Shown here one piece after another: positions 1 through 64,000 of a DNA stretch of 64,000 bases. Below the pieces are notes generated by a model. The model did not search any database. It saw only the letters and a list, made by a program, of their open reading frames with translations, and was not told the DNA's origin. A program made the translations under genes and the position numbers. The first letter of the stretch is position 1. Each line of letters begins with the position of its first letter. Origin of the DNA: a virus; IMG/VR virus record IMGVR_UViG_3300032241_000649, positions 24,723 to 88,722 of that record; one strand, written 5' to 3'.

Positions 1-2
1 AA

Positions 3-269
3 TCTACACCAGATGGAGACCCAATGCTTCAGGGATACAGCGAGTATGCAGCAGCCATTGCATTGTTACTAGATAGTACTGATGTTGCGTCTAAGATAAT
101 TGCACGCAATGAACGAAGTAGTGCTAGTAGTTTCTTAACTACTCTTGCTACAGTTATTGCTAGGAAGATTGAGACAGCCCAATTCAAGGGCATGGTTGAA
201 GCTTCTGGTGCAGCTGCTACACAGCAATGGGTAATGGTTGACCGCCCAACGCTATTCCCAAATGACTAA
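3..269 (+). CDS. hypothetical protein, C-terminal part (5' end outside window)
   Basis: The reading frame is open to the left edge of the window without a stop, so the first in-window ATG (24) is probably internal and the gene starts upstream. The 88 visible residues are alanine- and threonine-rich and look helical (AAAIALLL, SSFLTTLATVIARKIE), ending in PTLFPND. No family recognised. It ends 24 bases before the next gene and is followed by the CCAACACAAAC motif shared with other junctions of this arm. Confidence 0.6.
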   Translation, partial: STPDGDPMLQGYSEYAAAIALLLDSTDVASKIIARNERSSASSFLTTLATVIARKIETAQFKGMVEASGAAATQQWVMVDRPTLFPND

Positions 270-284
270 CCAACACAAACAAAC
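270..284 (+). repeat. short recurrent junction motif CCAACACAAACAAA
   Basis: The 14-mer or its 11-base core occurs just after or across a stop codon and before the next Shine-Dalgarno sequence at 270-284, 2397-2407 (core only, overlapping the end of the AAA+ gene) and 4281-4294. It also occurs on the opposite strand at 6957-6970, between the acidic miniprotein gene and the terminator. Function unknown; an unstructured leader or mRNA-processing element is possible. Confidence 0.55.
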
Positions 285-293
285 GGGGGGCAT

Positions 294-590
294 ATGTCAG
301 AAGAAATAAAGAAAAGACCAAAGGATACCGCAAACGATATTATCTCTTGTGGTAACTGTGGTCGTCGTATCCAACCTCATCAAGCCAGTACCGAGGTGTT
401 TAACACTCGTCACAAAGGCTATGAACATTACCATGAGTCATATCTTGGTTGCTACGAATCAACACGTGAGTCTGGTAAAAAAGTGGTTCTTAACCGCTAC
501 AAGCCATGGCTTCACAACATCTACAACGATCCATCCGAACCTGTTGATGATGGTGCTAAATACACCAACATCATTGACAAAATCAAATAG
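294..590 (+). CDS. small zinc-finger-like protein, unknown function
   Basis: The gene encodes 98 residues. An N-terminal CGNCGRR knuckle (C19, C22) plus His and Cys residues further on (HKGYEHYHESYLGC) could form a Zn site. A G-run immediately upstream (GGGGGG, then CAT) is the likely ribosome binding site for ATG 294. The C-terminal half is acidic/aromatic without a known motif. It is the first complete gene of the + strand arm and is followed by the structured non-coding segment at 594-759. No family assigned. Confidence 0.7.
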   Translation: MSEEIKKRPKDTANDIISCGNCGRRIQPHQASTEVFNTRHKGYEHYHESYLGCYESTRESGKKVVLNRYKPWLHNIYNDPSEPVDDGAKYTNIIDKIK

Positions 591-593
591 ATA

Positions 594-759
594 ATGTTAG
601 GCTGGCTAAGCCAACCGCGAGCATACTTCATGTACACCTAGACCCTAGTACCCAATTAAACCAGCCACAGAGGAACAGTTCTGTGCGACGTAGGTTGAGG
701 CAACAGTGATGGTAAGCCCTGCAGTCCCTGTAAGCACTGGAGGTAAGCCAGCCTAATAT
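594..759 (+). ncRNA. candidate structured RNA closed by a long terminal stem
   Basis: This is the only sizeable gene-free gap of the + strand arm. TTAGGCTGGCT (597-607) pairs perfectly with AGCCAGCCTAA (746-756), and the helix can extend to 594/759 with one G-U pair. Inside lie a CACAGAG/TTCTGTG hairpin (666-685), a GTTG/CAAC hairpin (694-704) and a CAGTG/CACTG pair (704-708 with 735-739), plus repeated GGTAAGCC. The SD of the next gene (AAAGGAGAG) begins just after the helix. No match to tRNA, tmRNA or a known riboswitch was recognised. It could be a cis-regulatory leader or a free small RNA. Confidence 0.5.
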
Positions 760-777
760 CTAATAAAGGAGAGCAAC

Positions 778-1014
778 ATGTGTCATGAATGTTATGACGA
801 AGAACAACCCGAGTTTTCATTAGAGATGATCCCTGAGGAAGACCGCGAGGATTTTTTAGACTTCACCTGTGAACAGTTTGGCGTAGTAATTAACGCTGCT
901 GTTACTAATGATATCTTGTTTGAACTAATCACTGAATGGCCTGCTGAGAAGCAAGCAATGTTCACGTTAGCTAGCGTTCTTCAAGGAAGAGTCTTTGGAG
1001 ATAACAACGAATAA
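778..1014 (+). CDS. small acidic protein, unknown function
   Basis: The gene encodes 78 residues, strongly acidic, with an MCHECYDEE start (two Cys). The C-terminal half is helical and more hydrophobic. It is preceded by a perfect SD (AAAGGAGAGCAAC) and followed 10 bases later by the AAA+ ATPase gene with the same SD, so it probably belongs to the same operon. It could be an adaptor for the ATPase/VWA pair, but that rests on position only. Confidence 0.65.
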   Translation: MCHECYDEEQPEFSLEMIPEEDREDFLDFTCEQFGVVINAAVTNDILFELITEWPAEKQAMFTLASVLQGRVFGDNNE

Positions 1015-1024
1015 AGGAGAGCAA

Positions 1025-2410
1025 ATGGAGATAGCAATCTTCACCGAATCATATGAGCCCTCTATGGGAGCACATCGCCGTCAGGTATTGATGGCTCCTC
1101 ATGATGGTGGAGTACGTGTCTATTCACGCAAAACTGATGGCACTAAAGGTCATGGTAGCGCGTGGGTTGAGACTGATCTTGAAGAGTTGGTCACTGAGAT
1201 CAACCCTAACGAACAGTTGACACGCACACCAAGTGGTGTGTACGTTACACCCTTAGATGAAAAAGCAATAACAACCAAAGGATATTCCCCAGTGTTGTGC
1301 ACTAAAGCGTGCTCAGCACATGCTAAGGCTGGTCCTAATACAGAAACAAAAACACTCGTGGAAACTATCTACGATGTGTACACACGCATACTAGGAGGAG
1401 ATGACACCTTGGATACATATGTCAAAGACAATCGCTCAGCAACTAGCAGTACTGTCCCGTTGATAGTACAGCCAGTGCATGAGCTTCCAACACAAACAAC
1501 CGCCCAGCCAGCATTCAACGTATCGTTGGCCACAGTGCCTCCAATGAAGTTGGCTGAACGTTATGTACATCGTAAGGTCTACGGAGTTGAAGACTTCAAA
1601 ACATTCGATACAGCACGTGCTAAAGGCATCAACGTTCTTATCTACGGTCCAACAGGTCCCGGTAAGACTACAGCAGTCGAAGCATGGGCTGCTGAACGCA
1701 ATCTACGCATGGCTACAGTATCTGGTAACGCGTCTATGGAATCCCGCCAGTTATTCGGTGGCTTCATTCCTGATGGCAATGGTGGCTATGGATGGATTGA
1801 CGGTCCTGTCACAGACGTAGTTCGTAATGGTGGTGTTTTACTCCTAGACGAGTTCAACTTCATCAGTCCTAAGATCTACACAACACTCTATCCATTGACT
1901 GACGGTCGTCGTACGATCACATTGCTAGATCACATGGGCGAGACAATCGTTGCTCACCCTGACCTAACAATCTTCGCTACTATGAATCCTGATTACATTG
2001 GTACTACACCGCTTAACTTTGCTATGCGTAACCGCTTTGACATTCAACTGTCATGGGATTACGATGACGCAGTGGAATCAAAGCTAATCTCATCCAAGTC
2101 TTTGCTACTAATCGCTAAGCAATTGCGTGCGGAAGCAGCCAAGGGTCAGTATGAGACTCCAATCTCAACTAACATGCTCATTGAAATTGCTGACTTCATC
2201 AATGATGATGATCTTGGCTATGAGTTTGCTATTGAGAACTTCATCGCTCACTTCAGTGCAGACGAGCAGCCATCTGTTCGTTTGGTATTCCAAACACACG
2301 AACACAATATCAAGCAGGACTTCGGTATGGAAGTTGAAATTGAGCTTGAGAAAGACGCTGACGTGTCACCTGAAGATCTAATGAACAAATGGTTAACCAA
2401 CACAAACTAA
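1025..2410 (+). CDS. MoxR/CobS-type AAA+ ATPase
   Basis: A 461-residue AAA+ protein. Walker A is GPTGPGKT (208-215), Walker B is LLLDEFNF with D275/E276, sensor 1 is in FATMNP, and an arginine-finger type RNRF follows. The first ~180 residues are a poorly conserved, possibly substrate-specific domain. MoxR-family ATPases (MoxR, RavA, NorQ, CbbQ, CobS) act with a VWA-domain partner to remodel or load cofactors into target proteins, and the next gene is such a partner. ATG 1025 is preferred over ATG 995 because AAAGGAGAGCAA sits directly before it. The target is unknown. Assignment to the CobS cobalt chelatase in particular is not supported beyond the family level. Confidence 0.85.
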   Translation: MEIAIFTESYEPSMGAHRRQVLMAPHDGGVRVYSRKTDGTKGHGSAWVETDLEELVTEINPNEQLTRTPSGVYVTPLDEKAITTKGYSPVLCTKACSAHAKAGPNTETKTLVETIYDVYTRILGGDDTLDTYVKDNRSATSSTVPLIVQPVHELPTQTTAQPAFNVSLATVPPMKLAERYVHRKVYGVEDFKTFDTARAKGINVLIYGPTGPGKTTAVEAWAAERNLRMATVSGNASMESRQLFGGFIPDGNGGYGWIDGPVTDVVRNGGVLLLDEFNFISPKIYTTLYPLTDGRRTITLLDHMGETIVAHPDLTIFATMNPDYIGTTPLNFAMRNRFDIQLSWDYDDAVESKLISSKSLLLIAKQLRAEAAKGQYETPISTNMLIEIADFINDDDLGYEFAIENFIAHFSADEQPSVRLVFQTHEHNIKQDFGMEVEIELEKDADVSPEDLMNKWLTNTN

Positions 2411-2419
2411 GGGGGTAAC

Positions 2420-4279
2420 ATGTTTCAAGATGAGTTAGATGAATCGTACTACGCACAAGAACGAACTGAGGAGATACAGGTTAGATCTGTTCGACTCAAT
2501 GCGCTCTGTCGTGTATATGAACAAGCAGACCGTGTTCTCACTGGTGATCCAGTGGTAGTAAATGTAGCAAATGACGGCCCCGCACCAGCGTGGTCCGACG
2601 GTGCAAGCATTACTATCAATGCCAGTCAGATAGGTGACATGGACTTAGAGTCATTGACTCAGGTCAATGGCCTGAACTATCATGAGCTTGCCCATCACTT
2701 ATATACTCCAAGACGAGGCACAGACCTTGTCAAATGGGTTATAGAAAATAACTACATGCAGACGTTCAATATGCTGGAGGATCAGCGTATCGAGACTTTG
2801 CTTGTAGCACGCTATCCATCTATTGCTCCATATCTAACAGCTACGTGTGCTCGTTGGCTTGCTGCATCTCCTGATGAAATGCAAAGCAACTATGTACTCA
2901 TGCGTGGTCGTAGGTATCTGCCTGTGGAATTGCGTCAAGCATTCCGTGATATGTTCAACAATAAAGAACTTATCCCAGCAATCATTGACATCGTAGATCA
3001 GTATCGTCTCTTAGCATTCCCCAAAGATTATGCTAAGGCTCGTGAACTAATCAAACGGTTCAATGATGAAGTGCTACCAAACATGCCAAAAATTCCACAA
3101 GGTGGCAATGGATGTACTAATCGTGATCCAGTAACCAAAGGTCGTCCTGAGCCAGGCAAGGCACAGGAACGTGACGCACAGCGTGCTAATGGTATGGGCA
3201 AAGCAGAATCTGAATGGACTCCACGTAAATCTATTGAGGAGCAAACAGAAGATGCGCCCAACACAAACCCAACTGAAAACATAACTCAAGTTATGTCAAC
3301 AGAGGAGCAACTAGAGGCTCGTCAGCAATCACAACAATCTAACACAGCTGGATTAGCTGCTGGTGATGGTCACATTGCTAGTGCTGGTGGATTGCCAAAC
3401 AACATCAATGACATGCTTGATAACGTCATACAGTCTGTACTAGAACGTAAAGATGTACAGCAGGACGTTAAAATCAAGCAGAAAGTAATCATTGGTGGTG
3501 ATGGCAAGCATGAGGATACATTGCGTACGGGTAAGTTTGACAAAACCCCTGTACCATCTGAAGCCATGGCTAACTTTCGTAAGTTTGCTAAGGAACTAGA
3601 ACGCTTGCGTGATGAGTGTGAGCCAATGTGGCATCGTGAGGAAGCGTCTGGCCGTCTCAATGTACAACGTGCATTGCGTGGCTGTGAAATTGACGAAGCC
3701 TTTGACCGCTGGGATGAAGGTAACGATGGTGCTGATATCGAAGCGGTAATCATGGTTGATCGGTCAGGCTCTATGAATTCTGGTAAAAATGACATGCACG
3801 CTTCTATCGCTAGCTGGACTATCAAACGTGCACTAGAAAGCATCGGCGCCCCGGTGACTGTGTATGCGTTTGATGACCAAGCTGAACTAGCCTATGCTCG
3901 TACTGAACTGGCTAGCAAGACTCAATACAAATTCATCTATGGTAATGGTGGTACAAATCCGTACTCTACATTGCTAGCAGCTGAGCAGTTATTGATGTCC
4001 TCTCGTAAGAAAAATAAGATGCTGTTCATGATTACTGACGGCGCGTTTGATGCCCGCAGGAATGATGAAATTATCGCCCGCATTCAAAAGCGTGGCGTGC
4101 TAACTGCAATGACTCTTATCATGCAGGAAAGTGATCTAGAGTACTACACAGAACGTGGTACAAAACTAGAAGAGTTCCGTCATGGTATGGAAATCTTTGC
4201 TCGTATCAATTCAGCACGTGACTTGGTTCCATTTGCCAAGTCTGTAGTAGCCGGCGCTATCAAGAAGCGTGGGCGTTAA
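2420..4279 (+). CDS. metallopeptidase-like / VWA domain protein, partner of the AAA+ ATPase
   Basis: 619 residues. The N-terminal part has a zinc-metallopeptidase motif HELAH (H88, E89, H92) in YHELAHHLYTP. A charged, Gln/Asn-rich linker covers roughly 220-330. The C-terminal VWA domain has the MIDAS motif DRSGSMNS (D447, S449, S451) and TDGAFD (D540). The architecture resembles the DUF2201-type families (putative metallopeptidase plus VWA-like domain) that pair with MoxR ATPases. It starts 9 bases after the ATPase stop with a GGGGG SD, so the two are co-translated. In-family knowledge suggests a metal-dependent chaperone or maturation complex; whether the HExxH is catalytic is open. Confidence 0.82.
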   Translation: MFQDELDESYYAQERTEEIQVRSVRLNALCRVYEQADRVLTGDPVVVNVANDGPAPAWSDGASITINASQIGDMDLESLTQVNGLNYHELAHHLYTPRRGTDLVKWVIENNYMQTFNMLEDQRIETLLVARYPSIAPYLTATCARWLAASPDEMQSNYVLMRGRRYLPVELRQAFRDMFNNKELIPAIIDIVDQYRLLAFPKDYAKARELIKRFNDEVLPNMPKIPQGGNGCTNRDPVTKGRPEPGKAQERDAQRANGMGKAESEWTPRKSIEEQTEDAPNTNPTENITQVMSTEEQLEARQQSQQSNTAGLAAGDGHIASAGGLPNNINDMLDNVIQSVLERKDVQQDVKIKQKVIIGGDGKHEDTLRTGKFDKTPVPSEAMANFRKFAKELERLRDECEPMWHREEASGRLNVQRALRGCEIDEAFDRWDEGNDGADIEAVIMVDRSGSMNSGKNDMHASIASWTIKRALESIGAPVTVYAFDDQAELAYARTELASKTQYKFIYGNGGTNPYSTLLAAEQLLMSSRKKNKMLFMITDGAFDARRNDEIIARIQKRGVLTAMTLIMQESDLEYYTERGTKLEEFRHGMEIFARINSARDLVPFAKSVVAGAIKKRGR

Positions 4280-4304
4280 TCCAACACAAACAAAGGAGAG
4301 CAAA

Positions 4305-4496
4305 ATGTACAACATATTCGATAACCTTACAGAAACATTGATAGGCCCATTCAATGACTATGAATCAGCCCAAATGTTCATGCTATATGCCTCAGAAGAC
4401 ATGATAGATGGTGGCGCATGCCTATCCATTGAAGCTGTAACTGATCCACTTGAGTGGGTACAGGAGAATAATCTATCTATGGCAGCATACGTATGA
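4305..4496 (+). CDS. small hypothetical protein
   Basis: 63 residues, starting at ATG 4305 behind AAAGGAGAGCAAA; the upstream ATG at 4269 lies in the end of the VWA gene and lacks an SD. The sequence NDYESAQMFMLYASEDM suggests a small alpha/beta domain similar in style to phage proteins that describe 'field/column' strand-helix folds, but no family is recognised. Its TGA overlaps the next ATG (ATGA). Confidence 0.6.
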   Translation: MYNIFDNLTETLIGPFNDYESAQMFMLYASEDMIDGGACLSIEAVTDPLEWVQENNLSMAAYV

Positions 4497-4654
4497 GTAT
4501 CCAATATCTAGACCATCATCCAGTTATTACACCAATCATAGAAGGATTAAAACAACGAGAGGAGGAACGCCATCAAGCTAATAAAGATATAGTTAGAGAG
4601 CTGTTAATTAAACACGATGCAGAGGATTTAATTCCAATGCTATTGGAGGACTAA
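4493..4654 (+). CDS. tiny helical protein, unknown function
   Basis: A 53-residue ORF starting at the ATGA overlap with the previous gene and ending in a TAATG overlap with the next, which argues that it is translated by coupling. The middle is a charged helix (KQREEERHQANKDIVRELL). No homology recognised. Confidence 0.55.
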   Translation: MSIQYLDHHPVITPIIEGLKQREEERHQANKDIVRELLIKHDAEDLIPMLLED

Positions 4655-4836
4655 TGGCCAAAAAAAGTAAGAGTACAACCATTGGTTATGGGAAGCACAC
4701 GTTCAAAAAGAGAAAGACTAGAGCGGGTGGTTCTTGCATGAGGGTTGGTGGTAGAAATAGGATACGTAAACCCAGACTTACAGCGGGTACGTTTCCTGTA
4801 GTAACTACTTATATAAACAAACTAGAGGAAGAATAA
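4654..4836 (+). CDS. small, very basic protein
   Basis: 60 residues with many Lys and Arg (AKKSKSTTIGYGKHTFKKRK, then GGRNRIRKPRL), consistent with nucleic-acid binding. It starts in TAATG with the preceding tiny gene and ends in a TAATG overlap with the glycosylase-like gene, so it sits inside a tightly coupled operon. No family recognised. Confidence 0.6.
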   Translation: MAKKSKSTTIGYGKHTFKKRKTRAGGSCMRVGGRNRIRKPRLTAGTFPVVTTYINKLEEE

Positions 4837-5291
4837 TGGTAAATACATTCCTGCCTTGGCCGGATATAACAAAGACAGCTAAATCCCTAGACGATAAGAG
4901 ACTTGGCAAGCAACGCGTAGAAGCATTGCAGATTCTAAGGGCTAACTTGGGTCTAACTGTGGGATGGCGCAACCACCCAGCTGCAGTAATGTGGCGGGGA
5001 CACGAAGGCTACCTATATATGTACACGAACGCTATGTGCATAGAGTGGAGGCAACGTGGGTTTGAAGATAACGTACAAGCAAGGCTGCAAGAAATATATG
5101 CAGAGCACGACTTACAGGGCTGGGATAAACCCTGGTGGTGGGGCATTGATGAGTTCCATAAATCGCATCGCTCTAACCTCAAGCGTAAAGATCCGGTTTG
5201 GTACCGGTTTCGTGTACGCAAAGACCTGTTATACAAATGGCCTATGCCTGATAGGTCATTCCGTGTAGTAACTAAAAAGGAGAAAAAATGA
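4836..5291 (+). CDS. pyrimidine-dimer DNA glycosylase-like protein (MSMEG_6447/DenV-type)
   Basis: 151 residues. The N-terminus NTFLPWPDITKTAKSLDD followed by KRLGKQRVEALQIL and the WRNHPAAVMWRGHEGYL block match the actinobacterial MSMEG_6447-like family, which is linked to the T4 endonuclease V (DenV) pyrimidine-dimer glycosylases. Such enzymes cut the glycosidic bond at UV dimers. A phage copy would repair UV damage to its own DNA. It is embedded between tiny coupled genes; its TGA overlaps the next ATG. Catalytic residues cannot be proven by eye. Confidence 0.6.
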   Translation: MVNTFLPWPDITKTAKSLDDKRLGKQRVEALQILRANLGLTVGWRNHPAAVMWRGHEGYLYMYTNAMCIEWRQRGFEDNVQARLQEIYAEHDLQGWDKPWWWGIDEFHKSHRSNLKRKDPVWYRFRVRKDLLYKWPMPDRSFRVVTKKEKK

Positions 5292-5425
5292 ATGAAGTAG
5301 TATGGCAGTCTACAATCACAGCAGATATGGTTGCAGACTTCAGTCCAGATGAACTAGACCTCATGATTGCTGACCTAAACGATGCAGTCATGCAAACCTG
5401 TCAAGACTATGGAATGGCGGACTAA
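5288..5425 (+). CDS. tiny acidic protein, unknown function
   Basis: 45 residues from an ATGA overlap with the preceding gene. Acidic helical content (SPDELDLMIADLNDAV). The next gene's ATG is 2 bases after its stop. No family recognised. Confidence 0.5.
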   Translation: MNEVVWQSTITADMVADFSPDELDLMIADLNDAVMQTCQDYGMAD

Positions 5426-5426
5426 C

Positions 5427-5618
5427 ATGGCTAAGTATCAAGTAACCATCCACGAACATGTTATCTATGATCATTGGGTGGAAGCAAGCAGCAAAGAAGA
5501 AGCAAAAGAACTAGCTGAAGACGCCATAAGTGATGGCAACAATGCAGGTTGGAAGCTAGATGAAATGGCTGGGTGGACTGAAGTAGGAGACATCTACCTA
5601 GATGATCAGCTGATTTGA
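5427..5618 (+). CDS. small protein with strand-helix repeat style
   Basis: 63 residues from ATG 5427; the longer reading from 5382 would start inside the preceding gene. The pattern YQVTIHEHVIYDHWVEASS followed by a KEEAKELAEDAI helix is typical of small ferredoxin-like phage proteins of unknown role. Its stop codon lies inside the -35 box of the promoter at 5615-5644. Confidence 0.55.
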   Translation: MAKYQVTIHEHVIYDHWVEASSKEEAKELAEDAISDGNNAGWKLDEMAGWTEVGDIYLDDQLI

Positions 5619-5644
5619 CTCAAAACAAACAAATCGGCTATACT
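5615..5644 (+). promoter_or_regulatory. sigma70-type promoter TTGACT-N18-TATACT
   Basis: TTGACT (5615-5620) and TATACT (5639-5644) are spaced by 18 bases. Transcription would start near 5651, leaving a short leader with the AAAGGAA SD of the gene at 5664. The -35 box overlaps the TGA of the preceding gene, so this would be an internal promoter of the + strand arm. Confidence 0.55.
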
Positions 5645-5663
5645 GTAAATGGAAAGGAAAAAG

Positions 5664-5870
5664 ATGCCTAATGAAGACCTATACAACCTAGAAATCAAGT
5701 TCGATGTCAACATAGCCAAATGGCGTATTGATGATCAAACTGTAGAAGACAACAGAGAGTGGGCACTATGGGTATATGACAGGTTACAAGGCAAATGGAT
5801 TGATACTTCAGAAATGAGTAGACCAGGTGAAGAAGTATCTATCGTAGAGCTTACCCAAAGGGGGGTATGA
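5664..5870 (+). CDS. small hypothetical protein
   Basis: 68 residues from ATG 5664 (AAAGGAA upstream at a good distance; the ATG at 5649 lacks one). The sequence is rich in Trp and acidic residues (FDVNIAKWRIDD, REWALWVYDRL). First gene downstream of the internal promoter at 5615-5644. No family recognised. Confidence 0.55.
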   Translation: MPNEDLYNLEIKFDVNIAKWRIDDQTVEDNREWALWVYDRLQGKWIDTSEMSRPGEEVSIVELTQRGV

Positions 5871-5874
5871 TGAA

Positions 5875-6102
5875 ATGCAACTCAATATAAAGACCAAGGA
5901 GATAAAGAAGCTGGTTAGCGCGTTAGAGCAAGCCGGCTTACAAGTTTCCATAACTAATGGGAAACACCATGTTAAAGTGGTTAACCCAAGAACTAGGAAT
6001 ACTGTGTTCTTCGGGGCTCAGTCTCTAGGAGATCGCAGAACTGGTAAGAATATCCTACGAGATCTAAAGCACGTAGGATTCAACAAGAATATAAAGCTCT
6101 AG
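5875..6102 (+). CDS. HicA-like dsRBD-fold protein, no HicB neighbour
   Basis: 75 residues. The pattern KELVSALEQAGL-type helix, then VSITNGKHHVKVVNP and a C-terminal GKNILRDLKHVGF helix resembles the HicA family (small dsRBD-like mRNA interferases, with a His after Gly in the beta region). HicA toxins are normally paired with HicB. Neither neighbour looks like HicB, so this may be a toxin-derived RNA-binding protein rather than half of a toxin-antitoxin pair. It starts 4 bases after the preceding stop. Confidence 0.5.
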   Translation: MQLNIKTKEIKKLVSALEQAGLQVSITNGKHHVKVVNPRTRNTVFFGAQSLGDRRTGKNILRDLKHVGFNKNIKL

Positions 6103-6111
6103 GAGGGCAAT

Positions 6112-6405
6112 ATGGCTACAACAGTAAAACAAACACTGACCGCAAAATTAACCAAGAACACATCTGTAGAAAAGGGTGGGGCTTGGTTACTTCACATCTG
6201 TATCCAAACTGAGGGAGCAAGTGAATGTGTAATGGATACGCACTCAGCTTGGTCTAACCCATCTGCAGCTAAGCGCTTCTTGAAGCAAGTAGTGCTTGAG
6301 AACACTCCACGTAAGTCCATCAAGATGGAGACTAAAGCTACCAATGACTTGGGTAAGCCAACTCATCTAGCAGGTGAGCTCAACTATAAGTGGGGTATTG
6401 CATAA
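6112..6405 (+). CDS. hypothetical protein
   Basis: 97 residues, preceded by AGGAGGG. Mixed alpha/beta content with a possible strand-rich N-terminus (GGAWLLHICIQTEG) and a helix SNPSAAKRFLKQVVLEN. It lies directly after the HicA-like gene but lacks the HicB signatures (no ribbon-helix-helix, no partial RNase H fold seen). Ends in a TAATG overlap with the next small ORF. Confidence 0.6.
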   Translation: MATTVKQTLTAKLTKNTSVEKGGAWLLHICIQTEGASECVMDTHSAWSNPSAAKRFLKQVVLENTPRKSIKMETKATNDLGKPTHLAGELNYKWGIA

Positions 6406-6539
6406 TGGATATGGAAACCGTACTACCTCGTACCTGTACTATATGTATGGGTACGGGGGTTGCCACATGGTATATAGATGAAGAAACATTTGAAATCAAA
6501 GAATGTGACTGCCAATACAAGGAGGAAACAAATGGCTAG
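6405..6539 (+). CDS. tiny zinc-knuckle protein
   Basis: 44 residues with C11-x2-C14 (CTICMGTG) and C34-x-C36 (ECDCQ), reminiscent of a DnaJ-type zinc knuckle. It begins in a TAATG overlap with the previous stop and runs 8 bases into the next gene, whose SD (AAGGAGG) it contains. No specific function assigned. Confidence 0.55.
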   Translation: MDMETVLPRTCTICMGTGVATWYIDEETFEIKECDCQYKEETNG

Positions 6540-6744
6540 ATACTCAGTAATGTACAGTGTAGAAAAGACAGGCACATTGACGTTTACAGCGGATGATGAT
6601 AGCCACGCACAAGAGCTATACGATGCTTTACTAAATGGAGACATTTATGAGGCAGATCTTGAAGACCTACAAGACAGCACAGAAGATAATAACCAAAGCT
6701 TCTATGAACTACGTAACTCACACGGCAAGCAAATAGCAGACTAA
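6532..6744 (+). CDS. small acidic hypothetical protein
   Basis: 70 residues from ATG 6532, directly behind AAGGAGGAAACAA. N-terminal strands (RYSVMYSVEKTGTLTFTAD) are followed by an acidic helix (HAQELYDALLNGDIYEADLE). Similar in style to the protein at 5427-5618, and possibly a distant paralogue. Function unknown. Confidence 0.6.
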   Translation: MARYSVMYSVEKTGTLTFTADDDSHAQELYDALLNGDIYEADLEDLQDSTEDNNQSFYELRNSHGKQIAD

Positions 6745-6755
6745 AGGAGAGCAAC

Positions 6756-6911
6756 ATGACACTAGCAACACTTATACTGGTAGCAACATATATAGTAGTA
6801 GACGCCATTAGAGACATACGATTAGAGCGTCGTTTGAGCGATATAGAAGACTGTGTATTCTATATCTATGAAAACCATCCTGAGCTACTTGACCACATAC
6901 GAGTAGATTAA
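6756..6911 (+). CDS. small membrane-anchored protein
   Basis: 51 residues behind a perfect AAAGGAGAGCAAC SD. The first ~15 residues (TLATLILVATYIVVDAI) form a single hydrophobic segment followed by a basic, then acidic tail (RDIRLERRLSD), suggesting an N-terminal membrane anchor with a cytoplasmic tail. Last gene of the + strand arm, just ahead of the terminator. No family recognised. Confidence 0.55.
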   Translation: MTLATLILVATYIVVDAIRDIRLERRLSDIEDCVFYIYENHPELLDHIRVD

Positions 6912-6925
6912 ATAGGCAAAGCAAA

Positions 6926-6955
6926 GGCCCCCGGCTCTTAATTGAGTCGGGGGCC
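6926..6955. terminator. bidirectional intrinsic terminator between convergent arms
   Basis: A 12-bp stem GGCCCCCGGCTC / GAGTCGGGGGCC (one G-T pair) with loop TTAATT. It is flanked by T-rich sequence on the + side (ATTTGTTTG) and by TTTGCTTTG on the - strand. It separates the + strand arm from the - strand gene at 6978. Confidence 0.85.
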
Positions 6956-6977
6956 ATTTGTTTGTGTTGGCCGTTTT

Positions 6978-7115
6978 TTAGGCCTTGTCTTCGTCCTCTT
7001 CTAGGATCAAATCATCAATGTCCTCAAGGTCTTCGTCATCGAAGTCATACTCCTCAAAGTCATCCTCAAAGTCCTCGTCGAATAGGTCTGGATCTAGGTC
7101 TGTAAAGTCGTCCAT
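6978..7115 (-). CDS. highly acidic miniprotein
   Basis: 45 residues, more than half Asp or Glu (for example FDEDFEDDFEEYDFDDEDLE). Preceded by AAGGAG and starting 9 bases after the RNR stop, so it is the last gene of the RNR transcript. Such acidic proteins may mimic DNA or bind metal or basic partners. Nothing specific is recognised. Confidence 0.6.
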   Translation of the reverse strand: MDDFTDLDPDLFDEDFEDDFEEYDFDDEDLEDIDDLILEEDEDKA

Positions 7116-7124
7116 ATCTTCTCC

Positions 7125-9155
7125 TTAGATATTGTCCTTAATTAATTTAACCTCGCATGCATCGGTCGTGCAGTAGGCTTCACCAATGGCTTCCGAACCG
7201 AGTCCTTCATAGATACCACTGAAGTCAATTGGAAACAGTGTCATCCGTCCGTTCTCGTACTCATCTTCTGTACTTTGGGTGTATGGCATTTGTTGATAGC
7301 TATTCGGATCCATCGGTAGGAATGATACAGTCTTAAGTTGTCCATCGTACATGTGAAGTGCTGTGCCGATTGCTTTCGCTTCAGTTTCAGGATCAAAGCT
7401 GATCGTTACACTTACAGAGTTGTCAGACCAATAACGCTGTGCAGTTGCAGCAATTGCCATCTTCTCATAGATAGATACTTCTCTTTCAGAACGTAAAGCA
7501 TCACTCATAATTGGGAAATACACCACTGAAGTTGTATCAGGAGATTCAAGCGCAGGTTCAATACGATAGTTAGCCATCTTAAACAATGGAAGCATCGCAT
7601 CATTATTAGAGAAGCGGATTGTACGCAAGAAGAACTTACCGCCTGGAGTCCAGTGAACTCCTGGTGACTCTCCTGCAAGAATAGAAACTGTGCCGGATGG
7701 CTTTACAGTTGTGGTCTTGATAGACTCACGAATACCTAACCATTCAGAGTAAGACTTGTCGTAAGCCTGAATAGTCTTGTAGCCCTCATCCATCCACTCA
7801 CGCAGAGTTGGAAGCCCCTTACTGTCTGCAAAGTTTGCAACACCTGACATTGATGTACCGATACGGCGATTACGCTGCATGATTGCATTTGTCTCTTCCC
7901 AGTGAGTTGGGAGAAGGGTTACAGTCTTAGCATAGAGATAAGCGAATTTGAGCGTACGCTTGTAGTCATCTAGGTCTGTATGACGATTGAGATAAGTCTC
8001 TACGAGAGTACAGCACTCCATTGATTCTAGAGACTGCTCAGCACATGGGTTGTAGCCAGCTGCACGCCAGTCTTTGTTGTTGATTGGGTCAGCTAGACGA
8101 CCGTACTTACGGGTTACATCCATCCAGACCACGCCTGGCTCCCCATTACGAGAGATACCATCAATGATCTTAGAGAGATCTGTACCTACATAAGCCTCGA
8201 CTGAGTTGTTGGACATCCAACCCCAGCCAGGAGCAGCAGGGTCGTAGGAGTTACGCTCAGGAAATACCGCCGGATTCTTAAGGTTCAAAAACTCATCATC
8301 ATCTAGGCGACCAATAAGCAACTCGGCAGAACGACGAACATTGCCTGACACCACGCACACCCCAATTAGGTTGCCGATGTCTGCGATGTCCTTGCGAGTA
8401 ATCTTTTCTCCTGCGCGACCGTTAAAGATCTTAGAGATGTAGTCGTGTAGCTTGATTAGGGGTTCTGCTCCGGCAGCTGTTCCTCCAAAGGTTTTGATTG
8501 GGGTTCCTGCTGGGCGGATTTCATCGTAACGAAATGCTGGAGCCTTTGTATCTGCTCGTAGGTAAGCATTGATGAGAGCCGAGGTTGATTCGACCCACCC
8601 TTCTCTGGTGTCTGGGATGACATATTCATCGCCCTTCTGTGGTTCGTAGATTGTGAAGTCTTTGTCTGCGCCCTTATCGTCAAAGCCAACTCCTACTCCC
8701 AGCATAGAGGCTTCCATAAGGAAAGCAAACGGCTTAGCCGGATCTAGCTTGGTCATAGAGCTTGTAGATACGAAAGAACAATTTTGTAGGGCGGCTGAGT
8801 TACGCTGGGTATTAACGATGTCTGTTCCCATTACCCATAGGCCTCGACCCGGTGGTGTCCACTTCAATTCAAATAGACGTTGGAATGCTTCCTTAGCCGA
8901 GGATTGAGCCTTGGCGTCATTCCAGGGAAGACGGTTCTGCTTGGCGTGGTCTTTTTGTAGGGAGTACATGCCGTTGATAACACGCTCACATACCTCAACC
9001 CAAGTCTCCTTGGTTCCATCCTCTTTAAGACGAGAGTAGGTTCTTAAGAAGATAATCTCACCTACAGAGTTACCCGCTGCATCTTTATATCCCCATGGAA
9101 CGGTCTTCTCTTTGTACGAGCTTACAAAATCTTCGGTGAGTTTAAAGGAAAACAA
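7125..9155 (-). CDS. nrdJ: class II (adenosylcobalamin-dependent) ribonucleoside-triphosphate reductase
   Basis: 676 residues, related to the monomeric Lactobacillus-type RTPR. It converts ribonucleoside triphosphates to dNTPs using adenosylcobalamin. Visible residues: C126 (ALQNCSF) and C382 for the active-site disulfide, thiyl-radical C371 in NPCAEQS (the 371/382 spacing equals 408/419 of the known enzyme), and the C-terminal reductant pair C662-x4-C667 (CTTDAC). The frame has no ATG near the N-terminus; TTG 9155 is the likely start behind GAGAG. The phage therefore depends on host or environmental B12. No separate class I subunits are present. Confidence 0.92.
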   Translation of the reverse strand: MFSFKLTEDFVSSYKEKTVPWGYKDAAGNSVGEIIFLRTYSRLKEDGTKETWVEVCERVINGMYSLQKDHAKQNRLPWNDAKAQSSAKEAFQRLFELKWTPPGRGLWVMGTDIVNTQRNSAALQNCSFVSTSSMTKLDPAKPFAFLMEASMLGVGVGFDDKGADKDFTIYEPQKGDEYVIPDTREGWVESTSALINAYLRADTKAPAFRYDEIRPAGTPIKTFGGTAAGAEPLIKLHDYISKIFNGRAGEKITRKDIADIGNLIGVCVVSGNVRRSAELLIGRLDDDEFLNLKNPAVFPERNSYDPAAPGWGWMSNNSVEAYVGTDLSKIIDGISRNGEPGVVWMDVTRKYGRLADPINNKDWRAAGYNPCAEQSLESMECCTLVETYLNRHTDLDDYKRTLKFAYLYAKTVTLLPTHWEETNAIMQRNRRIGTSMSGVANFADSKGLPTLREWMDEGYKTIQAYDKSYSEWLGIRESIKTTTVKPSGTVSILAGESPGVHWTPGGKFFLRTIRFSNNDAMLPLFKMANYRIEPALESPDTTSVVYFPIMSDALRSEREVSIYEKMAIAATAQRYWSDNSVSVTISFDPETEAKAIGTALHMYDGQLKTVSFLPMDPNSYQQMPYTQSTEDEYENGRMTLFPIDFSGIYEGLGSEAIGEAYCTTDACEVKLIKDNI

Positions 9156-9203
9156 AATACACTCTCATTTCTAATATGAAGTCACTGTTATCAGGTAAAG
9201 CCA

Positions 9204-9225
9204 GGATAGCGGGGAAGAGCTATCC
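9204..9225 (-). other. hairpin at the end of the TGT-like gene
   Basis: GGATAGC / GCTATCC (7 bp, 8-base loop) overlaps the TAG of the TGT-like gene and precedes the RNR leader. There is no clear U-run on the - strand, so it may act as a 3' stabiliser rather than a terminator. Confidence 0.4.
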
Positions 9226-10716
9226 TTCTAAGTTGTCATTGATTATTCTAGCAGATTCACCCTCGCTGAGTCCAGTTGGGAGCTCACGTAAAGTGTTTGC
9301 TTTATCACCAAAGAGGGCTGACATTACACCGCCAGAGGTTTGACGCTCTACGGTCATGCGAACAAACTCCTTGTTCTCTTCCATCTTCTTGACTTCTCCT
9401 ATGATCTTAAAGAGACGGTCAATCTCTTGCCCGGTATTTGGATCCGGGTATCCACCGTTCAATTCTTCAGCAAAACGTGCAAAAGCGACCCTAGCGCCCT
9501 GCATTTCTATAATTGCGTTGAGCAAACTCTTCAGCTGGTCTTTAGTCTTAATCTCTACTGGTAGGTTAAATGAGCAGGCGCTGTTAGGAGTAAAGGCCGG
9601 GCAATTTGATGCTACGAAGCAGGTGTTGCATTGACGGAAGGAAGTCTGGGTGCTTGTAATGATTGGAACATCTGAAATAACATCCCGTCCAAGCTCATCT
9701 TTTTCCATTACAGTCTTAGAAGTTACTCCGAAAACTGGGAGTGTGTAGGTCTCTTTAGGAGGCTTTAGCTTAAAATCTTTCCGCACCTCAACGTCCCTCT
9801 TATCAGGATCTGGACCCATCGTTTCCGCAGAACCTGGGTCATCTATATCCGCACTGTTATCAGATAACAGTGGCTCAGGAACCACTCTAAGATGAGAAGC
9901 CTTTGAATTTAGAGAATTCTCAAGCTGCAGGTATGACCAAATAGCTAGCTTAGTAACTTCATTACTATCATCATTGAGAATCTTGTCAAAGTCCAGACCA
10001 GCTTTCTGGATCACAGCTTTATACCGTGGACGAGCTTGATCCTTCATCTTCTTCTGGTAGCGAACCAGACGGGTGCCATCCCAGACAATAGTCTCCCCTC
10101 TCATCATTGGGCTAAGCCATGAGAGAGTGCTGGCAGAAGTCAGAGGTACTGAGCGAAGGTTATCGGGCCGGGCACAGGCAATTCCATGAAATTGTACTTC
10201 AGGGAACTCCTGTAGGATAGCCCTAGAACGGGCTGCAAGGCTGGTGTCGTCCTCGATTGACTCTCCGAGGATAGCGATGTTGGTGTAGCGCTGAGCAAGG
10301 CTGTGAAGGGCAATGTGACCCGTTTCCTGGTGCCATACTGCGGCAAATTTATCAAGCCCAAACTCTTCCCAAAAGGTGCGACGCTCATGATTGATCCAGT
10401 TCTGACCTAGAGCTTTTATATCTAGCTCTGTAGCCATGTGGATTCTATCCTCATTGAGAAGGAGCCAGTCCTGATAGTCAGCTGCGTACTCTTCCAGCTC
10501 GCGCTGTGTCAGGTTGAGGTCATTGAGCTGATGGCCGCCACCATCAACGTAGACCTTTACATCTTCAGGGAACCTCTCTGATAATAGATAGGGTTTAGAT
10601 TTAGGTAGGCCACGCTTCACTAACCGGTAGTAATTTACCCCGACATGCTTTACCCCGGCGTTTACCAACAGGAGACGGTGTGATGGAACCTCTCCACCTA
10701 GGAATACTATGTTCAT
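9220..10716 (-). CDS. TGT/DpdA-like (queuine tRNA-ribosyltransferase fold) protein with Cys-cluster extension
   Basis: 498 residues. N-terminal half: VYVDGGGHQLND (D58) corresponds to the DSGGFQ substrate motif of tRNA-guanine transglycosylases. Then come an IAILGES strand, and FHGIACARPDNLRSVPLTSASTLSW-type segments that mirror the 'HGFG...SVDSTSW' part of TGT barrels. This fold is also used by phage DpdA, which inserts 7-deazaguanines into DNA. The C-terminal half carries C363-x2-C366-x5-C372-x8-C381, a possible Fe-S or Zn cluster unlike the normal TGT zinc site. No preQ0 synthesis genes are in the window. It overlaps the upstream HAD-like gene by ATGA. tRNA or DNA target is undecided. Confidence 0.55.
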   Translation of the reverse strand: MNIVFLGGEVPSHRLLLVNAGVKHVGVNYYRLVKRGLPKSKPYLLSERFPEDVKVYVDGGGHQLNDLNLTQRELEEYAADYQDWLLLNEDRIHMATELDIKALGQNWINHERRTFWEEFGLDKFAAVWHQETGHIALHSLAQRYTNIAILGESIEDDTSLAARSRAILQEFPEVQFHGIACARPDNLRSVPLTSASTLSWLSPMMRGETIVWDGTRLVRYQKKMKDQARPRYKAVIQKAGLDFDKILNDDSNEVTKLAIWSYLQLENSLNSKASHLRVVPEPLLSDNSADIDDPGSAETMGPDPDKRDVEVRKDFKLKPPKETYTLPVFGVTSKTVMEKDELGRDVISDVPIITSTQTSFRQCNTCFVASNCPAFTPNSACSFNLPVEIKTKDQLKSLLNAIIEMQGARVAFARFAEELNGGYPDPNTGQEIDRLFKIIGEVKKMEENKEFVRMTVERQTSGGVMSALFGDKANTLRELPTGLSEGESARIINDNLEG

Positions 10717-11177
10717 TCATATCTCTTAACTGAGCTACCAAGCTCTGCGTCTAGTAGGGCGAGCTTCTGGCGTTCTACCTCGTTTACCACGTCTTCCCAT
10801 GGCTTAACAACTCTCTTAGTTCTAACAAACTTAGGGGCTGCAAATAGTAGTGCTGTTACACCCATAGCTACAGCTTCAGCACAGCGATCAGCATCTGGGT
10901 CTACAAATAAATCTACCCGGCCGCCATTCATAGCTACAGAAAGCTGGCGGGAACGTAGATCTTGGCCCTCAAAGAAGTATCTATTATCATAGACATCTCC
11001 ATGTCCCATTATTAGGTGGGAGCGAAGCCAATGTTCTGTTTTAGCCTGTGATAGATCAGAGCAGATTACAACACGATAGCTGCCTGCGAGTATGCGAAAT
11101 AAACGAATGCCCTCAGGGATTGGATCCCCGACCTCCGTCATAAGTACGCCTTCTAATGCAACGAGTGCTGTAGCCAT
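10713..11177 (-). CDS. HAD-superfamily-like protein
   Basis: 154 residues. The start VALEGVLMTEVGDPIPEG resembles HAD motif I (DxDGxL), but the nucleophile position reads E, so phosphatase activity is doubtful. VVICSDLSQ fits motif II and VDPDADRCAEAVAMGV fits motif IV. It overlaps the TGT-like gene (ATGA), which suggests a linked function, possibly nucleotide or base processing. The C-terminus is a charged helix. Confidence 0.5.
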   Translation of the reverse strand: MATALVALEGVLMTEVGDPIPEGIRLFRILAGSYRVVICSDLSQAKTEHWLRSHLIMGHGDVYDNRYFFEGQDLRSRQLSVAMNGGRVDLFVDPDADRCAEAVAMGVTALLFAAPKFVRTKRVVKPWEDVVNEVERQKLALLDAELGSSVKRYE

Positions 11178-11190
11178 TTTATCCTCTTAG

Positions 11191-11301
11191 TTATTGGTAC
11201 TTCTTCTCTGCCTTCTCCTGCTTTGCTGCACGCTTCTCTTTAAGACTCATCTTGGGCTCTTTCTTAGTATTAGCATTGCCCTTTTGTTCTTTATTTGCCA
11301 C
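11191..11301 (-). CDS. tiny Lys-rich protein
   Basis: 36 residues from GTG 11301 with AGGAGA eight bases upstream; it overlaps the end of the preceding gene by 11 bases. Composition is highly basic and helical (SLKEKRAAKQEKAEKKYQ). Probably nucleic-acid binding, or an unstructured peptide. Confidence 0.45.
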   Translation of the reverse strand: MANKEQKGNANTKKEPKMSLKEKRAAKQEKAEKKYQ

Positions 11302-12208
11302 GAAGTGTTCTCCTAATCAGTGTGTTCGTATCGGGTAATTCTACTCCATAAGTCTGAAGTTGCTGATTGCGGTCAGCCTGTGTCTTCATATCTTTTAATG
11401 CTCTTAGAGCCTGTACGGCCCCAGATTTCTTTCCAGCCTGCCAACGGTAGTTGTTATAATCAGAGTAGCCACTACCTTGTTTGCTGAATGCTAGATGACG
11501 TGACTCATGTATATCATCATAGAAAGCAACTGCCTGCTCTATAGCAAGTCTTAGTTTACGCTCAGCATTAGAACGATAAGCAGGATTGTTTGTATTCCTA
11601 ATCTCATTTATGGCAGAGTCATACTTGTTTAGCATATCTACTGCGGTGTCATGATCACGCTGTGTGTTTTGTTCCCAAGAACGGCTATAGGGTAGCTGCG
11701 GATTCATCTCTGGTTTTACTGTCCATGCATCGGCAGTAAGATCATAGGCAGCATACGGATTAATATCTCTTATATCTGATTGAGGGTTAACATAGTATGT
11801 AAGCTCGTAGCCTTCCCAGTTACGGGTATTTGGCATTAGATCATGATTAAAACCCTCATTGAGTTCTTTAGAAATCTCAACATCAGAAAACCCTACATAC
11901 TCTTGGTTGCTCTGACGAAAGAGAACATAATCAATACCTACTAGGCAATCAAGATCACCCGGTTCACGTGCAGCCTCCCATTGATAAGAGACGCCTGAAC
12001 CTGCAAGCCATACATGGGCCCATTGATGAGGATTAGAAAATCTAGTAGCTAGGTGATCAAATAGAAGCGTGAGTACGCCTGAGCGTACCCACGGTTTAAT
12101 ATGATCTCCCTGAAATAGATTGGGATCTAGTTCGGAAGAAGGCGCACTGAAATACGAAGTAGACCCAGGTGTTATCCTAGGTGTGTTCCCAAATCCTGTG
12201 TAATCCAT
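11291..12208 (-). CDS. nucleotidyltransferase-like protein
   Basis: 305 residues from ATG 12208 (a TTG at 12229 is the alternative start). WLAGSGVSYQWEAAREPGD followed by DLDCLVGIDYVLF resembles the GS...DxD core of pol-beta-type nucleotidyltransferases, with D-L-D as the metal ligands. The C-terminal half is helical and ends with a basic tail (RRTLRGK). Substrate unknown; such actinophage proteins are annotated only by fold. Confidence 0.5.
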   Translation of the reverse strand: MDYTGFGNTPRITPGSTSYFSAPSSELDPNLFQGDHIKPWVRSGVLTLLFDHLATRFSNPHQWAHVWLAGSGVSYQWEAAREPGDLDCLVGIDYVLFRQSNQEYVGFSDVEISKELNEGFNHDLMPNTRNWEGYELTYYVNPQSDIRDINPYAAYDLTADAWTVKPEMNPQLPYSRSWEQNTQRDHDTAVDMLNKYDSAINEIRNTNNPAYRSNAERKLRLAIEQAVAFYDDIHESRHLAFSKQGSGYSDYNNYRWQAGKKSGAVQALRALKDMKTQADRNQQLQTYGVELPDTNTLIRRTLRGK

Positions 12209-12263
12209 ACCCGTATTCTTCCATCCCAATCGTCATTACGTCTCGGCTTGGTGAGTATGAATA

Positions 12264-12530
12264 TTAAGCGCTAGGTTGAGCCTCTGAAGCCTGTAGGCGC
12301 AAAACTGTATATTCAGCAGCTGCTTGTGCCTGAAGATCCATAAGAATCTCTGACATATAGCGGCGTACCTCTACCAATGTAGATTCACGTTCTACTGGAA
12401 TAATAAAGATTGATGGGTCCTTTTCAATGAACACATTACCATCTTCTGCAACAAGAATAGCAAAACCGTACTTAAGAGTAGGTAGAGCCGGTGCTGTAGG
12501 CGTGTCTGTGGTTGTTGTCTCGTCTGTCAT
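12264..12530 (-). CDS. hypothetical protein
   Basis: 88 residues. A Thr/Pro-rich N-terminal stretch (ETTTTDTPTAPALPT) leads to a small domain of beta strands and a helix (RRYMSEILMDLQAQAAAEYTV). No family recognised. First of a long - strand series of small unknown proteins. Confidence 0.6.
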   Translation of the reverse strand: MTDETTTTDTPTAPALPTLKYGFAILVAEDGNVFIEKDPSIFIIPVERESTLVEVRRYMSEILMDLQAQAAAEYTVLRLQASEAQPSA

Positions 12531-12538
12531 TATATATC

Positions 12539-13123
12539 CTATTCGTATAGTCCCATTTTTTTACGGTTTTGTTCTACTACAAACGTCTTAGCAGGGCAGA
12601 AATCACATAGGTACACTTTAGTACTGTTAGCTTTTGCTGCACTTTCTAAGCCTAGTTCTTTACGCATAGCTGCAGTGCTCTTTGGCACTAAGCGTTTGCT
12701 TTCAATCTTCCAATCATAACAGCCCTCAACAGGACGTAGGTGGAGGTTAAAACACTTCATTGCATCGTCATAGAAAACTGCTTTAGTGGTGTAATAATCT
12801 GGGTCAATGTCAGCAAGACCTCCACCTACCTTATTACGTAGGTTCTCAATGATTTGCTTACGCACCTCAGGACGGGAGTAGAGTTTTACTCCCACTTTAG
12901 ATAGGAAGCCAGTATGTGGAATACCTGCAGATTCATGGCGATCAATCAATACCTGAAGTGTTACGTCATCATCTGGATGACCTTCATAGTCTGGAAGCTC
13001 GTCAATGCTTTTACAGTTGTAGCAATAGAGCAGACGAATCTTAGGACCATCGTCCTTGATCTCTGTGTATGTTCCTTCATCAGCGGGGCCAGCTTCGCCT
13101 TGTCCTAAAATTGGGACGCCCAT
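12539..13123 (-). CDS. zinc-ribbon-like hypothetical protein
   Basis: 194 residues with CYNC (C34, C37) near the N-terminus and CDFCPAKTFV near the C-terminus, two CxxC knuckles far apart in sequence. The central part is mixed alpha/beta. Preceded by AGGAGGAG and a promoter at 13142-13169, so it begins a transcript unit. Function unknown. Confidence 0.65.
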   Translation of the reverse strand: MGVPILGQGEAGPADEGTYTEIKDDGPKIRLLYCYNCKSIDELPDYEGHPDDDVTLQVLIDRHESAGIPHTGFLSKVGVKLYSRPEVRKQIIENLRNKVGGGLADIDPDYYTTKAVFYDDAMKCFNLHLRPVEGCYDWKIESKRLVPKSTAAMRKELGLESAAKANSTKVYLCDFCPAKTFVVEQNRKKMGLYE

Positions 13124-13141
13124 AGTGCTCCTCCTAATATC

Positions 13142-13169
13142 CTTATACTCTTATTATACTATATTTCAA
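13142..13169 (-). promoter_or_regulatory. promoter TTGAAA-N16-TATAAG on the - strand
   Basis: Reading the - strand, TTGAAA (13169-13164) is followed by 16 bases and TATAAG (13147-13142), then the AGGAGGAG SD of the gene starting at 13123. A second TATAAT lies inside the spacer. It lies in a 55-base A+T-rich gap. Confidence 0.55.
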
Positions 13170-13178
13170 CAGGTAATG

Positions 13179-14153
13179 CTACTCCTGAGCCCCAATGTTA
13201 CGAACTCTATGAGTGCTACTAGCGGATGGCGCTTCGGAACCCATTATGGATTCAGTTTCAGAGAATGTGTCAGTAATAGGCGCACCTTCTCCACGAATAT
13301 CACCAATGCGTTGTTTCTTAGGCTTAGTAATTGGAGACTTTAAATCTCTGCGGTGTTTTGCAAATGCTAACGGCAGATATTTACCTGCAGTATGGGTGTC
13401 AAGACCTTGGCGTCCGGCTTCTTCATGATAAGCCTCCATGTGGATCTCGCCATTCCCTATTTTAAGAGAGTGCTTGAGAGCTGCGGTAGCTTTTGTCATA
13501 TATTCTTCATGATTTGGCCCTGGATTGCGTCCCCCGATAATTTCAGCTCTACGAAGGGTAGTTCCAGCTGCTTCATGTGATTTTTGTGAGCGCTCTGCAG
13601 CTTCAAGCCATGCACTGGTTTCTTTATCAGCTTTTGTTAAACCAAGTCTTCCTTTGGTTTCTACAGCGGTATCAACTTTTTCATCTGAAGTTGGACGACG
13701 TCCTGGTCCTTGTACTACAATCTCTTGTCCAGTAGCTCTGTGGATAGCACCAGCATCACGAGCACGACCCTTAGTTTCAGCTTGGGCAATTTGTGTGCGG
13801 ATCTTTGCATGCTGTGCTGGATCTGACCCTAAGATCTCTGGCATACGTTCCATCTTAGAAGAATCGTTCTTTATCTTGTTCCAGCATGTTGAGCACATTG
13901 GAGTAGGACGATCTCCGCCAGCTAATGTAGGTGCAGCAACCGCTCCTCTTTTAGAGTGTGCGCTTGAATTACGGCATGTCAATAGATCAGACTTCCCACC
14001 CATATTTTTATTAGTGGAATAGCTGCTTAAATCTTCTGGTGCTTGGTACTCTCCTGCAACATCAACAGTACTAATGCGGAGTGTGTTAGCACCCTTTTTT
14101 GTTATTGATGTGCCTGTAGGGTCCATGCCCTCGATGCCAGTGTTTTTGGCCAT
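13179..14153 (-). CDS. largely disordered protein with zinc knuckle
   Basis: 324 residues, rich in Gly, Thr, Ser, Lys and Ala, with few hydrophobic cores. LTCRNSSAH and MCSTCWNKIK near residues 60-90 could bind Zn. The rest shows helical stretches (ETSAWLEAAERSQKSHEAAG). A 165-codon open frame on the opposite strand is only a shadow of this biased sequence. May be a virion-associated or nucleic-acid-packaging protein; not recognised. Confidence 0.6.
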   Translation of the reverse strand: MAKNTGIEGMDPTGTSITKKGANTLRISTVDVAGEYQAPEDLSSYSTNKNMGGKSDLLTCRNSSAHSKRGAVAAPTLAGGDRPTPMCSTCWNKIKNDSSKMERMPEILGSDPAQHAKIRTQIAQAETKGRARDAGAIHRATGQEIVVQGPGRRPTSDEKVDTAVETKGRLGLTKADKETSAWLEAAERSQKSHEAAGTTLRRAEIIGGRNPGPNHEEYMTKATAALKHSLKIGNGEIHMEAYHEEAGRQGLDTHTAGKYLPLAFAKHRRDLKSPITKPKKQRIGDIRGEGAPITDTFSETESIMGSEAPSASSTHRVRNIGAQE

Positions 14154-14177
14154 GATACTGGCTCCCTATCTATTATC

Positions 14178-14459
14178 TTAGTAGGTGCCCAACATCTTGT
14201 TGTTAGAGATATCAGCTACAGGCATTGGTGAGCGCTTACGTGAAGACGCATCAGCTTTACCTGGCTCTACTTTGCTAGGAGCTTCTTGATCAATAAAATC
14301 ATAGTTCCAGTATGGATGTAGTGCACGGCGGTTAGCAAGTGTAATATCCTCGCCCATACCTGGATCTACTGTACGGTTTGGAGCAACCTTACGGTACTTG
14401 CCATCTGTTGAACCTTCTGATAGGCTCTCGTTAAGAGAACGTGATTCGTTAACTGCCAT
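14178..14459 (-). CDS. hypothetical protein
   Basis: 93 residues, Ser/Arg/Pro-rich and probably disordered (ESRSLNESLSEGSTDGKYRK, then NRRALHPYWNYDF). It starts in a TAATG overlap with the preceding tiny gene. Function unknown; similar composition to the neighbours at 13179, 15330 and 15989. Confidence 0.6.
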   Translation of the reverse strand: MAVNESRSLNESLSEGSTDGKYRKVAPNRTVDPGMGEDITLANRRALHPYWNYDFIDQEAPSKVEPGKADASSRKRSPMPVADISNNKMLGTY

Positions 14460-14611
14460 TAGTCCTTGTCCTTTTCTTGATCATATAGAGTACCAGCGTG
14501 TCCAGGCTTTACATGATCAACAACTTTAACATGGCCCTTACCTGCACTTGGTGACCATTCTTTAGCACGGAATGCTTCAACCTTCTTACGTGGACGTATT
14601 GAAAGTCTCAT
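14459..14611 (-). CDS. tiny basic protein
   Basis: 50 residues (RLSIRPRKKVEAFRAKEW, then a GKGHVKVVDHVKPGH segment), basic at the N-terminus and acidic at the end (QEKDKD). Coupled on both sides by TAATG overlaps. No family recognised. Confidence 0.55.
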   Translation of the reverse strand: MRLSIRPRKKVEAFRAKEWSPSAGKGHVKVVDHVKPGHAGTLYDQEKDKD

Positions 14612-14769
14612 TACTTTGCCTTCTTTCCTGGAGTCTTCTTGGCTGCAGGTTTAACTGCGGCCTTTGCTTTTAATTCTTCTCTAATCTTCTGTTCTGAGGT
14701 CTTTGCCTTAAGTGGCTTTACCACATACTTAGCCGGAGCTCCGTCTGGGGTCTTAATCTTGTTAGCCAT
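14611..14769 (-). CDS. tiny Lys/Ala-rich protein
   Basis: 52 residues with a histone-tail-like C-terminus (AAVKPAAKKTPGKKAK), consistent with DNA compaction or non-specific nucleic-acid binding. It starts after the promoter candidate at 14776-14804 and is linked to the next gene by TAATG. Confidence 0.55.
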   Translation of the reverse strand: MANKIKTPDGAPAKYVVKPLKAKTSEQKIREELKAKAAVKPAAKKTPGKKAK

Positions 14770-14775
14770 GGTGTA

Positions 14776-14804
14776 AGTATCTCCCTAATTATCTGTACTG
14801 TCAA
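14776..14804 (-). promoter_or_regulatory. candidate promoter TTGACA-N17-GATACT on the - strand
   Basis: TTGACA (14804-14799), a 17-base spacer and GATACT (14781-14776) precede the Lys/Ala-rich gene. Predicted transcription start is at or next to ATG 14769, implying a leaderless or near-leaderless transcript; an AGGGAG in the spacer could otherwise serve as a distant SD. Confidence 0.35.
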
Positions 14805-14806
14805 GC

Positions 14807-14974
14807 CTATCCGGCCATACGATTTTTTGTATGGTACTCATACTGCTTATTGCGGCAGTCTGGGCATAGTTTACCACCGGCATACATAACCTCCAAGGGG
14901 GTCATAATGCGGTCGCACTTAGTGCACTGGACACTACCATCATAGATAGTCTCAGTAGTGATCTGATCTTTCAT
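14807..14974 (-). CDS. small zinc-ribbon protein
   Basis: 55 residues with two CxxC knuckles (QCTKCDR at 17-20, LCPDCRN at 37-40), a classic four-Cys zinc ribbon. Starts in an ATGA overlap with the preceding gene. Possibly a nucleic-acid or protein-binding adaptor. No family beyond the ribbon. Confidence 0.6.
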   Translation of the reverse strand: MKDQITTETIYDGSVQCTKCDRIMTPLEVMYAGGKLCPDCRNKQYEYHTKNRMAG

Positions 14975-15333
14975 GCGAAGCTAGATCCCTGAGCATTACG
15001 AGAGGTGCCTTCGTAGCTACCAGGAGTCTGAGTGAAGTCAACACGGGTTGGCTGGAACTCCTCATTGACATCCATGACGTCTAGGATACCTAGTTCACGG
15101 GTGCGATATCCAAAACGAGGTGGGAACAGGACAATGTTTGGCATAGGTGGGCGAACTAAATCTGGGAGTAGCTGTGCTGGCATTGTTACAGATTTAAGTG
15201 CGCGGGCCATATTTGCCTCTTGCATATTAGCAAATGGTCCCATAAAGTCATAGCGAAGTAGATTTGGCTCTGGCTCTTCACCAACGATGCCACGTCCCTT
15301 ACTATGATCATAGACGCCGTCTTGATTCATCAT
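14971..15333 (-). CDS. hypothetical protein
   Basis: 120 residues. Proline-rich central part (PAQLLPDLVRPPMPNIVLFP) and a disordered C-terminus (TSRNAQGSSFA). Coupled by ATGA overlaps on both sides, placing it in the 14-16.5 kb unknown operon. No motif recognised. Confidence 0.6.
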   Translation of the reverse strand: MMNQDGVYDHSKGRGIVGEEPEPNLLRYDFMGPFANMQEANMARALKSVTMPAQLLPDLVRPPMPNIVLFPPRFGYRTRELGILDVMDVNEEFQPTRVDFTQTPGSYEGTSRNAQGSSFA

Positions 15334-15989
15334 AGTGAGCGCCTCTTAGTTCTACTCTTTGTCTGCTCAACAGGAACACCTTGAACTACACGGCGATCAG
15401 AAGTAAACGATGTTGTACCAGTTTCCCCAACCTTTTCCTCACGTCCCTTAGGATAGTGAGTAAGACGCCCTGATGTAGCAAAGTTTTTATTACCAGGATG
15501 TGGTTGGTTTTCAAGATTAAATACAGGACCGCCAGCCTTACGACTTGCTGCTATGTCTTTCTTCTTAGCCTTATACTTTTCACTTTCAATAGCGTGTACA
15601 CGAGCCCAACCGCGCTCTTCATGTGTGCGCTCTTCATCAGGCTTAGTTGCTCCACCAGCTAATGTTGCTAGATGGTTAACAATCTCACCGTGACTATAAT
15701 AAACAGATGCATTTTCTGGTCTAAAGTTTCCACGATCAAATGTGTAATGAGGAGCTGCAGTTTCCCAAGCTACTCTCTTAGCATTTTGTGCACTACGACC
15801 ATAGATAGGCCCAATGTGTTCTTTAGTTAGGAATGTCATTCCCTCTTTATCAACTGGTGTTGGAGTAGAATCATGGGGTGCAGTAAACGTGCCAGCACCA
15901 AAACGAGGACTACTACCAGCATCTTCTGGAATAGGAAAGCTGTGCTCTTTTTTATTAGAGATACGGCGATTAGATACGTTATCTGACAT
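15330..15989 (-). CDS. hypothetical, mostly disordered protein
   Basis: 219 residues from ATG 15989, with AGGTGG five bases upstream; the GTG at 15998 is less likely. Charged and Gly/Pro-rich, ending in a very basic tail (EQTKSRTKRRSL). It may bind nucleic acid or be a minor virion protein. Not recognised. Confidence 0.6.
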   Translation of the reverse strand: MSDNVSNRRISNKKEHSFPIPEDAGSSPRFGAGTFTAPHDSTPTPVDKEGMTFLTKEHIGPIYGRSAQNAKRVAWETAAPHYTFDRGNFRPENASVYYSHGEIVNHLATLAGGATKPDEERTHEERGWARVHAIESEKYKAKKKDIAASRKAGGPVFNLENQPHPGNKNFATSGRLTHYPKGREEKVGETGTTSFTSDRRVVQGVPVEQTKSRTKRRSL

Positions 15990-16534
15990 TATTTCCACCT
16001 AGGTTTCAAGTGAGTAAAATACTGAGCCGTACGAGGGTTAAACTCTGCTGGTACGTTAGCAGAGATGTTTGCTTTGCCATCATTGACAAGATGTGGGGCT
16101 GGAGCAAGGGCAGCTTGTGGCGCATACCTAGGAGTATCCATGGTAATCCCACCATCTGTATCAACAAACTTAAACTTCTTTGGATTAAGACGGCGATCTG
16201 GTTCTAATCCTTCAGGCCACATATAGGAACCCGGATCAATGCGCTCACCTTTGTGAACTCCGCGCTGATACGCACGTTGGTTCTGTCGGTTCTTAAGAGA
16301 ATCTAATACTGTATCTGAAACTGCATAAGGCTTGCCTTTATCATCACGACGTGATCGAATAGATCCTAGATAGCCATCTGGATATTCTGCCTGAGGAGCA
16401 CGACCGACGCCCATGCGTAGGAAGTCCATGCCAGAACGAGGAACAACGGGAGTACCGCCACCACCTGTAGTGGTGTACGCTCCGATGTAACCGCTAGCAC
16501 CGAGGTACTGCCAGTTTTGATGCGATTCAGCCAT
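15989..16534 (-). CDS. hypothetical protein
   Basis: 181 residues with an aromatic N-terminus (HQNWQYLGASGYIGAYTTTG), basic middle and Pro/Ala-rich end. It ends in TAATG with the next gene. Starts behind AAGGAG after the terminator at 16577-16601, so it is probably the first gene of this operon. Function unknown. Confidence 0.6.
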   Translation of the reverse strand: MAESHQNWQYLGASGYIGAYTTTGGGGTPVVPRSGMDFLRMGVGRAPQAEYPDGYLGSIRSRRDDKGKPYAVSDTVLDSLKNRQNQRAYQRGVHKGERIDPGSYMWPEGLEPDRRLNPKKFKFVDTDGGITMDTPRYAPQAALAPAPHLVNDGKANISANVPAEFNPRTAQYFTHLKPRWK

Positions 16535-16576
16535 TTAGTACTCCTTAGACCCCCACAGTATACCCTTAAAAGCAAA

Positions 16577-16601
16577 GAGCCGGGGTGTAATTCCCCGGCT
16601 C
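16577..16601 (-). terminator. intrinsic terminator after the membrane-protein gene
   Basis: GAGCCGGGG / CCCCGGCTC (9-bp perfect stem, 7-base loop), followed on the - strand by TTTGCTTTTA. It ends the lysis-region transcripts ahead of the 15989-16534 gene. Confidence 0.85.
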
Positions 16602-16617
16602 GTTACTTTAACAGGAC

Positions 16618-16905
16618 TTACTTTGCTGCGTTAGCGAGCGCCTTTTGGGCGTCTGATACTGCAGCGGTTGCTACTGAACTCAAAGCAGCAGTTGTTGCTG
16701 CATCCAAGTGTTCCTTCTTAGCTAGGTCATTGACCGAAGCCTTAGGATTAAAGCGGGCAAGTACAGGACCAATTACACCGACTACAGCAGCCCATAGGAC
16801 GTGCTTTAGGTTGTGGTTACCTGTCTGGTAGATTGCAACAGCAGATGCTGCAGTTGCGTAAACATAGTGCTCTACGAGTAGCTTTTCTGATTGTGGTAGC
16901 TTCAT
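16618..16905 (-). CDS. small membrane protein, candidate holin
   Basis: 95 residues. Two hydrophobic segments (VYATAASAVAIYQTG at about 14-28 and VLWAAVVGVIGPVLARF at about 36-52) are followed by an Ala-rich amphipathic helical tail. Size, topology and position next to the endolysin fit a holin, but two other small membrane proteins in the cassette compete for that role. Confidence 0.5.
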   Translation of the reverse strand: MKLPQSEKLLVEHYVYATAASAVAIYQTGNHNLKHVLWAAVVGVIGPVLARFNPKASVNDLAKKEHLDAATTAALSSVATAAVSDAQKALANAAK

Positions 16906-16908
16906 GAT

Positions 16909-17145
16909 TTATTTTCCTTCTGTTGTGGTTACATTGTTTACGTAAGGTGTAACAATATGGGACTCAGCCTGAACATTAGGCTGAGAAGAAGAAAAAGACG
17001 GACTAGCAGATCCAGCTAATGCAGCTGAGATTGCAAGACCTATATGCTTCACATCCGGTGTAAAGCCAGAGTTAGCCCAGGCTGTAAAGCCGGCCGTACT
17101 AGCGATTCCCATAGACACAGGACTTTTGAAGTTAAACTTGAGCAT
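16909..17145 (-). CDS. small membrane/secreted protein of the lysis region
   Basis: 78 residues with hydrophobic stretches GIASTAGFTAWANSG and HIGLAISAALAGSA and a Ser/Thr/Asn-rich tail. It lies directly downstream of the promoter at 17165-17193 with AAGGAGG as SD. Could be a holin or antiholin partner of the 16618 gene. Confidence 0.45.
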   Translation of the reverse strand: MLKFNFKSPVSMGIASTAGFTAWANSGFTPDVKHIGLAISAALAGSASPSFSSSQPNVQAESHIVTPYVNNVTTTEGK

Positions 17146-17164
17146 ATCTTCCTCCTTACTAACT

Positions 17165-17193
17165 ATTATATACTAAACAGATTGCCAATGCAA
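17165..17193 (-). promoter_or_regulatory. promoter TTGCAT-N17-TATAAT on the - strand
   Basis: TTGCAT (17193-17188), 17 bases and a perfect TATAAT (17170-17165) precede the gene starting at 17145. The same hexamer pair and spacing recurs at 30102-30130, suggesting a shared phage promoter class. Confidence 0.65.
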
Positions 17194-17194
17194 A

Positions 17195-17524
17195 TTATGG
17201 ACTGGTGTCCTTTACCCCCATATGATCCATGATTAAGGTCACATGGCGACGTAGCTCTTCAATATGACCATGAGTGGCCTGATCAAGCTTGAGGTCCTTA
17301 GTAATTATACGCCTATCTTCATCCCCAGAACGATTTGTAGCGTTAAGAATAAGGCCAGAGAGCAAAATTGATTCTAAGGAAACTATCAGGGTTAAAAGAC
17401 CATAGGGAAATGCCTCAATAGACAGTATTATCCAAGTACCCCACCATAGTAGATGGAATAAAAAGAACCAGGGTGAACCAAAAGATACTGCAGCCCAGTC
17501 TGAGAGTTTTTGGAATAACTTCAT
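17195..17524 (-). CDS. DUF1003-like membrane protein, candidate holin
   Basis: 109 residues. Two transmembrane segments (PWFFLFHLLWWGTWIILSI and FPYGLLTLIVSLESILLSGL) followed by NATNRSGDEDRRIITKDLKLD, which resembles the 'SQNRQAxRDR...D' pattern of DUF1003 proteins, then a cytoplasmic helix. It overlaps the endolysin stop by ATGA, so it is translated with it. That coupling makes it the best holin candidate by position; DUF1003 itself has no proven lysis role. Confidence 0.55.
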   Translation of the reverse strand: MKLFQKLSDWAAVSFGSPWFFLFHLLWWGTWIILSIEAFPYGLLTLIVSLESILLSGLILNATNRSGDEDRRIITKDLKLDQATHGHIEELRRHVTLIMDHMGVKDTSP

Positions 17525-18390
17525 GAACCTGCCTTAGCTACCATAGAAGTGTAAGTAAATGGGCCTAGTATCTTTTGTTTCTTCTCTGAAGCTAATCCTG
17601 GATACTTAGATTGATATACGGGAATAAGGGCAATTTCAGCATCGTTAAGAACATTAGAGACAAGATTTGCTGGAAGTAATCCTGCATTAGCTAGCGCTCT
17701 AGCTACAATAAGTTCAGCTGTTCCTTTAGCCCCAATCTTAAATGCAGAAGATCCTGGAAATGGTGGGGCAGCAATAACTGTAGTTTTAGATGGTGGTGTT
17801 GTAGAGGTAGTGTTATGAATACCAGCAACGCCTGCACCACCCAAAGCTGTAACTCCAGCAACACCTGTAGCTAAGCCTCTATTATTTAAAGCTTTACTTG
17901 AAGCAGGCTTAACTGCACTAGGGTACTTGGGACGAACGATTGCCATAACTCCTAGGTATGGACGGTGACGCCTAAATACTCCAATGCCGTTTGCTTGACT
18001 ACCTGTAGCATGATCTGGGCTAGTATTAGCTTCAATCGTAGTGATGCCGTCAGAGCTTGCGCCCTCAATAATACCAACATGCTCTGCTTGCCCATTGCCA
18101 GAGAAGTTAAAGAATACTAGGTCTCCTGGTTGTCCAGAATACTTACCTACTACTTGACCATTCTTTTGAAAATGTGCAAGACCGGCAGGGCAATAACTGA
18201 ATCCTTTTTCAGTTTCAGCAGCAACTAAAGCTGATAAACCTTTTTGTGCAAACACCCAGCTAACAAACATGGCGCAGTAAGGTTGGTTTGGAACACCGTA
18301 CCAACTACCATAAGGATTCTCGTTATTAGGGCCTTCAATAAATCCTAACTGACCTTGTGCCTCTAATACAATATCTAAACCGCTACTCAT
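17521..18390 (-). CDS. CHAP-domain endolysin
   Basis: 289 residues. The CHAP (NlpC/P60-like) amidase/endopeptidase domain spans about 1-155, with catalytic C39 (PYCAMFVSWVF), H104 (AEHVGIIEG) and E120 (TTIEANTS). A Thr/Pro/Ala-rich linker is followed by a C-terminal domain (about 215-289) that may bind the cell wall. It cleaves peptidoglycan at the end of infection. No signal peptide is seen, so a holin is expected. SD GGAGG lies directly before ATG 18390. Confidence 0.85.
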   Translation of the reverse strand: MSSGLDIVLEAQGQLGFIEGPNNENPYGSWYGVPNQPYCAMFVSWVFAQKGLSALVAAETEKGFSYCPAGLAHFQKNGQVVGKYSGQPGDLVFFNFSGNGQAEHVGIIEGASSDGITTIEANTSPDHATGSQANGIGVFRRHRPYLGVMAIVRPKYPSAVKPASSKALNNRGLATGVAGVTALGGAGVAGIHNTTSTTPPSKTTVIAAPPFPGSSAFKIGAKGTAELIVARALANAGLLPANLVSNVLNDAEIALIPVYQSKYPGLASEKKQKILGPFTYTSMVAKAGS

Positions 18391-18814
18391 ATGTCACCTC
18401 CGCTGCAGGATCTGTCCCTGTCTTGCGATATCTAAATGTTTCCCATAAAGGAGCTGGAATCTCATGTATACCGAAGCGTGTACGATGATGAGCTTCACAA
18501 AGAACCTCTAGGTTTCCTGGAGATTCAATCCACTTCTGGAAGTCCTCATCTTTTTCAAAATGTAATCCAAATGCTTTCTCAACTTTAACAGGATCTATAT
18601 TGTTGATTTGACTAAATTCTATGTGGCTGTGATGAAGTTCAGGGCCACCGGAGCATAAATCATCATCAATTATGCACTTCCATAGACCTTGCTTTTTAAT
18701 CCTAACCTTAGCTTGATTGAACAAATGATAGTGTGGGTCTGATTCACGAGGCTCATGGGCGGGAACGGATATAGCCAAGTGAAGGTTCATCTTCTGTGTG
18801 TGTGCGTCTGTCAC
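18383..18814 (-). CDS. HNH-like endonuclease fold protein
   Basis: 143 residues. KCIIDDDLCSGG (two Cys), ELHHSHIEF and GNLEVLCEAHHR give the Cys/His ligands and the His-Asn-His order of an HNH/treble-clef nuclease. GTG 18814 overlaps the preceding stop (GTGA). Placed between endolysin and amidase genes, it may be a free-standing homing-type endonuclease or a DNA-processing enzyme. Activity unproven. Confidence 0.6.
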   Translation of the reverse strand: MTDAHTQKMNLHLAISVPAHEPRESDPHYHLFNQAKVRIKKQGLWKCIIDDDLCSGGPELHHSHIEFSQINNIDPVKVEKAFGLHFEKDEDFQKWIESPGNLEVLCEAHHRTRFGIHEIPAPLWETFRYRKTGTDPAAEVTYE

Positions 18815-19290
18815 TGGTAGATCAACCTTTCTGCTAAATCTCCTGGAGTTACAAGGTTAACTGGTTTATTAATTAAAGTGAAGCCTGCCTTATCATAGGC
18901 CTCAGCCACTAATTCAGAACAGATATAGCCTTGACGCTTTGATAGCTTATTCCATAGCTTTACTGGTGGAATGCGTAGTCCAACAATACGAAGAAAAATT
19001 GTAAAAATATCTAAGAAACCATAAGGCTTGCCTATTTGAGCTATGGCATAGTCTACAATTGCTGCACGACGGTCTTCTGTAATCTTTTCGTGTTTATTCC
19101 ATGCAATATGTGTATAGTTACTGGCTTTACCAAAGCTAACTCCTACAGGCCTAGCTTCTATAAGTACGTCACCTTCAATGCAAATTACAGCATGATTCCA
19201 TCGGCTTAGTGTTACTACCCGAATTAACTTACCTACTATGCCGTTGGTTTTAACCACGCCATAGTCACCAGGACGAGGCGTGTATGACAT
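18811..19290 (-). CDS. permuted papain-like (YiiX/C92 NlpC/P60-type) hydrolase
   Basis: 159 residues. RPGDYGVVKTNG, SRWNHAVICIEGDVLIEA (His) and GYICSELVAEAYDKAG (catalytic Cys) follow the circularly permuted NlpC/P60 order of YiiX-like proteins. It probably cleaves or transfers an amide or lipid bond; a wall-hydrolase role in lysis is suggested by its neighbours. No signal peptide. Starts in TAATG with the preceding membrane protein. Confidence 0.7.
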   Translation of the reverse strand: MSYTPRPGDYGVVKTNGIVGKLIRVVTLSRWNHAVICIEGDVLIEARPVGVSFGKASNYTHIAWNKHEKITEDRRAAIVDYAIAQIGKPYGFLDIFTIFLRIVGLRIPPVKLWNKLSKRQGYICSELVAEAYDKAGFTLINKPVNLVTPGDLAERLIYQ

Positions 19291-19553
19291 TATTCTGCTC
19301 CGTCGTCTACGTGCTGTTCGAAACGACCTTCTAGCTTAGCTACCTTTAAAGCAATTTTTTCTTGGTTAGTTTTAAGGTCTCTAAGAATAGGAAGAACTTC
19401 TAAATTAATCTTATCATTGAGAGATGTGCCGTGGTTAGGCTTCAACTCTGATAGGTAGTGTTTAATGATCCAACGGAATGCAAAACCAAAAGCACCTAGA
19501 ATAGCAATGGCTGCAGAGATTCCTTGCAGAACGTTAATTGTATTAGTGCTCAC
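19290..19553 (-). CDS. single-pass membrane protein with coiled coil
   Basis: 87 residues from GTG 19553 (GGAGA upstream). One N-terminal transmembrane segment (GISAAIAILGAFGFAFRWII) is followed by a charged coiled coil (ILRDLKTNQEKIALKVAKLEG). The layout is frequent for lysis-region membrane proteins of actinophages. First gene of the lysis cassette after the terminator at 19569-19613. Confidence 0.55.
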   Translation of the reverse strand: MSTNTINVLQGISAAIAILGAFGFAFRWIIKHYLSELKPNHGTSLNDKINLEVLPILRDLKTNQEKIALKVAKLEGRFEQHVDDGAE

Positions 19554-19568
19554 TATGTATCTCCAATA

Positions 19569-19613
19569 AAATAAGCCGGCGTATGCACATAGTATGCATT
19601 ACACCGACTTATT
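19569..19613 (-). terminator. long hairpin terminator before the lysis cassette
   Basis: On the - strand the RNA forms a long stem (AATAAGTCGGTGTA... / ...TACGCCGGCTTATT with two G-U pairs and a short inner helix) followed by a T-rich TTATTTTATT. It separates the metallophosphoesterase gene from the lysis genes. Confidence 0.75.
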
Positions 19614-19630
19614 TGTACTGTTAAATGTGA

Positions 19631-20779
19631 TTACTTAAGTGTACTTACAATTTCCTGACCGCGGTACATAGTCTTACCTTTATGTATATGCACCTGATCA
19701 AAGTGAAAACTGTCATCATCACCATCTTTAAAGAAGATAACGCTTACGCCTTGCTGCCAGTTCTCAAAATACTGAAGCGCATTGCCCTTGACATCCACAC
19801 CACCCTTAACGGAGGGAACTGCTCCATCCACGCGGCATAAGCATCCAGGTGAGAAAGAGACACTCTTGATAGCGTTATCACGATCAAATACTGTCTTACT
19901 TTGCTGTTCCATACGATGCGTATGGCCGAATAGCGTAGAAATATTTGGATTTGAATTAGCGTACTGAGCTGCTGTAGACCCAGAGCTATTAGCACGATCG
20001 CCATGCATAGCACGGAGGCGCTTATTAATCCAGTGAGCTGCTGCTGGATAACCATCAATGAACTCAACTCCTAACTCGTCGCAACGTAGTAGGTTCTGTA
20101 AACTGTTTACAGGCCATGAATCTGGCATGTTTGCAACCTTAAGACCATAGGCAGCTGCCGCATTAGTGTTGATGAAACGGTTTAGTCGCTTATCGTGGTT
20201 ACCCTCAAGAAGGATAATACGGGCATCTACCCCAGCTTCAGCACGCTGTTGGGCAAGGAACATATGTCCTCGGTCAATTGCTTTCTGTGCAGTGTGTGCA
20301 AACACAGCCTCTTGCTCATAGGTACCATACATAGGGAGATCTAAGAAATCCCCGAGGTTAATTACCTGCGCAAGAGGGTGGCCATGGTCTAGTCCTACAA
20401 CTTGTAGGGCTACGTCCATAGCATCCTCATCATGAAACGGATCTAGTGTACCGTCTTCTTGCATACGGTAACCAATTTGTGGATCAGGAAGAGCAACTGC
20501 AACCTTCCAGTCGCTACTGACTAGAGCAGGTGTGCGAACTTTTGGTTGTACTACGGTAGGAGCAGCCTGTTGCACTGGCTGCCACTTAGGACCTTCGCTC
20601 CATTTAGGAGAAAGAATAATTTTAGTATCATCGGGGTTGTTAGATAGGCTAACTTTACTGATCTTACCCACATCTTCTGGGGTGAGACCATTAGCCTTAA
20701 GAAGTTTTTCAATAGAGTTAATACCTGTAGATGCTACCGCATCTGTCTTCGCATCTCCGTAAGCATCACTTAGCGACAT
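19631..20779 (-). CDS. metallophosphoesterase
   Basis: 382 residues. Calcineurin-like motifs in order: DPQIGY, GDFLD, GNHDKR, a central MHGD, and GHTHR. The ~90-residue N-terminal extension is not conserved in the family and may bind DNA. Phage members include nucleases and phosphodiesterases acting on DNA ends or nucleotides. ATG 20779 has AGGAG upstream; a GTG six bases earlier is possible. Overlaps the preceding small gene. Confidence 0.8.
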   Translation of the reverse strand: MSLSDAYGDAKTDAVASTGINSIEKLLKANGLTPEDVGKISKVSLSNNPDDTKIILSPKWSEGPKWQPVQQAAPTVVQPKVRTPALVSSDWKVAVALPDPQIGYRMQEDGTLDPFHDEDAMDVALQVVGLDHGHPLAQVINLGDFLDLPMYGTYEQEAVFAHTAQKAIDRGHMFLAQQRAEAGVDARIILLEGNHDKRLNRFINTNAAAAYGLKVANMPDSWPVNSLQNLLRCDELGVEFIDGYPAAAHWINKRLRAMHGDRANSSGSTAAQYANSNPNISTLFGHTHRMEQQSKTVFDRDNAIKSVSFSPGCLCRVDGAVPSVKGGVDVKGNALQYFENWQQGVSVIFFKDGDDDSFHFDQVHIHKGKTMYRGQEIVSTLK

Positions 20780-21000
20780 CCGCACTCTCCTACTCTATGG
20801 GTACGGAGCGATGTAATACTAAAGGTGGCCCCGGCATCCTTGTATAAATTAAAAAGACTTTTGTTTGAGAAGTCATCATCTGAGATAGAGGATATAAATG
20901 CTTCTTTATCATCACCAGTAAACTGGTTGCCCCATTCAGCTACAACACAGCGGTTAGCTGCTACATCTTGTTTTGCTTTTTCATACAGTTTATCTAACAT
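20770..21000 (-). CDS. small helix-turn-helix-like protein
   Basis: 76 residues. The C-terminal part YKDAGATFSITSLRTHRVGECGCR looks like a short DNA-binding motif often seen in actinophage genes beside a metallophosphoesterase. The N-terminus is helical. It overlaps the metallophosphoesterase gene, suggesting joint function. Exact role unknown. Confidence 0.55.
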   Translation of the reverse strand: MLDKLYEKAKQDVAANRCVVAEWGNQFTGDDKEAFISSISDDDFSNKSLFNLYKDAGATFSITSLRTHRVGECGCR

Positions 21001-21016
21001 TGCGCCTCCTGTTAAG

Positions 21017-21046
21017 AATAGGACCTGAAGTTAATCAGGTCCTATT
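21017..21046 (-). terminator. perfect 12-bp hairpin, likely terminator
   Basis: AATAGGACCTGA / TCAGGTCCTATT with a 6-base loop, followed on the - strand by TTCTTAAC. It would stop transcription of the gene at 21064-21423. The predicted start of the promoter at 21051-21080 falls inside it, so transcripts from that promoter lack the full stem. Confidence 0.7.
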
Positions 21047-21050
21047 ATCT

Positions 21051-21080
21051 ATTATAACATATTTTAGTATGAAGTGCCAA
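21051..21080 (-). promoter_or_regulatory. promoter TTGGCA-N18-TATAAT on the - strand
   Basis: TTGGCA (21080-21075) lies in the last codons of the 21064-21423 gene; after 18 bases comes TATAAT (21056-21051). It would drive the gene starting at 21000, whose SD (AGGAGG) follows. Confidence 0.65.
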
Positions 21081-21423
21081 TTCCTTGATCAAAGCTTTGT
21101 GTGCTTCGGACCACTGATGGGGAGACAATACGACCATTAGCTTGAGTTGCTGCTGCTGATGGTTCTGTCTGCTTCATATAACGACCCTTGATTGTGTGAG
21201 CTGCACCCATCTTCTCCATTGCTGGAGTCTGTTGTACATTCGCACGATTTGCTTTTGTGCCAGGAGCTGTTGGATCTCCAGCTGCTGTGTTCTTCTTACC
21301 CATAAGTGTTCCTGATGCTGGCTTTGAAGACGGTGAAGTAAACTTCAATGCTTCGCGGCCCATTGAGGAACGGCCTTGTGTATTTTCTGCAGCTACTGCT
21401 GCATCCAAGTCTGACTTTGCCAT
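21064..21423 (-). CDS. disordered hypothetical protein
   Basis: 119 residues, rich in Ala, Ser, Thr, Gly and Lys (SSKPASGTLMGKKNTAAGDP), no hydrophobic core. Composition similar to the unknown proteins at 13-16 kb. Possibly a virion-associated or unstructured accessory protein. Confidence 0.55.
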   Translation of the reverse strand: MAKSDLDAAVAAENTQGRSSMGREALKFTSPSSKPASGTLMGKKNTAAGDPTAPGTKANRANVQQTPAMEKMGAAHTIKGRYMKQTEPSAAATQANGRIVSPSVVRSTQSFDQGIGTSY

Positions 21424-21465
21424 GTTGGTACCTAACTGTTAGAGAGCTCTTGTTCTAAGGGTATA

Positions 21466-21747
21466 TCAAATGGAGAAAATTGTAAATACTATTGCAGAGA
21501 TCTTTCCATCCCTTGAATCCACGGTGGTAAACCCTGGGATACAGGCGAGACGCATACCTCTAGGGGCTACATAGCCACTAGCGATAGCAATTGACTTTAC
21601 CGCCTGGTTTACTGCTGAAGCGCCTACGGCGCGTACTTTTACCTGGGGAGACTCATATAGAGCGTGTGCAATAGCTGAGCCTAACGATTGAGCGCTAGAA
21701 CCGGCACCTGCACGCAGGATGTTTTCTTCTTCTTTTACTTCGTTCAC
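21466..21747 (-). CDS. SpoVS-like (Alba-superfamily) protein
   Basis: 93 residues from GTG 21747. The segment KVRAVGASAVNQAVKSIAIA followed by GYVAPRGMRLACIPGFT matches the SpoVS family pattern (AIGAGALNQAVKAIAIARGY, then PxxIPAF). SpoVS proteins are small Alba-like nucleic-acid-binding regulators first known from sporulating bacilli. Here it may bind phage or host nucleic acid. The C-terminus lacks long extensions. Confidence 0.75.
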   Translation of the reverse strand: MNEVKEEENILRAGAGSSAQSLGSAIAHALYESPQVKVRAVGASAVNQAVKSIAIASGYVAPRGMRLACIPGFTTVDSRDGKISAIVFTIFSI

Positions 21748-21796
21748 GAGTTGTAGTCCTTTAGGTTCGATTTGTATGCCCGCCTAATGGAATATA

Positions 21797-22144
21797 TTAC
21801 GGTGTATCGCCGTATCCCGCATCCCTAAGTAGTTTTACAAAATCTTCTAGTCTAAGGATGGTCACCCATTCCCCTATATTGACCTCTCCCTGCCCGTTTA
21901 AGCGGAGAACAGCAACGGGTAGGTCTTTACCATTAGACCGATCCTTAAGCTGCTTAATGACCGTGCTAGGGCTGAAATCTTTGCGAGCTTTAACCTCCCA
22001 GTCAATGCCCACAGTGCCGGTAATATCTGTACCAGGGCGACCAGCTCCAGTAGACTCAGCAAAAGGAAACCCATGCTCAGCTAAATAATTCGCTACAACC
22101 TTTTGGGAACGATAGCCCCTATGCTTTCGTGATTGACTGGGCAC
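21797..22144 (-). CDS. PD-(D/E)XK nuclease, Holliday-junction resolvase-like
   Basis: 115 residues from GTG 22144 (GGAG upstream). GYRSQKVVANYLAEHGFPFA, then GRPGTDITG (D) and DWEVKARK (E-x-K), give the archaeal Hjc-like PD-(D/E)XK core. Such enzymes resolve four-way junctions formed in phage recombination and packaging. Overlaps the preceding coiled-coil gene. Two other nucleases of the same superfamily lie within 2.7 kb. Confidence 0.7.
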   Translation of the reverse strand: MPSQSRKHRGYRSQKVVANYLAEHGFPFAESTGAGRPGTDITGTVGIDWEVKARKDFSPSTVIKQLKDRSNGKDLPVAVLRLNGQGEVNIGEWVTILRLEDFVKLLRDAGYGDTP

Positions 22145-22370
22145 TCTTGGTCTCCTCTAAGTAATCATCTAGGATCTTTTGGTTCTCGTGCAGTTCTTTC
22201 TTTAGTACCTCTACATCTTCTGGACTCATCTGATCCATATTCTCTAAGAGAATAGTCTTTCCCATTTCTAATCCGGCAGCAAATCTAGCCATGTTCTGCT
22301 TTTTGCGCTCCGCAAGAAAGGAAGTCTGCTCGGCCTTGCGTTCCGCAATCTTATCTTGTCTCTTACTCAT
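22119..22370 (-). CDS. small coiled-coil protein
   Basis: 83 residues, almost entirely charged helix (QDKIAERKAEQTSFLAERKK and EDVEVLKKELHENQKILDDY). Starts in a TAATG with the tiny zinc-type gene upstream and overlaps the resolvase gene. Possibly a structural partner of the neighbouring nucleases. Confidence 0.55.
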   Translation of the reverse strand: MSKRQDKIAERKAEQTSFLAERKKQNMARFAAGLEMGKTILLENMDQMSPEDVEVLKKELHENQKILDDYLEETKSAQSITKA

Positions 22371-22483
22371 TATAGTTCCTTCTCATACCCACATTTTGTG
22401 CATCTAACCTGCCACATAGACCATTTAGGATCAATGACTTCCCATAAGTAGTTAAAACAAAATAGATGTTTTAAACGTTTCAT
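22370..22483 (-). CDS. tiny Cys-knuckle protein
   Basis: 37 residues (LKHLFCFNYLWEVIDPKW then VRCTKCGYEKEL), with one CxxC and an additional Cys near the N-terminus; half a zinc ribbon. ATGA overlap at its start and TAATG at its end argue for real coupled translation. Confidence 0.5.
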   Translation of the reverse strand: MKRLKHLFCFNYLWEVIDPKWSMWQVRCTKCGYEKEL

Positions 22484-22971
22484 GTTGTAAACCTTCGGGA
22501 CCTTGAACGCATGCCGCCACCGTCTGATGTGCGGCGGGTAAGCTCACGAGATACAAGCTGTCCGTCTCTATCAATGTTCTCTGTACGAGTCTCTATGAGC
22601 TTACGGAATGCATACTTAACATCTAAGTCATGCTGTAGCGACTGAATGTTAGGGCTAGAACCAATGATAGCTTTTACAACTGACACACGGTCTGCGCCCT
22701 TAGCACCAGTCCAGTTAGCCATCATAGCGGCATCGGTAGCCTGTTTAAGAGCAGTTTCAGCCTCCCGCTCGTTAATGTCAGCAATAGCTTTAGCACCAGC
22801 TAGATGGGCGCTCCACTGTGTGTATTGAACGAAAAGGTCCATAAGACCTTCATCATCTAGCTCTGTAATATCTCTAGGCAAGCTAGGGATATCAAACTTA
22901 GGTTTAGGTGTTAGTGGAAACCCTAATTTATTTAGAGTATCTACCGCCCTATCAGATATAGAAAGACTCAC
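22480..22971 (-). CDS. hypothetical protein of the recombination cluster
   Basis: 163 residues from GTG 22971. Mostly helical (REAETALKQATDAAMMANW, then a TRTENIDRDGQLVSREL segment) and ends in an Arg-rich tail (GGGMRSRSRRFTT). It overlaps the Cas4-like nuclease gene by 20 bases. A similar helical protein often accompanies that nuclease in actinophages. Role unknown. Confidence 0.6.
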   Translation of the reverse strand: MSLSISDRAVDTLNKLGFPLTPKPKFDIPSLPRDITELDDEGLMDLFVQYTQWSAHLAGAKAIADINEREAETALKQATDAAMMANWTGAKGADRVSVVKAIIGSSPNIQSLQHDLDVKYAFRKLIETRTENIDRDGQLVSRELTRRTSDGGGMRSRSRRFTT

Positions 22972-23812
22972 AGCGCTTACATCCTTTCTCTGGATTATGA
23001 CTGCATACAGGTGGTCGCTTGTTCTCTACAGCCCAAGCTACATCTCTGGCCTTTTCAAAGATTTCTGCAGTGTACTCAGGAGAGTACTGAATTACAAATT
23101 CTTTATAGTCTTGATTTGCTTTAAGTTCATAGATAAAGACAATCTCTTTGGGTGCTGATTCAAGCAAACCCTCTTCAACCATCAAATGGCAAAGATGTAA
23201 GTAAACCTGTCCTTGAAGTTGGTGAGCACGAAACGGCATCTTGATGTTCTTCCAAGCCTTCTCAATATCACCTTCAGCTTGTGCGAGAATAGCTGGGGCC
23301 TCGTACCGAAGAGTTCCGGAACCAATAGACTTGATCTCAATTAGAAAGTCATCTCCAAGACCTTTAACCCAGCCATCTGTATGCCCAGCCATCATGTGCT
23401 TAGCACTTGTTAATGGGAACTCAGCATAGGCATGTGTTTTAGATACTTCAGAAGCTAGAAGTGGTCCTACCTTCTTGTTGCCCTTCTTCCAATAACCATA
23501 GAGCACACCCATTTCTTGCAACCAAGTCTGCCATTTAGCGTGGATGACATGACCCTCAGCAAAAATAGAAGACATGCGTAATGCCGGCTTATCTCTTACT
23601 TCTGCGTAGTCACCTAGTAGTGCGTGGTATTGTGCAAGTGCACACCACTCATCTTTAATAATATCTGAGGGGTGGATTACTGCCATATTACGCTCATCAA
23701 ACGGCTTAGATATAACATGGCGTTCAATAGCGCCCATTAATCTTGAAGGACGCTTGTTAGCCTCTAAGAATGCTTTTAAATCTTTACTGGCAATCGTCTT
23801 AGGTTTGCCCAT
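22952..23812 (-). CDS. Cas4/RecB-type PD-(D/E)XK exonuclease with Fe-S cluster
   Basis: 286 residues. C57 (EWCALAQYHALLGD) plus the C-terminal C270, C278, C281 (CSHNPEKGCKRC) form the four-Cys Fe-S set of Cas4/AddB-like nucleases. The nuclease core has GHTDGW, EIKSIG and a downstream QLQGQVYLH motif. It probably degrades DNA ends to produce single strands for RecA. It overlaps the WhiB gene. No CRISPR genes are nearby, so a CRISPR role is not suggested. Confidence 0.8.
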   Translation of the reverse strand: MGKPKTIASKDLKAFLEANKRPSRLMGAIERHVISKPFDERNMAVIHPSDIIKDEWCALAQYHALLGDYAEVRDKPALRMSSIFAEGHVIHAKWQTWLQEMGVLYGYWKKGNKKVGPLLASEVSKTHAYAEFPLTSAKHMMAGHTDGWVKGLGDDFLIEIKSIGSGTLRYEAPAILAQAEGDIEKAWKNIKMPFRAHQLQGQVYLHLCHLMVEEGLLESAPKEIVFIYELKANQDYKEFVIQYSPEYTAEIFEKARDVAWAVENKRPPVCSHNPEKGCKRCESFYI

Positions 23813-24137
23813 ACTTTCTGCCCTCTTTCTCTAACCACTGGTCTAAGGTAATACCTTGCTTAGTGATCTTACGTTGTACAGCGTTACGTTCTCTGTGAGA
23901 CATACCGCCAAATATTCCATGTTGCTCATCATTTATTATAGCTTCTTTAAGACACTCTTGTCTAACCGGGCAAGGAGACTTGCCATCTTTACCCCAGCAA
24001 ATTGCTTTAGCCCTATCAGCTATAGGTTTGTAAAGCGCTTTATCTCTTGGAGGAAAGAAAAGCTCTGTGTCTTCTCCTTGACACTTAGCCTCATATCGCC
24101 AAGTCCAGGAGGGATCGTCACTGTAACGGAGTACCAA
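23799..24137 (-). CDS. WhiB-family Fe-S transcription factor with expanded CxxC
   Basis: 112 residues from TTG 24137 (AAGGTG upstream). Four Cys (19, 47, 56, 62) and GIFGGMSHRER identify WhiB, an actinobacteria- and actinophage-specific regulator that binds a [4Fe-4S] cluster and contacts the host principal sigma factor. The usual C-x2-C is widened to C47-x8-C56 by an inserted GKDGKSP segment. A second, canonical WhiB is at 33541-33801. It probably reprograms host transcription. Confidence 0.85.
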   Translation of the reverse strand: MVLRYSDDPSWTWRYEAKCQGEDTELFFPPRDKALYKPIADRAKAICWGKDGKSPCPVRQECLKEAIINDEQHGIFGGMSHRERNAVQRKITKQGITLDQWLEKEGRKYGQT

Positions 24138-24485
24138 TTAATCACCTTGTTCATTGTGGCCCCCCACTCCCTTATTGTACATCGCATCTGTTAATTCATG
24201 AAAATGGTGCTCCTGGATGATCACGTAGTCTTGCCCATCTAGGTGGAAAGCAAGCACTGGCTCACGACTATCTAGGATGGCCTCGGTAGTGATCTTATCT
24301 AGGATAGTAGACTGGATACTGAAAGACTTCTTGCTAGTCCACTTATGCTCAAAGAGGTAGTGGTCATTTCTGACGTCACCCTTGCGAGACCAAAACGCCC
24401 CAGAGCCAGCACTGCGTTGGCCACCCGTTAGGGCAGCCAATCGCTTTTCATGCTTTAGGGATTGTTTTTGTCCCTCACTCTTCAC
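24138..24485 (-). CDS. PD-(D/E)XK endonuclease-like protein
   Basis: 115 residues from GTG 24485 (GAGG upstream). AGSGAFWSRKGDVRNDHYLF (D) and EHKWTSKKSFSI (E-x-K) form a compact PD-(D/E)XK core of the phage resolvase/packaging-endonuclease type. It directly follows RecA, with an 11-base overlap. Third nuclease of this superfamily in the cluster. Confidence 0.65.
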   Translation of the reverse strand: MKSEGQKQSLKHEKRLAALTGGQRSAGSGAFWSRKGDVRNDHYLFEHKWTSKKSFSIQSTILDKITTEAILDSREPVLAFHLDGQDYVIIQEHHFHELTDAMYNKGVGGHNEQGD

Positions 24486-25536
24486 TATCTGCCTCGTTTA
24501 ACATCAGTATTGGATTAGCCCGTAAAGTATCCATAACTGCTTTACTAATCTCTGCAGCTAGATCAACCTCTTCACGAAGAGAGTCAATAAGAGCCTGAGC
24601 CCCTTGCCACTTGCGATCTTTATAGTACATCCAACCGCCACGGCGCTCCACAATATCATTGAGGATAGCCAAGGCTACGATTTCTTTACCTGTGTCATAA
24701 CTACCAGCATCAATGGGACCGCCATCGGCAAAGTAGAAATCCAAGTAAGCAGTTTGTTGTGGAGGGAAGGTCTTGTTCTTTATAGTACGGACACGGATCG
24801 TCTGCCCCACGCGACGCTTTTCCTGTCCGGTGCCTACCTCGAGCCAATCATCGCGCTTTACTTCGCAACGAATGCTGTAGGCATAGTCTTTGCCAAGACC
24901 TCCCGGGGTTGTACGAGGATCGCCGTGCATGACGCCAATCTTCATACGATACTGATTGATCATAATACCTAATACAGGACGCTCTGCCTCTACTAGATCC
25001 CGCTTAGTAGCAGAAGCTACTTTACGGAAAAACTTATTTGTTATAAGGGCTCCTCGTCCCACTGTAAATTCTTCCATGTGCTTTTCGTCTTCCGCACTAG
25101 GTACAAGAGCGGGAAGAGAATCAACAACGACCATATCAACAGCTTTACTTTCCATGAACTGAATAACCGCATCGAATGCGTCCTCCATACTATTTGTTTC
25201 TACTAAGATAACGCGGTCTGTATCAACCCCGCATAGAGCTGCATACTGTGCGTCAAAAGCCTCTGCAGCGATCCAGACAGCTGTGAAGTCTGGATTGATT
25301 TGTTGGTTTGCACCTATGGTGCGTAGAGCAATAGCAGTCTTACCGTGAGAAGCCTCACCAACTAACTCCACCCAATGATTCATTGGCCATCCTCCACCAA
25401 GGACTACATCCATGGTTAGAGAGCCTGTTGTGATACGCTCTGGTAGACGGACTTGGCTAGCTAGTACCACAGTACCAGCTCCTACTTTTTTATTGATATT
25501 TGCTACAACTTTTAGAGCCTCTGCGTTAATAGCCAT
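24475..25536 (-). CDS. recA: RecA-like recombinase
   Basis: 353 residues. RecA core with Walker A GEASHGKT (60-67), Walker B VVVDSLPAL, MINQYRMKIGV and the GG-loop region TTPGGLGKDYAYS. Catalyses strand exchange for recombination-dependent replication and repair, acting with the SSB-like protein and the nearby nucleases. Sequence is diverged from host RecA and closer in style to UvsX/phage RecA. Starts in TAATG with the zinc-ribbon gene. Confidence 0.9.
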   Translation of the reverse strand: MAINAEALKVVANINKKVGAGTVVLASQVRLPERITTGSLTMDVVLGGGWPMNHWVELVGEASHGKTAIALRTIGANQQINPDFTAVWIAAEAFDAQYAALCGVDTDRVILVETNSMEDAFDAVIQFMESKAVDMVVVDSLPALVPSAEDEKHMEEFTVGRGALITNKFFRKVASATKRDLVEAERPVLGIMINQYRMKIGVMHGDPRTTPGGLGKDYAYSIRCEVKRDDWLEVGTGQEKRRVGQTIRVRTIKNKTFPPQQTAYLDFYFADGGPIDAGSYDTGKEIVALAILNDIVERRGGWMYYKDRKWQGAQALIDSLREEVDLAAEISKAVMDTLRANPILMLNEADSEE

Positions 25537-25931
25537 TATCCGATCCTATCTACGATTGTTCCAGGGTTAAATCCTCCGCCTTGTCCTACTTGCTTTGCTG
25601 CTTGAGTAGGGCCGGAAGAACTTCCACCAGGCATACCAGCACCGGAACCTTGCTGGATTACTGGGTATCCGCAATCATAACAACGCATGCGCTGTGTACC
25701 TTGCGGAGCAAAATAGTTACCACTATTACACTCAGGACAACGGTCGTTCATCCTGGCTGTTCTAGCTTTAGATACTAATTGATCATTGTCAGGATCATAA
25801 TTGACCTGAACGTTAGGTTGCTGTGCAGGAGGGGTATACGGCACACTTGGTGCAGGACCTACTGCAGGTGTAGGACTTGAAGAGCTAGGCTTTCCGCCTA
25901 ACTTATTAGCCCACCAGTCATTACTTGCCAT
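25536..25931 (-). CDS. zinc-ribbon protein with disordered arms
   Basis: 131 residues: a Ser/Pro-rich N-terminal arm (SSSSPTPAVGPAPSVPYTPP), a zinc ribbon CPECNSGNYF / MRCYDCGYP and a Gly/Gln-rich tail. Co-translated with RecA. Probably a nucleic-acid-binding accessory of recombination or replication; no specific family recognised. Confidence 0.65.
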   Translation of the reverse strand: MASNDWWANKLGGKPSSSSPTPAVGPAPSVPYTPPAQQPNVQVNYDPDNDQLVSKARTARMNDRCPECNSGNYFAPQGTQRMRCYDCGYPVIQQGSGAGMPGGSSSGPTQAAKQVGQGGGFNPGTIVDRIG

Positions 25932-26352
25932 GTTTTCCTCCAGTTACTTTTACTAACCCTAAGTTAGTTAGAGTTGATATACAAGATATTGTTGCTGATA
26001 AAGAGACTAATCTAAATAGCTTAGTCATCTCATCCATATCAATACCTTCTAACTTATCTAAATCTTCTTCATCTGTAAACATATACGCGGCTGCAGCAAT
26101 CTTAGAAGCGATGTCTGCATGAGAATCTATAAAGGGAAGTATATGAGAGAACACCTCAATACGATCTTGACTAGCACGCTCTTCCATCTCAGATACTTCT
26201 TCTGAAATGGGAGGGAGCCCTAGCGCCTCTGCAATAGACTCAGCGGGCTCTAATAGGGAGTCATAGATAACTTGCCTAATTAGAACTGGCAAAGGTACCT
26301 GTACCATTTTCATGGCACGTTCCCTATCTCTACGCTTCTTCTTGTTAAACAT
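25921..26352 (-). CDS. hypothetical protein
   Basis: 143 residues from ATG 26352 (TAATG with the polymerase stop; the upstream ATG lies inside the polymerase gene). Basic N-terminus (KKKRRDRERAMKM), then helices with an acidic middle (ERASQDRIEVFSHILPFID) and a hydrophobic C-terminal helix. Located between polymerase and RecA; role unknown. Confidence 0.6.
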   Translation of the reverse strand: MFNKKKRRDRERAMKMVQVPLPVLIRQVIYDSLLEPAESIAEALGLPPISEEVSEMEERASQDRIEVFSHILPFIDSHADIASKIAAAAYMFTDEEDLDKLEGIDMDEMTKLFRLVSLSATISCISTLTNLGLVKVTGGKHGK

Positions 26353-28340
26353 TACTTTGCATCTCCCCATCTATCTGCAACGCTTACTTCGGCTAGTAGT
26401 GGGATGCTTAGGGCGTTGATACCTTCCATCGCTTGACGAATTGCTGCCTCTGTTTCCTCAACTAAGTTTTCTGGAGTAACAGTTACAAGCTCATCATGAA
26501 TTGTAAGAATTAGGCTTGCCTTATCAGGAATCATCTTATGTGCCCGAATCATAGCAAGCTTAATAAGATCTGCTGAGGAGCCCTGAATTACCGTGTTAAA
26601 CGCCTGACGTTCGGCTTGGGCGCGTTCCCACATAACACCTGACCTTAGGTTAGGTAAATAACGGCGACGTCCTAGATAGGTCTTAGCATAAGGAACAGGC
26701 CCTCTGCGACGAGCATCGGTAATGATCTGTTTCTTGTAGCGCATAACTGTAGGAAACTTAGCAGCAAATGCATCTAACAAATCACGAGCTTCGGAGACAC
26801 TACAGCCAATATCTGCAGCTACCTTGTCTGGACCAACACCATACATAACAGCAAGGAATAGTGTCTTACATTTAGGGCGGTCATCAATATTCATGAGCTT
26901 ACCCATAGTTACGTAGACATCTTCCCCATTTAAATAACCCTCGCACATAAGGCGATCCCCGCTGAAGGAGGCGGTAACACGTGGCTCGATTTGCGAGTAG
27001 TCAGCCACGATCATCTTATAGCCCTCCGGAGCAACGAAGAGGTTACGGATCGCCTTACCGTTTTGAGTCTTTGAGTTAGGGATATTCTGAAGGTTAGGGT
27101 TGCGTGAAGCAAAACGACCCGTTTCAGCACCATACTGAATGAAGTCAGTATGGATCTTTCCCTTTACTAGCAGACTCTTCTTAGCAACAATCTTAGACTT
27201 GCCCGATGTTGTACGGGTAATATCCCCGCCAAGATATGGAATTACATACGTAGTAAGAAGCTTGTTTAAATCTGCATAATTTAGTAGGGCGTCAACAAAT
27301 ACGTCTTTACCCTGAAATATTTTAAGAGCAGGCTCAGAAACAGAATAATCTGAGATGTCTAGCTCATCACCGCGCTCTTCTTTAGCCTTACCTTTAGGAG
27401 TAAGAGCATTGCGGCCTTTAGGTCGTAAGCCACGACCACCCTCTGCTTTTTTAAAAAACAGAAGTTTTTGCTTTTCTGGGATACTGTTAATATTAAATGC
27501 CTTACCAGCTAAACGGTAAATAGTAGCCTTAGTTGTCTCTAGCTGAACTTCAAGCTCTGCTTTTAACTTTGTTAGTTGGCTAACATCAATGTTTGCTCCA
27601 TGAAGCTCCATATTACAGATAACCTCAAGTACGTCCATCTCAAGAAGAAACAAGCCCTCAAGATTATCACGATCAAGGTCCTTTTCATATTTCTGCCAAA
27701 GTTTCCAAGTCCACTCAGCATCTAAAGCAGCATAGGTAGCAACTTCGTCAAAGCTGTATACCTCAACCTCTTTACCAACACCTTTGACCATCTTGTACCC
27801 AAATTCACGCTCTAGGCAGTCATCAAGACCAAGACCTAAACGGTTTTGGCTGTTAATAATAAACGCCGCATTTAAGGTACAAGCGTACGGCTGCGCTGGC
27901 AGGCCACCAATATACTTGGCAACACTCTGCAAGTCGAACTTTAGATTATGTCCGATCTTTACCTTGTCACTAAAAAATAAAGGCTTTAGAGCCTTGAACA
28001 CTTCACCAGGTGTAAGTTGTTCAGGCCCAGGAGTAAAGATCTTTGTAGCTTTGCGCTCATCTTTACTGTAATCAGAAGGACGAATAGGAAGACCTTTAAT
28101 AATGCGGTCTTGAGCAGATGGAAGCAATGGAAAATCAGTGCGGATGTACTCACCATTAGGGTGCCCCATAGGGATAACATCAACGCGGCCCTCAGTAGCA
28201 AAAGCAATCCACATAACAGAATTCTGTCGCGGATCTCCACGATGTGTACCAACTGTTTCTACATCGTAGACAAAAGCGCTTACCTTATTGTAGGCAGCGA
28301 CAAACTCGTCTAGTTGCTCACTAGTTGTAATAATATTCAT
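26352..28340 (-). CDS. polA: family A DNA polymerase with 3'-5' exonuclease
   Basis: 662 residues. The exonuclease domain has D26-V-E28. The polymerase domain has motif A VADYSQIEPRV, the O-helix motif B KTLFLAVMYG (K492...Y500) and motif C TIHDELV. No 5'-nuclease domain. At the position equal to E. coli Pol I Phe762 the residue is Leu496 (K+4 in motif B). In virioplankton surveys Leu762 polymerases are a distinct group from Phe/Tyr types. It replicates the phage genome with the replisome genes at 32-37 kb. SD GAGGAG. Confidence 0.92.
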   Translation of the reverse strand: MNIITTSEQLDEFVAAYNKVSAFVYDVETVGTHRGDPRQNSVMWIAFATEGRVDVIPMGHPNGEYIRTDFPLLPSAQDRIIKGLPIRPSDYSKDERKATKIFTPGPEQLTPGEVFKALKPLFFSDKVKIGHNLKFDLQSVAKYIGGLPAQPYACTLNAAFIINSQNRLGLGLDDCLEREFGYKMVKGVGKEVEVYSFDEVATYAALDAEWTWKLWQKYEKDLDRDNLEGLFLLEMDVLEVICNMELHGANIDVSQLTKLKAELEVQLETTKATIYRLAGKAFNINSIPEKQKLLFFKKAEGGRGLRPKGRNALTPKGKAKEERGDELDISDYSVSEPALKIFQGKDVFVDALLNYADLNKLLTTYVIPYLGGDITRTTSGKSKIVAKKSLLVKGKIHTDFIQYGAETGRFASRNPNLQNIPNSKTQNGKAIRNLFVAPEGYKMIVADYSQIEPRVTASFSGDRLMCEGYLNGEDVYVTMGKLMNIDDRPKCKTLFLAVMYGVGPDKVAADIGCSVSEARDLLDAFAAKFPTVMRYKKQIITDARRRGPVPYAKTYLGRRRYLPNLRSGVMWERAQAERQAFNTVIQGSSADLIKLAMIRAHKMIPDKASLILTIHDELVTVTPENLVEETEAAIRQAMEGINALSIPLLAEVSVADRWGDAK

Positions 28341-28362
28341 TGCGCTCCTCAGGATTGATGCT

Positions 28363-28398
28363 GAGGGCCCGAAGAAAGGAGGTCAAAACCGGGCCCTC
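28363..28398 (-). other. hairpin with an anti-Shine-Dalgarno-like loop in the polymerase leader
   Basis: GAGGGCCCG / CGGGCCCTC (9-bp perfect stem) with an 18-base loop. On the transcribed (-) strand the loop contains ACCTCCTTTCT, an 11-base match to the 3' end of 16S rRNA. It sits between the SSB-like and polymerase genes; no U-run follows. Confidence 0.55.
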
Positions 28399-28413
28399 AA
28401 CAACGATGGTTAC

Positions 28414-29109
28414 TTAGTTGCTAGCTGCAAACTCACGAGCAATCTCAGCCAACTCAGCTTGCGTGGAAGTCTGGAGAGCTTCAGTTCCAAGCGGCTTAGC
28501 GGACTTGACTAACTCAGCAACAGCAACGGGATCAAGTTCCCATTCCTCAGCGAGATCGCGTTCCTTTACAGGAACAACGGAGTAAGAAGTCTTGGTGCCT
28601 TGACCAGACTTGCTTACTGCCCAATAAAGATCAGCACGATTAAGAGGACCTGTCTTCGGATTTGAAGCAAGCTTCTCAAGCTGACCGCATAGGCGTACCC
28701 CGACAGTCATTAGTTGTACCTCAGGATTTTCATCTGAGATGTTAAGTACGGTGAAAGCAAACTTAGGGGAAGGAACACTTCCTGCCTTAATTAGTGGATC
28801 GTTCTCACCGGTGCTGATAAACGACTTTTTACCTGGACGGTTAACCCAGTGTTGCATAAAAGCAAGTGGTTCATCTGTAATAAACTTAATTAGTTGGACA
28901 TCTTCATCAAACTTGAAGTCTGTTGCGAATGTCTTTGATTGAGAGCTTGCTACCTTCTTTGCTGCTGCCCAACCTTTTTGTACAGAGGACGAACGAACAG
29001 GTGTTTCATTCTCGTCTTCTGCTTCGAAGAGTTCTTCTTCTACTTCATCTGAGCCGTAAGAATCTACGTTAGGTACTTCTTTTTTGATCTTTAGTGATGA
29101 GGCGCTCAT
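28414..29109 (-). CDS. single-stranded DNA-binding protein-like
   Basis: 231 residues. Acidic N-terminal ~50 residues (EEELFEAEDENE), a core with strands (VQLIKFITDEPLAFMQHWV, FAFTVLNISDENPEVQLMTV) and a helical C-terminus. This pattern and its position beside the polymerase match actinophage SSB-like proteins. OB-fold not provable by eye. Likely coats single-stranded DNA for Pol A and RecA. SD AAAGGAG. Confidence 0.6.
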   Translation of the reverse strand: MSASSLKIKKEVPNVDSYGSDEVEEELFEAEDENETPVRSSSVQKGWAAAKKVASSQSKTFATDFKFDEDVQLIKFITDEPLAFMQHWVNRPGKKSFISTGENDPLIKAGSVPSPKFAFTVLNISDENPEVQLMTVGVRLCGQLEKLASNPKTGPLNRADLYWAVSKSGQGTKTSYSVVPVKERDLAEEWELDPVAVAELVKSAKPLGTEALQTSTQAELAEIAREFAASN

Positions 29110-29169
29110 GGCGCTCCTTTCGGTTGTTAGTTGATAGCTAAGCTCGGGTGAGCTTTTACGCTAGGTTGA

Positions 29170-29643
29170 TTACGCAGTTTCCTGATCGTGAATTGTCTTC
29201 CAGTTCTCCATTAGTTCAAATGATAGTTCCGGATAACGATTCCAATCAATCCTGGGAGCATCTATGAGCTTCCTAGACTCGAAACTTTTGATAGCTGACT
29301 CGATCATTGCTCTGGAGTACATACGCCAACCTGGCTTCTTTACTCCGTCTACAATCATTGACCTTAGGCGATAGGGTGCACGTGGTATATAACCTTTTCG
29401 TTCCCAAAGCCGTAGAGTTACTATCGGTCTGCCTAATGCTTGGCACAATGACCCTGCACTAAACAGTTCTACTGTCTTACCATTAGGTAAGGCTTTTACC
29501 TGTGGATTTGCATCCCAGGAACCTTCTTCCGCCTTTTTCTTCTTCTTATCCGCAACTATAGGATCTATAGGACGGCGCTTCCTTTTAGACCCAGGATAAT
29601 AATCATCTAAACTTCCAAAGAAGTCCTCGACCTTATCCTCCAT
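29170..29643 (-). CDS. MerR-type HTH DNA-binding protein
   Basis: 157 residues. LFSAGSLCQALGRPIVTLRL followed by WERKGYIPRAPYRL is the MerR-type winged HTH, preceded by a very basic arm (KRKRRPIDP, KKKKKAEEG). Likely a DNA-binding regulator or an excisionase-like architectural protein; no integrase is present to pair with. Single-base gap to the gene upstream. Confidence 0.7.
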   Translation of the reverse strand: MEDKVEDFFGSLDDYYPGSKRKRRPIDPIVADKKKKKAEEGSWDANPQVKALPNGKTVELFSAGSLCQALGRPIVTLRLWERKGYIPRAPYRLRSMIVDGVKKPGWRMYSRAMIESAIKSFESRKLIDAPRIDWNRYPELSFELMENWKTIHDQETA

Positions 29644-29644
29644 G

Positions 29645-30082
29645 TTACGCCTTTACAGGTATAAATGCAAAAGTAACCTTCTTAGGAAACATTATATCAA
29701 TTTCCTCTTCGCTTAGCAACCCGTCGTAAAGACATGCCATAACTTCGTCTTCTTTAAGTACAGGCTCCATTACATAGCAACGGTCAAATAGACCTTTATC
29801 TTTAAGGAGTTTCTCAGCGGTTTCTGAATCAAGGTATTGTGAAACCTTGCGCTGGCGTTTTAGGGCTGTATACCCATCAATTTCTTCTGGGAGCTGAATG
29901 TACAAGCTTCCTTTTTCATCAGGCTCACCGTCTGTATCTACTATGTCTGATAGCTCTGCTTTAAGCAGATCACGTTGTGCAGTTAGATCGTCTACACGAT
30001 TGCGTAGCCCAAGAAATTCCCGCACTTTGACAAGGAACGGATCTTCAGTCTTAGGTGCTTCTCTTGTAATTACTTTTGGCAT
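29645..30082 (-). CDS. hypothetical protein with coiled coil
   Basis: 145 residues. The coiled coil LGLRNRVDDLTAQRDLLKAE, a beta part and a LSEEEIDIMFP helix form a recurrent actinophage protein of unknown function near replication genes. First gene behind the promoter at 30102-30130 (SD AGGGGG). Confidence 0.6.
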   Translation of the reverse strand: MPKVITREAPKTEDPFLVKVREFLGLRNRVDDLTAQRDLLKAELSDIVDTDGEPDEKGSLYIQLPEEIDGYTALKRQRKVSQYLDSETAEKLLKDKGLFDRCYVMEPVLKEDEVMACLYDGLLSEEEIDIMFPKKVTFAFIPVKA

Positions 30083-30101
30083 CTCTTACCCCCTATAACC
30101 T

Positions 30102-30130
30102 ATTATAGACTATAACTCAGGAGAATGCAA
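30102..30130 (-). promoter_or_regulatory. promoter TTGCAT-N17-TATAAT, inside the RHH gene end
   Basis: TTGCAT (30130-30125), 17 bases and TATAAT (30107-30102). The boxes and spacing are identical to those of the promoter at 17165-17193. The -35 lies in the last codons of the RHH gene; the promoter drives the gene starting at 30082. Confidence 0.65.
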
Positions 30131-30271
30131 ATCCTTAATATAGGCTTTTAAAGCCTCGATGATAACGTCAGTTACTGTACGTTCTTCGATAGCTGCTTTG
30201 TCCTTAACGGCTGCCCATAGCTCATTAGACACACGGATAGTACGTGTTGGGGTTTTAGGTGCGTTTGGCAT
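30110..30271 (-). CDS. ribbon-helix-helix (RHH/CopG-type) DNA-binding protein
   Basis: 53 residues: TRTIRVSNELWAAVKDKAAI followed by EERTVTDVIIEALKAYI is a full RHH domain (strand with R-T-I-R-V, then two helices). A typical small dimeric repressor. Its 3' end overlaps a promoter, so binding nearby could be autoregulatory or control the 30082 operon. No obvious SD; translation may be coupled to the SNF2 gene upstream (12-base gap). Confidence 0.75.
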   Translation of the reverse strand: MPNAPKTPTRTIRVSNELWAAVKDKAAIEERTVTDVIIEALKAYIKDLHSPEL

Positions 30272-30283
30272 AGTGACATAAGT

Positions 30284-31837
30284 CTAGACCGAAACGTTCT
30301 CTAAAAAAGCCCTAAGTGTGCCCACAGTTAGATTAACTCCACCTGCGTCGTTGATACCTTCACCATCAATGATGGCATTGGCTACGGACATCTTTTGTAC
30401 CAACATAGCATGCTGGCGCTCTTCAATGGAACCCTCCATTATAAAGTCCTGAATGACTATAGAAGGCCACGTCGAAGATGCTCTACGAATTCTGCCATTA
30501 CGTTGGAGAGCCAGTCCAGCATTCCACGGAAGATCGTAATTAATAAGTAGGTTAGCCTGAGGCAGATCCACGCCATAGCCACCGGCATCACTAGAAACAA
30601 GTATGCGACAATCTGGATCGGTTTGGAACCAAACCTTCGATTCTTCTTTTTGTTTTGCATCCATTTCTCCTGTGTACTTTGCTGACATATAGCCTAGATG
30701 TTCCATGATCAACCAAACCATATGTACATAGCTGGTAAAGATAACAACTTTGTTCTCATCGTTTTGATCTAAAAACTCATCTACGTAAGTTTTAAGGGCA
30801 GATAATTTAGGGTGTTTAGAAAGCTTTTCCAATAGACCACGCTCTTCTAACTCACCAACATATCCGGAGCTAGTGGTGGAATGCATAAGCAATTCTGGAT
30901 GGTCTGACAGCATACGTAAAGCAGTTAGCTTTGACATAACTTTACCTTTAAGGGCGTCCATACCATCGCCACTACTTTCTCCGGTGTAATGAGAGAACAG
31001 GTCAAAAGAAGAACCATAGGAGTCTACAGCCTCATCTAAATCACCCAAAAGCTCTCTAGCTACTTGGTTATAAAGCTTAGCGCCAGCACTATCAAACTCT
31101 ATTAGAATAGGCTCAGCAAAGATAGTATCTGGTAGATAAGGGGCTACATCCGGATCTTGTTGGCGCTTACGTACTGATGCAGTAGCCATTGTCTTAGTTA
31201 ATGTAGATAGATTACGGTAACGCTCTACCCCGCCAAATTGATTACGAACGATAAAAGTTTTATCAAATAAGTCAAAGCGACCAAGGACCTTACCATCTAC
31301 AAACTGCATAATGCTGTATAGCTCTTCGGGTTTACCATTCTCAATAGGAGTGCCAGTTAGAGCAAACTTTACGTCACTCTTTAAATCTTTAACATGCTTA
31401 GAACGTTTAGAACGAAAAGATTTTATAGCTGTGGCTTCGTCACAGATGACGAATCCACGGGAGAGTTTTGATACCCATTCCCAGTCATTAACAGCTTGCT
31501 CATAGTTGATAATAACGTAGTCAACTTGGGAGTGTCCCCAATCGAGAGCCTCAATATATTGTTCTTCTCTTTGTTTCTTTGTTCCATCAATAACCATAGG
31601 GAATGCGGATCCATCAGTAAACCTCTTAATCTGTTCAGCCCACTGATATTTCAATGAGGATAGGCAGATTACGATACCAGGTTCTTTGATTTCTTCAAGG
31701 TCTTTTAACTGCTCAATAGCAGCAATAGTAAGAACAGTTTTACCCAGGCCAAGGTCGTAGGCCACAAGCATCTTCTTGCGGGCTACCATAGCCTCTACGG
31801 CCTCAACCTGATATGGTAAAAGTGTTCCTGTAAACAT
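30284..31837 (-). CDS. SNF2-family helicase/ATPase
   Basis: 517 residues. Motif I GLGKT (30-34) after LLPYQVEAV, motif II ICDEATAIK, motif III LTGTPIENG, and C-terminal helicase motifs (VVIFTSYVHMVW; SSDAGGYGVDLPQANLLINYD; QRNGRIRRASS). A DNA translocase, probably for replication restart or recombination. It starts in TAATG with the dNMP kinase gene. Confidence 0.88.
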   Translation of the reverse strand: MFTGTLLPYQVEAVEAMVARKKMLVAYDLGLGKTVLTIAAIEQLKDLEEIKEPGIVICLSSLKYQWAEQIKRFTDGSAFPMVIDGTKKQREEQYIEALDWGHSQVDYVIINYEQAVNDWEWVSKLSRGFVICDEATAIKSFRSKRSKHVKDLKSDVKFALTGTPIENGKPEELYSIMQFVDGKVLGRFDLFDKTFIVRNQFGGVERYRNLSTLTKTMATASVRKRQQDPDVAPYLPDTIFAEPILIEFDSAGAKLYNQVARELLGDLDEAVDSYGSSFDLFSHYTGESSGDGMDALKGKVMSKLTALRMLSDHPELLMHSTTSSGYVGELEERGLLEKLSKHPKLSALKTYVDEFLDQNDENKVVIFTSYVHMVWLIMEHLGYMSAKYTGEMDAKQKEESKVWFQTDPDCRILVSSDAGGYGVDLPQANLLINYDLPWNAGLALQRNGRIRRASSTWPSIVIQDFIMEGSIEERQHAMLVQKMSVANAIIDGEGINDAGGVNLTVGTLRAFLENVSV

Positions 31838-32367
31838 TAAACACTAGCCATTAACGTAGTCTTTACTGCAAACTTTAAATCTTCTATAGTGGAGTTATTA
31901 TGGATATAGGAATCAAACTCCCAGTTATCTAGGTCATGTTCTGAGACATGCTCATTAACTGGGCCTATGCCTTGACGCTCAACACGCCAAATATGTCCCC
32001 CGGATTGTTTAATCATTACTGCTTCATTTTGGAAACGAACATCAGTGATAACATACTGCTTGCCTACCTCATTCATTTTACGAAGTGCAGCAATGACCCA
32101 AAGGTCTTCATCAATGTGCTTACGAGCAGCAACGCCTGTAGCCTGTAAAAGGCGACGAACTTCAGGTTTCTTTTTAGCTATTTCCCAGTTAAACTCATCT
32201 ACAACAGAAGTTAAATGAATCCCATTTTCTAGGATAGGGTTTAATTCTAATAAGAATTCTCTAATAGGGTCAGCAAAAGCAACCCGTTCAAATCCACGCT
32301 CATTTACTAAGTACTCAGCAACGGTATCTTTACCGGACTGTGCGTATCCTGATAGACCAATAATCAT
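31837..32367 (-). CDS. deoxynucleoside monophosphate kinase
   Basis: 176 residues. P-loop GYAQSGKDT (7-15), then RLLQATGVAARKHIDEDLWV and VITDVRFQNEA typical of phage dNMP kinases. It phosphorylates dNMPs for the dNTP pool, complementing the RNR. It overlaps the primase stop (ATGA). Confidence 0.82.
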   Translation of the reverse strand: MIIGLSGYAQSGKDTVAEYLVNERGFERVAFADPIREFLLELNPILENGIHLTSVVDEFNWEIAKKKPEVRRLLQATGVAARKHIDEDLWVIAALRKMNEVGKQYVITDVRFQNEAVMIKQSGGHIWRVERQGIGPVNEHVSEHDLDNWEFDSYIHNNSTIEDLKFAVKTTLMASV

Positions 32368-33338
32368 TTAAATGCCCTCTCTCCAAACACTGAATGCTTA
32401 GCTTTTAAGACTCCTTCTCGAATCTCATGCTCTGGCATATCTCCGATATCTTTGTACTCGCTATCCCCATAGTTAAAGAAGTAACATTCTAAACCTTTGG
32501 CTCGACCGTACGCTAACATATCCTGTGAAGCTTTTAACCCCGCATTATCTATTCTAGCATTATCGAAAGCAATAATCAACTTTTCAGCTGTTCTCATAAG
32601 GTTACGTTGGACATCGCTTACTGAAGCACCGAACGTTGACACGCCGCCTTCTACTCCCAATGATGATAGACGTACGACGTCTAACGGAGACTCCACTATA
32701 ATCATAGAGCCGCCCTTCCATACATCTAAGCCAAACAAAGTCTTTGACTTCTCTACACCAGCGGGACGGTTTCTAAAGTAACGATTAGTCTGACCCTTTT
32801 CTTGCCAACCAAGTAAAGAGTTATTCTCTGGATTTCTGATGGGAGTAATCCACGCCTTCTGACGAATATCCCACTTAACTCCATGCATTACACAGCCCTC
32901 TACCGTAAGGTTACGAGCCTCCAGAGCCCACTGTGGGGGGATAGATTCAAATACTGCTAATCTAGCCTCACTCATTTCTAAAAGACGCTGTACGGGAACG
33001 TAGGACTCTTTTGCCTCATTAAGCTGCTTTGCTAATAACTCAAAGTTAATCTCAATATTGCTACGAAGCCATTCCTTTGCAGCGTCAAAATCAAGACGAT
33101 CCCATTGAGTGTTGAAGTCCTTAACTTCAGCAACCAATGTAAGAAGCGTGCCTTTATATCCACATGAAAAACAGTGGTGCACGCCTGTCTCGGTATTGAT
33201 AGACCAAGAAGGATTTGAGTCTGGTTTGCCGGTGCGCTCTAGGTGCATAGGACACAACCCAGTTAGCTCATCCCGTCTTTGGTCTACTTCAATACCAAGA
33301 CGAAGCAATGCGCTCTCTACATCGCCCTCACGATACAT
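32364..33338 (-). CDS. DnaG-like primase
   Basis: 324 residues. CHC2-type zinc finger C29-x2-H32...C56-x2-C59 (HCFSCGYKG), then a TOPRIM domain with IVESPLDVVRL and IIAFDNARID. It makes RNA primers for the lagging strand with the DnaB-like helicase (33770). Starts in TAATG with the zinc-ribbon gene. Confidence 0.85.
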   Translation of the reverse strand: MYREGDVESALLRLGIEVDQRRDELTGLCPMHLERTGKPDSNPSWSINTETGVHHCFSCGYKGTLLTLVAEVKDFNTQWDRLDFDAAKEWLRSNIEINFELLAKQLNEAKESYVPVQRLLEMSEARLAVFESIPPQWALEARNLTVEGCVMHGVKWDIRQKAWITPIRNPENNSLLGWQEKGQTNRYFRNRPAGVEKSKTLFGLDVWKGGSMIIVESPLDVVRLSSLGVEGGVSTFGASVSDVQRNLMRTAEKLIIAFDNARIDNAGLKASQDMLAYGRAKGLECYFFNYGDSEYKDIGDMPEHEIREGVLKAKHSVFGERAFK

Positions 33339-33520
33339 TAGTCCTCCAGTGCTATGTTAACTCCTGGCATTGGCGCTGAAGCTATAGTTCCGCACTCAAT
33401 GCATTCCATTGTTTCAAAATATGCAGCAATGCTGCCTTCTTCATCAAAACTTACCATAAGGCGCCAGACATAACATCCGCATGGACACACCAGTGTAGGA
33501 ATGTCCCCGCGAATATCCAT
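33338..33520 (-). CDS. small zinc-ribbon protein
   Basis: 60 residues with VCPCGCYVW and ECIECGTIA, giving a four-Cys ribbon. Coupled to the primase gene (TAATG). May bind DNA near the primase; no direct evidence. Confidence 0.6.
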   Translation of the reverse strand: MDIRGDIPTLVCPCGCYVWRLMVSFDEEGSIAAYFETMECIECGTIASAPMPGVNIALED

Positions 33521-33540
33521 AGCCTGGGTGTAATCTGGCT

Positions 33541-33801
33541 TTACTTCGTGGATAGGCTTAATTTTCTTAACCGCTTTCTTTCTAGTGGTGTTGTGCCTCC
33601 CCAGATACCTTCTAGGTCAGGATCTTGCATAGAGTAATCTAAACAAGCCTTTTGCATCCAACAATCACCGCAGATACTTTTAGCCTCATCAATAACTTCT
33701 CTATTTTTGTATGTGTAGTCTTCAGGAAAGAAAATCTCTGGATCTGAATCTACACATAGCTGAGTACCATCAAAAGGCGAGAGTTGTACCAAAGGTTCCA
33801 T
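33541..33801 (-). CDS. WhiB-family transcription factor, canonical spacing
   Basis: 86 residues from ATG 33801 (a TTG nine bases upstream is the alternative). Cys 16, 44, 47, 53 and LEGIWGGTTPLERKRLRK give the canonical WhiB pattern. Second WhiB of the window, diverged from the one at 23799-24137, so the two may act at different stages. It overlaps the helicase gene. Confidence 0.88.
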   Translation of the reverse strand: MEPLVQLSPFDGTQLCVDSDPEIFFPEDYTYKNREVIDEAKSICGDCWMQKACLDYSMQDPDLEGIWGGTTPLERKRLRKLSLSTK

Positions 33802-35005
33802 ATTCTTCAAAGCGGCCTTCCTCCCAATCCCATAGTAAATCTGTGCTTCCCTTGCCGGAGATACGGCTTTCTACGATAGATAATTGACGGGAACTATCAT
33901 CCTCTTCATCTTGTCTCTGCAAGGCAAGGATCATGTCTGAGTCTTGAGCAAAAGAGGATGTGTAACCAATAGAATCAGAAGTTACTTTTCCCCCACGCAT
34001 TTTAGAGCGTAGAGACTGAGTACTAACTACTACGGGTAAGTCATAACGCTGCGCGGTACGCTTTAAGCTACGAGTAAGGCTTCTTAATGCACGCTCTGTT
34101 TCTGTCTCACCGGTTGCCTCATCATGCATAAGATAGACACCATCTACAAATACAATATCCGGCTCAAACTTTTCAATCTTTGCTGACAACCCTGAAACTG
34201 TACGGGAAGAGATAGCGTCTGGCATAATAAAATCCGTGCGCTCAGTGTTAAGATGAGATAGTAAACGCTTCTCTTCATCTAGATGCAAAGCACCACGAAT
34301 ATGACGAGCATGTGAAATGTGTGCACGCATAGCATCATAACGAGTCTTCATTTCACGTGCTGTCATTTCAAATGATTGAAACAATACTTTTAGATTTTCA
34401 TCCTGTGCACGAATAGCCATCTGCATAGCAAGAACTGACTTACCAGTCTTAGGAGGGGCAATGATTGTCCAAAGCTGTTGCTTCATAACTCCAGCGGTGA
34501 TATCATCAATGGTTTTAAAACCAGTTGAGATACCAAGCAAACCGTTAGGACGAGTCTTGATCGCAAGGTACTCATCGTAACGAGCTAACGCATCTTTGCT
34601 AAGGTTTTCATCCTCGGACTCTGTACGCGCCTCATCATGGATTGCGGACAAGCCGCGCCCCATCTCAGCAATAGCCTCATCATGTTGACCCTCTGCAATA
34701 TACTCAGCAGCTACTTGAACAACCTCAATAGCTTTTTGTCTACGACGGTACTCAGCTAGCTGGTCAATCAAATACTCAATAGAATCTTCAACTGCAAGTA
34801 AACGATACATAGGAAAGTTATCCTTGACCGTAACCGCACTAGGTACTTCTTTATATTTAGTCCAATGTCCTAGTATAAACTTCCACATTGCACGGTTCTC
34901 ATCTACGTAGAACCAGTCCTCGTTAACGCCTGCTTCAAGGGCAGGAGTCAATTCTCGAGTTCTAATAGCACGAGATATTAACCGTTCTTCGTTATCTGCT
35001 GCCAT
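33770..35005 (-). CDS. DnaB-like replicative helicase
   Basis: 411 residues. N-terminal helical domain, then a RecA-like core with LLGISTGFKTIDDITAG, Walker A APPKTGKSV, FQSFEMTAREMKTR and PDIVFVDGVYLMHDE (Walker B). It unwinds DNA at the fork; the loader is encoded at 35710-36387. The core is shorter than in bacterial DnaB but keeps the key motifs. Confidence 0.85.
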   Translation of the reverse strand: MAADNEERLISRAIRTRELTPALEAGVNEDWFYVDENRAMWKFILGHWTKYKEVPSAVTVKDNFPMYRLLAVEDSIEYLIDQLAEYRRRQKAIEVVQVAAEYIAEGQHDEAIAEMGRGLSAIHDEARTESEDENLSKDALARYDEYLAIKTRPNGLLGISTGFKTIDDITAGVMKQQLWTIIAPPKTGKSVLAMQMAIRAQDENLKVLFQSFEMTAREMKTRYDAMRAHISHARHIRGALHLDEEKRLLSHLNTERTDFIMPDAISSRTVSGLSAKIEKFEPDIVFVDGVYLMHDEATGETETERALRSLTRSLKRTAQRYDLPVVVSTQSLRSKMRGGKVTSDSIGYTSSFAQDSDMILALQRQDEEDDSSRQLSIVESRISGKGSTDLLWDWEEGRFEEYGTFGTTLAF

Positions 35006-35411
35006 TGTTTAGCGCCTCCACATCTAAATACCAATGCCCATACCGTAATGCACGATCGGGTACATCAATTACATTTCTTACTTCTGGCCTGTAAGGTAAT
35101 TCCGCTACAAGATCAGCCACCACATAATAAGAAGTGGCATAGCTAAAAGGGTTTGTACCAAGATTATGCAAGTCCTCAAGGATGTTATCCATTTCTGTCT
35201 GAGAAATACCAAAGCCGACTAGCTCTAACGTATACCCAAACTTTTCAGCAAATCTCCAAAACATAGCAAGGGATAACCGGCTATAGGTAGTTTGAGTTTT
35301 AGGGACCCCAATTCCCAAAACCTTAGTTACTACTGTCTCCCTCTTTAAAATGCAATCTAAAGCTACTAGAATGCGAGGAGGGACTTCATTTGAAATATCG
35401 CCCCCGCGCAT
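34992..35411 (-). CDS. hypothetical protein of the replication cluster
   Basis: 139 residues. VPPRILVALDCILKRETVVT, SLAMFWRFAEKFGYTLELVGF and YVVADLVAELPYRPEVRN suggest an alpha/beta fold; no family recognised. It overlaps the helicase start by 14 bases. Confidence 0.6.
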   Translation of the reverse strand: MRGGDISNEVPPRILVALDCILKRETVVTKVLGIGVPKTQTTYSRLSLAMFWRFAEKFGYTLELVGFGISQTEMDNILEDLHNLGTNPFSYATSYYVVADLVAELPYRPEVRNVIDVPDRALRYGHWYLDVEALNNGSR

Positions 35412-35413
35412 AT

Positions 35414-35710
35414 TTACAAAGCTTCGATCTTGCCGTACTTGACCAAAAAGTTTCTAAAAGCTTTGGGATCTAGACTTAAGGCAGAAGCCATATCTAAGTC
35501 AGCAGATTTAGAAACCTCAACAGGATAAATTCCACCGTTAAGATCCATGCGCTTATTGACAAACGCAGTGTGCTTACATGCTCCGCGCATGCTTGCGCCA
35601 TCGCAGGTACAACGAAGCTTTTGAGTATCTAGATTGATCTCAACTTCGTGGACCCCATTTGCAGAAAGAAATAGCTGCGTTGTTTGCCAAGTCATTGTTT
35701 TCTCTTTCAT
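35414..35710 (-). CDS. SWIM-type zinc-finger protein
   Basis: 98 residues. CTCDGASMRGACKHTAFV fits the CxCx(n)CxH SWIM zinc finger. Start in TAATG with the loader gene. SWIM domains mediate DNA or protein contacts; here possibly for the replisome. The rest is a small helical domain. Confidence 0.65.
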   Translation of the reverse strand: MKEKTMTWQTTQLFLSANGVHEVEINLDTQKLRCTCDGASMRGACKHTAFVNKRMDLNGGIYPVEVSKSADLDMASALSLDPKAFRNFLVKYGKIEAL

Positions 35711-36387
35711 TATCCTCGACGGTCCCCTTCACTAGACGATACTACAACTGGAATAAAGGCTTCGTTCACGAAACTACCCATGGGTTCCCCGTAAACCTTG
35801 CCCCAATCTTGTTTTGGTACATTTGTTGTAACAATAGTTGGCAACCCCGCATTGAAACGAGATCGCAATAACGCATCAAACTGGTTCTCTGACCAGCCTG
35901 ACGATGTTCTATACTCTTTGCCCAGATCATCTAGGATAAATACCTGTGTGTTATCTATAGTACCAAGGTCACCCCGTATGCTGTCCAATCTAAAGCCGAT
36001 ATCGTGGACATCATCGTTTTCCTCATCCCATTTCTTCTGCTGAAGACGCAAATATTTGGGATAATCCATGAACCGTCCAAGATGCCGTGGCAGTACACCT
36101 GTGGCATCCGCTGGGATACCCCTAATCAGGCTCTGGAGGGCCGTAGAAGCCATTGTAGTCTTACCTTGACCTGGAGTACCCACCAGCAGTAATCCAACCC
36201 CGCAGGAAGGCTTTCCAACCGCTTGGATAACATCGCCATCTATGACTTTCTTTACCCAACCCTTGACAATCTCCAAAGCTGGTGATGGGTCAAGATCTGA
36301 GAACTCCATTCCGACAGTTTTCATTGGAAGACCAGCGTTCATGATCTGCGCTCTACGGCTAGGCTGTAAGCTTTTGATATCGTACAT
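35710..36387 (-). CDS. DnaC/IstB-type AAA+ helicase loader
   Basis: 225 residues. Walker A GTPGQGKTT, Walker B VFILDDLGKE and sensor 1 TIVTTNVPKQ; no long N-terminal extension. Such ATPases load DnaB at the origin. Order initiator, loader, SWIM protein, unknown, helicase parallels lambda O/P-type modules. Confidence 0.82.
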   Translation of the reverse strand: MYDIKSLQPSRRAQIMNAGLPMKTVGMEFSDLDPSPALEIVKGWVKKVIDGDVIQAVGKPSCGVGLLLVGTPGQGKTTMASTALQSLIRGIPADATGVLPRHLGRFMDYPKYLRLQQKKWDEENDDVHDIGFRLDSIRGDLGTIDNTQVFILDDLGKEYRTSSGWSENQFDALLRSRFNAGLPTIVTTNVPKQDWGKVYGEPMGSFVNEAFIPVVVSSSEGDRRG

Positions 36388-37331
36388 TACTCGCCTCTCA
36401 GTAGTTTTAACATCTTCTCTTGGTGTGCTAGGAAATCTTCATCTTCGTAAACAACTGGCTTCTTGGTAACAACCCCGTGAACTGTTAGGTAGTAACCGAA
36501 GAACCGCTGATAAAGCGGCTTACCGATTCCTAAATCGTTTAGCATGCGTGGATCTGCAAAGAACATGCGCATTGCTGCTAGGATAACTACGCGTTCTGTA
36601 CCAAGACTGACCTGCTTGTTAATCCAACCAGCCATACGAACCTGGTTAACTTGGCCGGGCACCCCTGAAGCTTTATCGTCAACCATAGCGTAGAACTCTG
36701 CAATGAGATCTGTGGTAGTCCAGTTTTCTTCTGGAATCTCTTTGCGATTGCGTCCAGCATGCTCTGACTTAGTCTGGCGCTTGTACTTAGCGTTAAGCTT
36801 TTTCTGACGATCTTCAAGTTTGCCGACGGCGCCAGCATCTGCGTCCTCAGTAAACCCACGCTTCTTAGGAGCCTCTTCTTCTCCATCAAGATTCCATGCC
36901 ATTGCTTCTCCTTCTTCCCGAGCTTGCTCGGGTATAGATACAGTTACGTTAGTAACTGTATCTATATGCTTGCTACTAACTGTTAAGTCACTAGTACTAG
37001 TACTAGTATTGATAGAGGTATCTCTATAGACATACATATGCCCTGATTTCCAGGGCGCGGTATTTACCCCGGCTTCTGATAGCATGTTGACTGCCTGCTC
37101 GGTAAATTTGAGCTGGTGGACCCAGCGACCATTGACATTTGTGCGGACAGCACGAACGTACTTGAAGGTTTTTAGCTCATTCAAGGCGTTAACAAGGGCA
37201 TCTCTGCCCTCGGGAAATTCTTTACTTGCCCACAGCTCATCTGCGGACATGAGTCTTCCCTTTTCAAGGAAATAATAGAACAGTGATCTTGCACGTAATG
37301 ATAGACCTGGATTAACAATTGGTTTTAACAT
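36387..37331 (-). CDS. winged-helix replication initiator-like protein
   Basis: 314 residues from ATG 37331 (GGGGGG SD; the earlier ATG at 37412 lies inside the neighbouring gene). The N-terminal ~90 residues form a winged helix (LSLRARSLFYYFLEKG, SADELWASKEF). A polar linker (about 100-140, INTSTSTSDL) is followed by a C-terminal domain of DnaD/loader-interacting style. The linker codons contain the repeat cluster at 36917-37027. Function as origin-binding initiator is inferred from fold and context. Confidence 0.65.
   Translation of the reverse strand: MLKPIVNPGLSLRARSLFYYFLEKGRLMSADELWASKEFPEGRDALVNALNELKTFKYVRAVRTNVNGRWVHQLKFTEQAVNMLSEAGVNTAPWKSGHMYVYRDTSINTSTSTSDLTVSSKHIDTVTNVTVSIPEQAREEGEAMAWNLDGEEEAPKKRGFTEDADAGAVGKLEDRQKKLNAKYKRQTKSEHAGRNRKEIPEENWTTTDLIAEFYAMVDDKASGVPGQVNQVRMAGWINKQVSLGTERVVILAAMRMFFADPRMLNDLGIGKPLYQRFFGYYLTVHGVVTKKPVVYEDEDFLAHQEKMLKLLRGE
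36917..37027. other. candidate replication origin inside the initiator gene
   Basis: Within 111 bases: a perfect 7-bp palindrome CCCGAGC/GCTCGGG (36917-36932), a perfect 15-bp inverted repeat with a 4-base loop (36933-36966, arm TATAGATACAGTTAC), three tandem ACTAGT hexamers (36990-37007), and a 6-bp inverted repeat ATAGAG/CTCTAT (37012-37027). All lie in codons 102-139, the low-complexity linker. Similar to lambda, where ori lies inside gene O. Confidence 0.6.
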
Positions 37332-37353
37332 AAAACCCCCCTCTAGTTCTATA

Positions 37354-37638
37354 TTAGCGTATGTCAACCCTTCTTGGCAAATCCTGAATATCTCTACGCG
37401 TAGCACCCGCAAAAATTTGGTCTACAAGAAGAGAAACAGTAAGTCCTATAAAAGTTGAAGCACAGGCATAGACCAGCAAGTACAACCATTTGACTTCTAG
37501 ATTTATAAGTGCTAAGGTTGCCAACACAAACGCAAGTAACCCCCGCCATTTTCCTAATGGAATGAGGAGGCTATCTACGGCTGTTAGTATAAATGCAGTT
37601 GCTAGTGACGCTATAAGTATTATGCCCATACTTGCCAT
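37354..37638 (-). CDS. small membrane protein with three hydrophobic segments
   Basis: 94 residues from ATG 37638, two bases after the end of the large tail gene. Segments: GIILIASLATAFILTAV, GLLAFVLATLALINL and LYLLVYACASTFIGLTVSLL. Short basic tail (RRDIQDLPRRVDIR). It could be a holin or a host-envelope protein; not in the lysis cassette. A TTGACA-N17-TAGAAT pair overlaps the start region. Confidence 0.55.
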   Translation of the reverse strand: MASMGIILIASLATAFILTAVDSLLIPLGKWRGLLAFVLATLALINLEVKWLYLLVYACASTFIGLTVSLLVDQIFAGATRRDIQDLPRRVDIR

Positions 37639-37639
37639 T

Positions 37640-40600
37640 CTACTCTCTAAAAACGGCTTTGTCAATTCCGAAGGATTGCGCAGAGTTATAGGTAGTACCT
37701 GGATCACAGGTAACAGTTAGAACCGCATATGCTGCACCGATTGTTGTAGATGCAGGGTTTACTACTCCAAGATATCCCCAACGATCTGTTCGAGTAATAA
37801 CTGCTGATGTAGAACGAATAGCGTCTGTGTAGTCAGATAATACAGTTCCAGATACTGGTTCACTAGCTCTATCAGGTGTTGTAGCAACTGCGTATGTTAT
37901 AACACCACCACTATTGCTAAGAATATTAAGACCAACACCATTGTAAGGAGAAGGTAGTCCCTCTACAGTAATAGCTGCACCAATAGCTAGTTGATTTAAT
38001 CCAATTTCTAATGAAGCAATATTAGAGGTTATAGATGCAGTGTTTGCCGCATATCTTTGTAAAGCAGGAATTGGAGTAGGAAGGCTTCCAGTTGCAGCAA
38101 GTACATCAGGTGCGTTTGAACCATAAAAATCTACACGTAAAGTATAGGTACCACTTGCAACTCCATTGATAGGTTTAACTGCAACAGAGCTGTAATAACC
38201 ATGGTTAGAAAGAACGGGAACTAGTCCAGTTTTAATTCCAAAGGTGTAAGAAGAATCTGAAATTATTCTGGATGTACTTACCTTACAATAAGCTGATCCA
38301 TGAACAACAGTATCATTAAAAAGTGTACCCTGTGCGTATTTTCTAATAAGAGTAGAGTTAACACCTTGCCAAAGACCTAAATCACGTTCGAATGATGCAG
38401 AAGGAATTAATGAAGAAGTAAGCTCGCCAGCAAATTCTTCAAGTAGAATACCACGTTGTAGAGACCACGTACTATCGTAAGGAAGAACCAGAGATAATGT
38501 CTCTTTAATACGTGTACTCTTAGTAGACCAGTGGTACATATAGTTACTCTTGCCGCCCTGTTGACTTTGCGCCCTAGTTAGGTAAATATTTCCACTTGTA
38601 TGCAAAGGATTTGGCATAGAGATAGCATCTACGTTAGGATCAATAAATGCAGAGGCTATACGACCATACTCTGCCTGCGCACCATCTACAATAAACCATC
38701 CAGACTGTGGAATCTTACCAGGAATCACATATGGATCAGAGCTTACATGTTGAAGTCTTACTTTGAAGGATGTTTCACCTGGCAATAACTGACGAATAGT
38801 TTGAATACGAATCCATTGATATTGATCATGCTGTACTACAGCAATAGACTTAGAAAATATATCGTTTGTAGTTGAGTAGGTTCCGTTATACCCAGAAAGT
38901 GTGTATACTCCTTCAGAACCACGAACAAACATAGAAACAGTTACATCTTCTCCACCTAGCGCTGCTGCAGGCAAATAAACTGTAGTTTCAATATAAGAAG
39001 TAATTCCTTCTGCACCAGGGTTTTCTAGCTCTGTTACCCCAAAATGAGTTATAGGGGTACCGGCAACAATAAAGTTAGGGGCATACTGAACTATAAGATT
39101 TTTAGTTCCATACTTTGGTGGAAAGTAAAATAAAGCAGGATTATGAGTTACTGGGTCACGAACAATATCTCCATATGTTCCATCATTATTAATAATGCGC
39201 TCACCAGCAAAGTTGTATGGAAAATTGCTTGGATCTGAAACTATAGACATAGTTGCAGAACTTGTCCACCCTGCTGTGTCAGTTTCAAATGAACAATTGT
39301 CAATAAAGTTAATACGGTTCTTAATTTCCCATGACGTATCATTTGACGAATAGAACGGGTCCACTATAGGATCATCAGGTAGTGGTGCTCCGCTTCCATC
39401 AAAATAAGGGTTAGCTTGCACTGAATCCTGTAATAGTAGGCCATCAAACCACATCGTTCTGTTCATGCCTGGCACTGGATTATCAGGAAGACTTGGTAGA
39501 TAAATAGATAGCTTAGCTAGTGGTTGTCCAGAATCTCTAGTGGCTTGTGGAACAATAGCAGTAACTGAAAAACGGCTTTTAATTGGCAAAATTGTAGGCT
39601 CACCAGAAAGAGGGTCAGTATAAAATGTTCCTGCAATATGTACAGGGTCTGAATCTACATAATAAACAGATGGATCAAAGTAGTTACCATCAGCATCAGT
39701 AAAAATATGGTCTTGCTGGTCTACTGAAATTTTATTAGAAAATTCAATACGAGCAACAATGTCTGTAATAGTATCATCACTAGAAGCATAGCCACTAAAT
39801 GTATAGTTCTGACCAGGATCAACAGGAATCCAATCTGATGTAATCCAAGAAGTGTTATAAGACGTACCATCATATGAAAATGTGGTTAATTCTCCTACGT
39901 GCCCTGGTAAAGCGCCTGGATCATATGGCGCACCATGTGTTGGCCATACTAAAGAACTTGGAGAAACAGTTGGATCTTGAGCAAATGATCCATTAGGAGA
40001 AGCGATCCAAAGAGTAACGCCTTCTTCAAATGATGGGTTAATTACGTAATTTTCAGCCTCACCACTAACAAAAATGTTAATACGTCGTGCATCTTGATAC
40101 TCATAGCTACTAGCAGGATCAGATAGCATAAACATATCAAAAATATAACGGCTTGCAGTAGCAGCTGCTGGAGTTAAAGTAATAGACAACCCTGCATATA
40201 CAGCTTTAGCTGGGGAAATAACCCCACTTCTACCTGAACCGCATTGAGAAAGAAATTCTTTCCAAGAAGCAGAAGCAGTAGTTAGAGAAGTATTGGCTGT
40301 TGTACCAATAGTGTTTCCTAAAGCGTCATACCAAATAATTTTTGCTGATACAGTTGCAGCGGTAGAATCTAGTTGTTGTACCCATCCGCTAAATAGGTAG
40401 TATGTATTTGGTTTAACAGGAATAGCAGTATCAGTAGTTGTACCAGAAGCTGGAAGAACCAACGTTACAGGTGTTGTAGCCGCAGTAGATAACGCAGCAA
40501 ACCCTAAAGCACGAGGAGGATACACACTATCAACTAGATGTGGAACAGGTGGAGTAATAGTAAACCCAACTGCACCAAGACCAGCGTAGTTAGCATATGT

Positions 40601-41446
40601 GTATTGCACTAAAGAATTAGTCCAGTTACCAATAGTCTCTTCAAATGAAGAGTCATTATAGCTAAGCATTATATTGTGACCAATATAGACTTCATTTTGC
40701 CAATGAGTTAGGGCAGTTATATAAGAAGATAAAGCCTTAGTTGTTCCCTTATCGGCATTAATTAGATTCCCAGAATTGTATAAAGATCTATGGTAGTTAT
40801 CGCCTAAAGTAGGTTCATAGTTAAACCCAAGCTCAGTTACTTTATAACGCAGCAGCTTAGTAGAGGCTAATGTAACACTGGAAATATCAGACAATACTGT
40901 TGTTTCTCCACGAAAACGGTCGTGTTCAAATACAATCGCAGACATAAAGTTTACAAAATCATGTTGCCCATCTTCATAAAAAGCTATTGGCTCACCAGTA
41001 GCATCTCCTAATCCATAAATAGAGTTAGCCCAGGCTCTAGGAATCCATTTAAGTACTCTTGTTAAAGATCCATCATTTGCAATTACTACGGTTGTAGCAG
41101 ATCCACAAAAAATCCAAGCTTCATTATTAAATACCCAAAGAGAGTAGTTAACTTCAGTGCTTTCATCGTATGTATTTATATCAGTAAACGAAGTAGCAAA
41201 GTTTGCATAAGTACCTGAGGTTACAACTACTCCATCACCTGGATCATCTGGGGCACCAGAAACACTTTTTACTACCTTCCAATAGGTAATATCCGGATCT
41301 GTAGGGTTTTTAACAGCGCGATTCCATGATATATAGGTAATGTTATAGTCATAAGACCATGCTTTAATATTGGAATCATAATATACAATATCAGGCTGCT
41401 CACCGTAAAGTGGTAGCCCGTATATCCCCGCCGAATATGTTGCCAT
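37640..41446 (-). CDS. very large tail protein: gpI-like N-terminus with four jelly-roll-type modules
   Basis: 1268 residues. N-terminal ~250 residues (KWIPRAWANSIYGLGD, LLRYKVTELGFNYEPTLGD) resemble baseplate/tail protein I. Then four copies of a 'N-x-SFE-x(n)-W' start, at about 266, 469, 716 and 1015 (DSSFEE, NPSFEEGVTLW, DNCSFETDTAGW, PSASFERDLGLW), the usual opening of carbohydrate-binding jelly-roll modules. Probably anchors receptor-binding parts at the baseplate and contacts surface glycans. Position after gpJ and the 41456 gene supports this. Confidence 0.7.
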   Translation of the reverse strand: MATYSAGIYGLPLYGEQPDIVYYDSNIKAWSYDYNITYISWNRAVKNPTDPDITYWKVVKSVSGAPDDPGDGVVVTSGTYANFATSFTDINTYDESTEVNYSLWVFNNEAWIFCGSATTVVIANDGSLTRVLKWIPRAWANSIYGLGDATGEPIAFYEDGQHDFVNFMSAIVFEHDRFRGETTVLSDISSVTLASTKLLRYKVTELGFNYEPTLGDNYHRSLYNSGNLINADKGTTKALSSYITALTHWQNEVYIGHNIMLSYNDSSFEETIGNWTNSLVQYTYANYAGLGAVGFTITPPVPHLVDSVYPPRALGFAALSTAATTPVTLVLPASGTTTDTAIPVKPNTYYLFSGWVQQLDSTAATVSAKIIWYDALGNTIGTTANTSLTTASASWKEFLSQCGSGRSGVISPAKAVYAGLSITLTPAAATASRYIFDMFMLSDPASSYEYQDARRINIFVSGEAENYVINPSFEEGVTLWIASPNGSFAQDPTVSPSSLVWPTHGAPYDPGALPGHVGELTTFSYDGTSYNTSWITSDWIPVDPGQNYTFSGYASSDDTITDIVARIEFSNKISVDQQDHIFTDADGNYFDPSVYYVDSDPVHIAGTFYTDPLSGEPTILPIKSRFSVTAIVPQATRDSGQPLAKLSIYLPSLPDNPVPGMNRTMWFDGLLLQDSVQANPYFDGSGAPLPDDPIVDPFYSSNDTSWEIKNRINFIDNCSFETDTAGWTSSATMSIVSDPSNFPYNFAGERIINNDGTYGDIVRDPVTHNPALFYFPPKYGTKNLIVQYAPNFIVAGTPITHFGVTELENPGAEGITSYIETTVYLPAAALGGEDVTVSMFVRGSEGVYTLSGYNGTYSTTNDIFSKSIAVVQHDQYQWIRIQTIRQLLPGETSFKVRLQHVSSDPYVIPGKIPQSGWFIVDGAQAEYGRIASAFIDPNVDAISMPNPLHTSGNIYLTRAQSQQGGKSNYMYHWSTKSTRIKETLSLVLPYDSTWSLQRGILLEEFAGELTSSLIPSASFERDLGLWQGVNSTLIRKYAQGTLFNDTVVHGSAYCKVSTSRIISDSSYTFGIKTGLVPVLSNHGYYSSVAVKPINGVASGTYTLRVDFYGSNAPDVLAATGSLPTPIPALQRYAANTASITSNIASLEIGLNQLAIGAAITVEGLPSPYNGVGLNILSNSGGVITYAVATTPDRASEPVSGTVLSDYTDAIRSTSAVITRTDRWGYLGVVNPASTTIGAAYAVLTVTCDPGTTYNSAQSFGIDKAVFRE

Positions 41447-41455
41447 GGTTTATTT

Positions 41456-41986
41456 TTACAACCCTCCGAGTAAAAATGGATGTATTGTTGTTACTGCTGC
41501 CGCAATACCGCTTACTAGATTGTTATAGTCTGAGCTTCCTACATAAAGAACGTTTGCTGTTCCTACCTTAGGAATACCATTATAGTCTAGATTAAAGTTA
41601 AGTGGTGTTCCAGAATTAGGTCGTGCTTCAAGCAAATTAGTTGTATCACTTGAGGTACGTTGTAATGTAAGTCCTAATACTCCAGTTGCTGGTTGGATAG
41701 ATGATCCACCTGTTACTTGAACATACGGAGAGTTAGCAACTCCATTTATAAGCCCTGCTTCAAGATTAAGTAGGCGGGCAGTAAGAGTAGTCCAATTTGT
41801 AGTCCTAACAAATTGACGTGATGGGGAGTAATCAGAGGTTCTAACACCATCATTATCGCCCAGCGTAGACTCAATTGCTACTACTTCATTTTGAAGAGAG
41901 TTAATATGGTCAGCTAGAATATAGTCAACAAGGTCTACCTTGGGACTAAATGAGCGAACGTGTAGAGGGAATGTAGCTGCGGACAT
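41456..41986 (-). CDS. tail/baseplate protein, unknown
   Basis: 176 residues. The N-terminal part contains a helix typical of fibre shafts (ILADHINSLQNEVVAIESTL). The C-terminal part is small, Thr/Ser/Gly-rich and beta-type. Located between the gpJ-like and adhesin genes. Likely a baseplate or fibre-attachment protein. Confidence 0.6.
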   Translation of the reverse strand: MSAATFPLHVRSFSPKVDLVDYILADHINSLQNEVVAIESTLGDNDGVRTSDYSPSRQFVRTTNWTTLTARLLNLEAGLINGVANSPYVQVTGGSSIQPATGVLGLTLQRTSSDTTNLLEARPNSGTPLNFNLDYNGIPKVGTANVLYVGSSDYNNLVSGIAAAVTTIHPFLLGGL

Positions 41987-42015
41987 TTACTTACCTGTCT
42001 TTCTATTTAGGTTGT

Positions 42016-43800
42016 TCATGAGATAATTCCCCCACTTACAGTAATGCCAAGGTTAGCTGCAGTCAAATATGGAATCTGATTTGCAGCAAACGCTAGATTT
42101 CCAGAACCTCCATTGTTATCCACGTTTAAGTGGCCAATAGTAACTCCGGTAACTCCTTCTATGCCCTGAATTGCGCTAATAATTTGAGAAACATACACAG
42201 TACGTCCAAAGCTATTTTTATCATAAGCAAAAATACCAGAGGTCCCAATTAAAGCAGCATAGGTTTTTTTAACAATATCTGATTGGCTATTGGCCGCATC
42301 AATATTGATAGTAATCCCTAAATAAATTGGTGTGTAGTCTGGTGGTTGAATAGTAATTGTAGTTCCAACAGGTACTTTATCTGCTAAATATGCTTGAACT
42401 GTTGAGGAAAGCGAGTTCCAAGAACTAAATGGTTTAGGATTTACTACTGTAGCTCCGGCTACGCTACTTACAGAAGCAGTTGTAGCATTTGCTATGGTAA
42501 AGCTACTTGTAGTTGGTACTCCTGTTATTAATACTTTTTGTGCATTGTACCCCGTAGGTGTAATTCCAGCAATAGTAACAATGTCATTAATAACATACCC
42601 ATGATCTACAGATGTAGTATAGGTAGCAGATCCTGAGGTAGGGGTAGATGCAGCCACCGAACTAATAATCTGTTGATTTAATGCAATACCAGGAGTCAAA
42701 GTACTTAAGTCATTTTGTGATTGTACATATAGATTAATAGATGAAGAATATGCTGCAGATGCTTTTGCTCTACCAACACGTGGAACCATAAGAGTTAAGT
42801 TTTCGTAATCAGCAAGGGTTACAGCACGACGACGAGTTGCAATCGCTGCTTTAATCTTTGCTTGTAGCTGAGAACTATTATCACCATCTGCTCCACCAAC
42901 TGCTGGTGCTGAGTTAGTTACAGTAAGATAGCTCTTTGCTTCAGGAACAATATTTCCTGGAATAAAGGTAACTTCCTTTACAGCGTTTGTAATGACGTTT
43001 CCAGAAGCACCAACGCTTGTTTTATAGATTGCACTAATTAGCTGGTTAGCTGGTGGAATAGCACCTGTAATTCCATCTCCAAATACAAGATTTAAAGTTC
43101 CATCTGTATTCTGTACAGTAGTAAATACAAGAGCGTCTGGTGTCTGTTCGAGTAGGTTATCTACATACTTCCACGGAGCAAACGCAGAGCCTTGCCCAAC
43201 ATACGCAATAATAGAATTATCTAAGATATTAGTATCAAAAGGAATAGGAATACTTTGACTAGCAAGTCCAGTAGATAAACCAATGTTAGCTGGAAGTGGT
43301 TTGTTGTATACGGCATCAATAAGGTCAGGACGATCAGTATTAACAGTTTTACCCTCTTCGGCAGGAAGAGTAATAGATTGACCAGGAATAACTCCCACTG
43401 CACCTGAAGTTACTTCAAAGTATGCTTCTGAAAATGGTCCATAGCTAAGAGGTGCTAGTACTTGCGTTCCTACAGGAATATCTACCGTTACATCACTAGT
43501 ATTAGTAAATACAAGATCTACAGTAGATGGGGTAGGGCCGGAAGGCTTATATCCATAAAGATTTGCAAAGCCAAGAAGTGTTTCGCGCTTGATAGCTGTA
43601 TCTACAGTAGTTTCATTAGCAGCTCTATCAATATAGTGAGACATAATGTCTCCCATGTAAGCAAAAGACTCTACCAATACGTTGCCTAGGTCGTTGTAAT
43701 CTGTAGGGTCCCAGTTAAGGTTTGTACGGTTGTTGATAAGCTGAATCAGGTCAGTACGCAGGGCTGTAAAGTCCCTTGATGTGTAGTCTATCTGGCTCAT
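42016..43800 (-). CDS. baseplate wedge protein, gpJ/gp6-like
   Basis: 594 residues. N-terminus IDYTSRDFTALRTDLIQLI, then DLGNVLVESFAYMGDIMSHY and ANETTVDTAIKRETLLGFAN match the Baseplate_J family. C-terminal half contains an Ala/Thr-rich repeat area and IISAIQGIEGVTGVTIG typical of gpJ C-termini. Forms the baseplate ring with gp25. Starts in ATGA with gp25. Confidence 0.85.
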   Translation of the reverse strand: MSQIDYTSRDFTALRTDLIQLINNRTNLNWDPTDYNDLGNVLVESFAYMGDIMSHYIDRAANETTVDTAIKRETLLGFANLYGYKPSGPTPSTVDLVFTNTSDVTVDIPVGTQVLAPLSYGPFSEAYFEVTSGAVGVIPGQSITLPAEEGKTVNTDRPDLIDAVYNKPLPANIGLSTGLASQSIPIPFDTNILDNSIIAYVGQGSAFAPWKYVDNLLEQTPDALVFTTVQNTDGTLNLVFGDGITGAIPPANQLISAIYKTSVGASGNVITNAVKEVTFIPGNIVPEAKSYLTVTNSAPAVGGADGDNSSQLQAKIKAAIATRRRAVTLADYENLTLMVPRVGRAKASAAYSSSINLYVQSQNDLSTLTPGIALNQQIISSVAASTPTSGSATYTTSVDHGYVINDIVTIAGITPTGYNAQKVLITGVPTTSSFTIANATTASVSSVAGATVVNPKPFSSWNSLSSTVQAYLADKVPVGTTITIQPPDYTPIYLGITINIDAANSQSDIVKKTYAALIGTSGIFAYDKNSFGRTVYVSQIISAIQGIEGVTGVTIGHLNVDNNGGSGNLAFAANQIPYLTAANLGITVSGGIIS

Positions 43801-44192
43801 GCTTTTGTCACAGTCCCGTCGTAGTTTATAATTGCAGTGGTAGTACTAATAGTGGTTAGAAGGCTATCAGGTAAGATCAGGTTGATCTCAACTGGTGCCT
43901 CCCCAGTATATGGGTCAATTGTACCAATAATTATAGAATCTATAGAGACTTCTGGTACCCAATTTGCTACAGCTGTCCTAATTGTCTGGTCTATAGCAAT
44001 GGTCAAGTCGTTCTCATTTTCAAACAAAGCAGCGCCTAGATTAGTACCGTAGTTAGGTAGCATAGGGCGCTGACCTATATTTGTAGATAAAAGGGTAAGA
44101 ACTCTATCCTCATAGATCTTTGCTGGGTCTGTAGATGTATCTATTACCCCAAAGAAATTTAGGGTGAATGGGTAGTTAATTGCAGCACTCAT
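43797..44192 (-). CDS. gp25-like baseplate wedge protein
   Basis: 131 residues from ATG 44192 (ATGA with the spike gene stop). VLTLLSTNIGQRPMLPNYGT and ENENDLTIAIDQTIRTAVAN fit the GPW/gp25 lysozyme-like fold family, a core wedge component of all contractile injection systems. Confidence 0.85.
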   Translation of the reverse strand: MSAAINYPFTLNFFGVIDTSTDPAKIYEDRVLTLLSTNIGQRPMLPNYGTNLGAALFENENDLTIAIDQTIRTAVANWVPEVSIDSIIIGTIDPYTGEAPVEINLILPDSLLTTISTTTAIINYDGTVTKA

Positions 44193-44671
44193 GGTTTTAC
44201 TCCTATCCATACTGGGTATTCAGTGAGCCCCGCTTCAAACATAACCCAAACATGCTGGTTTTTTCTTGCAATGATTCTGTGAGGTGTATGCTCATCCGTT
44301 GTATTTGTCTCTTGAGAGTCATTCCATTTTTCAGTAGTGTTAGCTACTGTTTTATGAGGATGATTCAAAGTTCCAGACCCCGCCGCTTGAACAGTATGGG
44401 TATGAGAATCAATACTTGCTGCACCTGTTGTTAATAAAGCAGCAACCTGAGCTGCAGTATGTTCTAAATGATCGGGATGGTTTGCATTACTAGTAATAGG
44501 TAGGCAAGCCTCAGCCCAGTAGTCTCCTATAGCACTGCCATTAGGTTGGTCTACTCGTACTTTAATTCTGCTTTTCTTCTTTGGATCATTAACATCTAAT
44601 ACTGTAGCAGCATAGATTCCATAGTATCTCTGCCGTCCTTGAGGATCAAGGCCATACTCGCTATCATGCAT
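44189..44671 (-). CDS. baseplate spike protein with gp5/gpV OB domain
   Basis: 160 residues. YYGIYAATVLDVNDPKKKSR and KVRVDQPNG, then ending VWVMFEAGLTEYPVWIGV: the gp5/VgrG OB-fold pattern. A His/Thr-rich middle (SHTHTVQAAGSGTLNHPHK) may bind metal at the spike. Probably the central membrane-piercing spike of the baseplate. TAATG overlap with the hub part upstream. Confidence 0.8.
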   Translation of the reverse strand: MHDSEYGLDPQGRQRYYGIYAATVLDVNDPKKKSRIKVRVDQPNGSAIGDYWAEACLPITSNANHPDHLEHTAAQVAALLTTGAASIDSHTHTVQAAGSGTLNHPHKTVANTTEKWNDSQETNTTDEHTPHRIIARKNQHVWVMFEAGLTEYPVWIGVKP

Positions 44672-45270
44672 TATAGAATCACCGTCCCTTTACTATTTGC
44701 AACCCATTTAACTGGTTGTTTTACTTGTGAAAAATTAGGAGCACTTCCAGAGTATACACCAGCATATGGGTCAGGAGCTGTTGAGGCTGCTGGTACAACT
44801 TGTGGTGTTGACGGCACGGCTCCATATGAAGGTGTTAATGAAGAGGCGTTAATATTAGGAGACTGATCTAATAAAACAGAACCAGGTACAGTTAAAGACT
44901 GGTTTGCTATCTCAGCTTGTACATCCCTAATAACTGGATTATTACCAGCTGTTGGTGAAGTAGCCCCAATAACATCAGTGCCTACCTCAAGGTCCATCAT
45001 GTAGTTGCCTGGACGTCCACCAAATATATGCTTAATAGAAAGTACTGTCCAATAACCGGACATACCATTCGGCAAGCCATCTAAATAAATAGGATCGTAA
45101 ATTCTTAAGTCTGCAGTACCAATAATTGTAACCTGGGCTCTATGACGATAGCGATTAGCATTTGAATGATCCAACGCTAATTGCTTAGAGTCAGCAATTG
45201 TTCTAACTACCTCATGCGTGTGATGTGTTTTAAAGGTTGCTTTTTTAGGATTATTAGAAAAAGTAGTCAC
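44671..45270 (-). CDS. baseplate hub (gpD/gp27-like), C-terminal part
   Basis: 199 residues from GTG 45270, which overlaps the TGA of the upstream hub gene (GTGA) and has AAGGAG eight bases upstream. HEVVRTIADSKQLALDHSNA and TADLRIYDPIYLDGLPNGMS then GYWTVLSIKHIFG match the C-terminal domain of late-control-D hubs. So the hub is split over two genes. Confidence 0.75.
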   Translation of the reverse strand: MTTFSNNPKKATFKTHHTHEVVRTIADSKQLALDHSNANRYRHRAQVTIIGTADLRIYDPIYLDGLPNGMSGYWTVLSIKHIFGGRPGNYMMDLEVGTDVIGATSPTAGNNPVIRDVQAEIANQSLTVPGSVLLDQSPNINASSLTPSYGAVPSTPQVVPAASTAPDPYAGVYSGSAPNFSQVKQPVKWVANSKGTVIL

Positions 45271-46115
45271 TCAAAGTACTCCTTACTTGGAATTACAGAT
45301 CCAGTATTGGTATTTACAGCTCCAGTTAAAGGATGAGTCACATTGATTGCTGAACCCGTACTAGCTGAGGTTCCATTAAATACTCGGTCAACAACTGCCC
45401 CAGATTCTGGAGACAGATCAGCAATAATAGGTTTAAAGTAAAATGCTGTTCCAGAGTATCTATCTTGGTGTGTAGCTATGCCTGTAATGTTGTTGTCTAC
45501 ATACACATAGTATGGGGCATTAGCTTTTTTAGCATTATAGATCTTATCTTTAGAAACAAAAGTAATATGGGTGTTCTCTACAATAAGAGCAAACCCTGTT
45601 TGCTTAGCCAAGCTTGTACAAACCTGCCAGTCAGTCTGACCAGATTGAACTACCGCATCACGCAGTCTTGGGTGTTTTTGGGTAGTGCAAGAGAACCCAT
45701 GTTTGGCAGCTATCTTATTAATTACTTGATCGGCAGTCATTTTTGTATAAATCTTTTGGTCAGTATTCTTAAGAACATAAGATGCGCCAACACAAACTAC
45801 TGTGGTATTTGAGCCGGACATCTTGTTTGCCTGGTCTATATAAGATACATATCCCTTAAAAGTAGACTTAATCTTTCCAGAAGAGTAGGTAAAAGTAACC
45901 GGATCACCACTAACAATTACATCTTCTTTATTAAATGGTCTTCCTTTAAACTGTAGCTCAAGACGCTCATGCATATAGATATCTTGTTCTAAGATAGATG
46001 ATATAAGAATTAGATCTAAATTAGGAGATTTTGGGAACACCACACTAAAGCTACTTTCAAAGATGGAAGCAGTAGACTCCCATAAAAAGTTACTTCGTTG
46101 GTTTATATTAGCCAT
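45267..46115 (-). CDS. baseplate hub (gpD/gp27-like), N-terminal part
   Basis: 282 residues from ATG 46115 (overlapping the LysM gene end; the upstream ATG at 46184 has no support). Segments DPVTFTYSSGKIKSTFKGYV, MTADQVINKIAAKHGF and VQSGQTDWQVCTSLAKQTGF are the typical N-terminal and middle gpD pattern. The chain stops before the C-terminal hub domain, which follows as a separate gene. Confidence 0.8.
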   Translation of the reverse strand: MANINQRSNFLWESTASIFESSFSVVFPKSPNLDLILISSILEQDIYMHERLELQFKGRPFNKEDVIVSGDPVTFTYSSGKIKSTFKGYVSYIDQANKMSGSNTTVVCVGASYVLKNTDQKIYTKMTADQVINKIAAKHGFSCTTQKHPRLRDAVVQSGQTDWQVCTSLAKQTGFALIVENTHITFVSKDKIYNAKKANAPYYVYVDNNITGIATHQDRYSGTAFYFKPIIADLSPESGAVVDRVFNGTSASTGSAINVTHPLTGAVNTNTGSVIPSKEYFE

Positions 46116-46386
46116 TAGGAATCCTAATAACTGTTCCAGGAGCAATATTAAATACATCACTAAGGTCTGGATTGATATCTGCAATCTCCCACCAATATTT
46201 AGGATCGTTTAAATACTGGTTTGCAATCTGTCCTAAGCTGTCCCCATCTTTCCAAATATAGGAAACAAAGTTATTCAATTGAGTAGTAGGAAACTCTCTA
46301 AATACAGAGATTTCATATATACCTGTATATTTATTTGGGGTCTGTGCTAATGGTCCTGTGTAGTATCTAGATACGCGCTCTATCAT
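46108..46386 (-). CDS. LysM-domain tail protein (gp53/gpX-like)
   Basis: 92 residues. The LysM domain covers about 40-90: SYIWKDGDSLGQIANQYLND then WWEIADINPDLSDVF and GTVIRIP. In contractile tails such a protein links the hub or tube initiator to the wedges. TAATG overlap at its start. Confidence 0.82.
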   Translation of the reverse strand: MIERVSRYYTGPLAQTPNKYTGIYEISVFREFPTTQLNNFVSYIWKDGDSLGQIANQYLNDPKYWWEIADINPDLSDVFNIAPGTVIRIPNG

Positions 46387-48005
46387 TACTGACCTCCAGC
46401 AGTTGTAGTTCCACCAGCTTGAGCGTTCAAAAGCTTCTTAGCTTGAGCATTTGTTACAGTTGTTGCTGTTGCTGGGTAACGAATAAATGTTACGTCTACA
46501 GTTGTAAACACTGGAATCATATCCTCAGTAAAGATTACATGGTTTACTGATAAGCTAGCAAGAGAACCAAAATACCTCATGTTATCATTAATATGTAACC
46601 AAAATGGCATTCCAGTAATAAAACCTAAATCAGAAGATTTACCCTTATCCGCAAGAAGAGCTTGATTAGGTTGTGGATCCCCATTTACAACTCTGTACAA
46701 ATATTCTAAATCATATTCAGTACCACGAGTTTTAATACCTTTAAGTGCTGTAGGAGAAAGGGGTTTTCCTGGATATCCACTACCACCTTTGCCTGCGTTT
46801 ATAGCTTTAACGTCAATAACTCTATTTAAGTATAGTTCAAAAGACACTGCAGTATTACCACCAAGAGCATTAGATGGATCTGCTTTACCAAGGGTCCAGT
46901 CATTACTTGTATCTGTATTTGTACTGTAGGAAATACTTGTAGGATTATACATAAACTTAAATCCCCAAAGTTTCTTTTCTGGATTCTTTGCAGACAAAAG
47001 ATATGTGTCTTGATACATACGTCCCATTTGACTATTGTTGTAAGCCTCAAGTGTTGCAACTGACATAGGCTTACCAGTCACCCAATCAATGTTTCCACCA
47101 GCTTGAGATTCTAATACATCAGTAAACCGTACACCTTTAGTGTTTAAATGCGGAGGAGGATTCCATTGATCTCCAGACATTCCTTTATCTGCATCAACTC
47201 CAGTATTACCTGTAGTGTTAGTTGATCCAGATCCTGGACTAGGCTTATACGTAGTTGACTTTCCAATAATAATAAGCTTATTAGCAGCAGCTGTTGCAGC
47301 AGAATATGTTTTATATGATGTTACAGTGTATTTTCCAACACTGCTGCTAGCCGGTGCGCTATAAGGTTTTGACCAATACGGTCCAGGAAATGTATACGTA
47401 AAGAATACTCCAGCTACATCTGCTACGACAATCCAAGTTTTAGTATTTGTATTAAATACTTTTTGCTTTATGCTGCTTCCAAGAAAATCTTGAATAGTAG
47501 ATGGAAACGGTGTATTTAATGCCCCAGTCCAAGTAATTGTTATTGGAAATACATTAGAGCTAGGATTAACATCGCCATATCCAGTGTAAGGCCCACCATT
47601 TAAAGTTACAGCAATACTAGAATTAGGATCAAATCTTACTGTAAATTGACTAGGGTCTATTTTTGTAGGTGTATTAGGAGTTCCAGGATTTATGATAAAT
47701 ACCCAGTGATCATTAAGTCCAGCACTTTTAGTAGTTCCATCATCTGAAACATTATACACACGCCCGTTAGTTGTAGTCACATTCATGCCGAGTCCATTAT
47801 CAATGGCTCTATTAGTGCTATCTTCATATACTCTTACATCAACTAATATAGCGCTGTTAACACTAACCGTTCTTGATTTAGTACCTGGAGAAAGTTTATT
47901 CCAAGCGTCATCTGTAAAGTTAAGTGATCCAGAATAATCATATGCGGAGATACCCCACTCATACAAATCTACTGTATAGTGAACCCCAGGAATAATTGTA
48001 GTCAT
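46386..48005 (-). CDS. tail/baseplate protein between tape measure and LysM protein
   Basis: 539 residues. N-terminal beta-rich part (VRVYEDSTNRAIDNGLGM; TKIDPSQFTVRFDP), Gly/Ser-rich linker around 255, and a C-terminal half with WGFKFMYNPTSISYSTNTD and FWLHINDNMRYFGSLASLSV, typical of baseplate/tube-initiator proteins preceding LysM proteins. Probably tube initiation or hub adaptor. Coupled to both neighbours by TAATG. Confidence 0.65.
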   Translation of the reverse strand: MTTIIPGVHYTVDLYEWGISAYDYSGSLNFTDDAWNKLSPGTKSRTVSVNSAILVDVRVYEDSTNRAIDNGLGMNVTTTNGRVYNVSDDGTTKSAGLNDHWVFIINPGTPNTPTKIDPSQFTVRFDPNSSIAVTLNGGPYTGYGDVNPSSNVFPITITWTGALNTPFPSTIQDFLGSSIKQKVFNTNTKTWIVVADVAGVFFTYTFPGPYWSKPYSAPASSSVGKYTVTSYKTYSAATAAANKLIIIGKSTTYKPSPGSGSTNTTGNTGVDADKGMSGDQWNPPPHLNTKGVRFTDVLESQAGGNIDWVTGKPMSVATLEAYNNSQMGRMYQDTYLLSAKNPEKKLWGFKFMYNPTSISYSTNTDTSNDWTLGKADPSNALGGNTAVSFELYLNRVIDVKAINAGKGGSGYPGKPLSPTALKGIKTRGTEYDLEYLYRVVNGDPQPNQALLADKGKSSDLGFITGMPFWLHINDNMRYFGSLASLSVNHVIFTEDMIPVFTTVDVTFIRYPATATTVTNAQAKKLLNAQAGGTTTAGGQ

Positions 48006-50806
48006 TAGTACCTACCCACTTGTTCTTTACGTAGTTTATCTGCAACAGCTTTATTTACCGCATTAATAATTAATTCAGTTGCTACTGTTCCAGGATGATT
48101 CATTTTAAGGTTAATACCTACATTAACATCAATACTTGATCTAGCATTGATATTTGTACTATGTGTCCCACTGCTTGAGGAAGTAGAATGAGAAGGCATA
48201 GTAGCTACAGCAACACCAGCTGGGGATGTATTAGGTCCGCCTGCTCCAGGAATATAAGTACCCCAAGGAGAATGGTTAACTGCTTTTAATACAGACATAG
48301 TGTTATTGCCTTTTTTAAGAGCGCTCAGAATAGGACCATAGCGACCATTCTTTAAAGTTTCAATAGTTGCTTGATATCCTTGAGACCAAGAGGTGTATGA
48401 CTTAACACCTTCGTTATTCATATTAGTTGCACCAGTGGCAGGCTGTTCTGTATTTAGGGGATTGTAGTGGGCACTGTTATGCCACTGTCCACCTTCCCAT
48501 GCAGCCCAAGTAGTCAAAGCTTTAATGTTATCTGAGGTAGTAGGATACTTAAGCTTTTGTAATAAACTCTTAGCCCAACTACGAGAATCTCCTGTACCGA
48601 GAATAATTCCAGAATCATTAATAACTTGGCCATTTGAATAAGCCTTACCGCCATTAGATAAAATACCATTGCTAATAGTATTAGCAGCATCACCGCTAGC
48701 TAATAGGTCTTTTAAGCTAGTAGAACCTAAGGCATTATTTTTACCAGATATTACTCCAGCACCAGCAAACATAACAGTGGTGTCATTATCAGATGCTTTT
48801 GGATTAAGTTGCTGATTAAGCGCATTGGCTTTAATAATAGCTAGCGGACTTATAGACCTACCATTTTTATCTCTAATTTCAAAGTGAAGGTGTGGGCCTG
48901 TAGAGTTTCCTGCTCCAGGTGCGCCCTTAACACCACCGCTATGGCCAATTACATCTCCACGCTTTACCTGTTGTCCTTGACGCACAGATATAGTTTTTAA
49001 GTGGGCATATAAACTTTGCTTATTTCCATGATTAATAATTACGTGGTTACCATAACCACCACTGTTTCCTACATAAGAAACTACACCATCTGCGGCAGCT
49101 GTAACTGCTGTTCCTGGCTTTACTCCAAAGTCTACGCCTGGGTGGAACCCAGCTTTAATTCCTTTGCCGCCTTTTCTGTTACCAAAGCCTGCTGTAATAG
49201 TAGGGCTTCCAGAAACAGGCATGCCTGCATCACTAGCAGCATTTGATATTCCGGATCCTACTTGTGTATGGGATGTATTTGGGCCGCCACTACCAAATAG
49301 TTGACCAATTAGGTCTCCACCGCCACCAACTAATCCACCAACTAAAGCACCAGGAAGTCCACCAAAAATTCCTCCACCAGCTGCACCTATACCCGCATTT
49401 TTAAGTAGGCTGCTCCAGTTAAATCCTTTATGTCCTTTTCTATCTTTATATCCAGAGTATGCACTAAGCAGCGCTCCAAGAATAGGAATGCCCTTACCTA
49501 ATCCTTTACCTAATCCAGAAAGTAATCCCCCGCCTTCAGCAGCAACTGTTCCGTCACCTTTACCTATAACACCTTCGAGTCCGCTGAGCAATGCTTTGTT
49601 TCCAGCACGTTGCATAAGTAGAGACGCGCCTAATCCACCGAGACTAGATACTGTGCCGCCTACTCCACCTAATCCAGGAAAAGTTTGCAGTACTCCTTTA
49701 AGTTTACCTAAAAGGTCTGTTACTTGTGGAAGTTGATTAGCAAATGCAGTTAATCCATTGTTTGCTGCAGTAGCAGCATCAAGTGCTCCTGTATAACCAG
49801 AAACTAGTCCGCCCTGTGTAGCTGTAGTAAGATTAGATTGGCTAGTATTATAATTAAACGCAGTACGAATAGGGGCGCCTTTAGCCACACCAAGCATATT
49901 AAGAGCATTGGTAGATCCACTAAGAGAACTGGAAGATAAAGCCTTTCCGCCATTTTTTGCACGTGCAACAATACCCATGATAATTTCATTAGCTAATCCA
50001 GGATCTCCAGCTACTTGACGAATAGCGTTACCGCCTGGGCTTCCTGGGTTAAGAAGCATCATGGCTTGTTCTTTAGTTATATCATTTTTACCACGATAAA
50101 TAAAGTTCCAAACACTATTAATAATTTGGTTCATAGGTAGTAGCTGACCATTGCTATCACGAATACGAACACCCATACGTAAGAACGACATTCCGTTTGC
50201 ACTAGCTGCAGACGCAGCTGCCTGTTCGTTAGTCATTCCTGTTAGTGCACTTAAGCCACCAACCTGAGACATAATATTCTTTGAGCTTAATGTATTGGCT
50301 AAATAACCACCAGTATATGCAACAGTCATTGCTGCCATAGTTGGGCTAGTTGCACTTGTAGCGCCATTGCCCACTAGGCGATTAGATTGGCGCATAACAC
50401 CAGAAGCAGACATTCCGCTTAAGCCTGCAATAGTATCTGCAGAAGTTCTAAGTGCTACAGCAGAAGCTGTGCTTGGCATTAAACCCATGCCCAAAGAACC
50501 AGCAGCCATTACGCCCATGCCTACTTTGCCAAGTACACCCATACCTGAACCGGTAGGCATATCTGGCATATCAAGAGTAGATTTGCCCTTAGAACCGCCC
50601 GTTAAATTTTTAGAGATAGAGTCTGAATCTTTTTTGGCTTTAGCAAATGCGTCGCTAACAGATTTAGCGGCATCAATCATAGACTTCTTAAAATAGGTTA
50701 CGAAGCCAATAGCGCTTTTTTCTACGCCAGCCATTTCAGCATCAGGACCCTGTGGTTTAAAGCCAGAGGGTTCACTGTCTGAATTATCAAATAAGTTCAT
50801 TGACAT
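48005..50806 (-). CDS. tape measure protein with M23 peptidase and lysozyme-like domains
   Basis: 933 residues. N-terminal helical and Gly/Ala-rich parts (hydrophobic GMGVMAAGSLGMGLM near 95-110). M23/LytM endopeptidase domain about 535-660: H555, D559 (HPGVDFG), H602 and HLHFEI (H639, H641), the complete zinc set. A second domain about 742-855 (WAAWEGGQWHNSAHYNPLN, SWSQGYQATIETLKNGRYG) resembles lysozyme/transglycosylase-type modules of phage tape measures. It sets tail length and locally digests the wall during injection. Starts close behind the frameshift extension of the chaperone gene. Confidence 0.88.
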   Translation of the reverse strand: MSMNLFDNSDSEPSGFKPQGPDAEMAGVEKSAIGFVTYFKKSMIDAAKSVSDAFAKAKKDSDSISKNLTGGSKGKSTLDMPDMPTGSGMGVLGKVGMGVMAAGSLGMGLMPSTASAVALRTSADTIAGLSGMSASGVMRQSNRLVGNGATSATSPTMAAMTVAYTGGYLANTLSSKNIMSQVGGLSALTGMTNEQAAASAASANGMSFLRMGVRIRDSNGQLLPMNQIINSVWNFIYRGKNDITKEQAMMLLNPGSPGGNAIRQVAGDPGLANEIIMGIVARAKNGGKALSSSSLSGSTNALNMLGVAKGAPIRTAFNYNTSQSNLTTATQGGLVSGYTGALDAATAANNGLTAFANQLPQVTDLLGKLKGVLQTFPGLGGVGGTVSSLGGLGASLLMQRAGNKALLSGLEGVIGKGDGTVAAEGGGLLSGLGKGLGKGIPILGALLSAYSGYKDRKGHKGFNWSSLLKNAGIGAAGGGIFGGLPGALVGGLVGGGGDLIGQLFGSGGPNTSHTQVGSGISNAASDAGMPVSGSPTITAGFGNRKGGKGIKAGFHPGVDFGVKPGTAVTAAADGVVSYVGNSGGYGNHVIINHGNKQSLYAHLKTISVRQGQQVKRGDVIGHSGGVKGAPGAGNSTGPHLHFEIRDKNGRSISPLAIIKANALNQQLNPKASDNDTTVMFAGAGVISGKNNALGSTSLKDLLASGDAANTISNGILSNGGKAYSNGQVINDSGIILGTGDSRSWAKSLLQKLKYPTTSDNIKALTTWAAWEGGQWHNSAHYNPLNTEQPATGATNMNNEGVKSYTSWSQGYQATIETLKNGRYGPILSALKKGNNTMSVLKAVNHSPWGTYIPGAGGPNTSPAGVAVATMPSHSTSSSSGTHSTNINARSSIDVNVGINLKMNHPGTVATELIINAVNKAVADKLRKEQVGRY

Positions 50807-50819
50807 CTATCTTCACCAC

Positions 50820-50963
50820 CTATCTTGGTCTATTTAGGGCCTTAGTAATCCACATAATCCGTTCTCTCAATGAGAGATTACGGATATCGTTCAAACTCCA
50901 TCCTGGATAGAACTTAGTCAATATGTCATACATATCAACTAGGAGCTCGTAGTCAACCTCAAC
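50820..50963 (-). CDS. tail assembly chaperone extension, reached by +1 frameshift
   Basis: 47 codons in the +1 frame past the stop of the chaperone gene: VEVDYELLVDMYDILTKF, YPGWSLNDIRNLSLRERIMW, ending ITKALNRPR. There is no SD and the only ATG is internal. At the end of the first frame lies TTG-TTT-CGT-TGA; a tRNA-Phe slip from TTT to TTC (TTTC) joins the frames just before the stop. The fused product would span 51783 to 50820. Position between tube and tape measure is where phages encode frameshifted chaperones. Confidence 0.7.
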   Translation of the reverse strand, partial: VEVDYELLVDMYDILTKFYPGWSLNDIRNLSLRERIMWITKALNRPR

Positions 50964-51783
50964 GAAACAAATCTGCCAGGGTTAGTGGCAGCGGTACCTC
51001 CTGGCCGCAGGATTGACATGGTTTAGTTAGTTCGCCTAATTGTGGACCGGGGTTACGATTTGATATCTCTTCTAACAACTTACGGCGTGTAGCAACGCTC
51101 AGCTTGCGAATCTGATCTATGCTAATTACTGCCGCATCATTAATGGATATGATACACCCCATAAGTATAATTGAATCAATTTCCGCAGATGTTTTATCTG
51201 TAGAATTTACAATAGCCTTTTGGGTATCTCCTGTAGGGAGCTTTACCTTTACATCTCCTGAAGCAGTAGAGACTGTAAATACACGATCTTCTTCATTAAT
51301 AAGCTTTGTCTTTACATCTTTAGCTAAATCAACTTCAAATGTCTGAACTTCAGCACAGAATGGGCAAGGTCCAGGACCTAACTTAATCTCTGATCCAAAA
51401 GTGGCGTTTCTAATAGCCAAAAGGATCTGTTCTCTGTCTCCTGCAAGAAGGGCATCTAAGGTAGCCTTAGTTGCCTTCTCTTCACCGATCTTTACTGTGG
51501 CTCTTTCCAAGACTGTCATCAAGGCTTTGCCTGGATCATTTACCTTAGAAATTGCCTCTTCGTCAGCTCCATTAAGCTCACGAATTTCTGCTGTATCAAT
51601 TAATCCCACGAAAGGATCTAAGAAACCACCAGGAAGCTTAACCTCTGTCTCAGGAGGCAACTGCACCGCAGTCTTTACGACTGGGGCAGCTGGCTCCTGA
51701 GCAGCGGACATTGCTTCTGCAGCTAGCTGGTTAGCTAGTGCTGGATTTTCTACTGCGCTAATTGTGTTCGAATCTGTAGTCAT
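50959..51783 (-). CDS. tail assembly chaperone, first-frame product, with Cys knuckles
   Basis: 274 residues. Pro/Ala-rich N-terminus, a helical middle (ERATVKIGEEKATKATLDAL) and two CxxC-type knuckles: PCPFCAEVQTFEV and PCQSCGQEVPLPL near the end. Located between tube and tape measure, the position of tail-tube chaperones. Its short downstream frame suggests the usual two-product system. Confidence 0.7.
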   Translation of the reverse strand: MTTDSNTISAVENPALANQLAAEAMSAAQEPAAPVVKTAVQLPPETEVKLPGGFLDPFVGLIDTAEIRELNGADEEAISKVNDPGKALMTVLERATVKIGEEKATKATLDALLAGDREQILLAIRNATFGSEIKLGPGPCPFCAEVQTFEVDLAKDVKTKLINEEDRVFTVSTASGDVKVKLPTGDTQKAIVNSTDKTSAEIDSIILMGCIISINDAAVISIDQIRKLSVATRRKLLEEISNRNPGPQLGELTKPCQSCGQEVPLPLTLADLFR

Positions 51784-51808
51784 ATTGTTTACCCTTTAGT
51801 TAGTTTTA

Positions 51809-52453
51809 TTAACGATTTTGATTGGTTCCACCAGCACCAAATGGAGCTGCTGAACCGGTGGCTGTTAGATCCTTACCGTATCTAACGTCAAAACCTTCAT
51901 GTACAAGTTGCATATCTTCAACCATAAATGCATTAGCACCTGCATCAAGATTGCTGTATGTAAGGTTTGTAATCCATGCATTGTATACATAGAAACGCAT
52001 AGAAGTGTGAGCTTGAATCTCATCTGCTGCTTCATATCCAGAACCGTTGTTTACAACAGGATTTGGATGGCTAAGAACTTGGATTTCCAAGTCGCAGCGA
52101 AAATCTACACCTGCACCAGAATTAGTGTTAGGAGTAAGAACTGAGAACAGCTTCTTCATCCAGTCCATGTTTCCAGACCCACCCAACATAGCACCCTTAG
52201 AAAGAGTGATAGGTGTAAATGAAGTTTGGCCAGGAATCTGGTGAACGCTGGTATTGAATCCGCCTTCACGGTACGCAATTGACTCAGTTGTGATGCTGAG
52301 ACCTGACACCGAGACGAAACCCATATTTCCAGTCAAAGTTGACCAAGAAGCATCTGTTGATCCAGCTTTTGGCTTAAAGCTCACAATGAACTTAAAATTA
52401 CGAATTGGATCAGTTTGGATACCACTTAGAGGTAATGTATTTGGAACTGTCAT
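51809..52453 (-). CDS. tail tube protein (gp19-like)
   Basis: 214 residues. DPIRNFKFIVSFKPKAG, FVSVSGLSITTESIAYREGG and LEIQVLSHPNPVV match the T4 gp19-like tube family, with the long beta-hairpin region near FNTSVHQIPGQTSFTPITL. Forms the inner tube of the contractile tail, inside the sheath encoded just upstream. SD AAGGAG. Confidence 0.85.
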   Translation of the reverse strand: MTVPNTLPLSGIQTDPIRNFKFIVSFKPKAGSTDASWSTLTGNMGFVSVSGLSITTESIAYREGGFNTSVHQIPGQTSFTPITLSKGAMLGGSGNMDWMKKLFSVLTPNTNSGAGVDFRCDLEIQVLSHPNPVVNNGSGYEAADEIQAHTSMRFYVYNAWITNLTYSNLDAGANAFMVEDMQLVHEGFDVRYGKDLTATGSAAPFGAGGTNQNR

Positions 52454-52467
52454 TTTATGTTATCTCC

Positions 52468-54042
52468 TTATGCCGTAGCGTTTGCTGTGAGTTGTCCCAA
52501 GGTAATTTCAATGTACTCTGCTGGGTACTCTAGAGCAACACCAACAGTGATGTTTACAGTACCGTTAAAGATATCTGTAAATGTGTTGTTAGTGCTGTCG
52601 CAGGTTACATAGAACGCTTGGGTGGCGCTTGCGCCACGAAGTCCACCTTGTTGCCAGTACTGCATCAAGAATGTTCCTAGAGCTGTACGGAGTTGACCCC
52701 ATAGACGCTCATCGTTATTCTCAAAGATAGCAAATGAGCTAAGGCTCTTTAGTTCCTTCTCAATGTAATTGAGGGAACGACGAATGTTGATATAGCGGTT
52801 ACGTGGATCTGAATCCAATGTACGACCACCCATAACAATGATGCCTACACCAGGAATCTGACGGATCGCGTTGATGGCATTTGTATGTCCATTCAAAGAA
52901 TCAAGATCACTGTTTGTTAGCTGAGACTCTGTAGAAACTGCTAGAGCAACACGATTGCCATAACCAGCTGGAGTCTTCCAAACACCACGAGAAGCATCAG
53001 TAGCTAGGTACTGACCAACCATCGCAGCACCAGGAGCCTGGAGGCGAAGAGCACCAGGAGCGGCACTTAGTGAGTTAGGAATTTGAAGCCATGGATAATA
53101 AGCTGCTGCAACATTGCCTGTTGAAGAAGCTGCAAATGTTGAGACTAGGTCATCAACATATCCTTCTACATCTGATACAGAGTATGAACTTGGTGAATCA
53201 ACAACTACAAAGGCATCCCCACGACCTGCTGCATAAGCAACAGCATCAGCTTGGATTTCCTTAGATAGTAGAAGATCATCTCCAACGTCAGTTGTAATGT
53301 TATATAGATAAGCAGCATCTGGTAGATTGAAAACCAATGGATTATCAATTACATCAAATGCACTAAGAGAGGCCGCATAGTCTGAGCGACCAGGGGCTGA
53401 TACTGGATCAGTTCCACCGCTTAGAGAAGCATTTGGTGCTACAGCTGGAATGTTAGTTGGGGCTGCAGAAGTAGAACCAAGATCAGTAGCTGTAACTAGA
53501 TTAGAGTTTGTGTTGATAATGTTAACAGCATAGTGTGAGTCAGTAGAAGACATTTTAAGATCACGGTGTGTCTCAACAAGTGCTGTTGATGCACGACCAT
53601 TAACTACTGTAGTCTGAAAAATTTGGATGTTAAAACGTCCAATTCCAGATCCTGCTTTAACTGCTACTGAAAGGTTGTTACCCCATGATCCAGCGTTCTT
53701 TGCAGAAATCTGAAGAGTTGGGATAGATGATCCAGAGCTATCATTTAGATTGATAGATGCTGTGTCAGAAGAGCCACTGATACGCTTTACGTATAGTGAA
53801 CGTCCACCGTTTGCGAAGAAATTAAAGGCTGCCCATGTTGTTGGGTAAGCGTCATTAAGGGATCCAAAGGTACGGACGAAGTCTGTCCAGCTTTGAAGTA
53901 GTACCGGGACATTGGTTGGACCTTGGCTTAGAACACCAACAAACGCGCCAATTGCAGCGCCAGTGTCAGGCAAGGTTACGACCTGTGGAAGCGGTACTTC
54001 CTGAATAAAGACGCCGGGACGACCATTACTGTATGTAGTCAC
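52468..54042 (-). CDS. contractile tail sheath protein
   Basis: 524 residues from GTG 54042 (AAGGAG upstream). N-terminus GRPGVFIQEVPLPQVVTLPD, then AAFNFFANGGRSLYVKRISG, and C-terminal VWKTPAGYGNRVALAV and YINIRRSLNYIEKELKS are hallmark sheath regions. This proves myovirus morphology. Confidence 0.93.
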   Translation of the reverse strand: MTTYSNGRPGVFIQEVPLPQVVTLPDTGAAIGAFVGVLSQGPTNVPVLLQSWTDFVRTFGSLNDAYPTTWAAFNFFANGGRSLYVKRISGSSDTASINLNDSSGSSIPTLQISAKNAGSWGNNLSVAVKAGSGIGRFNIQIFQTTVVNGRASTALVETHRDLKMSSTDSHYAVNIINTNSNLVTATDLGSTSAAPTNIPAVAPNASLSGGTDPVSAPGRSDYAASLSAFDVIDNPLVFNLPDAAYLYNITTDVGDDLLLSKEIQADAVAYAAGRGDAFVVVDSPSSYSVSDVEGYVDDLVSTFAASSTGNVAAAYYPWLQIPNSLSAAPGALRLQAPGAAMVGQYLATDASRGVWKTPAGYGNRVALAVSTESQLTNSDLDSLNGHTNAINAIRQIPGVGIIVMGGRTLDSDPRNRYINIRRSLNYIEKELKSLSSFAIFENNDERLWGQLRTALGTFLMQYWQQGGLRGASATQAFYVTCDSTNNTFTDIFNGTVNITVGVALEYPAEYIEITLGQLTANATA

Positions 54043-54090
54043 TCGGTATTACTCCTTAGGTTTAGGTTTATATTCTTAGGTTGCCAGATT

Positions 54091-54687
54091 TTAGTTGTAT
54101 GTTGTGCCATTGGGAACGGTACTGTTAGTCGTAATATGTGGAGGGTCAAGCACTTCGTATAGCTGTGTAAGTGTGGTTGGAAGAAACTCCGCACTCACTT
54201 GCACATTGAAAGCCGTACTTAAAAGGCGCTTGCCTTCTTCAGTCGTATCTCTCTTAATGAAACCCAACATATCTAATCTGCGAACCGTACGGTCCTCAGG
54301 TATTGTTAGTGTTCCAAATCTAAATGGGATTCTAGCTGGTGATAGAATCAAATTAATCAGCTGCCTATCATGTCGTGGATTACGAGCATAGGTAGTGATT
54401 TGATAGGTTAATGATACAGGAATAGGGTAGGAAGTCGCATACGGTACTGTAGAGTCTGAACCTTCGGGTGCGTATTTAAGGGTTCCGTAGCCACGATGGG
54501 CACGGCTTTTTTCCTCTGCTACAGAGATTAGATCAATAGTAATATATGGATATGCCTGAAGTCTGATCTGAGGATCAGGTTGGCCATAGAATACTCCCAC
54601 AGGTCGGGTAGGGTTTCCCGAATCTTCCACGGTCAATCCTGATAGGAGAGTCTTTAGGGCAGCCTCCTCATTTAGAATATGTGGCAT
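54091..54687 (-). CDS. tail terminator/completion-like protein
   Basis: 198 residues. Contains YPYITIDLISVAEEKSRAHR, PVSLTYQITTYARNPRHDRQ and TVRRLDMLGFIKRDTTEEGK, all beta-alpha style; its position before the sheath fits a tail terminator or gp15-like protein. It starts in TAATG with the neck-type gene upstream. Confidence 0.6.
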   Translation of the reverse strand: MPHILNEEAALKTLLSGLTVEDSGNPTRPVGVFYGQPDPQIRLQAYPYITIDLISVAEEKSRAHRGYGTLKYAPEGSDSTVPYATSYPIPVSLTYQITTYARNPRHDRQLINLILSPARIPFRFGTLTIPEDRTVRRLDMLGFIKRDTTEEGKRLLSTAFNVQVSAEFLPTTLTQLYEVLDPPHITTNSTVPNGTTYN

Positions 54688-54968
54688 TAGAGAGTACCAT
54701 CCTTTGAACGCTGAAGGAAGTTACGGATTACAGGTGATGGGGGGATAACATCTGTGCCATATTCAAGAGTCAACATGCTCTGATTATGTTCTTCAGGATA
54801 GCGGACAGAGAAAGCTCCGTTTTCACTTACAACTTTAAGATGCTTTACCATATCCTCAGGCCAGCCAGCAGCCAAGGCGTTATTCTTTAAAGTGGTTGTG
54901 TGATATGTGGCGCTACGTTCTGCGTAGGCGTTAGCGTATCTATTTAGGACGTGATCTAGTTTACGCAT
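54687..54968 (-). CDS. HK97 gp10-like neck/tail-completion protein
   Basis: 93 residues from ATG 54968 (8-base overlap with the preceding gene). A helical N-terminus (LNRYANAYAERSATYHTTTL) and an end MLTLEYGTDVIPPSPVIRNF, comparable to the 'EFGT...P-F-R' C-terminus of gp10-type neck proteins. Joins head and tail. Confidence 0.6.
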   Translation of the reverse strand: MRKLDHVLNRYANAYAERSATYHTTTLKNNALAAGWPEDMVKHLKVVSENGAFSVRYPEEHNQSMLTLEYGTDVIPPSPVIRNFLQRSKDGTL

Positions 54969-55122
54969 TTTTCCGAAGCTTCGAGAGTAGTGAACCTGCG
55001 ATAAACCCGGCTGCAAATTTCATTTCTGCACCCTTTGTATCAAGGCTAACTAGACCCTTAACGAAGGCTTCTTTGTCGGCTTCGGTTTCTGCACGAAGCA
55101 AGCGTTGAGCGATGTAGATCAT
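54961..55122 (-). CDS. small hypothetical protein
   Basis: 53 residues from ATG 55122 behind GGAGGA; the ATG at 55197 lies in the terminator region. A helix RLLRAETEADKEAFVKGL and a hydrophobic AAGFIAGSLLSKLRK. It overlaps the neck gene. Perhaps a membrane or minor structural protein. Confidence 0.55.
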   Translation of the reverse strand: MIYIAQRLLRAETEADKEAFVKGLVSLDTKGAEMKFAAGFIAGSLLSKLRKNA

Positions 55123-55199
55123 AGTTCCTCCAATAGAAGGCGCAGGGTATAGCAGCAGGTTCCAGATTTCTCTGGCGTCAAGGTAATCATAAAGCAAAA

Positions 55200-55217
55200 G
55201 AGGCCCTTTCGGGCCTC
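55200..55217 (-). terminator. intrinsic terminator with GAAA loop
   Basis: On the - strand, GAGGCCC GAAA GGGCCTC followed by TTTTGCTTT. It separates the small-protein genes at 55.2-57.8 kb from the neck/sheath transcripts. Confidence 0.88.
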
Positions 55218-55223
55218 TAATTG

Positions 55224-55475
55224 TTACTTCTTTTTAACCTTCTTAGCTAAGGCCTTGTCCATCTTTTCGTCTTCCTTCATAGAAGGGTTCTTGGCATCCA
55301 TTTTCTTGTCTGCCTTTTCAAACTTAGACTTTTCTTTAGGAGTCATGCCCTTTTCAATCTTGGCATCAGCCTTCTTGTCAGCCTTAGAACGAGCTGCCTT
55401 GCAAGTAGCACAAGTACACTTACATCCTTTAGCTGGCTTTCCTGACTTACAGCCACAACCACATTTAGCGCACAT
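55224..55475 (-). CDS. metallothionein-like Cys-rich N-terminus with Lys-rich tail
   Basis: 83 residues. Eight Cys in the first 25 residues (2, 5, 7, 9, 18, 20, 22, 25) in a CxxCxCxC...CxCxCxxC pattern, then a long Lys/Asp/Ala-rich charged tail (KKADAKIEKGMTPKEKSKFE). Could bind metals; a paralogous start (MCMACGCGKKKG) begins the next gene upstream. Unknown role, possibly virion-associated given location. Confidence 0.65.
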   Translation of the reverse strand: MCAKCGCGCKSGKPAKGCKCTCATCKAARSKADKKADAKIEKGMTPKEKSKFEKADKKMDAKNPSMKEDEKMDKALAKKVKKK

Positions 55476-55645
55476 TACTTAGCCTTCTTCTTCTTAAGGG
55501 CCTTAAAGTCAGCCCCAGTAATTTTGTCTTTTGGTTCAGCAGCTCCAGCAATCTTCTTCTGACCGCCTTTTAGCTTAGACTTGCTCTTACCCTTGCCGTA
55601 TCCGGCTTCGCCCTTTTTCTTACCACATCCACATGCCATGCACAT
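55475..55645 (-). CDS. small Cys/Lys-rich protein
   Basis: 56 residues from ATG 55645 (AAGGGA upstream). CMACGCGKKKGEAG then a basic tail (KGKSKSKLKGGQKK). Shares the CxxCGCG start with the metallothionein-like neighbour. TAATG overlap between the two suggests joint expression. Confidence 0.6.
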   Translation of the reverse strand: MCMACGCGKKKGEAGYGKGKSKSKLKGGQKKIAGAAEPKDKITGADFKALKKKKAK

Positions 55646-55647
55646 AG

Positions 55648-55839
55648 TTATTTCCCTTTCTTGTGAGTTGAATGCCACTGACGGCCAGCAGCAATTCCGT
55701 CATTTACTGTCTTGATCTTAGCATCCTTTTTGGTTAGGTCCAATGTAGGGCCGCCTCCATTTGGATGGCTAACTATAACATCACCCTTTTTGTTCTTAGT
55801 GAACTTGTGGGTCTTACCAGCGATCTTAACCTTAGCCAT
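55648..55839 (-). CDS. small basic protein
   Basis: 63 residues (KVKIAGKTHKFTKNKKGDVI, then GGGPTLDLTKKDAKIKTV), basic, probably a small beta domain. Overlaps the preceding tiny gene by 8 bases. No family recognised. Confidence 0.55.
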   Translation of the reverse strand: MAKVKIAGKTHKFTKNKKGDVIVSHPNGGGPTLDLTKKDAKIKTVNDGIAAGRQWHSTHKKGK

Positions 55840-55963
55840 TTTTCTTCCTCTTCACTTTCTCAGGTAACTTCTTACCCTTAGGGGTTTTAGACTCAAACTC
55901 TGCTGCTAACTTAGGGTCCTTTGCATAAAGGGCCCGGCGCTGTGCTTTTGATTTAAATGGCAT
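55832..55963 (-). CDS. tiny basic protein of the MPFKSKAQRR type
   Basis: 43 residues. MPFKSKAQRRALYAKDP followed by a Lys-rich tail. Such short proteins with a MPFKSKAQRR start are frequent in phage genomes near structural genes; their role is not known. Confidence 0.6.
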   Translation of the reverse strand: MPFKSKAQRRALYAKDPKLAAEFESKTPKGKKLPEKVKRKKNG

Positions 55964-55972
55964 AGGTGTATC

Positions 55973-56557
55973 TTACAGTGTAGTTGGATCAAATGGGCTA
56001 TAACCAGCATAATTCTGGAACTGAGGATCATTGACCAGCTCATCAGGATTAACCTGGTTTAGCTCAATGGATAGGACGGTATAGTGGTCTTTGATTATTC
56101 CTTTAGGGAATACCCGAACAGGGGTAAAAACTTCGTCCCTAAATACAACCCGGTCACGTAGGAATTCATCTGGGTTAATCTCTACTGTACTAAGCTGAGG
56201 TATAGTAGCTAGGCTAGAACCTAATAGGCTTAGCTGGTCTTCAACGACATCCACGTTAATTGTGAGGTGCAAAGTATCGGTGTTATAAAAACCACGGTCA
56301 TTTTGAACTGTAGCGCCTTGGCTGATAAAAGCATTAATTGTTGGGACAATCAAAGGGCCCTTCCAACGACGTCCACCTGTAGCTGGATCAGAAGAACCTA
56401 CATCGTAAATAGGGTCAACATGCGTAGCTACTGGGTCAAAGATCCACCACTGTACTTCAGTGCCAATGGTATGAACCATCTCTGTAGATGTTCCCGAAAT
56501 AATTGAACCACGCTCATAGTTAATATCAAAGCGGCCTTCTCTAATTTCACCACGCAT
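55973..56557 (-). CDS. structural/neck-type protein, unknown
   Basis: 194 residues. Beta-rich (VQWWIFDPVATHVDPIYDVG; TDTLHLTINVDVVEDQ; VVFRDEVFTPVRVFPKG). Located between fibre/lectin-like and neck genes; may be a head-tail adaptor. No family recognised with certainty. Confidence 0.55.
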   Translation of the reverse strand: MRGEIREGRFDINYERGSIISGTSTEMVHTIGTEVQWWIFDPVATHVDPIYDVGSSDPATGGRRWKGPLIVPTINAFISQGATVQNDRGFYNTDTLHLTINVDVVEDQLSLLGSSLATIPQLSTVEINPDEFLRDRVVFRDEVFTPVRVFPKGIIKDHYTVLSIELNQVNPDELVNDPQFQNYAGYSPFDPTTL

Positions 56558-56567
56558 TACTTACTCC

Positions 56568-57467
56568 TTATGAGTTTCTAGCTACTGCGGCTACCCAAGA
56601 AAAAATACGGGATCTTGTAGTTAAACTGCCCTCATATGTTTGAATGTTAGCAACAAAGCCCGTAGTAGAAGTTGTATTAATATAAATTTCAGCCCCAGGT
56701 TCAGAACCAACAGGCTCTGGAAGTGAGCTCCAACCTGTACAAACAATAGGTGCAGAAGTATATGTAGTTCCAAAACCAGGAGAGTTAATAAATGATGGGG
56801 TAATAGTTGTGTTTGCGGTTGTAACACTTCCACTACTAATGCCATCAGCAGCGCTTGCTGGAGGATTGGCAATCCAAGAAAATTGACCAACGTATTTATT
56901 TCTCCAGTAATCTCCAACTTCACCTTGAGTAACAGTAACGTTAAACCCGTTTAAATCTACGCTATCTACAAAATGATTTAAGTTATCTGTATTAAGCATG
57001 CCAGATGTAATATCTCTGTGGGTAGTTACTACGGTAGGAATACTTGTGTATGCTGTTGGGAAGTTAACTCTAAATCTTCCATTGGTATCGGTTGTTGCTG
57101 CTGAGGTGTACCCTGCTGACAAACCAAATGATGAAGAGACCGGCTGTACCGCAATCCAGTTAACAGTCATGCTTAACCCTGTTGTGGCGTAACCATTTTC
57201 AAGATCATTTGCATAAATATCAAAACCAGTGGTAGTTACATTAGCCGCAGCTAATGTAACACTAAGGCTGCCTGTACCAACTATATTAAGTATTATAGAT
57301 GGAATAGAAGAAAGAGGCGTAGTAAAGGTTACATGGATAAGTCCCGAACCATTTGTAGTTCCCGTAATAGTTCCAGCTTTATACGCATACTGGGTATTTG
57401 GGTTAAACAGATGGAACCTATCACCAGTATTTATGCTACTAGAAGTAAGGCTTCTCTTTAGTGTCAT
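56568..57467 (-). CDS. three-repeat lectin-like fibre protein
   Basis: 299 residues with three tandem ~95-residue beta repeats: GLIHVTFTTPLSSIPSIILN, RFRVNFPTAYTSIPTVVTTH and a third with TSAPIVCTGWSS; each closes with a W-containing strand (NWIAVQ, FSWIAN, FSWVAA). The pattern resembles the H-type lectin fold of tail fibres. Suggests trimeric receptor-binding or virion decoration. Confidence 0.6.
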   Translation of the reverse strand: MTLKRSLTSSSINTGDRFHLFNPNTQYAYKAGTITGTTNGSGLIHVTFTTPLSSIPSIILNIVGTGSLSVTLAAANVTTTGFDIYANDLENGYATTGLSMTVNWIAVQPVSSSFGLSAGYTSAATTDTNGRFRVNFPTAYTSIPTVVTTHRDITSGMLNTDNLNHFVDSVDLNGFNVTVTQGEVGDYWRNKYVGQFSWIANPPASAADGISSGSVTTANTTITPSFINSPGFGTTYTSAPIVCTGWSSLPEPVGSEPGAEIYINTTSTTGFVANIQTYEGSLTTRSRIFSWVAAVARNS

Positions 57468-57469
57468 AG

Positions 57470-57808
57470 TTAGGCGATTTCAGATCCAAAAGCTGAGAAG
57501 GAAATAGTAGAGGTAGATGCGTAAGTAATGATCTTATCACCGGTTGCAAGGGTAATGCCTAGGGTTAAAGCCGTAGTATCGTTACCAGCAATAGGTGCAT
57601 TGTAAACAATATAGTTTAGTGGCACAGCTGAACCTGTAGCTGCAGGAACTACAGCAACGGAGTAAGATGCTCCAGAGCTAACTTGGTTACAAACTGTAAT
57701 AGTAGAAACTACCGCCTGAGCACCTGCTGTATATACAGTTACTGGTGTTGTTGCAGGGGTTGTTACGCTGGACATTTTCTGTCCCAAAATCTTGTATGTG
57801 ATTGCCAT
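57470..57808 (-). CDS. small virion protein, decoration/fibre type
   Basis: 112 residues from ATG 57808 with GAGGAG upstream (the ATG at 57820 lies before the SD). Beta-rich and Val/Thr-rich (VTVYTAGAQAVVSTITVCN; IITYASTSTISFSAFGSE), of the type found next to phage structural genes. Confidence 0.6.
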   Translation of the reverse strand: MAITYKILGQKMSSVTTPATTPVTVYTAGAQAVVSTITVCNQVSSGASYSVAVVPAATGSAVPLNYIVYNAPIAGNDTTALTLGITLATGDKIITYASTSTISFSAFGSEIA

Positions 57809-57885
57809 GAGACTCCTCAAGAGGTACTAGTAGCCTAAAGTATAGGCCATGAATTGAGCAACTGGCGCCCAAACTGATATAGGTG

Positions 57886-57891
57886 TATAAT
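57886..57891 (+). promoter_or_regulatory. -10 box TATAAT for a probable leaderless + strand transcript
   Basis: TATAAT (57886-57891) lies eight bases before ATG 57899, and no SD is present. Predicted transcription start is at or next to the A of the start codon, as in leaderless actinobacterial mRNAs. The -35 region is weak (CTGGCG or TGGCGC). Confidence 0.5.
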
Positions 57892-57898
57892 AACATAT

Positions 57899-58909
57899 AT
57901 GGATAACTTGGTGCAACGGGCGGTAGCCCAGGGCGGGAAACTTGCCCCATTAGTAATATCCCAGGGATTAACCGCTGGGACAGGCTTGATGAACCCCTCA
58001 ATCTTTATTGATGATGATGGTGAGATTCTCTGCGTACTTCGTCACGTAAACTACACTCTTTACCATTCTGAGAATACCCAACAGTTTCCTAGTCGTTGGG
58101 GCCCACTGTCCTATTTGCACCCTGAGAAAGACCAACGCCTAGTTACTACTAATTATCTAATGCGTCTAGATGCCGATCTTAATGTTAAAAACCATTGTCT
58201 TATTGATACCTCTAAGCTAGACATTACCCCAATTTGGGAGTTTGTCGGAGAAGAAGATTGCCGCCTTGTACAGTGGGATGGAGACTACTACGCTATTGGT
58301 GTACGTCGTGATACCACTTCGCATGGTCAAGGACGTATGGAGCTTTCAAAGATTGAGTTAGATAAAAAGTCTTGGACAGCAAAAGAAGTCTCCCGACTTC
58401 GTGTGCCAACTCCTGGGGATGATACTTCCTACTGTGAGAAGAACTGGGTTCCAGTATTAGATCTTCCCTATCATTTTGTAAAATGGTCTTCTCCGGTAGA
58501 AATTGTACGCACCTATCCGGACCTGCCCCCACGCTGCGAGCAGGTATCCCTACGCCAAGGTATAGTTCCTCCCAAAGATCTTAGAGGAGGCTCTCAGCTA
58601 GTTAAGTGGGGCAATGTATATCTTTCTATTGCCCATGAGGTAGACCTTTATAAGAACTACCTATCACAGAAAGATGGGGTTTATCGCCATCGCCTATGCG
58701 TCTGGGATGACCAGCTTAATCTAGTTGGACTATCCCCAGAACCATTTAGCTTCTTAGACGCTAAGATTGAATTCTGCGCTGGAGCTGCTGTACATAATGG
58801 TGATCTTCTTATCAGCTTTGGGTTTCAAGATAATGCGGCCTTTGTTCTACGCACCCCGAAACTAGTTGTAGAAGACATGCTAATGGAGGCTCTATCCTAT
58901 GGTAACTGA
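57899..58909 (+). CDS. beta-propeller protein of glycoside-processing type
   Basis: 336 residues. MNPSIFIDDDGEILCVLRH, EEDCRLVQWDGDYYAIGVRR, CEKNWVPVLDLPYHFVKW and AGAAVHNGDLLISFGFQDN are spaced like blades of a five-bladed propeller of glycosidases/phosphorylases (GH43/GH130-like). Clustered with TPR, FkbM and glycosyltransferase genes, it probably processes sugars. First gene of the inverted + strand insert. Confidence 0.6.
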   Translation: MDNLVQRAVAQGGKLAPLVISQGLTAGTGLMNPSIFIDDDGEILCVLRHVNYTLYHSENTQQFPSRWGPLSYLHPEKDQRLVTTNYLMRLDADLNVKNHCLIDTSKLDITPIWEFVGEEDCRLVQWDGDYYAIGVRRDTTSHGQGRMELSKIELDKKSWTAKEVSRLRVPTPGDDTSYCEKNWVPVLDLPYHFVKWSSPVEIVRTYPDLPPRCEQVSLRQGIVPPKDLRGGSQLVKWGNVYLSIAHEVDLYKNYLSQKDGVYRHRLCVWDDQLNLVGLSPEPFSFLDAKIEFCAGAAVHNGDLLISFGFQDNAAFVLRTPKLVVEDMLMEALSYGN

Positions 58910-59465
58910 ATTGACCGTCCGACTCTCTACCGACCCTTTTAACCCAGAGTACAACTTTGATTTGGCAAAGGAGTACGAGCGCCTAGGACAGACAGCATCG
59001 GCTGTTTCTTTCTACCTACGTGCTGCTGAGTACGGAGTAGAAAGTTCTCCGCTTATTGTTTACACTTCATTGCTTAAGATGGCTAAATGCTTTGATGATC
59101 AAAATGATCGGGTTCATACAGTTACTAACTGCCTGCTTCAAGCTATTGCTTATTTGCCTAACCGACCAGAAGCTTACTTTGCCCTATCTCAATTCCATGA
59201 ACGCCTAGGACAATGGCAGGAATGCTACACATGGGCTGAGGTTGGTCTGGCTCGGGATTTGATTTCATCCCCACTTCCAGCGCAAGTAGGGTATATAGCA
59301 CCCTACTGTTTACAGTTTGAAAAGGCTGTGTCTGCTTGGTGGATTGGTCGTAAGGATGAATCTTTTAAAATATTTAAAGAACTAAGTGAGCTTGCGTACA
59401 TGCTTGATGAGTACAAGGTTGCCGTAAAGAATAACCTCAATCGGATCAGCCTTGCTACTGTTTGA
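58899..59465 (+). CDS. TPR-repeat protein
   Basis: 188 residues. TPR-like repeats: NYDLAKEYERLGQ-type start (NFDLAKEYERLGQTASAVSF), then PEAYFALSQFHERLGQWQEC and IGRKDESFKIFKELSELAYM. Overlaps the propeller gene by 11 bases. TPR proteins commonly scaffold glycosyl-transfer complexes. Confidence 0.7.
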   Translation: MVTELTVRLSTDPFNPEYNFDLAKEYERLGQTASAVSFYLRAAEYGVESSPLIVYTSLLKMAKCFDDQNDRVHTVTNCLLQAIAYLPNRPEAYFALSQFHERLGQWQECYTWAEVGLARDLISSPLPAQVGYIAPYCLQFEKAVSAWWIGRKDESFKIFKELSELAYMLDEYKVAVKNNLNRISLATV

Positions 59466-60117
59466 TATAGGGGCTAATCGGGGAGATGCCACAGTTGTAG
59501 GGGTGGCTCTAGGATACCGCGTAATCGCCCTAGAAGCGGCTCCTAAGGTCTTTAGAGAGCTGGTTGGTAACTTTGTATACACACCACAAGTTTTGCCCCT
59601 TAAAATGGCTGTAGCCAACACAAACAATGAGGTCATTGAGTTTTATGAGGCTCAAGAAGATGGCCTATCCACCATGAACAAGGATTGGCTAACCGCCGAA
59701 ACCATGCCCTATAAAGGCAAGCCCTTTAGAACTATTACAGCTACAACCATAACTATAGATAAGTTGGTTGAGCTATATGGTGAGCCCGACTTAATTAAGG
59801 TGGATGTTGAGGGTGCCGAGTGGGCTGTATTCCAAGGAATGACTAAGAGCTATGGCATGCTGGCTTTTGAGTGGACTGATGTCACTATTGATGAGCATAT
59901 CAAGCAGTTAGAGTATCTAAGATCCTTGGGATACAAAGAGGTTGCCCCGCAGTTTATTGTAGATCATCTTGATACCCCAGATGATTGGTATGATTTGAGT
60001 ACTTTTGATTTTAAGAAATGGCTATCTGACTACGCGCCTTTGTGGGTAGCAGGTGGTTGGGAGAAGGCAAACCTTAGACCTACAGCTGATGTAGGCATGA
60101 TGTGGTTAAGGGTTTAA
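59452..60117 (+). CDS. FkbM-family SAM-dependent methyltransferase
   Basis: 221 residues. SAM-binding FDIGANRGDATVVG (4-17), VIALEAAPKVFRELVGNF, LIKVDVEGAEWAVFQGM and a C-terminal small domain. FkbM enzymes methylate sugars or antibiotics. TTG 59452 is the only start that keeps the SAM motif. It overlaps the TPR gene; its 3' end overlaps the convergent glycosyltransferase by 12 bases with no terminator seen between them. Confidence 0.8.
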   Translation: MLLFDIGANRGDATVVGVALGYRVIALEAAPKVFRELVGNFVYTPQVLPLKMAVANTNNEVIEFYEAQEDGLSTMNKDWLTAETMPYKGKPFRTITATTITIDKLVELYGEPDLIKVDVEGAEWAVFQGMTKSYGMLAFEWTDVTIDEHIKQLEYLRSLGYKEVAPQFIVDHLDTPDDWYDLSTFDFKKWLSDYAPLWVAGGWEKANLRPTADVGMMWLRV

Positions 60118-60843
60118 AGTACCGTCAAACTCATAAGATCCAACATGGGTTGTCTTAGCGTATGGGGCGGCAAATACTTTGCCCCCTAAGTCTCTCCACA
60201 TATTGCAGAAGTTCACATCTTCACCCATTAGAAGTCCTGAACTTGATACCTCACATTTCCAGTATTGATTAAGAGTATCCCCTGGGTTAATACCAAAAAC
60301 ACCCGTAGATGAAAATAGATAAGATTTAGTTTGGGGCTTTAGCTTTTCAAATACAGAGCGCTTGATGATCATCATACCTGTGCCAATATGGGATACTTCA
60401 AAAGACTTAGTAAAGTCTTCTGGTTGCTCGGCACCAGATAGTAGGGCTAGATTAAACTCCCCACTAAACTTGCTGAGCTTATCTGCAGGCACCCCGTGTT
60501 TTGTAGCTTCTGAGACCGTGTCCCAGTTAATACGCTTTTTAGGGACAACCCCACCAATAATATCTTTATCTTCTTTAATCATGCGTAGTACATCTTCTGG
60601 CTTAAAAGACTGGTCCGCATCTATAAAGAATAGATAGTTACAGCCAGAATTTAAGAACATCTGGGTAAGGGAATCTCTTGCCTCTGTGATAATAGAGTTA
60701 TTATACATATCCCTAAACTGGACCTCGTAACCACTATCAAGTAAGAGCTTCATAGTGTTAAATAGGCTTTTAGCATAGGAGCCATGGCACATACCTCCGT
60801 ACATCGGGGTAGCAATAAATACTGACTGTGGTTTCTTAGCCAT
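60106..60843 (-). CDS. GT-A-fold glycosyltransferase
   Basis: 245 residues. SVFIATPMYGGMCHGSYAKS, DXD motif D75-A-D77 in LFFIDADQSF, and a C-terminal EDVNFCNMWRDLGGKVF. Family 2-like sugar transferase. TAATG overlap with the next transferase. Confidence 0.78.
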   Translation of the reverse strand: MAKKPQSVFIATPMYGGMCHGSYAKSLFNTMKLLLDSGYEVQFRDMYNNSIITEARDSLTQMFLNSGCNYLFFIDADQSFKPEDVLRMIKEDKDIIGGVVPKKRINWDTVSEATKHGVPADKLSKFSGEFNLALLSGAEQPEDFTKSFEVSHIGTGMMIIKRSVFEKLKPQTKSYLFSSTGVFGINPGDTLNQYWKCEVSSSGLLMGEDVNFCNMWRDLGGKVFAAPYAKTTHVGSYEFDGTLNP

Positions 60844-61553
60844 TAGAGCCTCTGTTTAAATGTAGAGGGATCAAAGTTCTTAGGGATATGGTCCCAGGTA
60901 ATAGGTTGTTTCTTCATGTGGGTTACTAGAACTGTAGGATCAAAGTAAAGTTCAATACCTGCACGGTAGGCTTTAACGCACCAAGATATGTCCTCACCCA
61001 CGGCATCCATAATATCTTTGCCGTTTGAATCTTCCCCAACTTTTACATACTCGTGGGAGAACCAAGGTCGTTGAATCTTTTCAAATACTCCCGACTTCAT
61101 GGCTATAAAACCAAACCCGCAACTTTGGACACGTAAAGGTTCTGTAAGCTTTACAATCTCATGGGCAGGCATACCGCCAGGTGCTCCCCATGCATGAACA
61201 GTTGTAGTCATACCATCAGCTAATAAATAAGAGCCGCAGGCTACATCGTACTTTGAATCGTAAATCTTGAAGAATTGCTCAGGAGTCCAAGCAATATCTG
61301 AATCAATCCAAAAGATCTTGTTGTAGGTTATGTCCTTGCCACCAGGTGTAGTTTGGGTGGGATCAAGCTGCATTCCCTCTATACCACTAGCGGTTAACTC
61401 ACGGGCATGATGAACAAGGGATGTGTAGGCGTTTAACCACTTGTAAGTGATTCCCCGCCTATCACATTCGGCTAAAGTTAGCACTAGACTCTTAACATAC
61501 TGAGCCTCTAGCATTGCGCCGGGTGTTGCAATTAATACGTCATAGTGTTTCAT
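60843..61553 (-). CDS. GT-A-fold glycosyltransferase, paralogue
   Basis: 236 residues. DVLIATPGAMLEAQYVKSLV, DXD motif D84-S-D86 in IFWIDSDIAW, and GEDISWCVKAYRAGIELYFD at the end. Diverged from the neighbouring transferase by clear sequence differences but with the same layout. Probably adds the second sugar of a glycan. Confidence 0.78.
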   Translation of the reverse strand: MKHYDVLIATPGAMLEAQYVKSLVLTLAECDRRGITYKWLNAYTSLVHHARELTASGIEGMQLDPTQTTPGGKDITYNKIFWIDSDIAWTPEQFFKIYDSKYDVACGSYLLADGMTTTVHAWGAPGGMPAHEIVKLTEPLRVQSCGFGFIAMKSGVFEKIQRPWFSHEYVKVGEDSNGKDIMDAVGEDISWCVKAYRAGIELYFDPTVLVTHMKKQPITWDHIPKNFDPSTFKQRL

Positions 61554-61573
61554 TTAGTCGCCCTCGTTAATAG

Positions 61574-61858
61574 TTATTCTGCTGGATTACGGCTAGCTTC
61601 TAGTTCAGCCTGTTGAGCTGCAATTTCTTCAGGTGTAGGCTTTTTGCGACCCTCTTCTCCACGATTCCCTGGAGCATATGGGGCATCTTCGTTTACAATA
61701 GATTCAATGTATAGTTCTGCCCAAGCTGCTGCTTCAGCAGCATCTGCCCAAGCATCTCCACCTGGATAGGTTGGTTGATAGAGGGATGGGACTGTATTAT
61801 CATCATAGAATACCTTTACGGCATTTGTACCATCTTCGATTTCATATCTTACTGACAT
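61574..61858 (-). CDS. small fibre-associated protein
   Basis: 94 residues. N-terminal beta part (RYEIEDGTNAVKVFYDDN), acidic Ala-rich helices and a polar C-terminus (EEIAAQQAELEASRNPAE). Directly downstream of the tail fibre gene; it may be a fibre chaperone or attachment protein. Confidence 0.55.
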   Translation of the reverse strand: MSVRYEIEDGTNAVKVFYDDNTVPSLYQPTYPGGDAWADAAEAAAWAELYIESIVNEDAPYAPGNRGEEGRKKPTPEEIAAQQAELEASRNPAE

Positions 61859-61900
61859 ATTTTCTCCTATAGGTTTGTCTATATACTATTATAGCAGGGT

Positions 61901-63400
61901 TTAGTTAGAACCTATAATCTGCCATGCCTGCCCATTACTAACTAGGCGGGCATACTTTCCAGCTCCGGATAGTATAGCAGTTCCTATAGTTGTTGATCCT
62001 ATTGGATAAACGTTAGAGCTAGCCGAGGTAACGGCAAAGGCGGCTATCTGCTTCATAACTATCTCCCGTCCAGGATATAATCCGGGGTTTGGCAAGGTTA
62101 CTGTACAAGCAGCCGTAGTGTTAAATACCACCCAGTTTTCATATTGACCTATAGTATAAGTAGTAACCCCTATTGGTTGATATGGGGCCGCGTTAATATA
62201 TTGCTGGCTAGTTTGATTTACAAAGTTTGTTGCAGTTACTGACCACCAGTATGCAGTTGATGGCATAGTTGTTAAAGTCCAGGTAATACCGTCGGTAGAG
62301 TTAGCCGCTGTAGTTGTGCTGTAATCTAATGCAACAAATACACCATTTCCGTAAGTTATTGAAGACCAATATCCAGATACTGGCAAAGTCCTAGTAGTCC
62401 AGGTAATTCCATCAGTTGAGGTAGACGCTGTAGAGAAGTTTTGTGTTACTGCAGCAAAAACACCATTACCATAAGCTACTGCTTGCCAGACTGCAGCTGC
62501 TGGCAAAGTTCTTAAAGTCCAGGTAATTCCATCAGTAGAAGAGGCTGCTGTTGTTGTATTTGTGTTGCCTGCTACTGCAGCAAAAACACCATTTCCATAA
62601 GTTACTGACCACCAGTATGCAGATGCTGGCAAAGTTCTTAGCGTCCAAGTGATTCCATCGGTAGAAGAGGCCGCTGTTGTTGTGTTTTGTGATACTGCAG
62701 CAAACACACCATTACCGTAAGTTACTGCTTGCCACTGTGCAGATGATGGCAAAGTTGTTAAAGACCATGTAATACCATCAGTTGAGTAAGTTGCTGAAGT
62801 TGATACTGAGGCGCCACCTGCGATTGCAGCAAATACTCGATTACCATAAGCTACCGATTGCCAGGTTGCAACTGCTGGTAATGTTGCTGTTATCCAAGTG
62901 ATTCCATCGGTTGAAGAAGCCGCTGTTGTTGAGTTGTATACTACTGCAGCAAATGTTCCGTTTCCATATGCTACTGAACGCCACTGTCCAGATGCTGGCA
63001 AAGTTCTCAAAGTCCAAGTAACCCCATCTGTTGATGAAGCAGCCGTTGTTGTTGCAAGTGATGCTATGGCAACAAATAAACTTTGGGGTGCTAAAATACC
63101 TGATGTACCCTGAATACCCTGAATACCAGTAGTACCTGTAAATCCCTGAGTGCCTGTTATGCCTTGTAATCCTGTTGGTCCCTGAGCCCCAGTTATTCCC
63201 TGGGTTCCTAAAATACCCTGAGAACCAACAACAGTGCCTTGAGAACCATTTGTACCTTGTAGGCCTTGAGTACCTTGAGTTCCTCCGCTAGATGTAGTAA
63301 CAAGATCCCAGGTAGAAGTACTAGAGTTATATGACCATGACTTTAAACCTGATGTATATACCTGACCATTAGTAGGTGATGCTGGAAATGAAAGTGCCAT
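61901..63400 (-). CDS. tail fibre with collagen-like stem and seven-repeat Asp-box-type propeller
   Basis: 499 residues. N-terminal small domain, collagen-like Gly-x-Gln/Thr stretch (about 40-95: GTQGTQGLQGTNG...GTSG), then seven repeats with S-T-D-G-I/V-T-W, each followed by a TLPAS-W-SVAYGNGVFAAV-type strand, spaced ~40 residues: a variant of the Asp-box (SxDxGxTW) propeller. C-terminal ~100 residues (TVTLPNPGLYPGREIVMKQI, FARL-type end) are shared with the next gene. Collagen-like stems form trimers. Probable receptor-binding fibre. Confidence 0.8.
   Translation of the reverse strand: MALSFPASPTNGQVYTSGLKSWSYNSSTSTWDLVTTSSGGTQGTQGLQGTNGSQGTVVGSQGILGTQGITGAQGPTGLQGITGTQGFTGTTGIQGIQGTSGILAPQSLFVAIASLATTTAASSTDGVTWTLRTLPASGQWRSVAYGNGTFAAVVYNSTTAASSTDGITWITATLPAVATWQSVAYGNRVFAAIAGGASVSTSATYSTDGITWSLTTLPSSAQWQAVTYGNGVFAAVSQNTTTAASSTDGITWTLRTLPASAYWWSVTYGNGVFAAVAGNTNTTTAASSTDGITWTLRTLPAAAVWQAVAYGNGVFAAVTQNFSTASTSTDGITWTTRTLPVSGYWSSITYGNGVFVALDYSTTTAANSTDGITWTLTTMPSTAYWWSVTATNFVNQTSQQYINAAPYQPIGVTTYTIGQYENWVVFNTTAACTVTLPNPGLYPGREIVMKQIAAFAVTSASSNVYPIGSTTIGTAILSGAGKYARLVSNGQAWQIIGSN
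62270..63060 (-). repeat. ~120-base tandem coding repeats of the propeller
   Basis: Six or more near-identical units, e.g. at 62342, 62463, 62590, 62710, 62840 and 62958, with the shared ACCATTTCC/TACC-type segment, drifting by point changes. They encode the propeller blades and favour blade gain or loss by recombination. Confidence 0.75.
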
Positions 63401-64000
63401 TAGTTAGCCTCCATAGTAATCCAAGTTTGTCCATTGCTGACTAGTCTTGCAAATTTACCAGCTGTTGCTGCAAGTATTGCTGTTCCAATTGTTGTTGATC
63501 CTAATGGATAAACGTTAGATATTGAAGAGTTAACTGCAAAAGCTGCTGTATTCATAATAGTAATCTCACGCCCAGGGTATGCTCCAGGGTTTGGCAGAGT
63601 AATTGTAGTAGTAGCAGTTGCTCTAAGTGTTACATACTTTTCATTAACACCTACAGTATAAGAGTTAACAGAAACAGGTTGATATGGGGCAGTCTTAGTA
63701 AGTATTGGAGTAGTAGGGTTATAAAATGGAACTACTCCACCACCAGTCCATCCACTACTTGCTGTTATAGATCTTACTGTCCAGGTAGTTCCATCTGTAG
63801 ATACCCCAACTGTTGTAGATCCAACAGTAGTAGCTATATAAATACCTTGCCCATAACTTATAGCATTCCAAACAAGAGATGCCGGCATTGTAACAACGGA
63901 CCAAGTTATACCATCAGATGAATAGGTTGCAGCGGTAGATCCAGCTGCAAGATTAGAAATAGCCACAACTCCATTATGGCCGGCAGCTATATCCCAATAA
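63400..64000 (-). CDS. second tail-fibre gene, 5' part outside window
   Basis: The frame is open to the right edge (visible start residues WDIAAGHNGVVAISN, a propeller strand), so the GTG at 63966 is internal and the gene continues beyond the window. Visible: at least one STDG-type repeat (SSDGITW; STDGTTW) and a C-terminal domain nearly matching that of the preceding fibre (LPNPGAYPGREITIMNTAAF, YPLGSTTIGTAIL, FARLVSNGQTW). A paralogous fibre pair. Confidence 0.75.
   Translation of the reverse strand, partial: YWDIAAGHNGVVAISNLAAGSTAATYSSDGITWSVVTMPASLVWNAISYGQGIYIATTVGSTTVGVSTDGTTWTVRSITASSGWTGGGVVPFYNPTTPILTKTAPYQPVSVNSYTVGVNEKYVTLRATATTTITLPNPGAYPGREITIMNTAAFAVNSSISNVYPLGSTTIGTAILAATAGKFARLVSNGQTWITMEAN

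Follow-up and report, generated by a model that had tools for sequence, protein, structure and literature searches.

The locus considered here raises the question of how a short reading frame that lies behind a phage tail gene, partly overlaps it and has no conserved start codon comes to be translated. It is found on the minus strand of a 64-kb stretch of DNA, which we call the window, taken from an 88.7-kb IMG/VR virus record. The first of the two frames, ORF1 (51783..50959, minus strand), has 274 codons, as the preliminary description gave it, and encodes a 274-aa zero-frame product. It is part of a contractile-tail module in the order sheath (52468..54042), gp19-type tube, ORF1 and tape-measure-like protein, then hub, gp25-type wedge and baseplate J proteins. 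The upstream neighbour of ORF1 is the tail tube protein (Phage_T4_gp19; 51809..52453, minus strand; PF06841, E = 1.1e-22) and the downstream one a Gly/Ala-rich tape-measure-like protein of 933 aa with an M23 peptidase domain (48005..50806, minus strand; PF01551, E = 8.9e-30), so that the two frames occupy the interval between tube and tape measure that is characteristic of the G/GT pairs of tail assembly chaperones.

ORF1 matches the T4 gp26 family (PF12322 T4_baseplate, E = 1.5e-9; 38.3 bits, above the curated cut-off of 24.5) and also phrog_150, baseplate hub. Its AlphaFold2 model (pLDDT 85.5) resembles predicted T4-like baseplate hub assembly proteins in structure comparison. The top PDB match of the model is the HK97 tail assembly chaperone 2ob9, a weak one (E 0.064, Foldseek probability 0.98, TM by query 0.22), and a sequence search of the PDB with ORF1 gave no match. 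The identification of ORF1 as a tail assembly chaperone, proposed earlier, is supported by the flanking tube and tape-measure genes, the PF12322 match and the weak HK97 fold match.

The +1 frame is closed by stops just 5' of the overlap, then opens 20 nt ahead of the ORF1 stop and stays so as far as a TAG at 50822..50820, thus extending 139 nt beyond that stop. This segment, ORF2 (50820..50966, minus strand), consists of the slip-site Phe and 47 further codons and reads F-VEVDYELLVDMYDILTKFYPGWSLNDIRNLSLRERIMWITKALNRPR; if TTTC is read as a single Phe, an uninterrupted 320-aa fusion results. The +1 frame has a median pN/pS of 0.144, the two remaining frames 1.22 and 0.99, and a G-W and an R-E-R motif are invariant in ORF2 of 26 diverse members. 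Judged by these ratios the +1 frame is under purifying selection, which bears out the earlier remark that its 47 codons looked conserved. ORF2 is short and in isolates either unannotated or given a separate annotation, which would suit a decayed remnant or a frame open by chance, but its low pN/pS, its invariant residues and its presence in all relatives whose ORF1 stop could be read already refute that reading. Ten of the 26 members match PF06528 Phage_P2_GpE at E <= 0.1; the match of the window's ORF2 (E 0.0038, 17.1 bits) lies below the curated cut-off of 23. Other reading frames for ORF2 were considered and rejected as closed or not conserved.

The expression of ORF2 appears to be settled at the end of ORF1, which reads CTG GCA GAT TTG TTT CGT TGA. 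The slip site TTT-C occupies 50964..50967 (minus strand) and the zero-frame stop TGA, at 50959..50961 (minus strand), follows one codon past the slip codon. We collected 80 relatives, of which 78 had a readable ORF1 stop and 53 remained distinct after deduplication, the window included. The arrangement of ORF1 and ORF2 is the same in all 78. In all 53 distinct relatives the last Phe codon of ORF1 is TTT and the next base C or T, against 22 of the 234 remaining Phe codons of these genes. A search with a DNA pattern that left third bases free, permitted TTC and required the ORF2 motif after the site found TTT at 97 of 97 distinct sites. The same TTT-Y is kept in a distant freshwater clade, in BRock-like Streptomyces phages and in chromosomal Streptomyces and Terracoccus loci, in which Phe is more often encoded by TTC. 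The codon after the slip codon varies (CGN, CAR, CTT, TGA, TAA, TAG), while its first base never leaves C/T, as re-pairing of tRNA-Phe on UUY would require. Schwartz and Curran are said to have found in 1997 that UUU followed by a pyrimidine is prone to +1 shifting in E. coli. The slip of tRNA-Phe to TTC within TTG-TTT-CGT-TGA, which the preliminary description had put forward together with an alignment of relatives as a check, is supported by that alignment.

An independent start for ORF2 would have been an obvious way around a frameshift. In 27 of the 53 distinct relatives, however, no in-frame ATG, GTG or TTG precedes the conserved G-W core of ORF2, and where such a start is present, as in the window, its position varies. 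The statement that the second frame has no start of its own thus holds in the sense that none is conserved; it does not hold for the window taken literally, since there is an ATG at 50933..50931, 11 codons in, and a TTG further on, neither of which is conserved. Were that ATG used, the Tyr that is invariant at residue 6 of the +1-frame segment would also be lost. With an invariant TTT-Y at the overlap, a +1 frame under selection and no conserved start, +1 slippage of tRNA-Phe from UUU to UUY is very well supported, on sequence grounds, as the event that joins ORF1 to ORF2.

Several other ways of shifting were rejected. The -1 frame closes 20 nt past the ORF1 stop; ORF2, being in the +1 frame, does not fit the canonical tail-chaperone arrangement, in which an X_XXY_YYZ heptamer leads into a -1-frame ORF2. 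A rare A-site codon as the cause is contradicted by the frequency of CGT in the phage (22 per 1000). In-frame TTT-CGT is present in several other genes as well, and so the A-site codon alone cannot explain the shift and the dicodon alone should not suffice; as in-frame TTT-C dicodons occur in many other window genes, UUU-C is unlikely to cause strong shifting by itself. The genes of the window contain fewer in-frame TTT codons before C or T than expected (65 against about 112), as if shift-prone TTT-Y dicodons were avoided. No tRNA genes were found in the window.

Upstream of the slip site there are two further conserved elements, an internal Shine–Dalgarno (SD) sequence and a hairpin, both of which had been missed earlier. 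The SD, GGAGGT at 50996..51001 (minus strand), lies 28 nt before the slip codon, or 9 unpaired nt when the hairpin is folded. We grouped the close relatives into 70 clusters, less than 90% identical over the 240-nt stretch that ends 45 nt before the slip codon. Exact GGAGGT stands at -34..-29 in all 70, where codon usage predicts 4.65. The residue that precedes it is any of nine different amino acids, its codon always ending in G, and GGAGG is scarcely found elsewhere in these ORF1 genes. The combination GGAGG-N(22-30)-TTTY occurs once in the window, at the slip site, with 7.8 occurrences expected. An SD 3 nt before the slip codon, as in prfB, is not found, and an immediate SD of that kind was rejected, since the 14 nt ahead of TTT pair hardly better than background (-3.5 against -3.0 kcal/mol).

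The hairpin, CTGCCA-CTAACCC-TGGCAG (50973..50991, minus strand; arms 50991..50986 and 50978..50973), ends 5 nt before the slip codon. Three registers occur; in one or another of them all six pairs can form in 57 of the 70 clusters and at least five in every one, while random synonymous codons drawn by codon usage reach six pairs in 0.7% of rows and at least five in 12%. The 3' arm is fixed at -11..-6 and the 5' arm lies at -21, -24 or -27; all three registers encode the same amino acids, L-P-L-T-L-A, and in each of them the 3' edge is 4–6 nt from the slip codon. Over the 70 clusters the 27 nt before the slip codon have a mean folding energy of -9.5 kcal/mol, compared with -7.7 kcal/mol when synonymous codons are shuffled between rows. 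The hairpin columns hold CCG in 53/70 and GCG in 56/70 clusters, although these make up about 5% of the Pro/Ala codons elsewhere in ORF1, and shared ancestry alone does not account for the hairpin codons, given that third positions are close to saturated elsewhere. The predicted hairpin is thus kept through synonymous codon choice. The ORF1 tree implies eight or more changes of register. The permutation z for the hairpin is -14 and other windows reach -9, values that relatedness inflates and that we do not treat as probabilities, relying instead on the codon-usage expectation and the saturated third positions. Paired contrasts on well-supported branches, two pairs only, all agree or are neutral. 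SD and hairpin are both absent from the L067–L081 group and the related L221–L300 clade, where TTT-Y alone is kept, so the two elements travel together. An intrinsic terminator was rejected, merely three or four T following the hairpin by eye, and so was a downstream stimulatory structure, for which the z values are inconsistent (mean -0.25 over 50 nt and -0.9 over 80 nt). A second hairpin lies within ORF2, about 80–115 nt past the slip site (50847..50888, minus strand; CCGTAATCTCTCATTGAGAGAACGG, -13.6 kcal/mol); it is strong in the window and in some relatives, where it is kept with a changed sequence, and absent in others.

These elements suggest the following mechanism. As the ribosome passes, GGAGGU would pair with the 16S rRNA tail while the stretch between SD and slip site refolds as a short hairpin directly behind the E site, cutting the path from SD to slip site from 28 to 6–12 nt (9 in the window). 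The anchored SD and the folding hairpin would together draw one base of mRNA out of the ribosome and, with the A-site codon (CGN, CAR, CUU or stop) still waiting, would favour re-pairing in the +1 frame. In some ribosomes the peptidyl-tRNA-Phe on UUU in the P site would then slip one base forward to UUC, and these would append the 47-residue C-terminal domain to give the 320-aa fusion of a G/GT-type chaperone pair. The fusion, whose production and amount we infer, may work like lambda gpGT. In a 70S system, +1 shifting at CUUUGA has been found to increase when a hairpin stands upstream, adjacent to the E site, the effect reaching about 60% of that of an internal SD (PMC6321510), and hairpin zippering has been proposed as a forward motor in gene 60 bypassing (PMC5009743). 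The stimulatory SD of prfB acts 3 nt from the slip codon (PMC5009743) and the present one is 28 nt away, so the role of the SD here is assigned by analogy. GGAGGU and the hairpin, kept in all close relatives examined, probably push the ribosome forward, and we hold it highly probable that the explanation is right as a whole, that is, a chaperone ORF1, a +1 UUU-to-UUC fusion and its stimulation by SD and hairpin.

The same two elements could be read as an SD with a structured spacer, in the style of T4 genes 38 and 25, from which ORF2 would be translated on its own as a small protein. In the T4 split ribosome-binding sites an intervening hairpin brings SD and target together (PMC3014915), and the gene 25 site has this layout at the 26–25 junction: SD, hairpin and AUG, the SD being placed at the 3' end of gene 26, the homologue of ORF1, with a spacing that falls from 27 to 11 nt there (PMC3014915) and from 28 to 6–12 nt here. 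The AAGAGG and hairpin sequence at the 3' end of T4 gene 26 and the window's ATG 11 codons into ORF2 would fit such initiation. There is, however, no start codon where SD and hairpin would put it, the +1-frame codon at -5..-3 being ATT, ATC, AGT, ACT, AAT or others; the conserved residues of ORF2 begin upstream of the window's ATG, 27 of the 53 distinct relatives offer no start before the core, and the invariant TTT-Y would be left unexplained. We consider separate initiation very improbable. The T4 sites serve AUG initiation and not frameshifting, and since the T4 hairpin overlaps Phe codons we liken the element to T4 by layout and not by common descent; the shared layout of the gene 25 site and of the frameshift element at the gene 26 homologue may be a relic, a precursor or a coincidence.

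A better alternative accepts the +1 shift and takes UUU-Y to be sufficient for it; GGAGGU and the hairpin would then have another task, for example to pause ribosomes while the protein folds co-translationally, to stabilize the mRNA or to provide a coupling to the tape measure gene. It is a general property of internal SDs that they pause ribosomes, and the L221–L300 clade retains TTT-Y with neither element. The position of the hairpin edge, 4–6 nt from the slip codon in any register, speaks against a role detached from the shift, as do the hairpins of different sequence that other lineages have at much the same position and the many in-frame TTT-C dicodons of other window genes. An unstimulated shift is in our judgement unlikely, while deserving more weight than separate initiation.

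The stimulated +1 shift may be compared with known systems. With lambda gpG/gpGT (Xu, Hendrix and Duda; PMC5009743) it shares the position before the tape measure, a long ORF followed by a short overlapping one with no conserved start, a shift near the end of ORF1 and the expectation of a rare longer form; unlike lambda, the shift is +1 and not -1, a single tRNA slips on UUU-Y and not two on a tandem heptamer, and the stimulators lie upstream. Bacterial prfB (RF2) resembles it in the P-site slip onto an overlapping U-starting codon, the upstream internal SD and, in some members, the A-site stop; it differs in that the slip codon here is UUU-Y and not CUU-U, the SD is 28 nt off with an intervening hairpin and not 3 nt, and the stop usually comes 1–2 codons later than the slip codon (0–2 codons in the 53 relatives, with a stop directly in the A site in 6). 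The design of Huang, Cho and Chang (2018; PMC6321510) likewise has a refolding hairpin beside the E site that favours +1 on 70S ribosomes, though it is a designed 12-bp reporter hairpin replacing the internal SD, whereas a short natural hairpin accompanies the SD here. Influenza A PA-X uses UUU CGU. The amalgavirus UUU_CGN +1 motifs (PMC9559581, PMC6356274) have the same core, UUU CGU/CGN, and a presumed tRNA-Phe slip. Those motifs and that of PA-X work on eukaryotic ribosomes, with no SD and in unrelated genes, and the likeness is convergent.

The pattern extends well beyond the window's clade. In the Streptomyces phages BRock, LuckySocke, pSt2308 and GiJojo and in their metagenomic relatives, the slip site is TTT-C with GAGGT at about -33; nearly all of them also have a hairpin of different sequence, CCCAC..GTGGG, with pair-preserving variants. 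Relatives of the large phage LR756508 combine SD and hairpin with TTC-TTT-TGG. The +1 layout is also present in Bacillus SP-15, Listeria LIS04, a Streptococcus phage and Microcystis Mel-JY01, some of which show weaker upstream elements or none. The ORF1 homologue of T4 and of cyanophages (gp26, PF12322) is followed in cyanophages by a small ORF annotated gp51 (...YSLTELENMMPWERE...), which resembles ORF2 and shares with it the motif ..SLTE(I/L)..(M/L)...RE. In the cyanophage pair, unlike that of the window, ORF2 is in the -1 frame and follows U-rich sites, mostly U_UUU_UUC, an arrangement also seen in Vibrio KVP40, Sinorhizobium, Agrobacterium and Aeromonas phages and Lysobacter and Burkholderiales loci. 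In the T4-like gp26/gp51 pairs L209, L210, L212–L218 and L220 the U-rich site lies just before the gp26 stop. It is probable that the pairs of cyanophages, KVP40 and the Sinorhizobium, Agrobacterium and Aeromonas phages are unannotated -1 frameshifts, in which case gp26/gp51 may be a G/GT-type chaperone pair; one homologous chaperone pair is then apparently read via a -1 shift in some phages and via +1 in others. T4 itself has genes 26 and 51 on opposite strands, and the 3' end of gene 26 (L211, 4303..4345, minus strand) holds the gene 25 split ribosome-binding site with its SD, hairpin and AUG.

The window pair is thus supported, as far as comparative sequence can tell, as a G/GT-type chaperone frameshift that runs +1 on UUU-Y, with a conserved split SD–hairpin upstream in the window's clade. 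Stimulation of +1 shifting by upstream hairpins has been demonstrated with designed reporters (PMC6321510), and among open-licence papers we found no natural bacterial or phage case that unites internal SD, hairpin and UUU-Y, an earlier description in a subscription journal being possible. We lean, with caution, towards regarding GGAGGU, a refolding hairpin and UUU-Y as a distinct natural +1 class that would shift the ribosome mechanically and be widespread in contractile-tailed phages and actinobacterial chromosomal tail clusters, with Gram-negative members shifting in the opposite direction. Dozens of lineages conserve the element at synonymous sites, so the stimulation idea can be tested with natural variants, which offer presence and absence of SD and hairpin, three registers, and stop or sense codons in the A site. 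Recoding by +1 would also account for the small ORFs, unannotated or separately annotated, after gp26-like genes, among them those of Streptomyces phages that can be cultured, such as BRock.

In the chromosomal loci of Streptomyces and Terracoccus that carry genes for sheath, tube and a PF12322 protein, TTT-C is accompanied by stems of -11 to -17 kcal/mol and, in most of them, by GGAGG; these tail clusters may be prophages or injection systems. Among the contractile-tail clusters L337–L343, which come from Streptomyces and Terracoccus chromosomes and, for L342, from a metagenomic contig, the same +1 site is present, mostly together with an internal SD and a strong hairpin.
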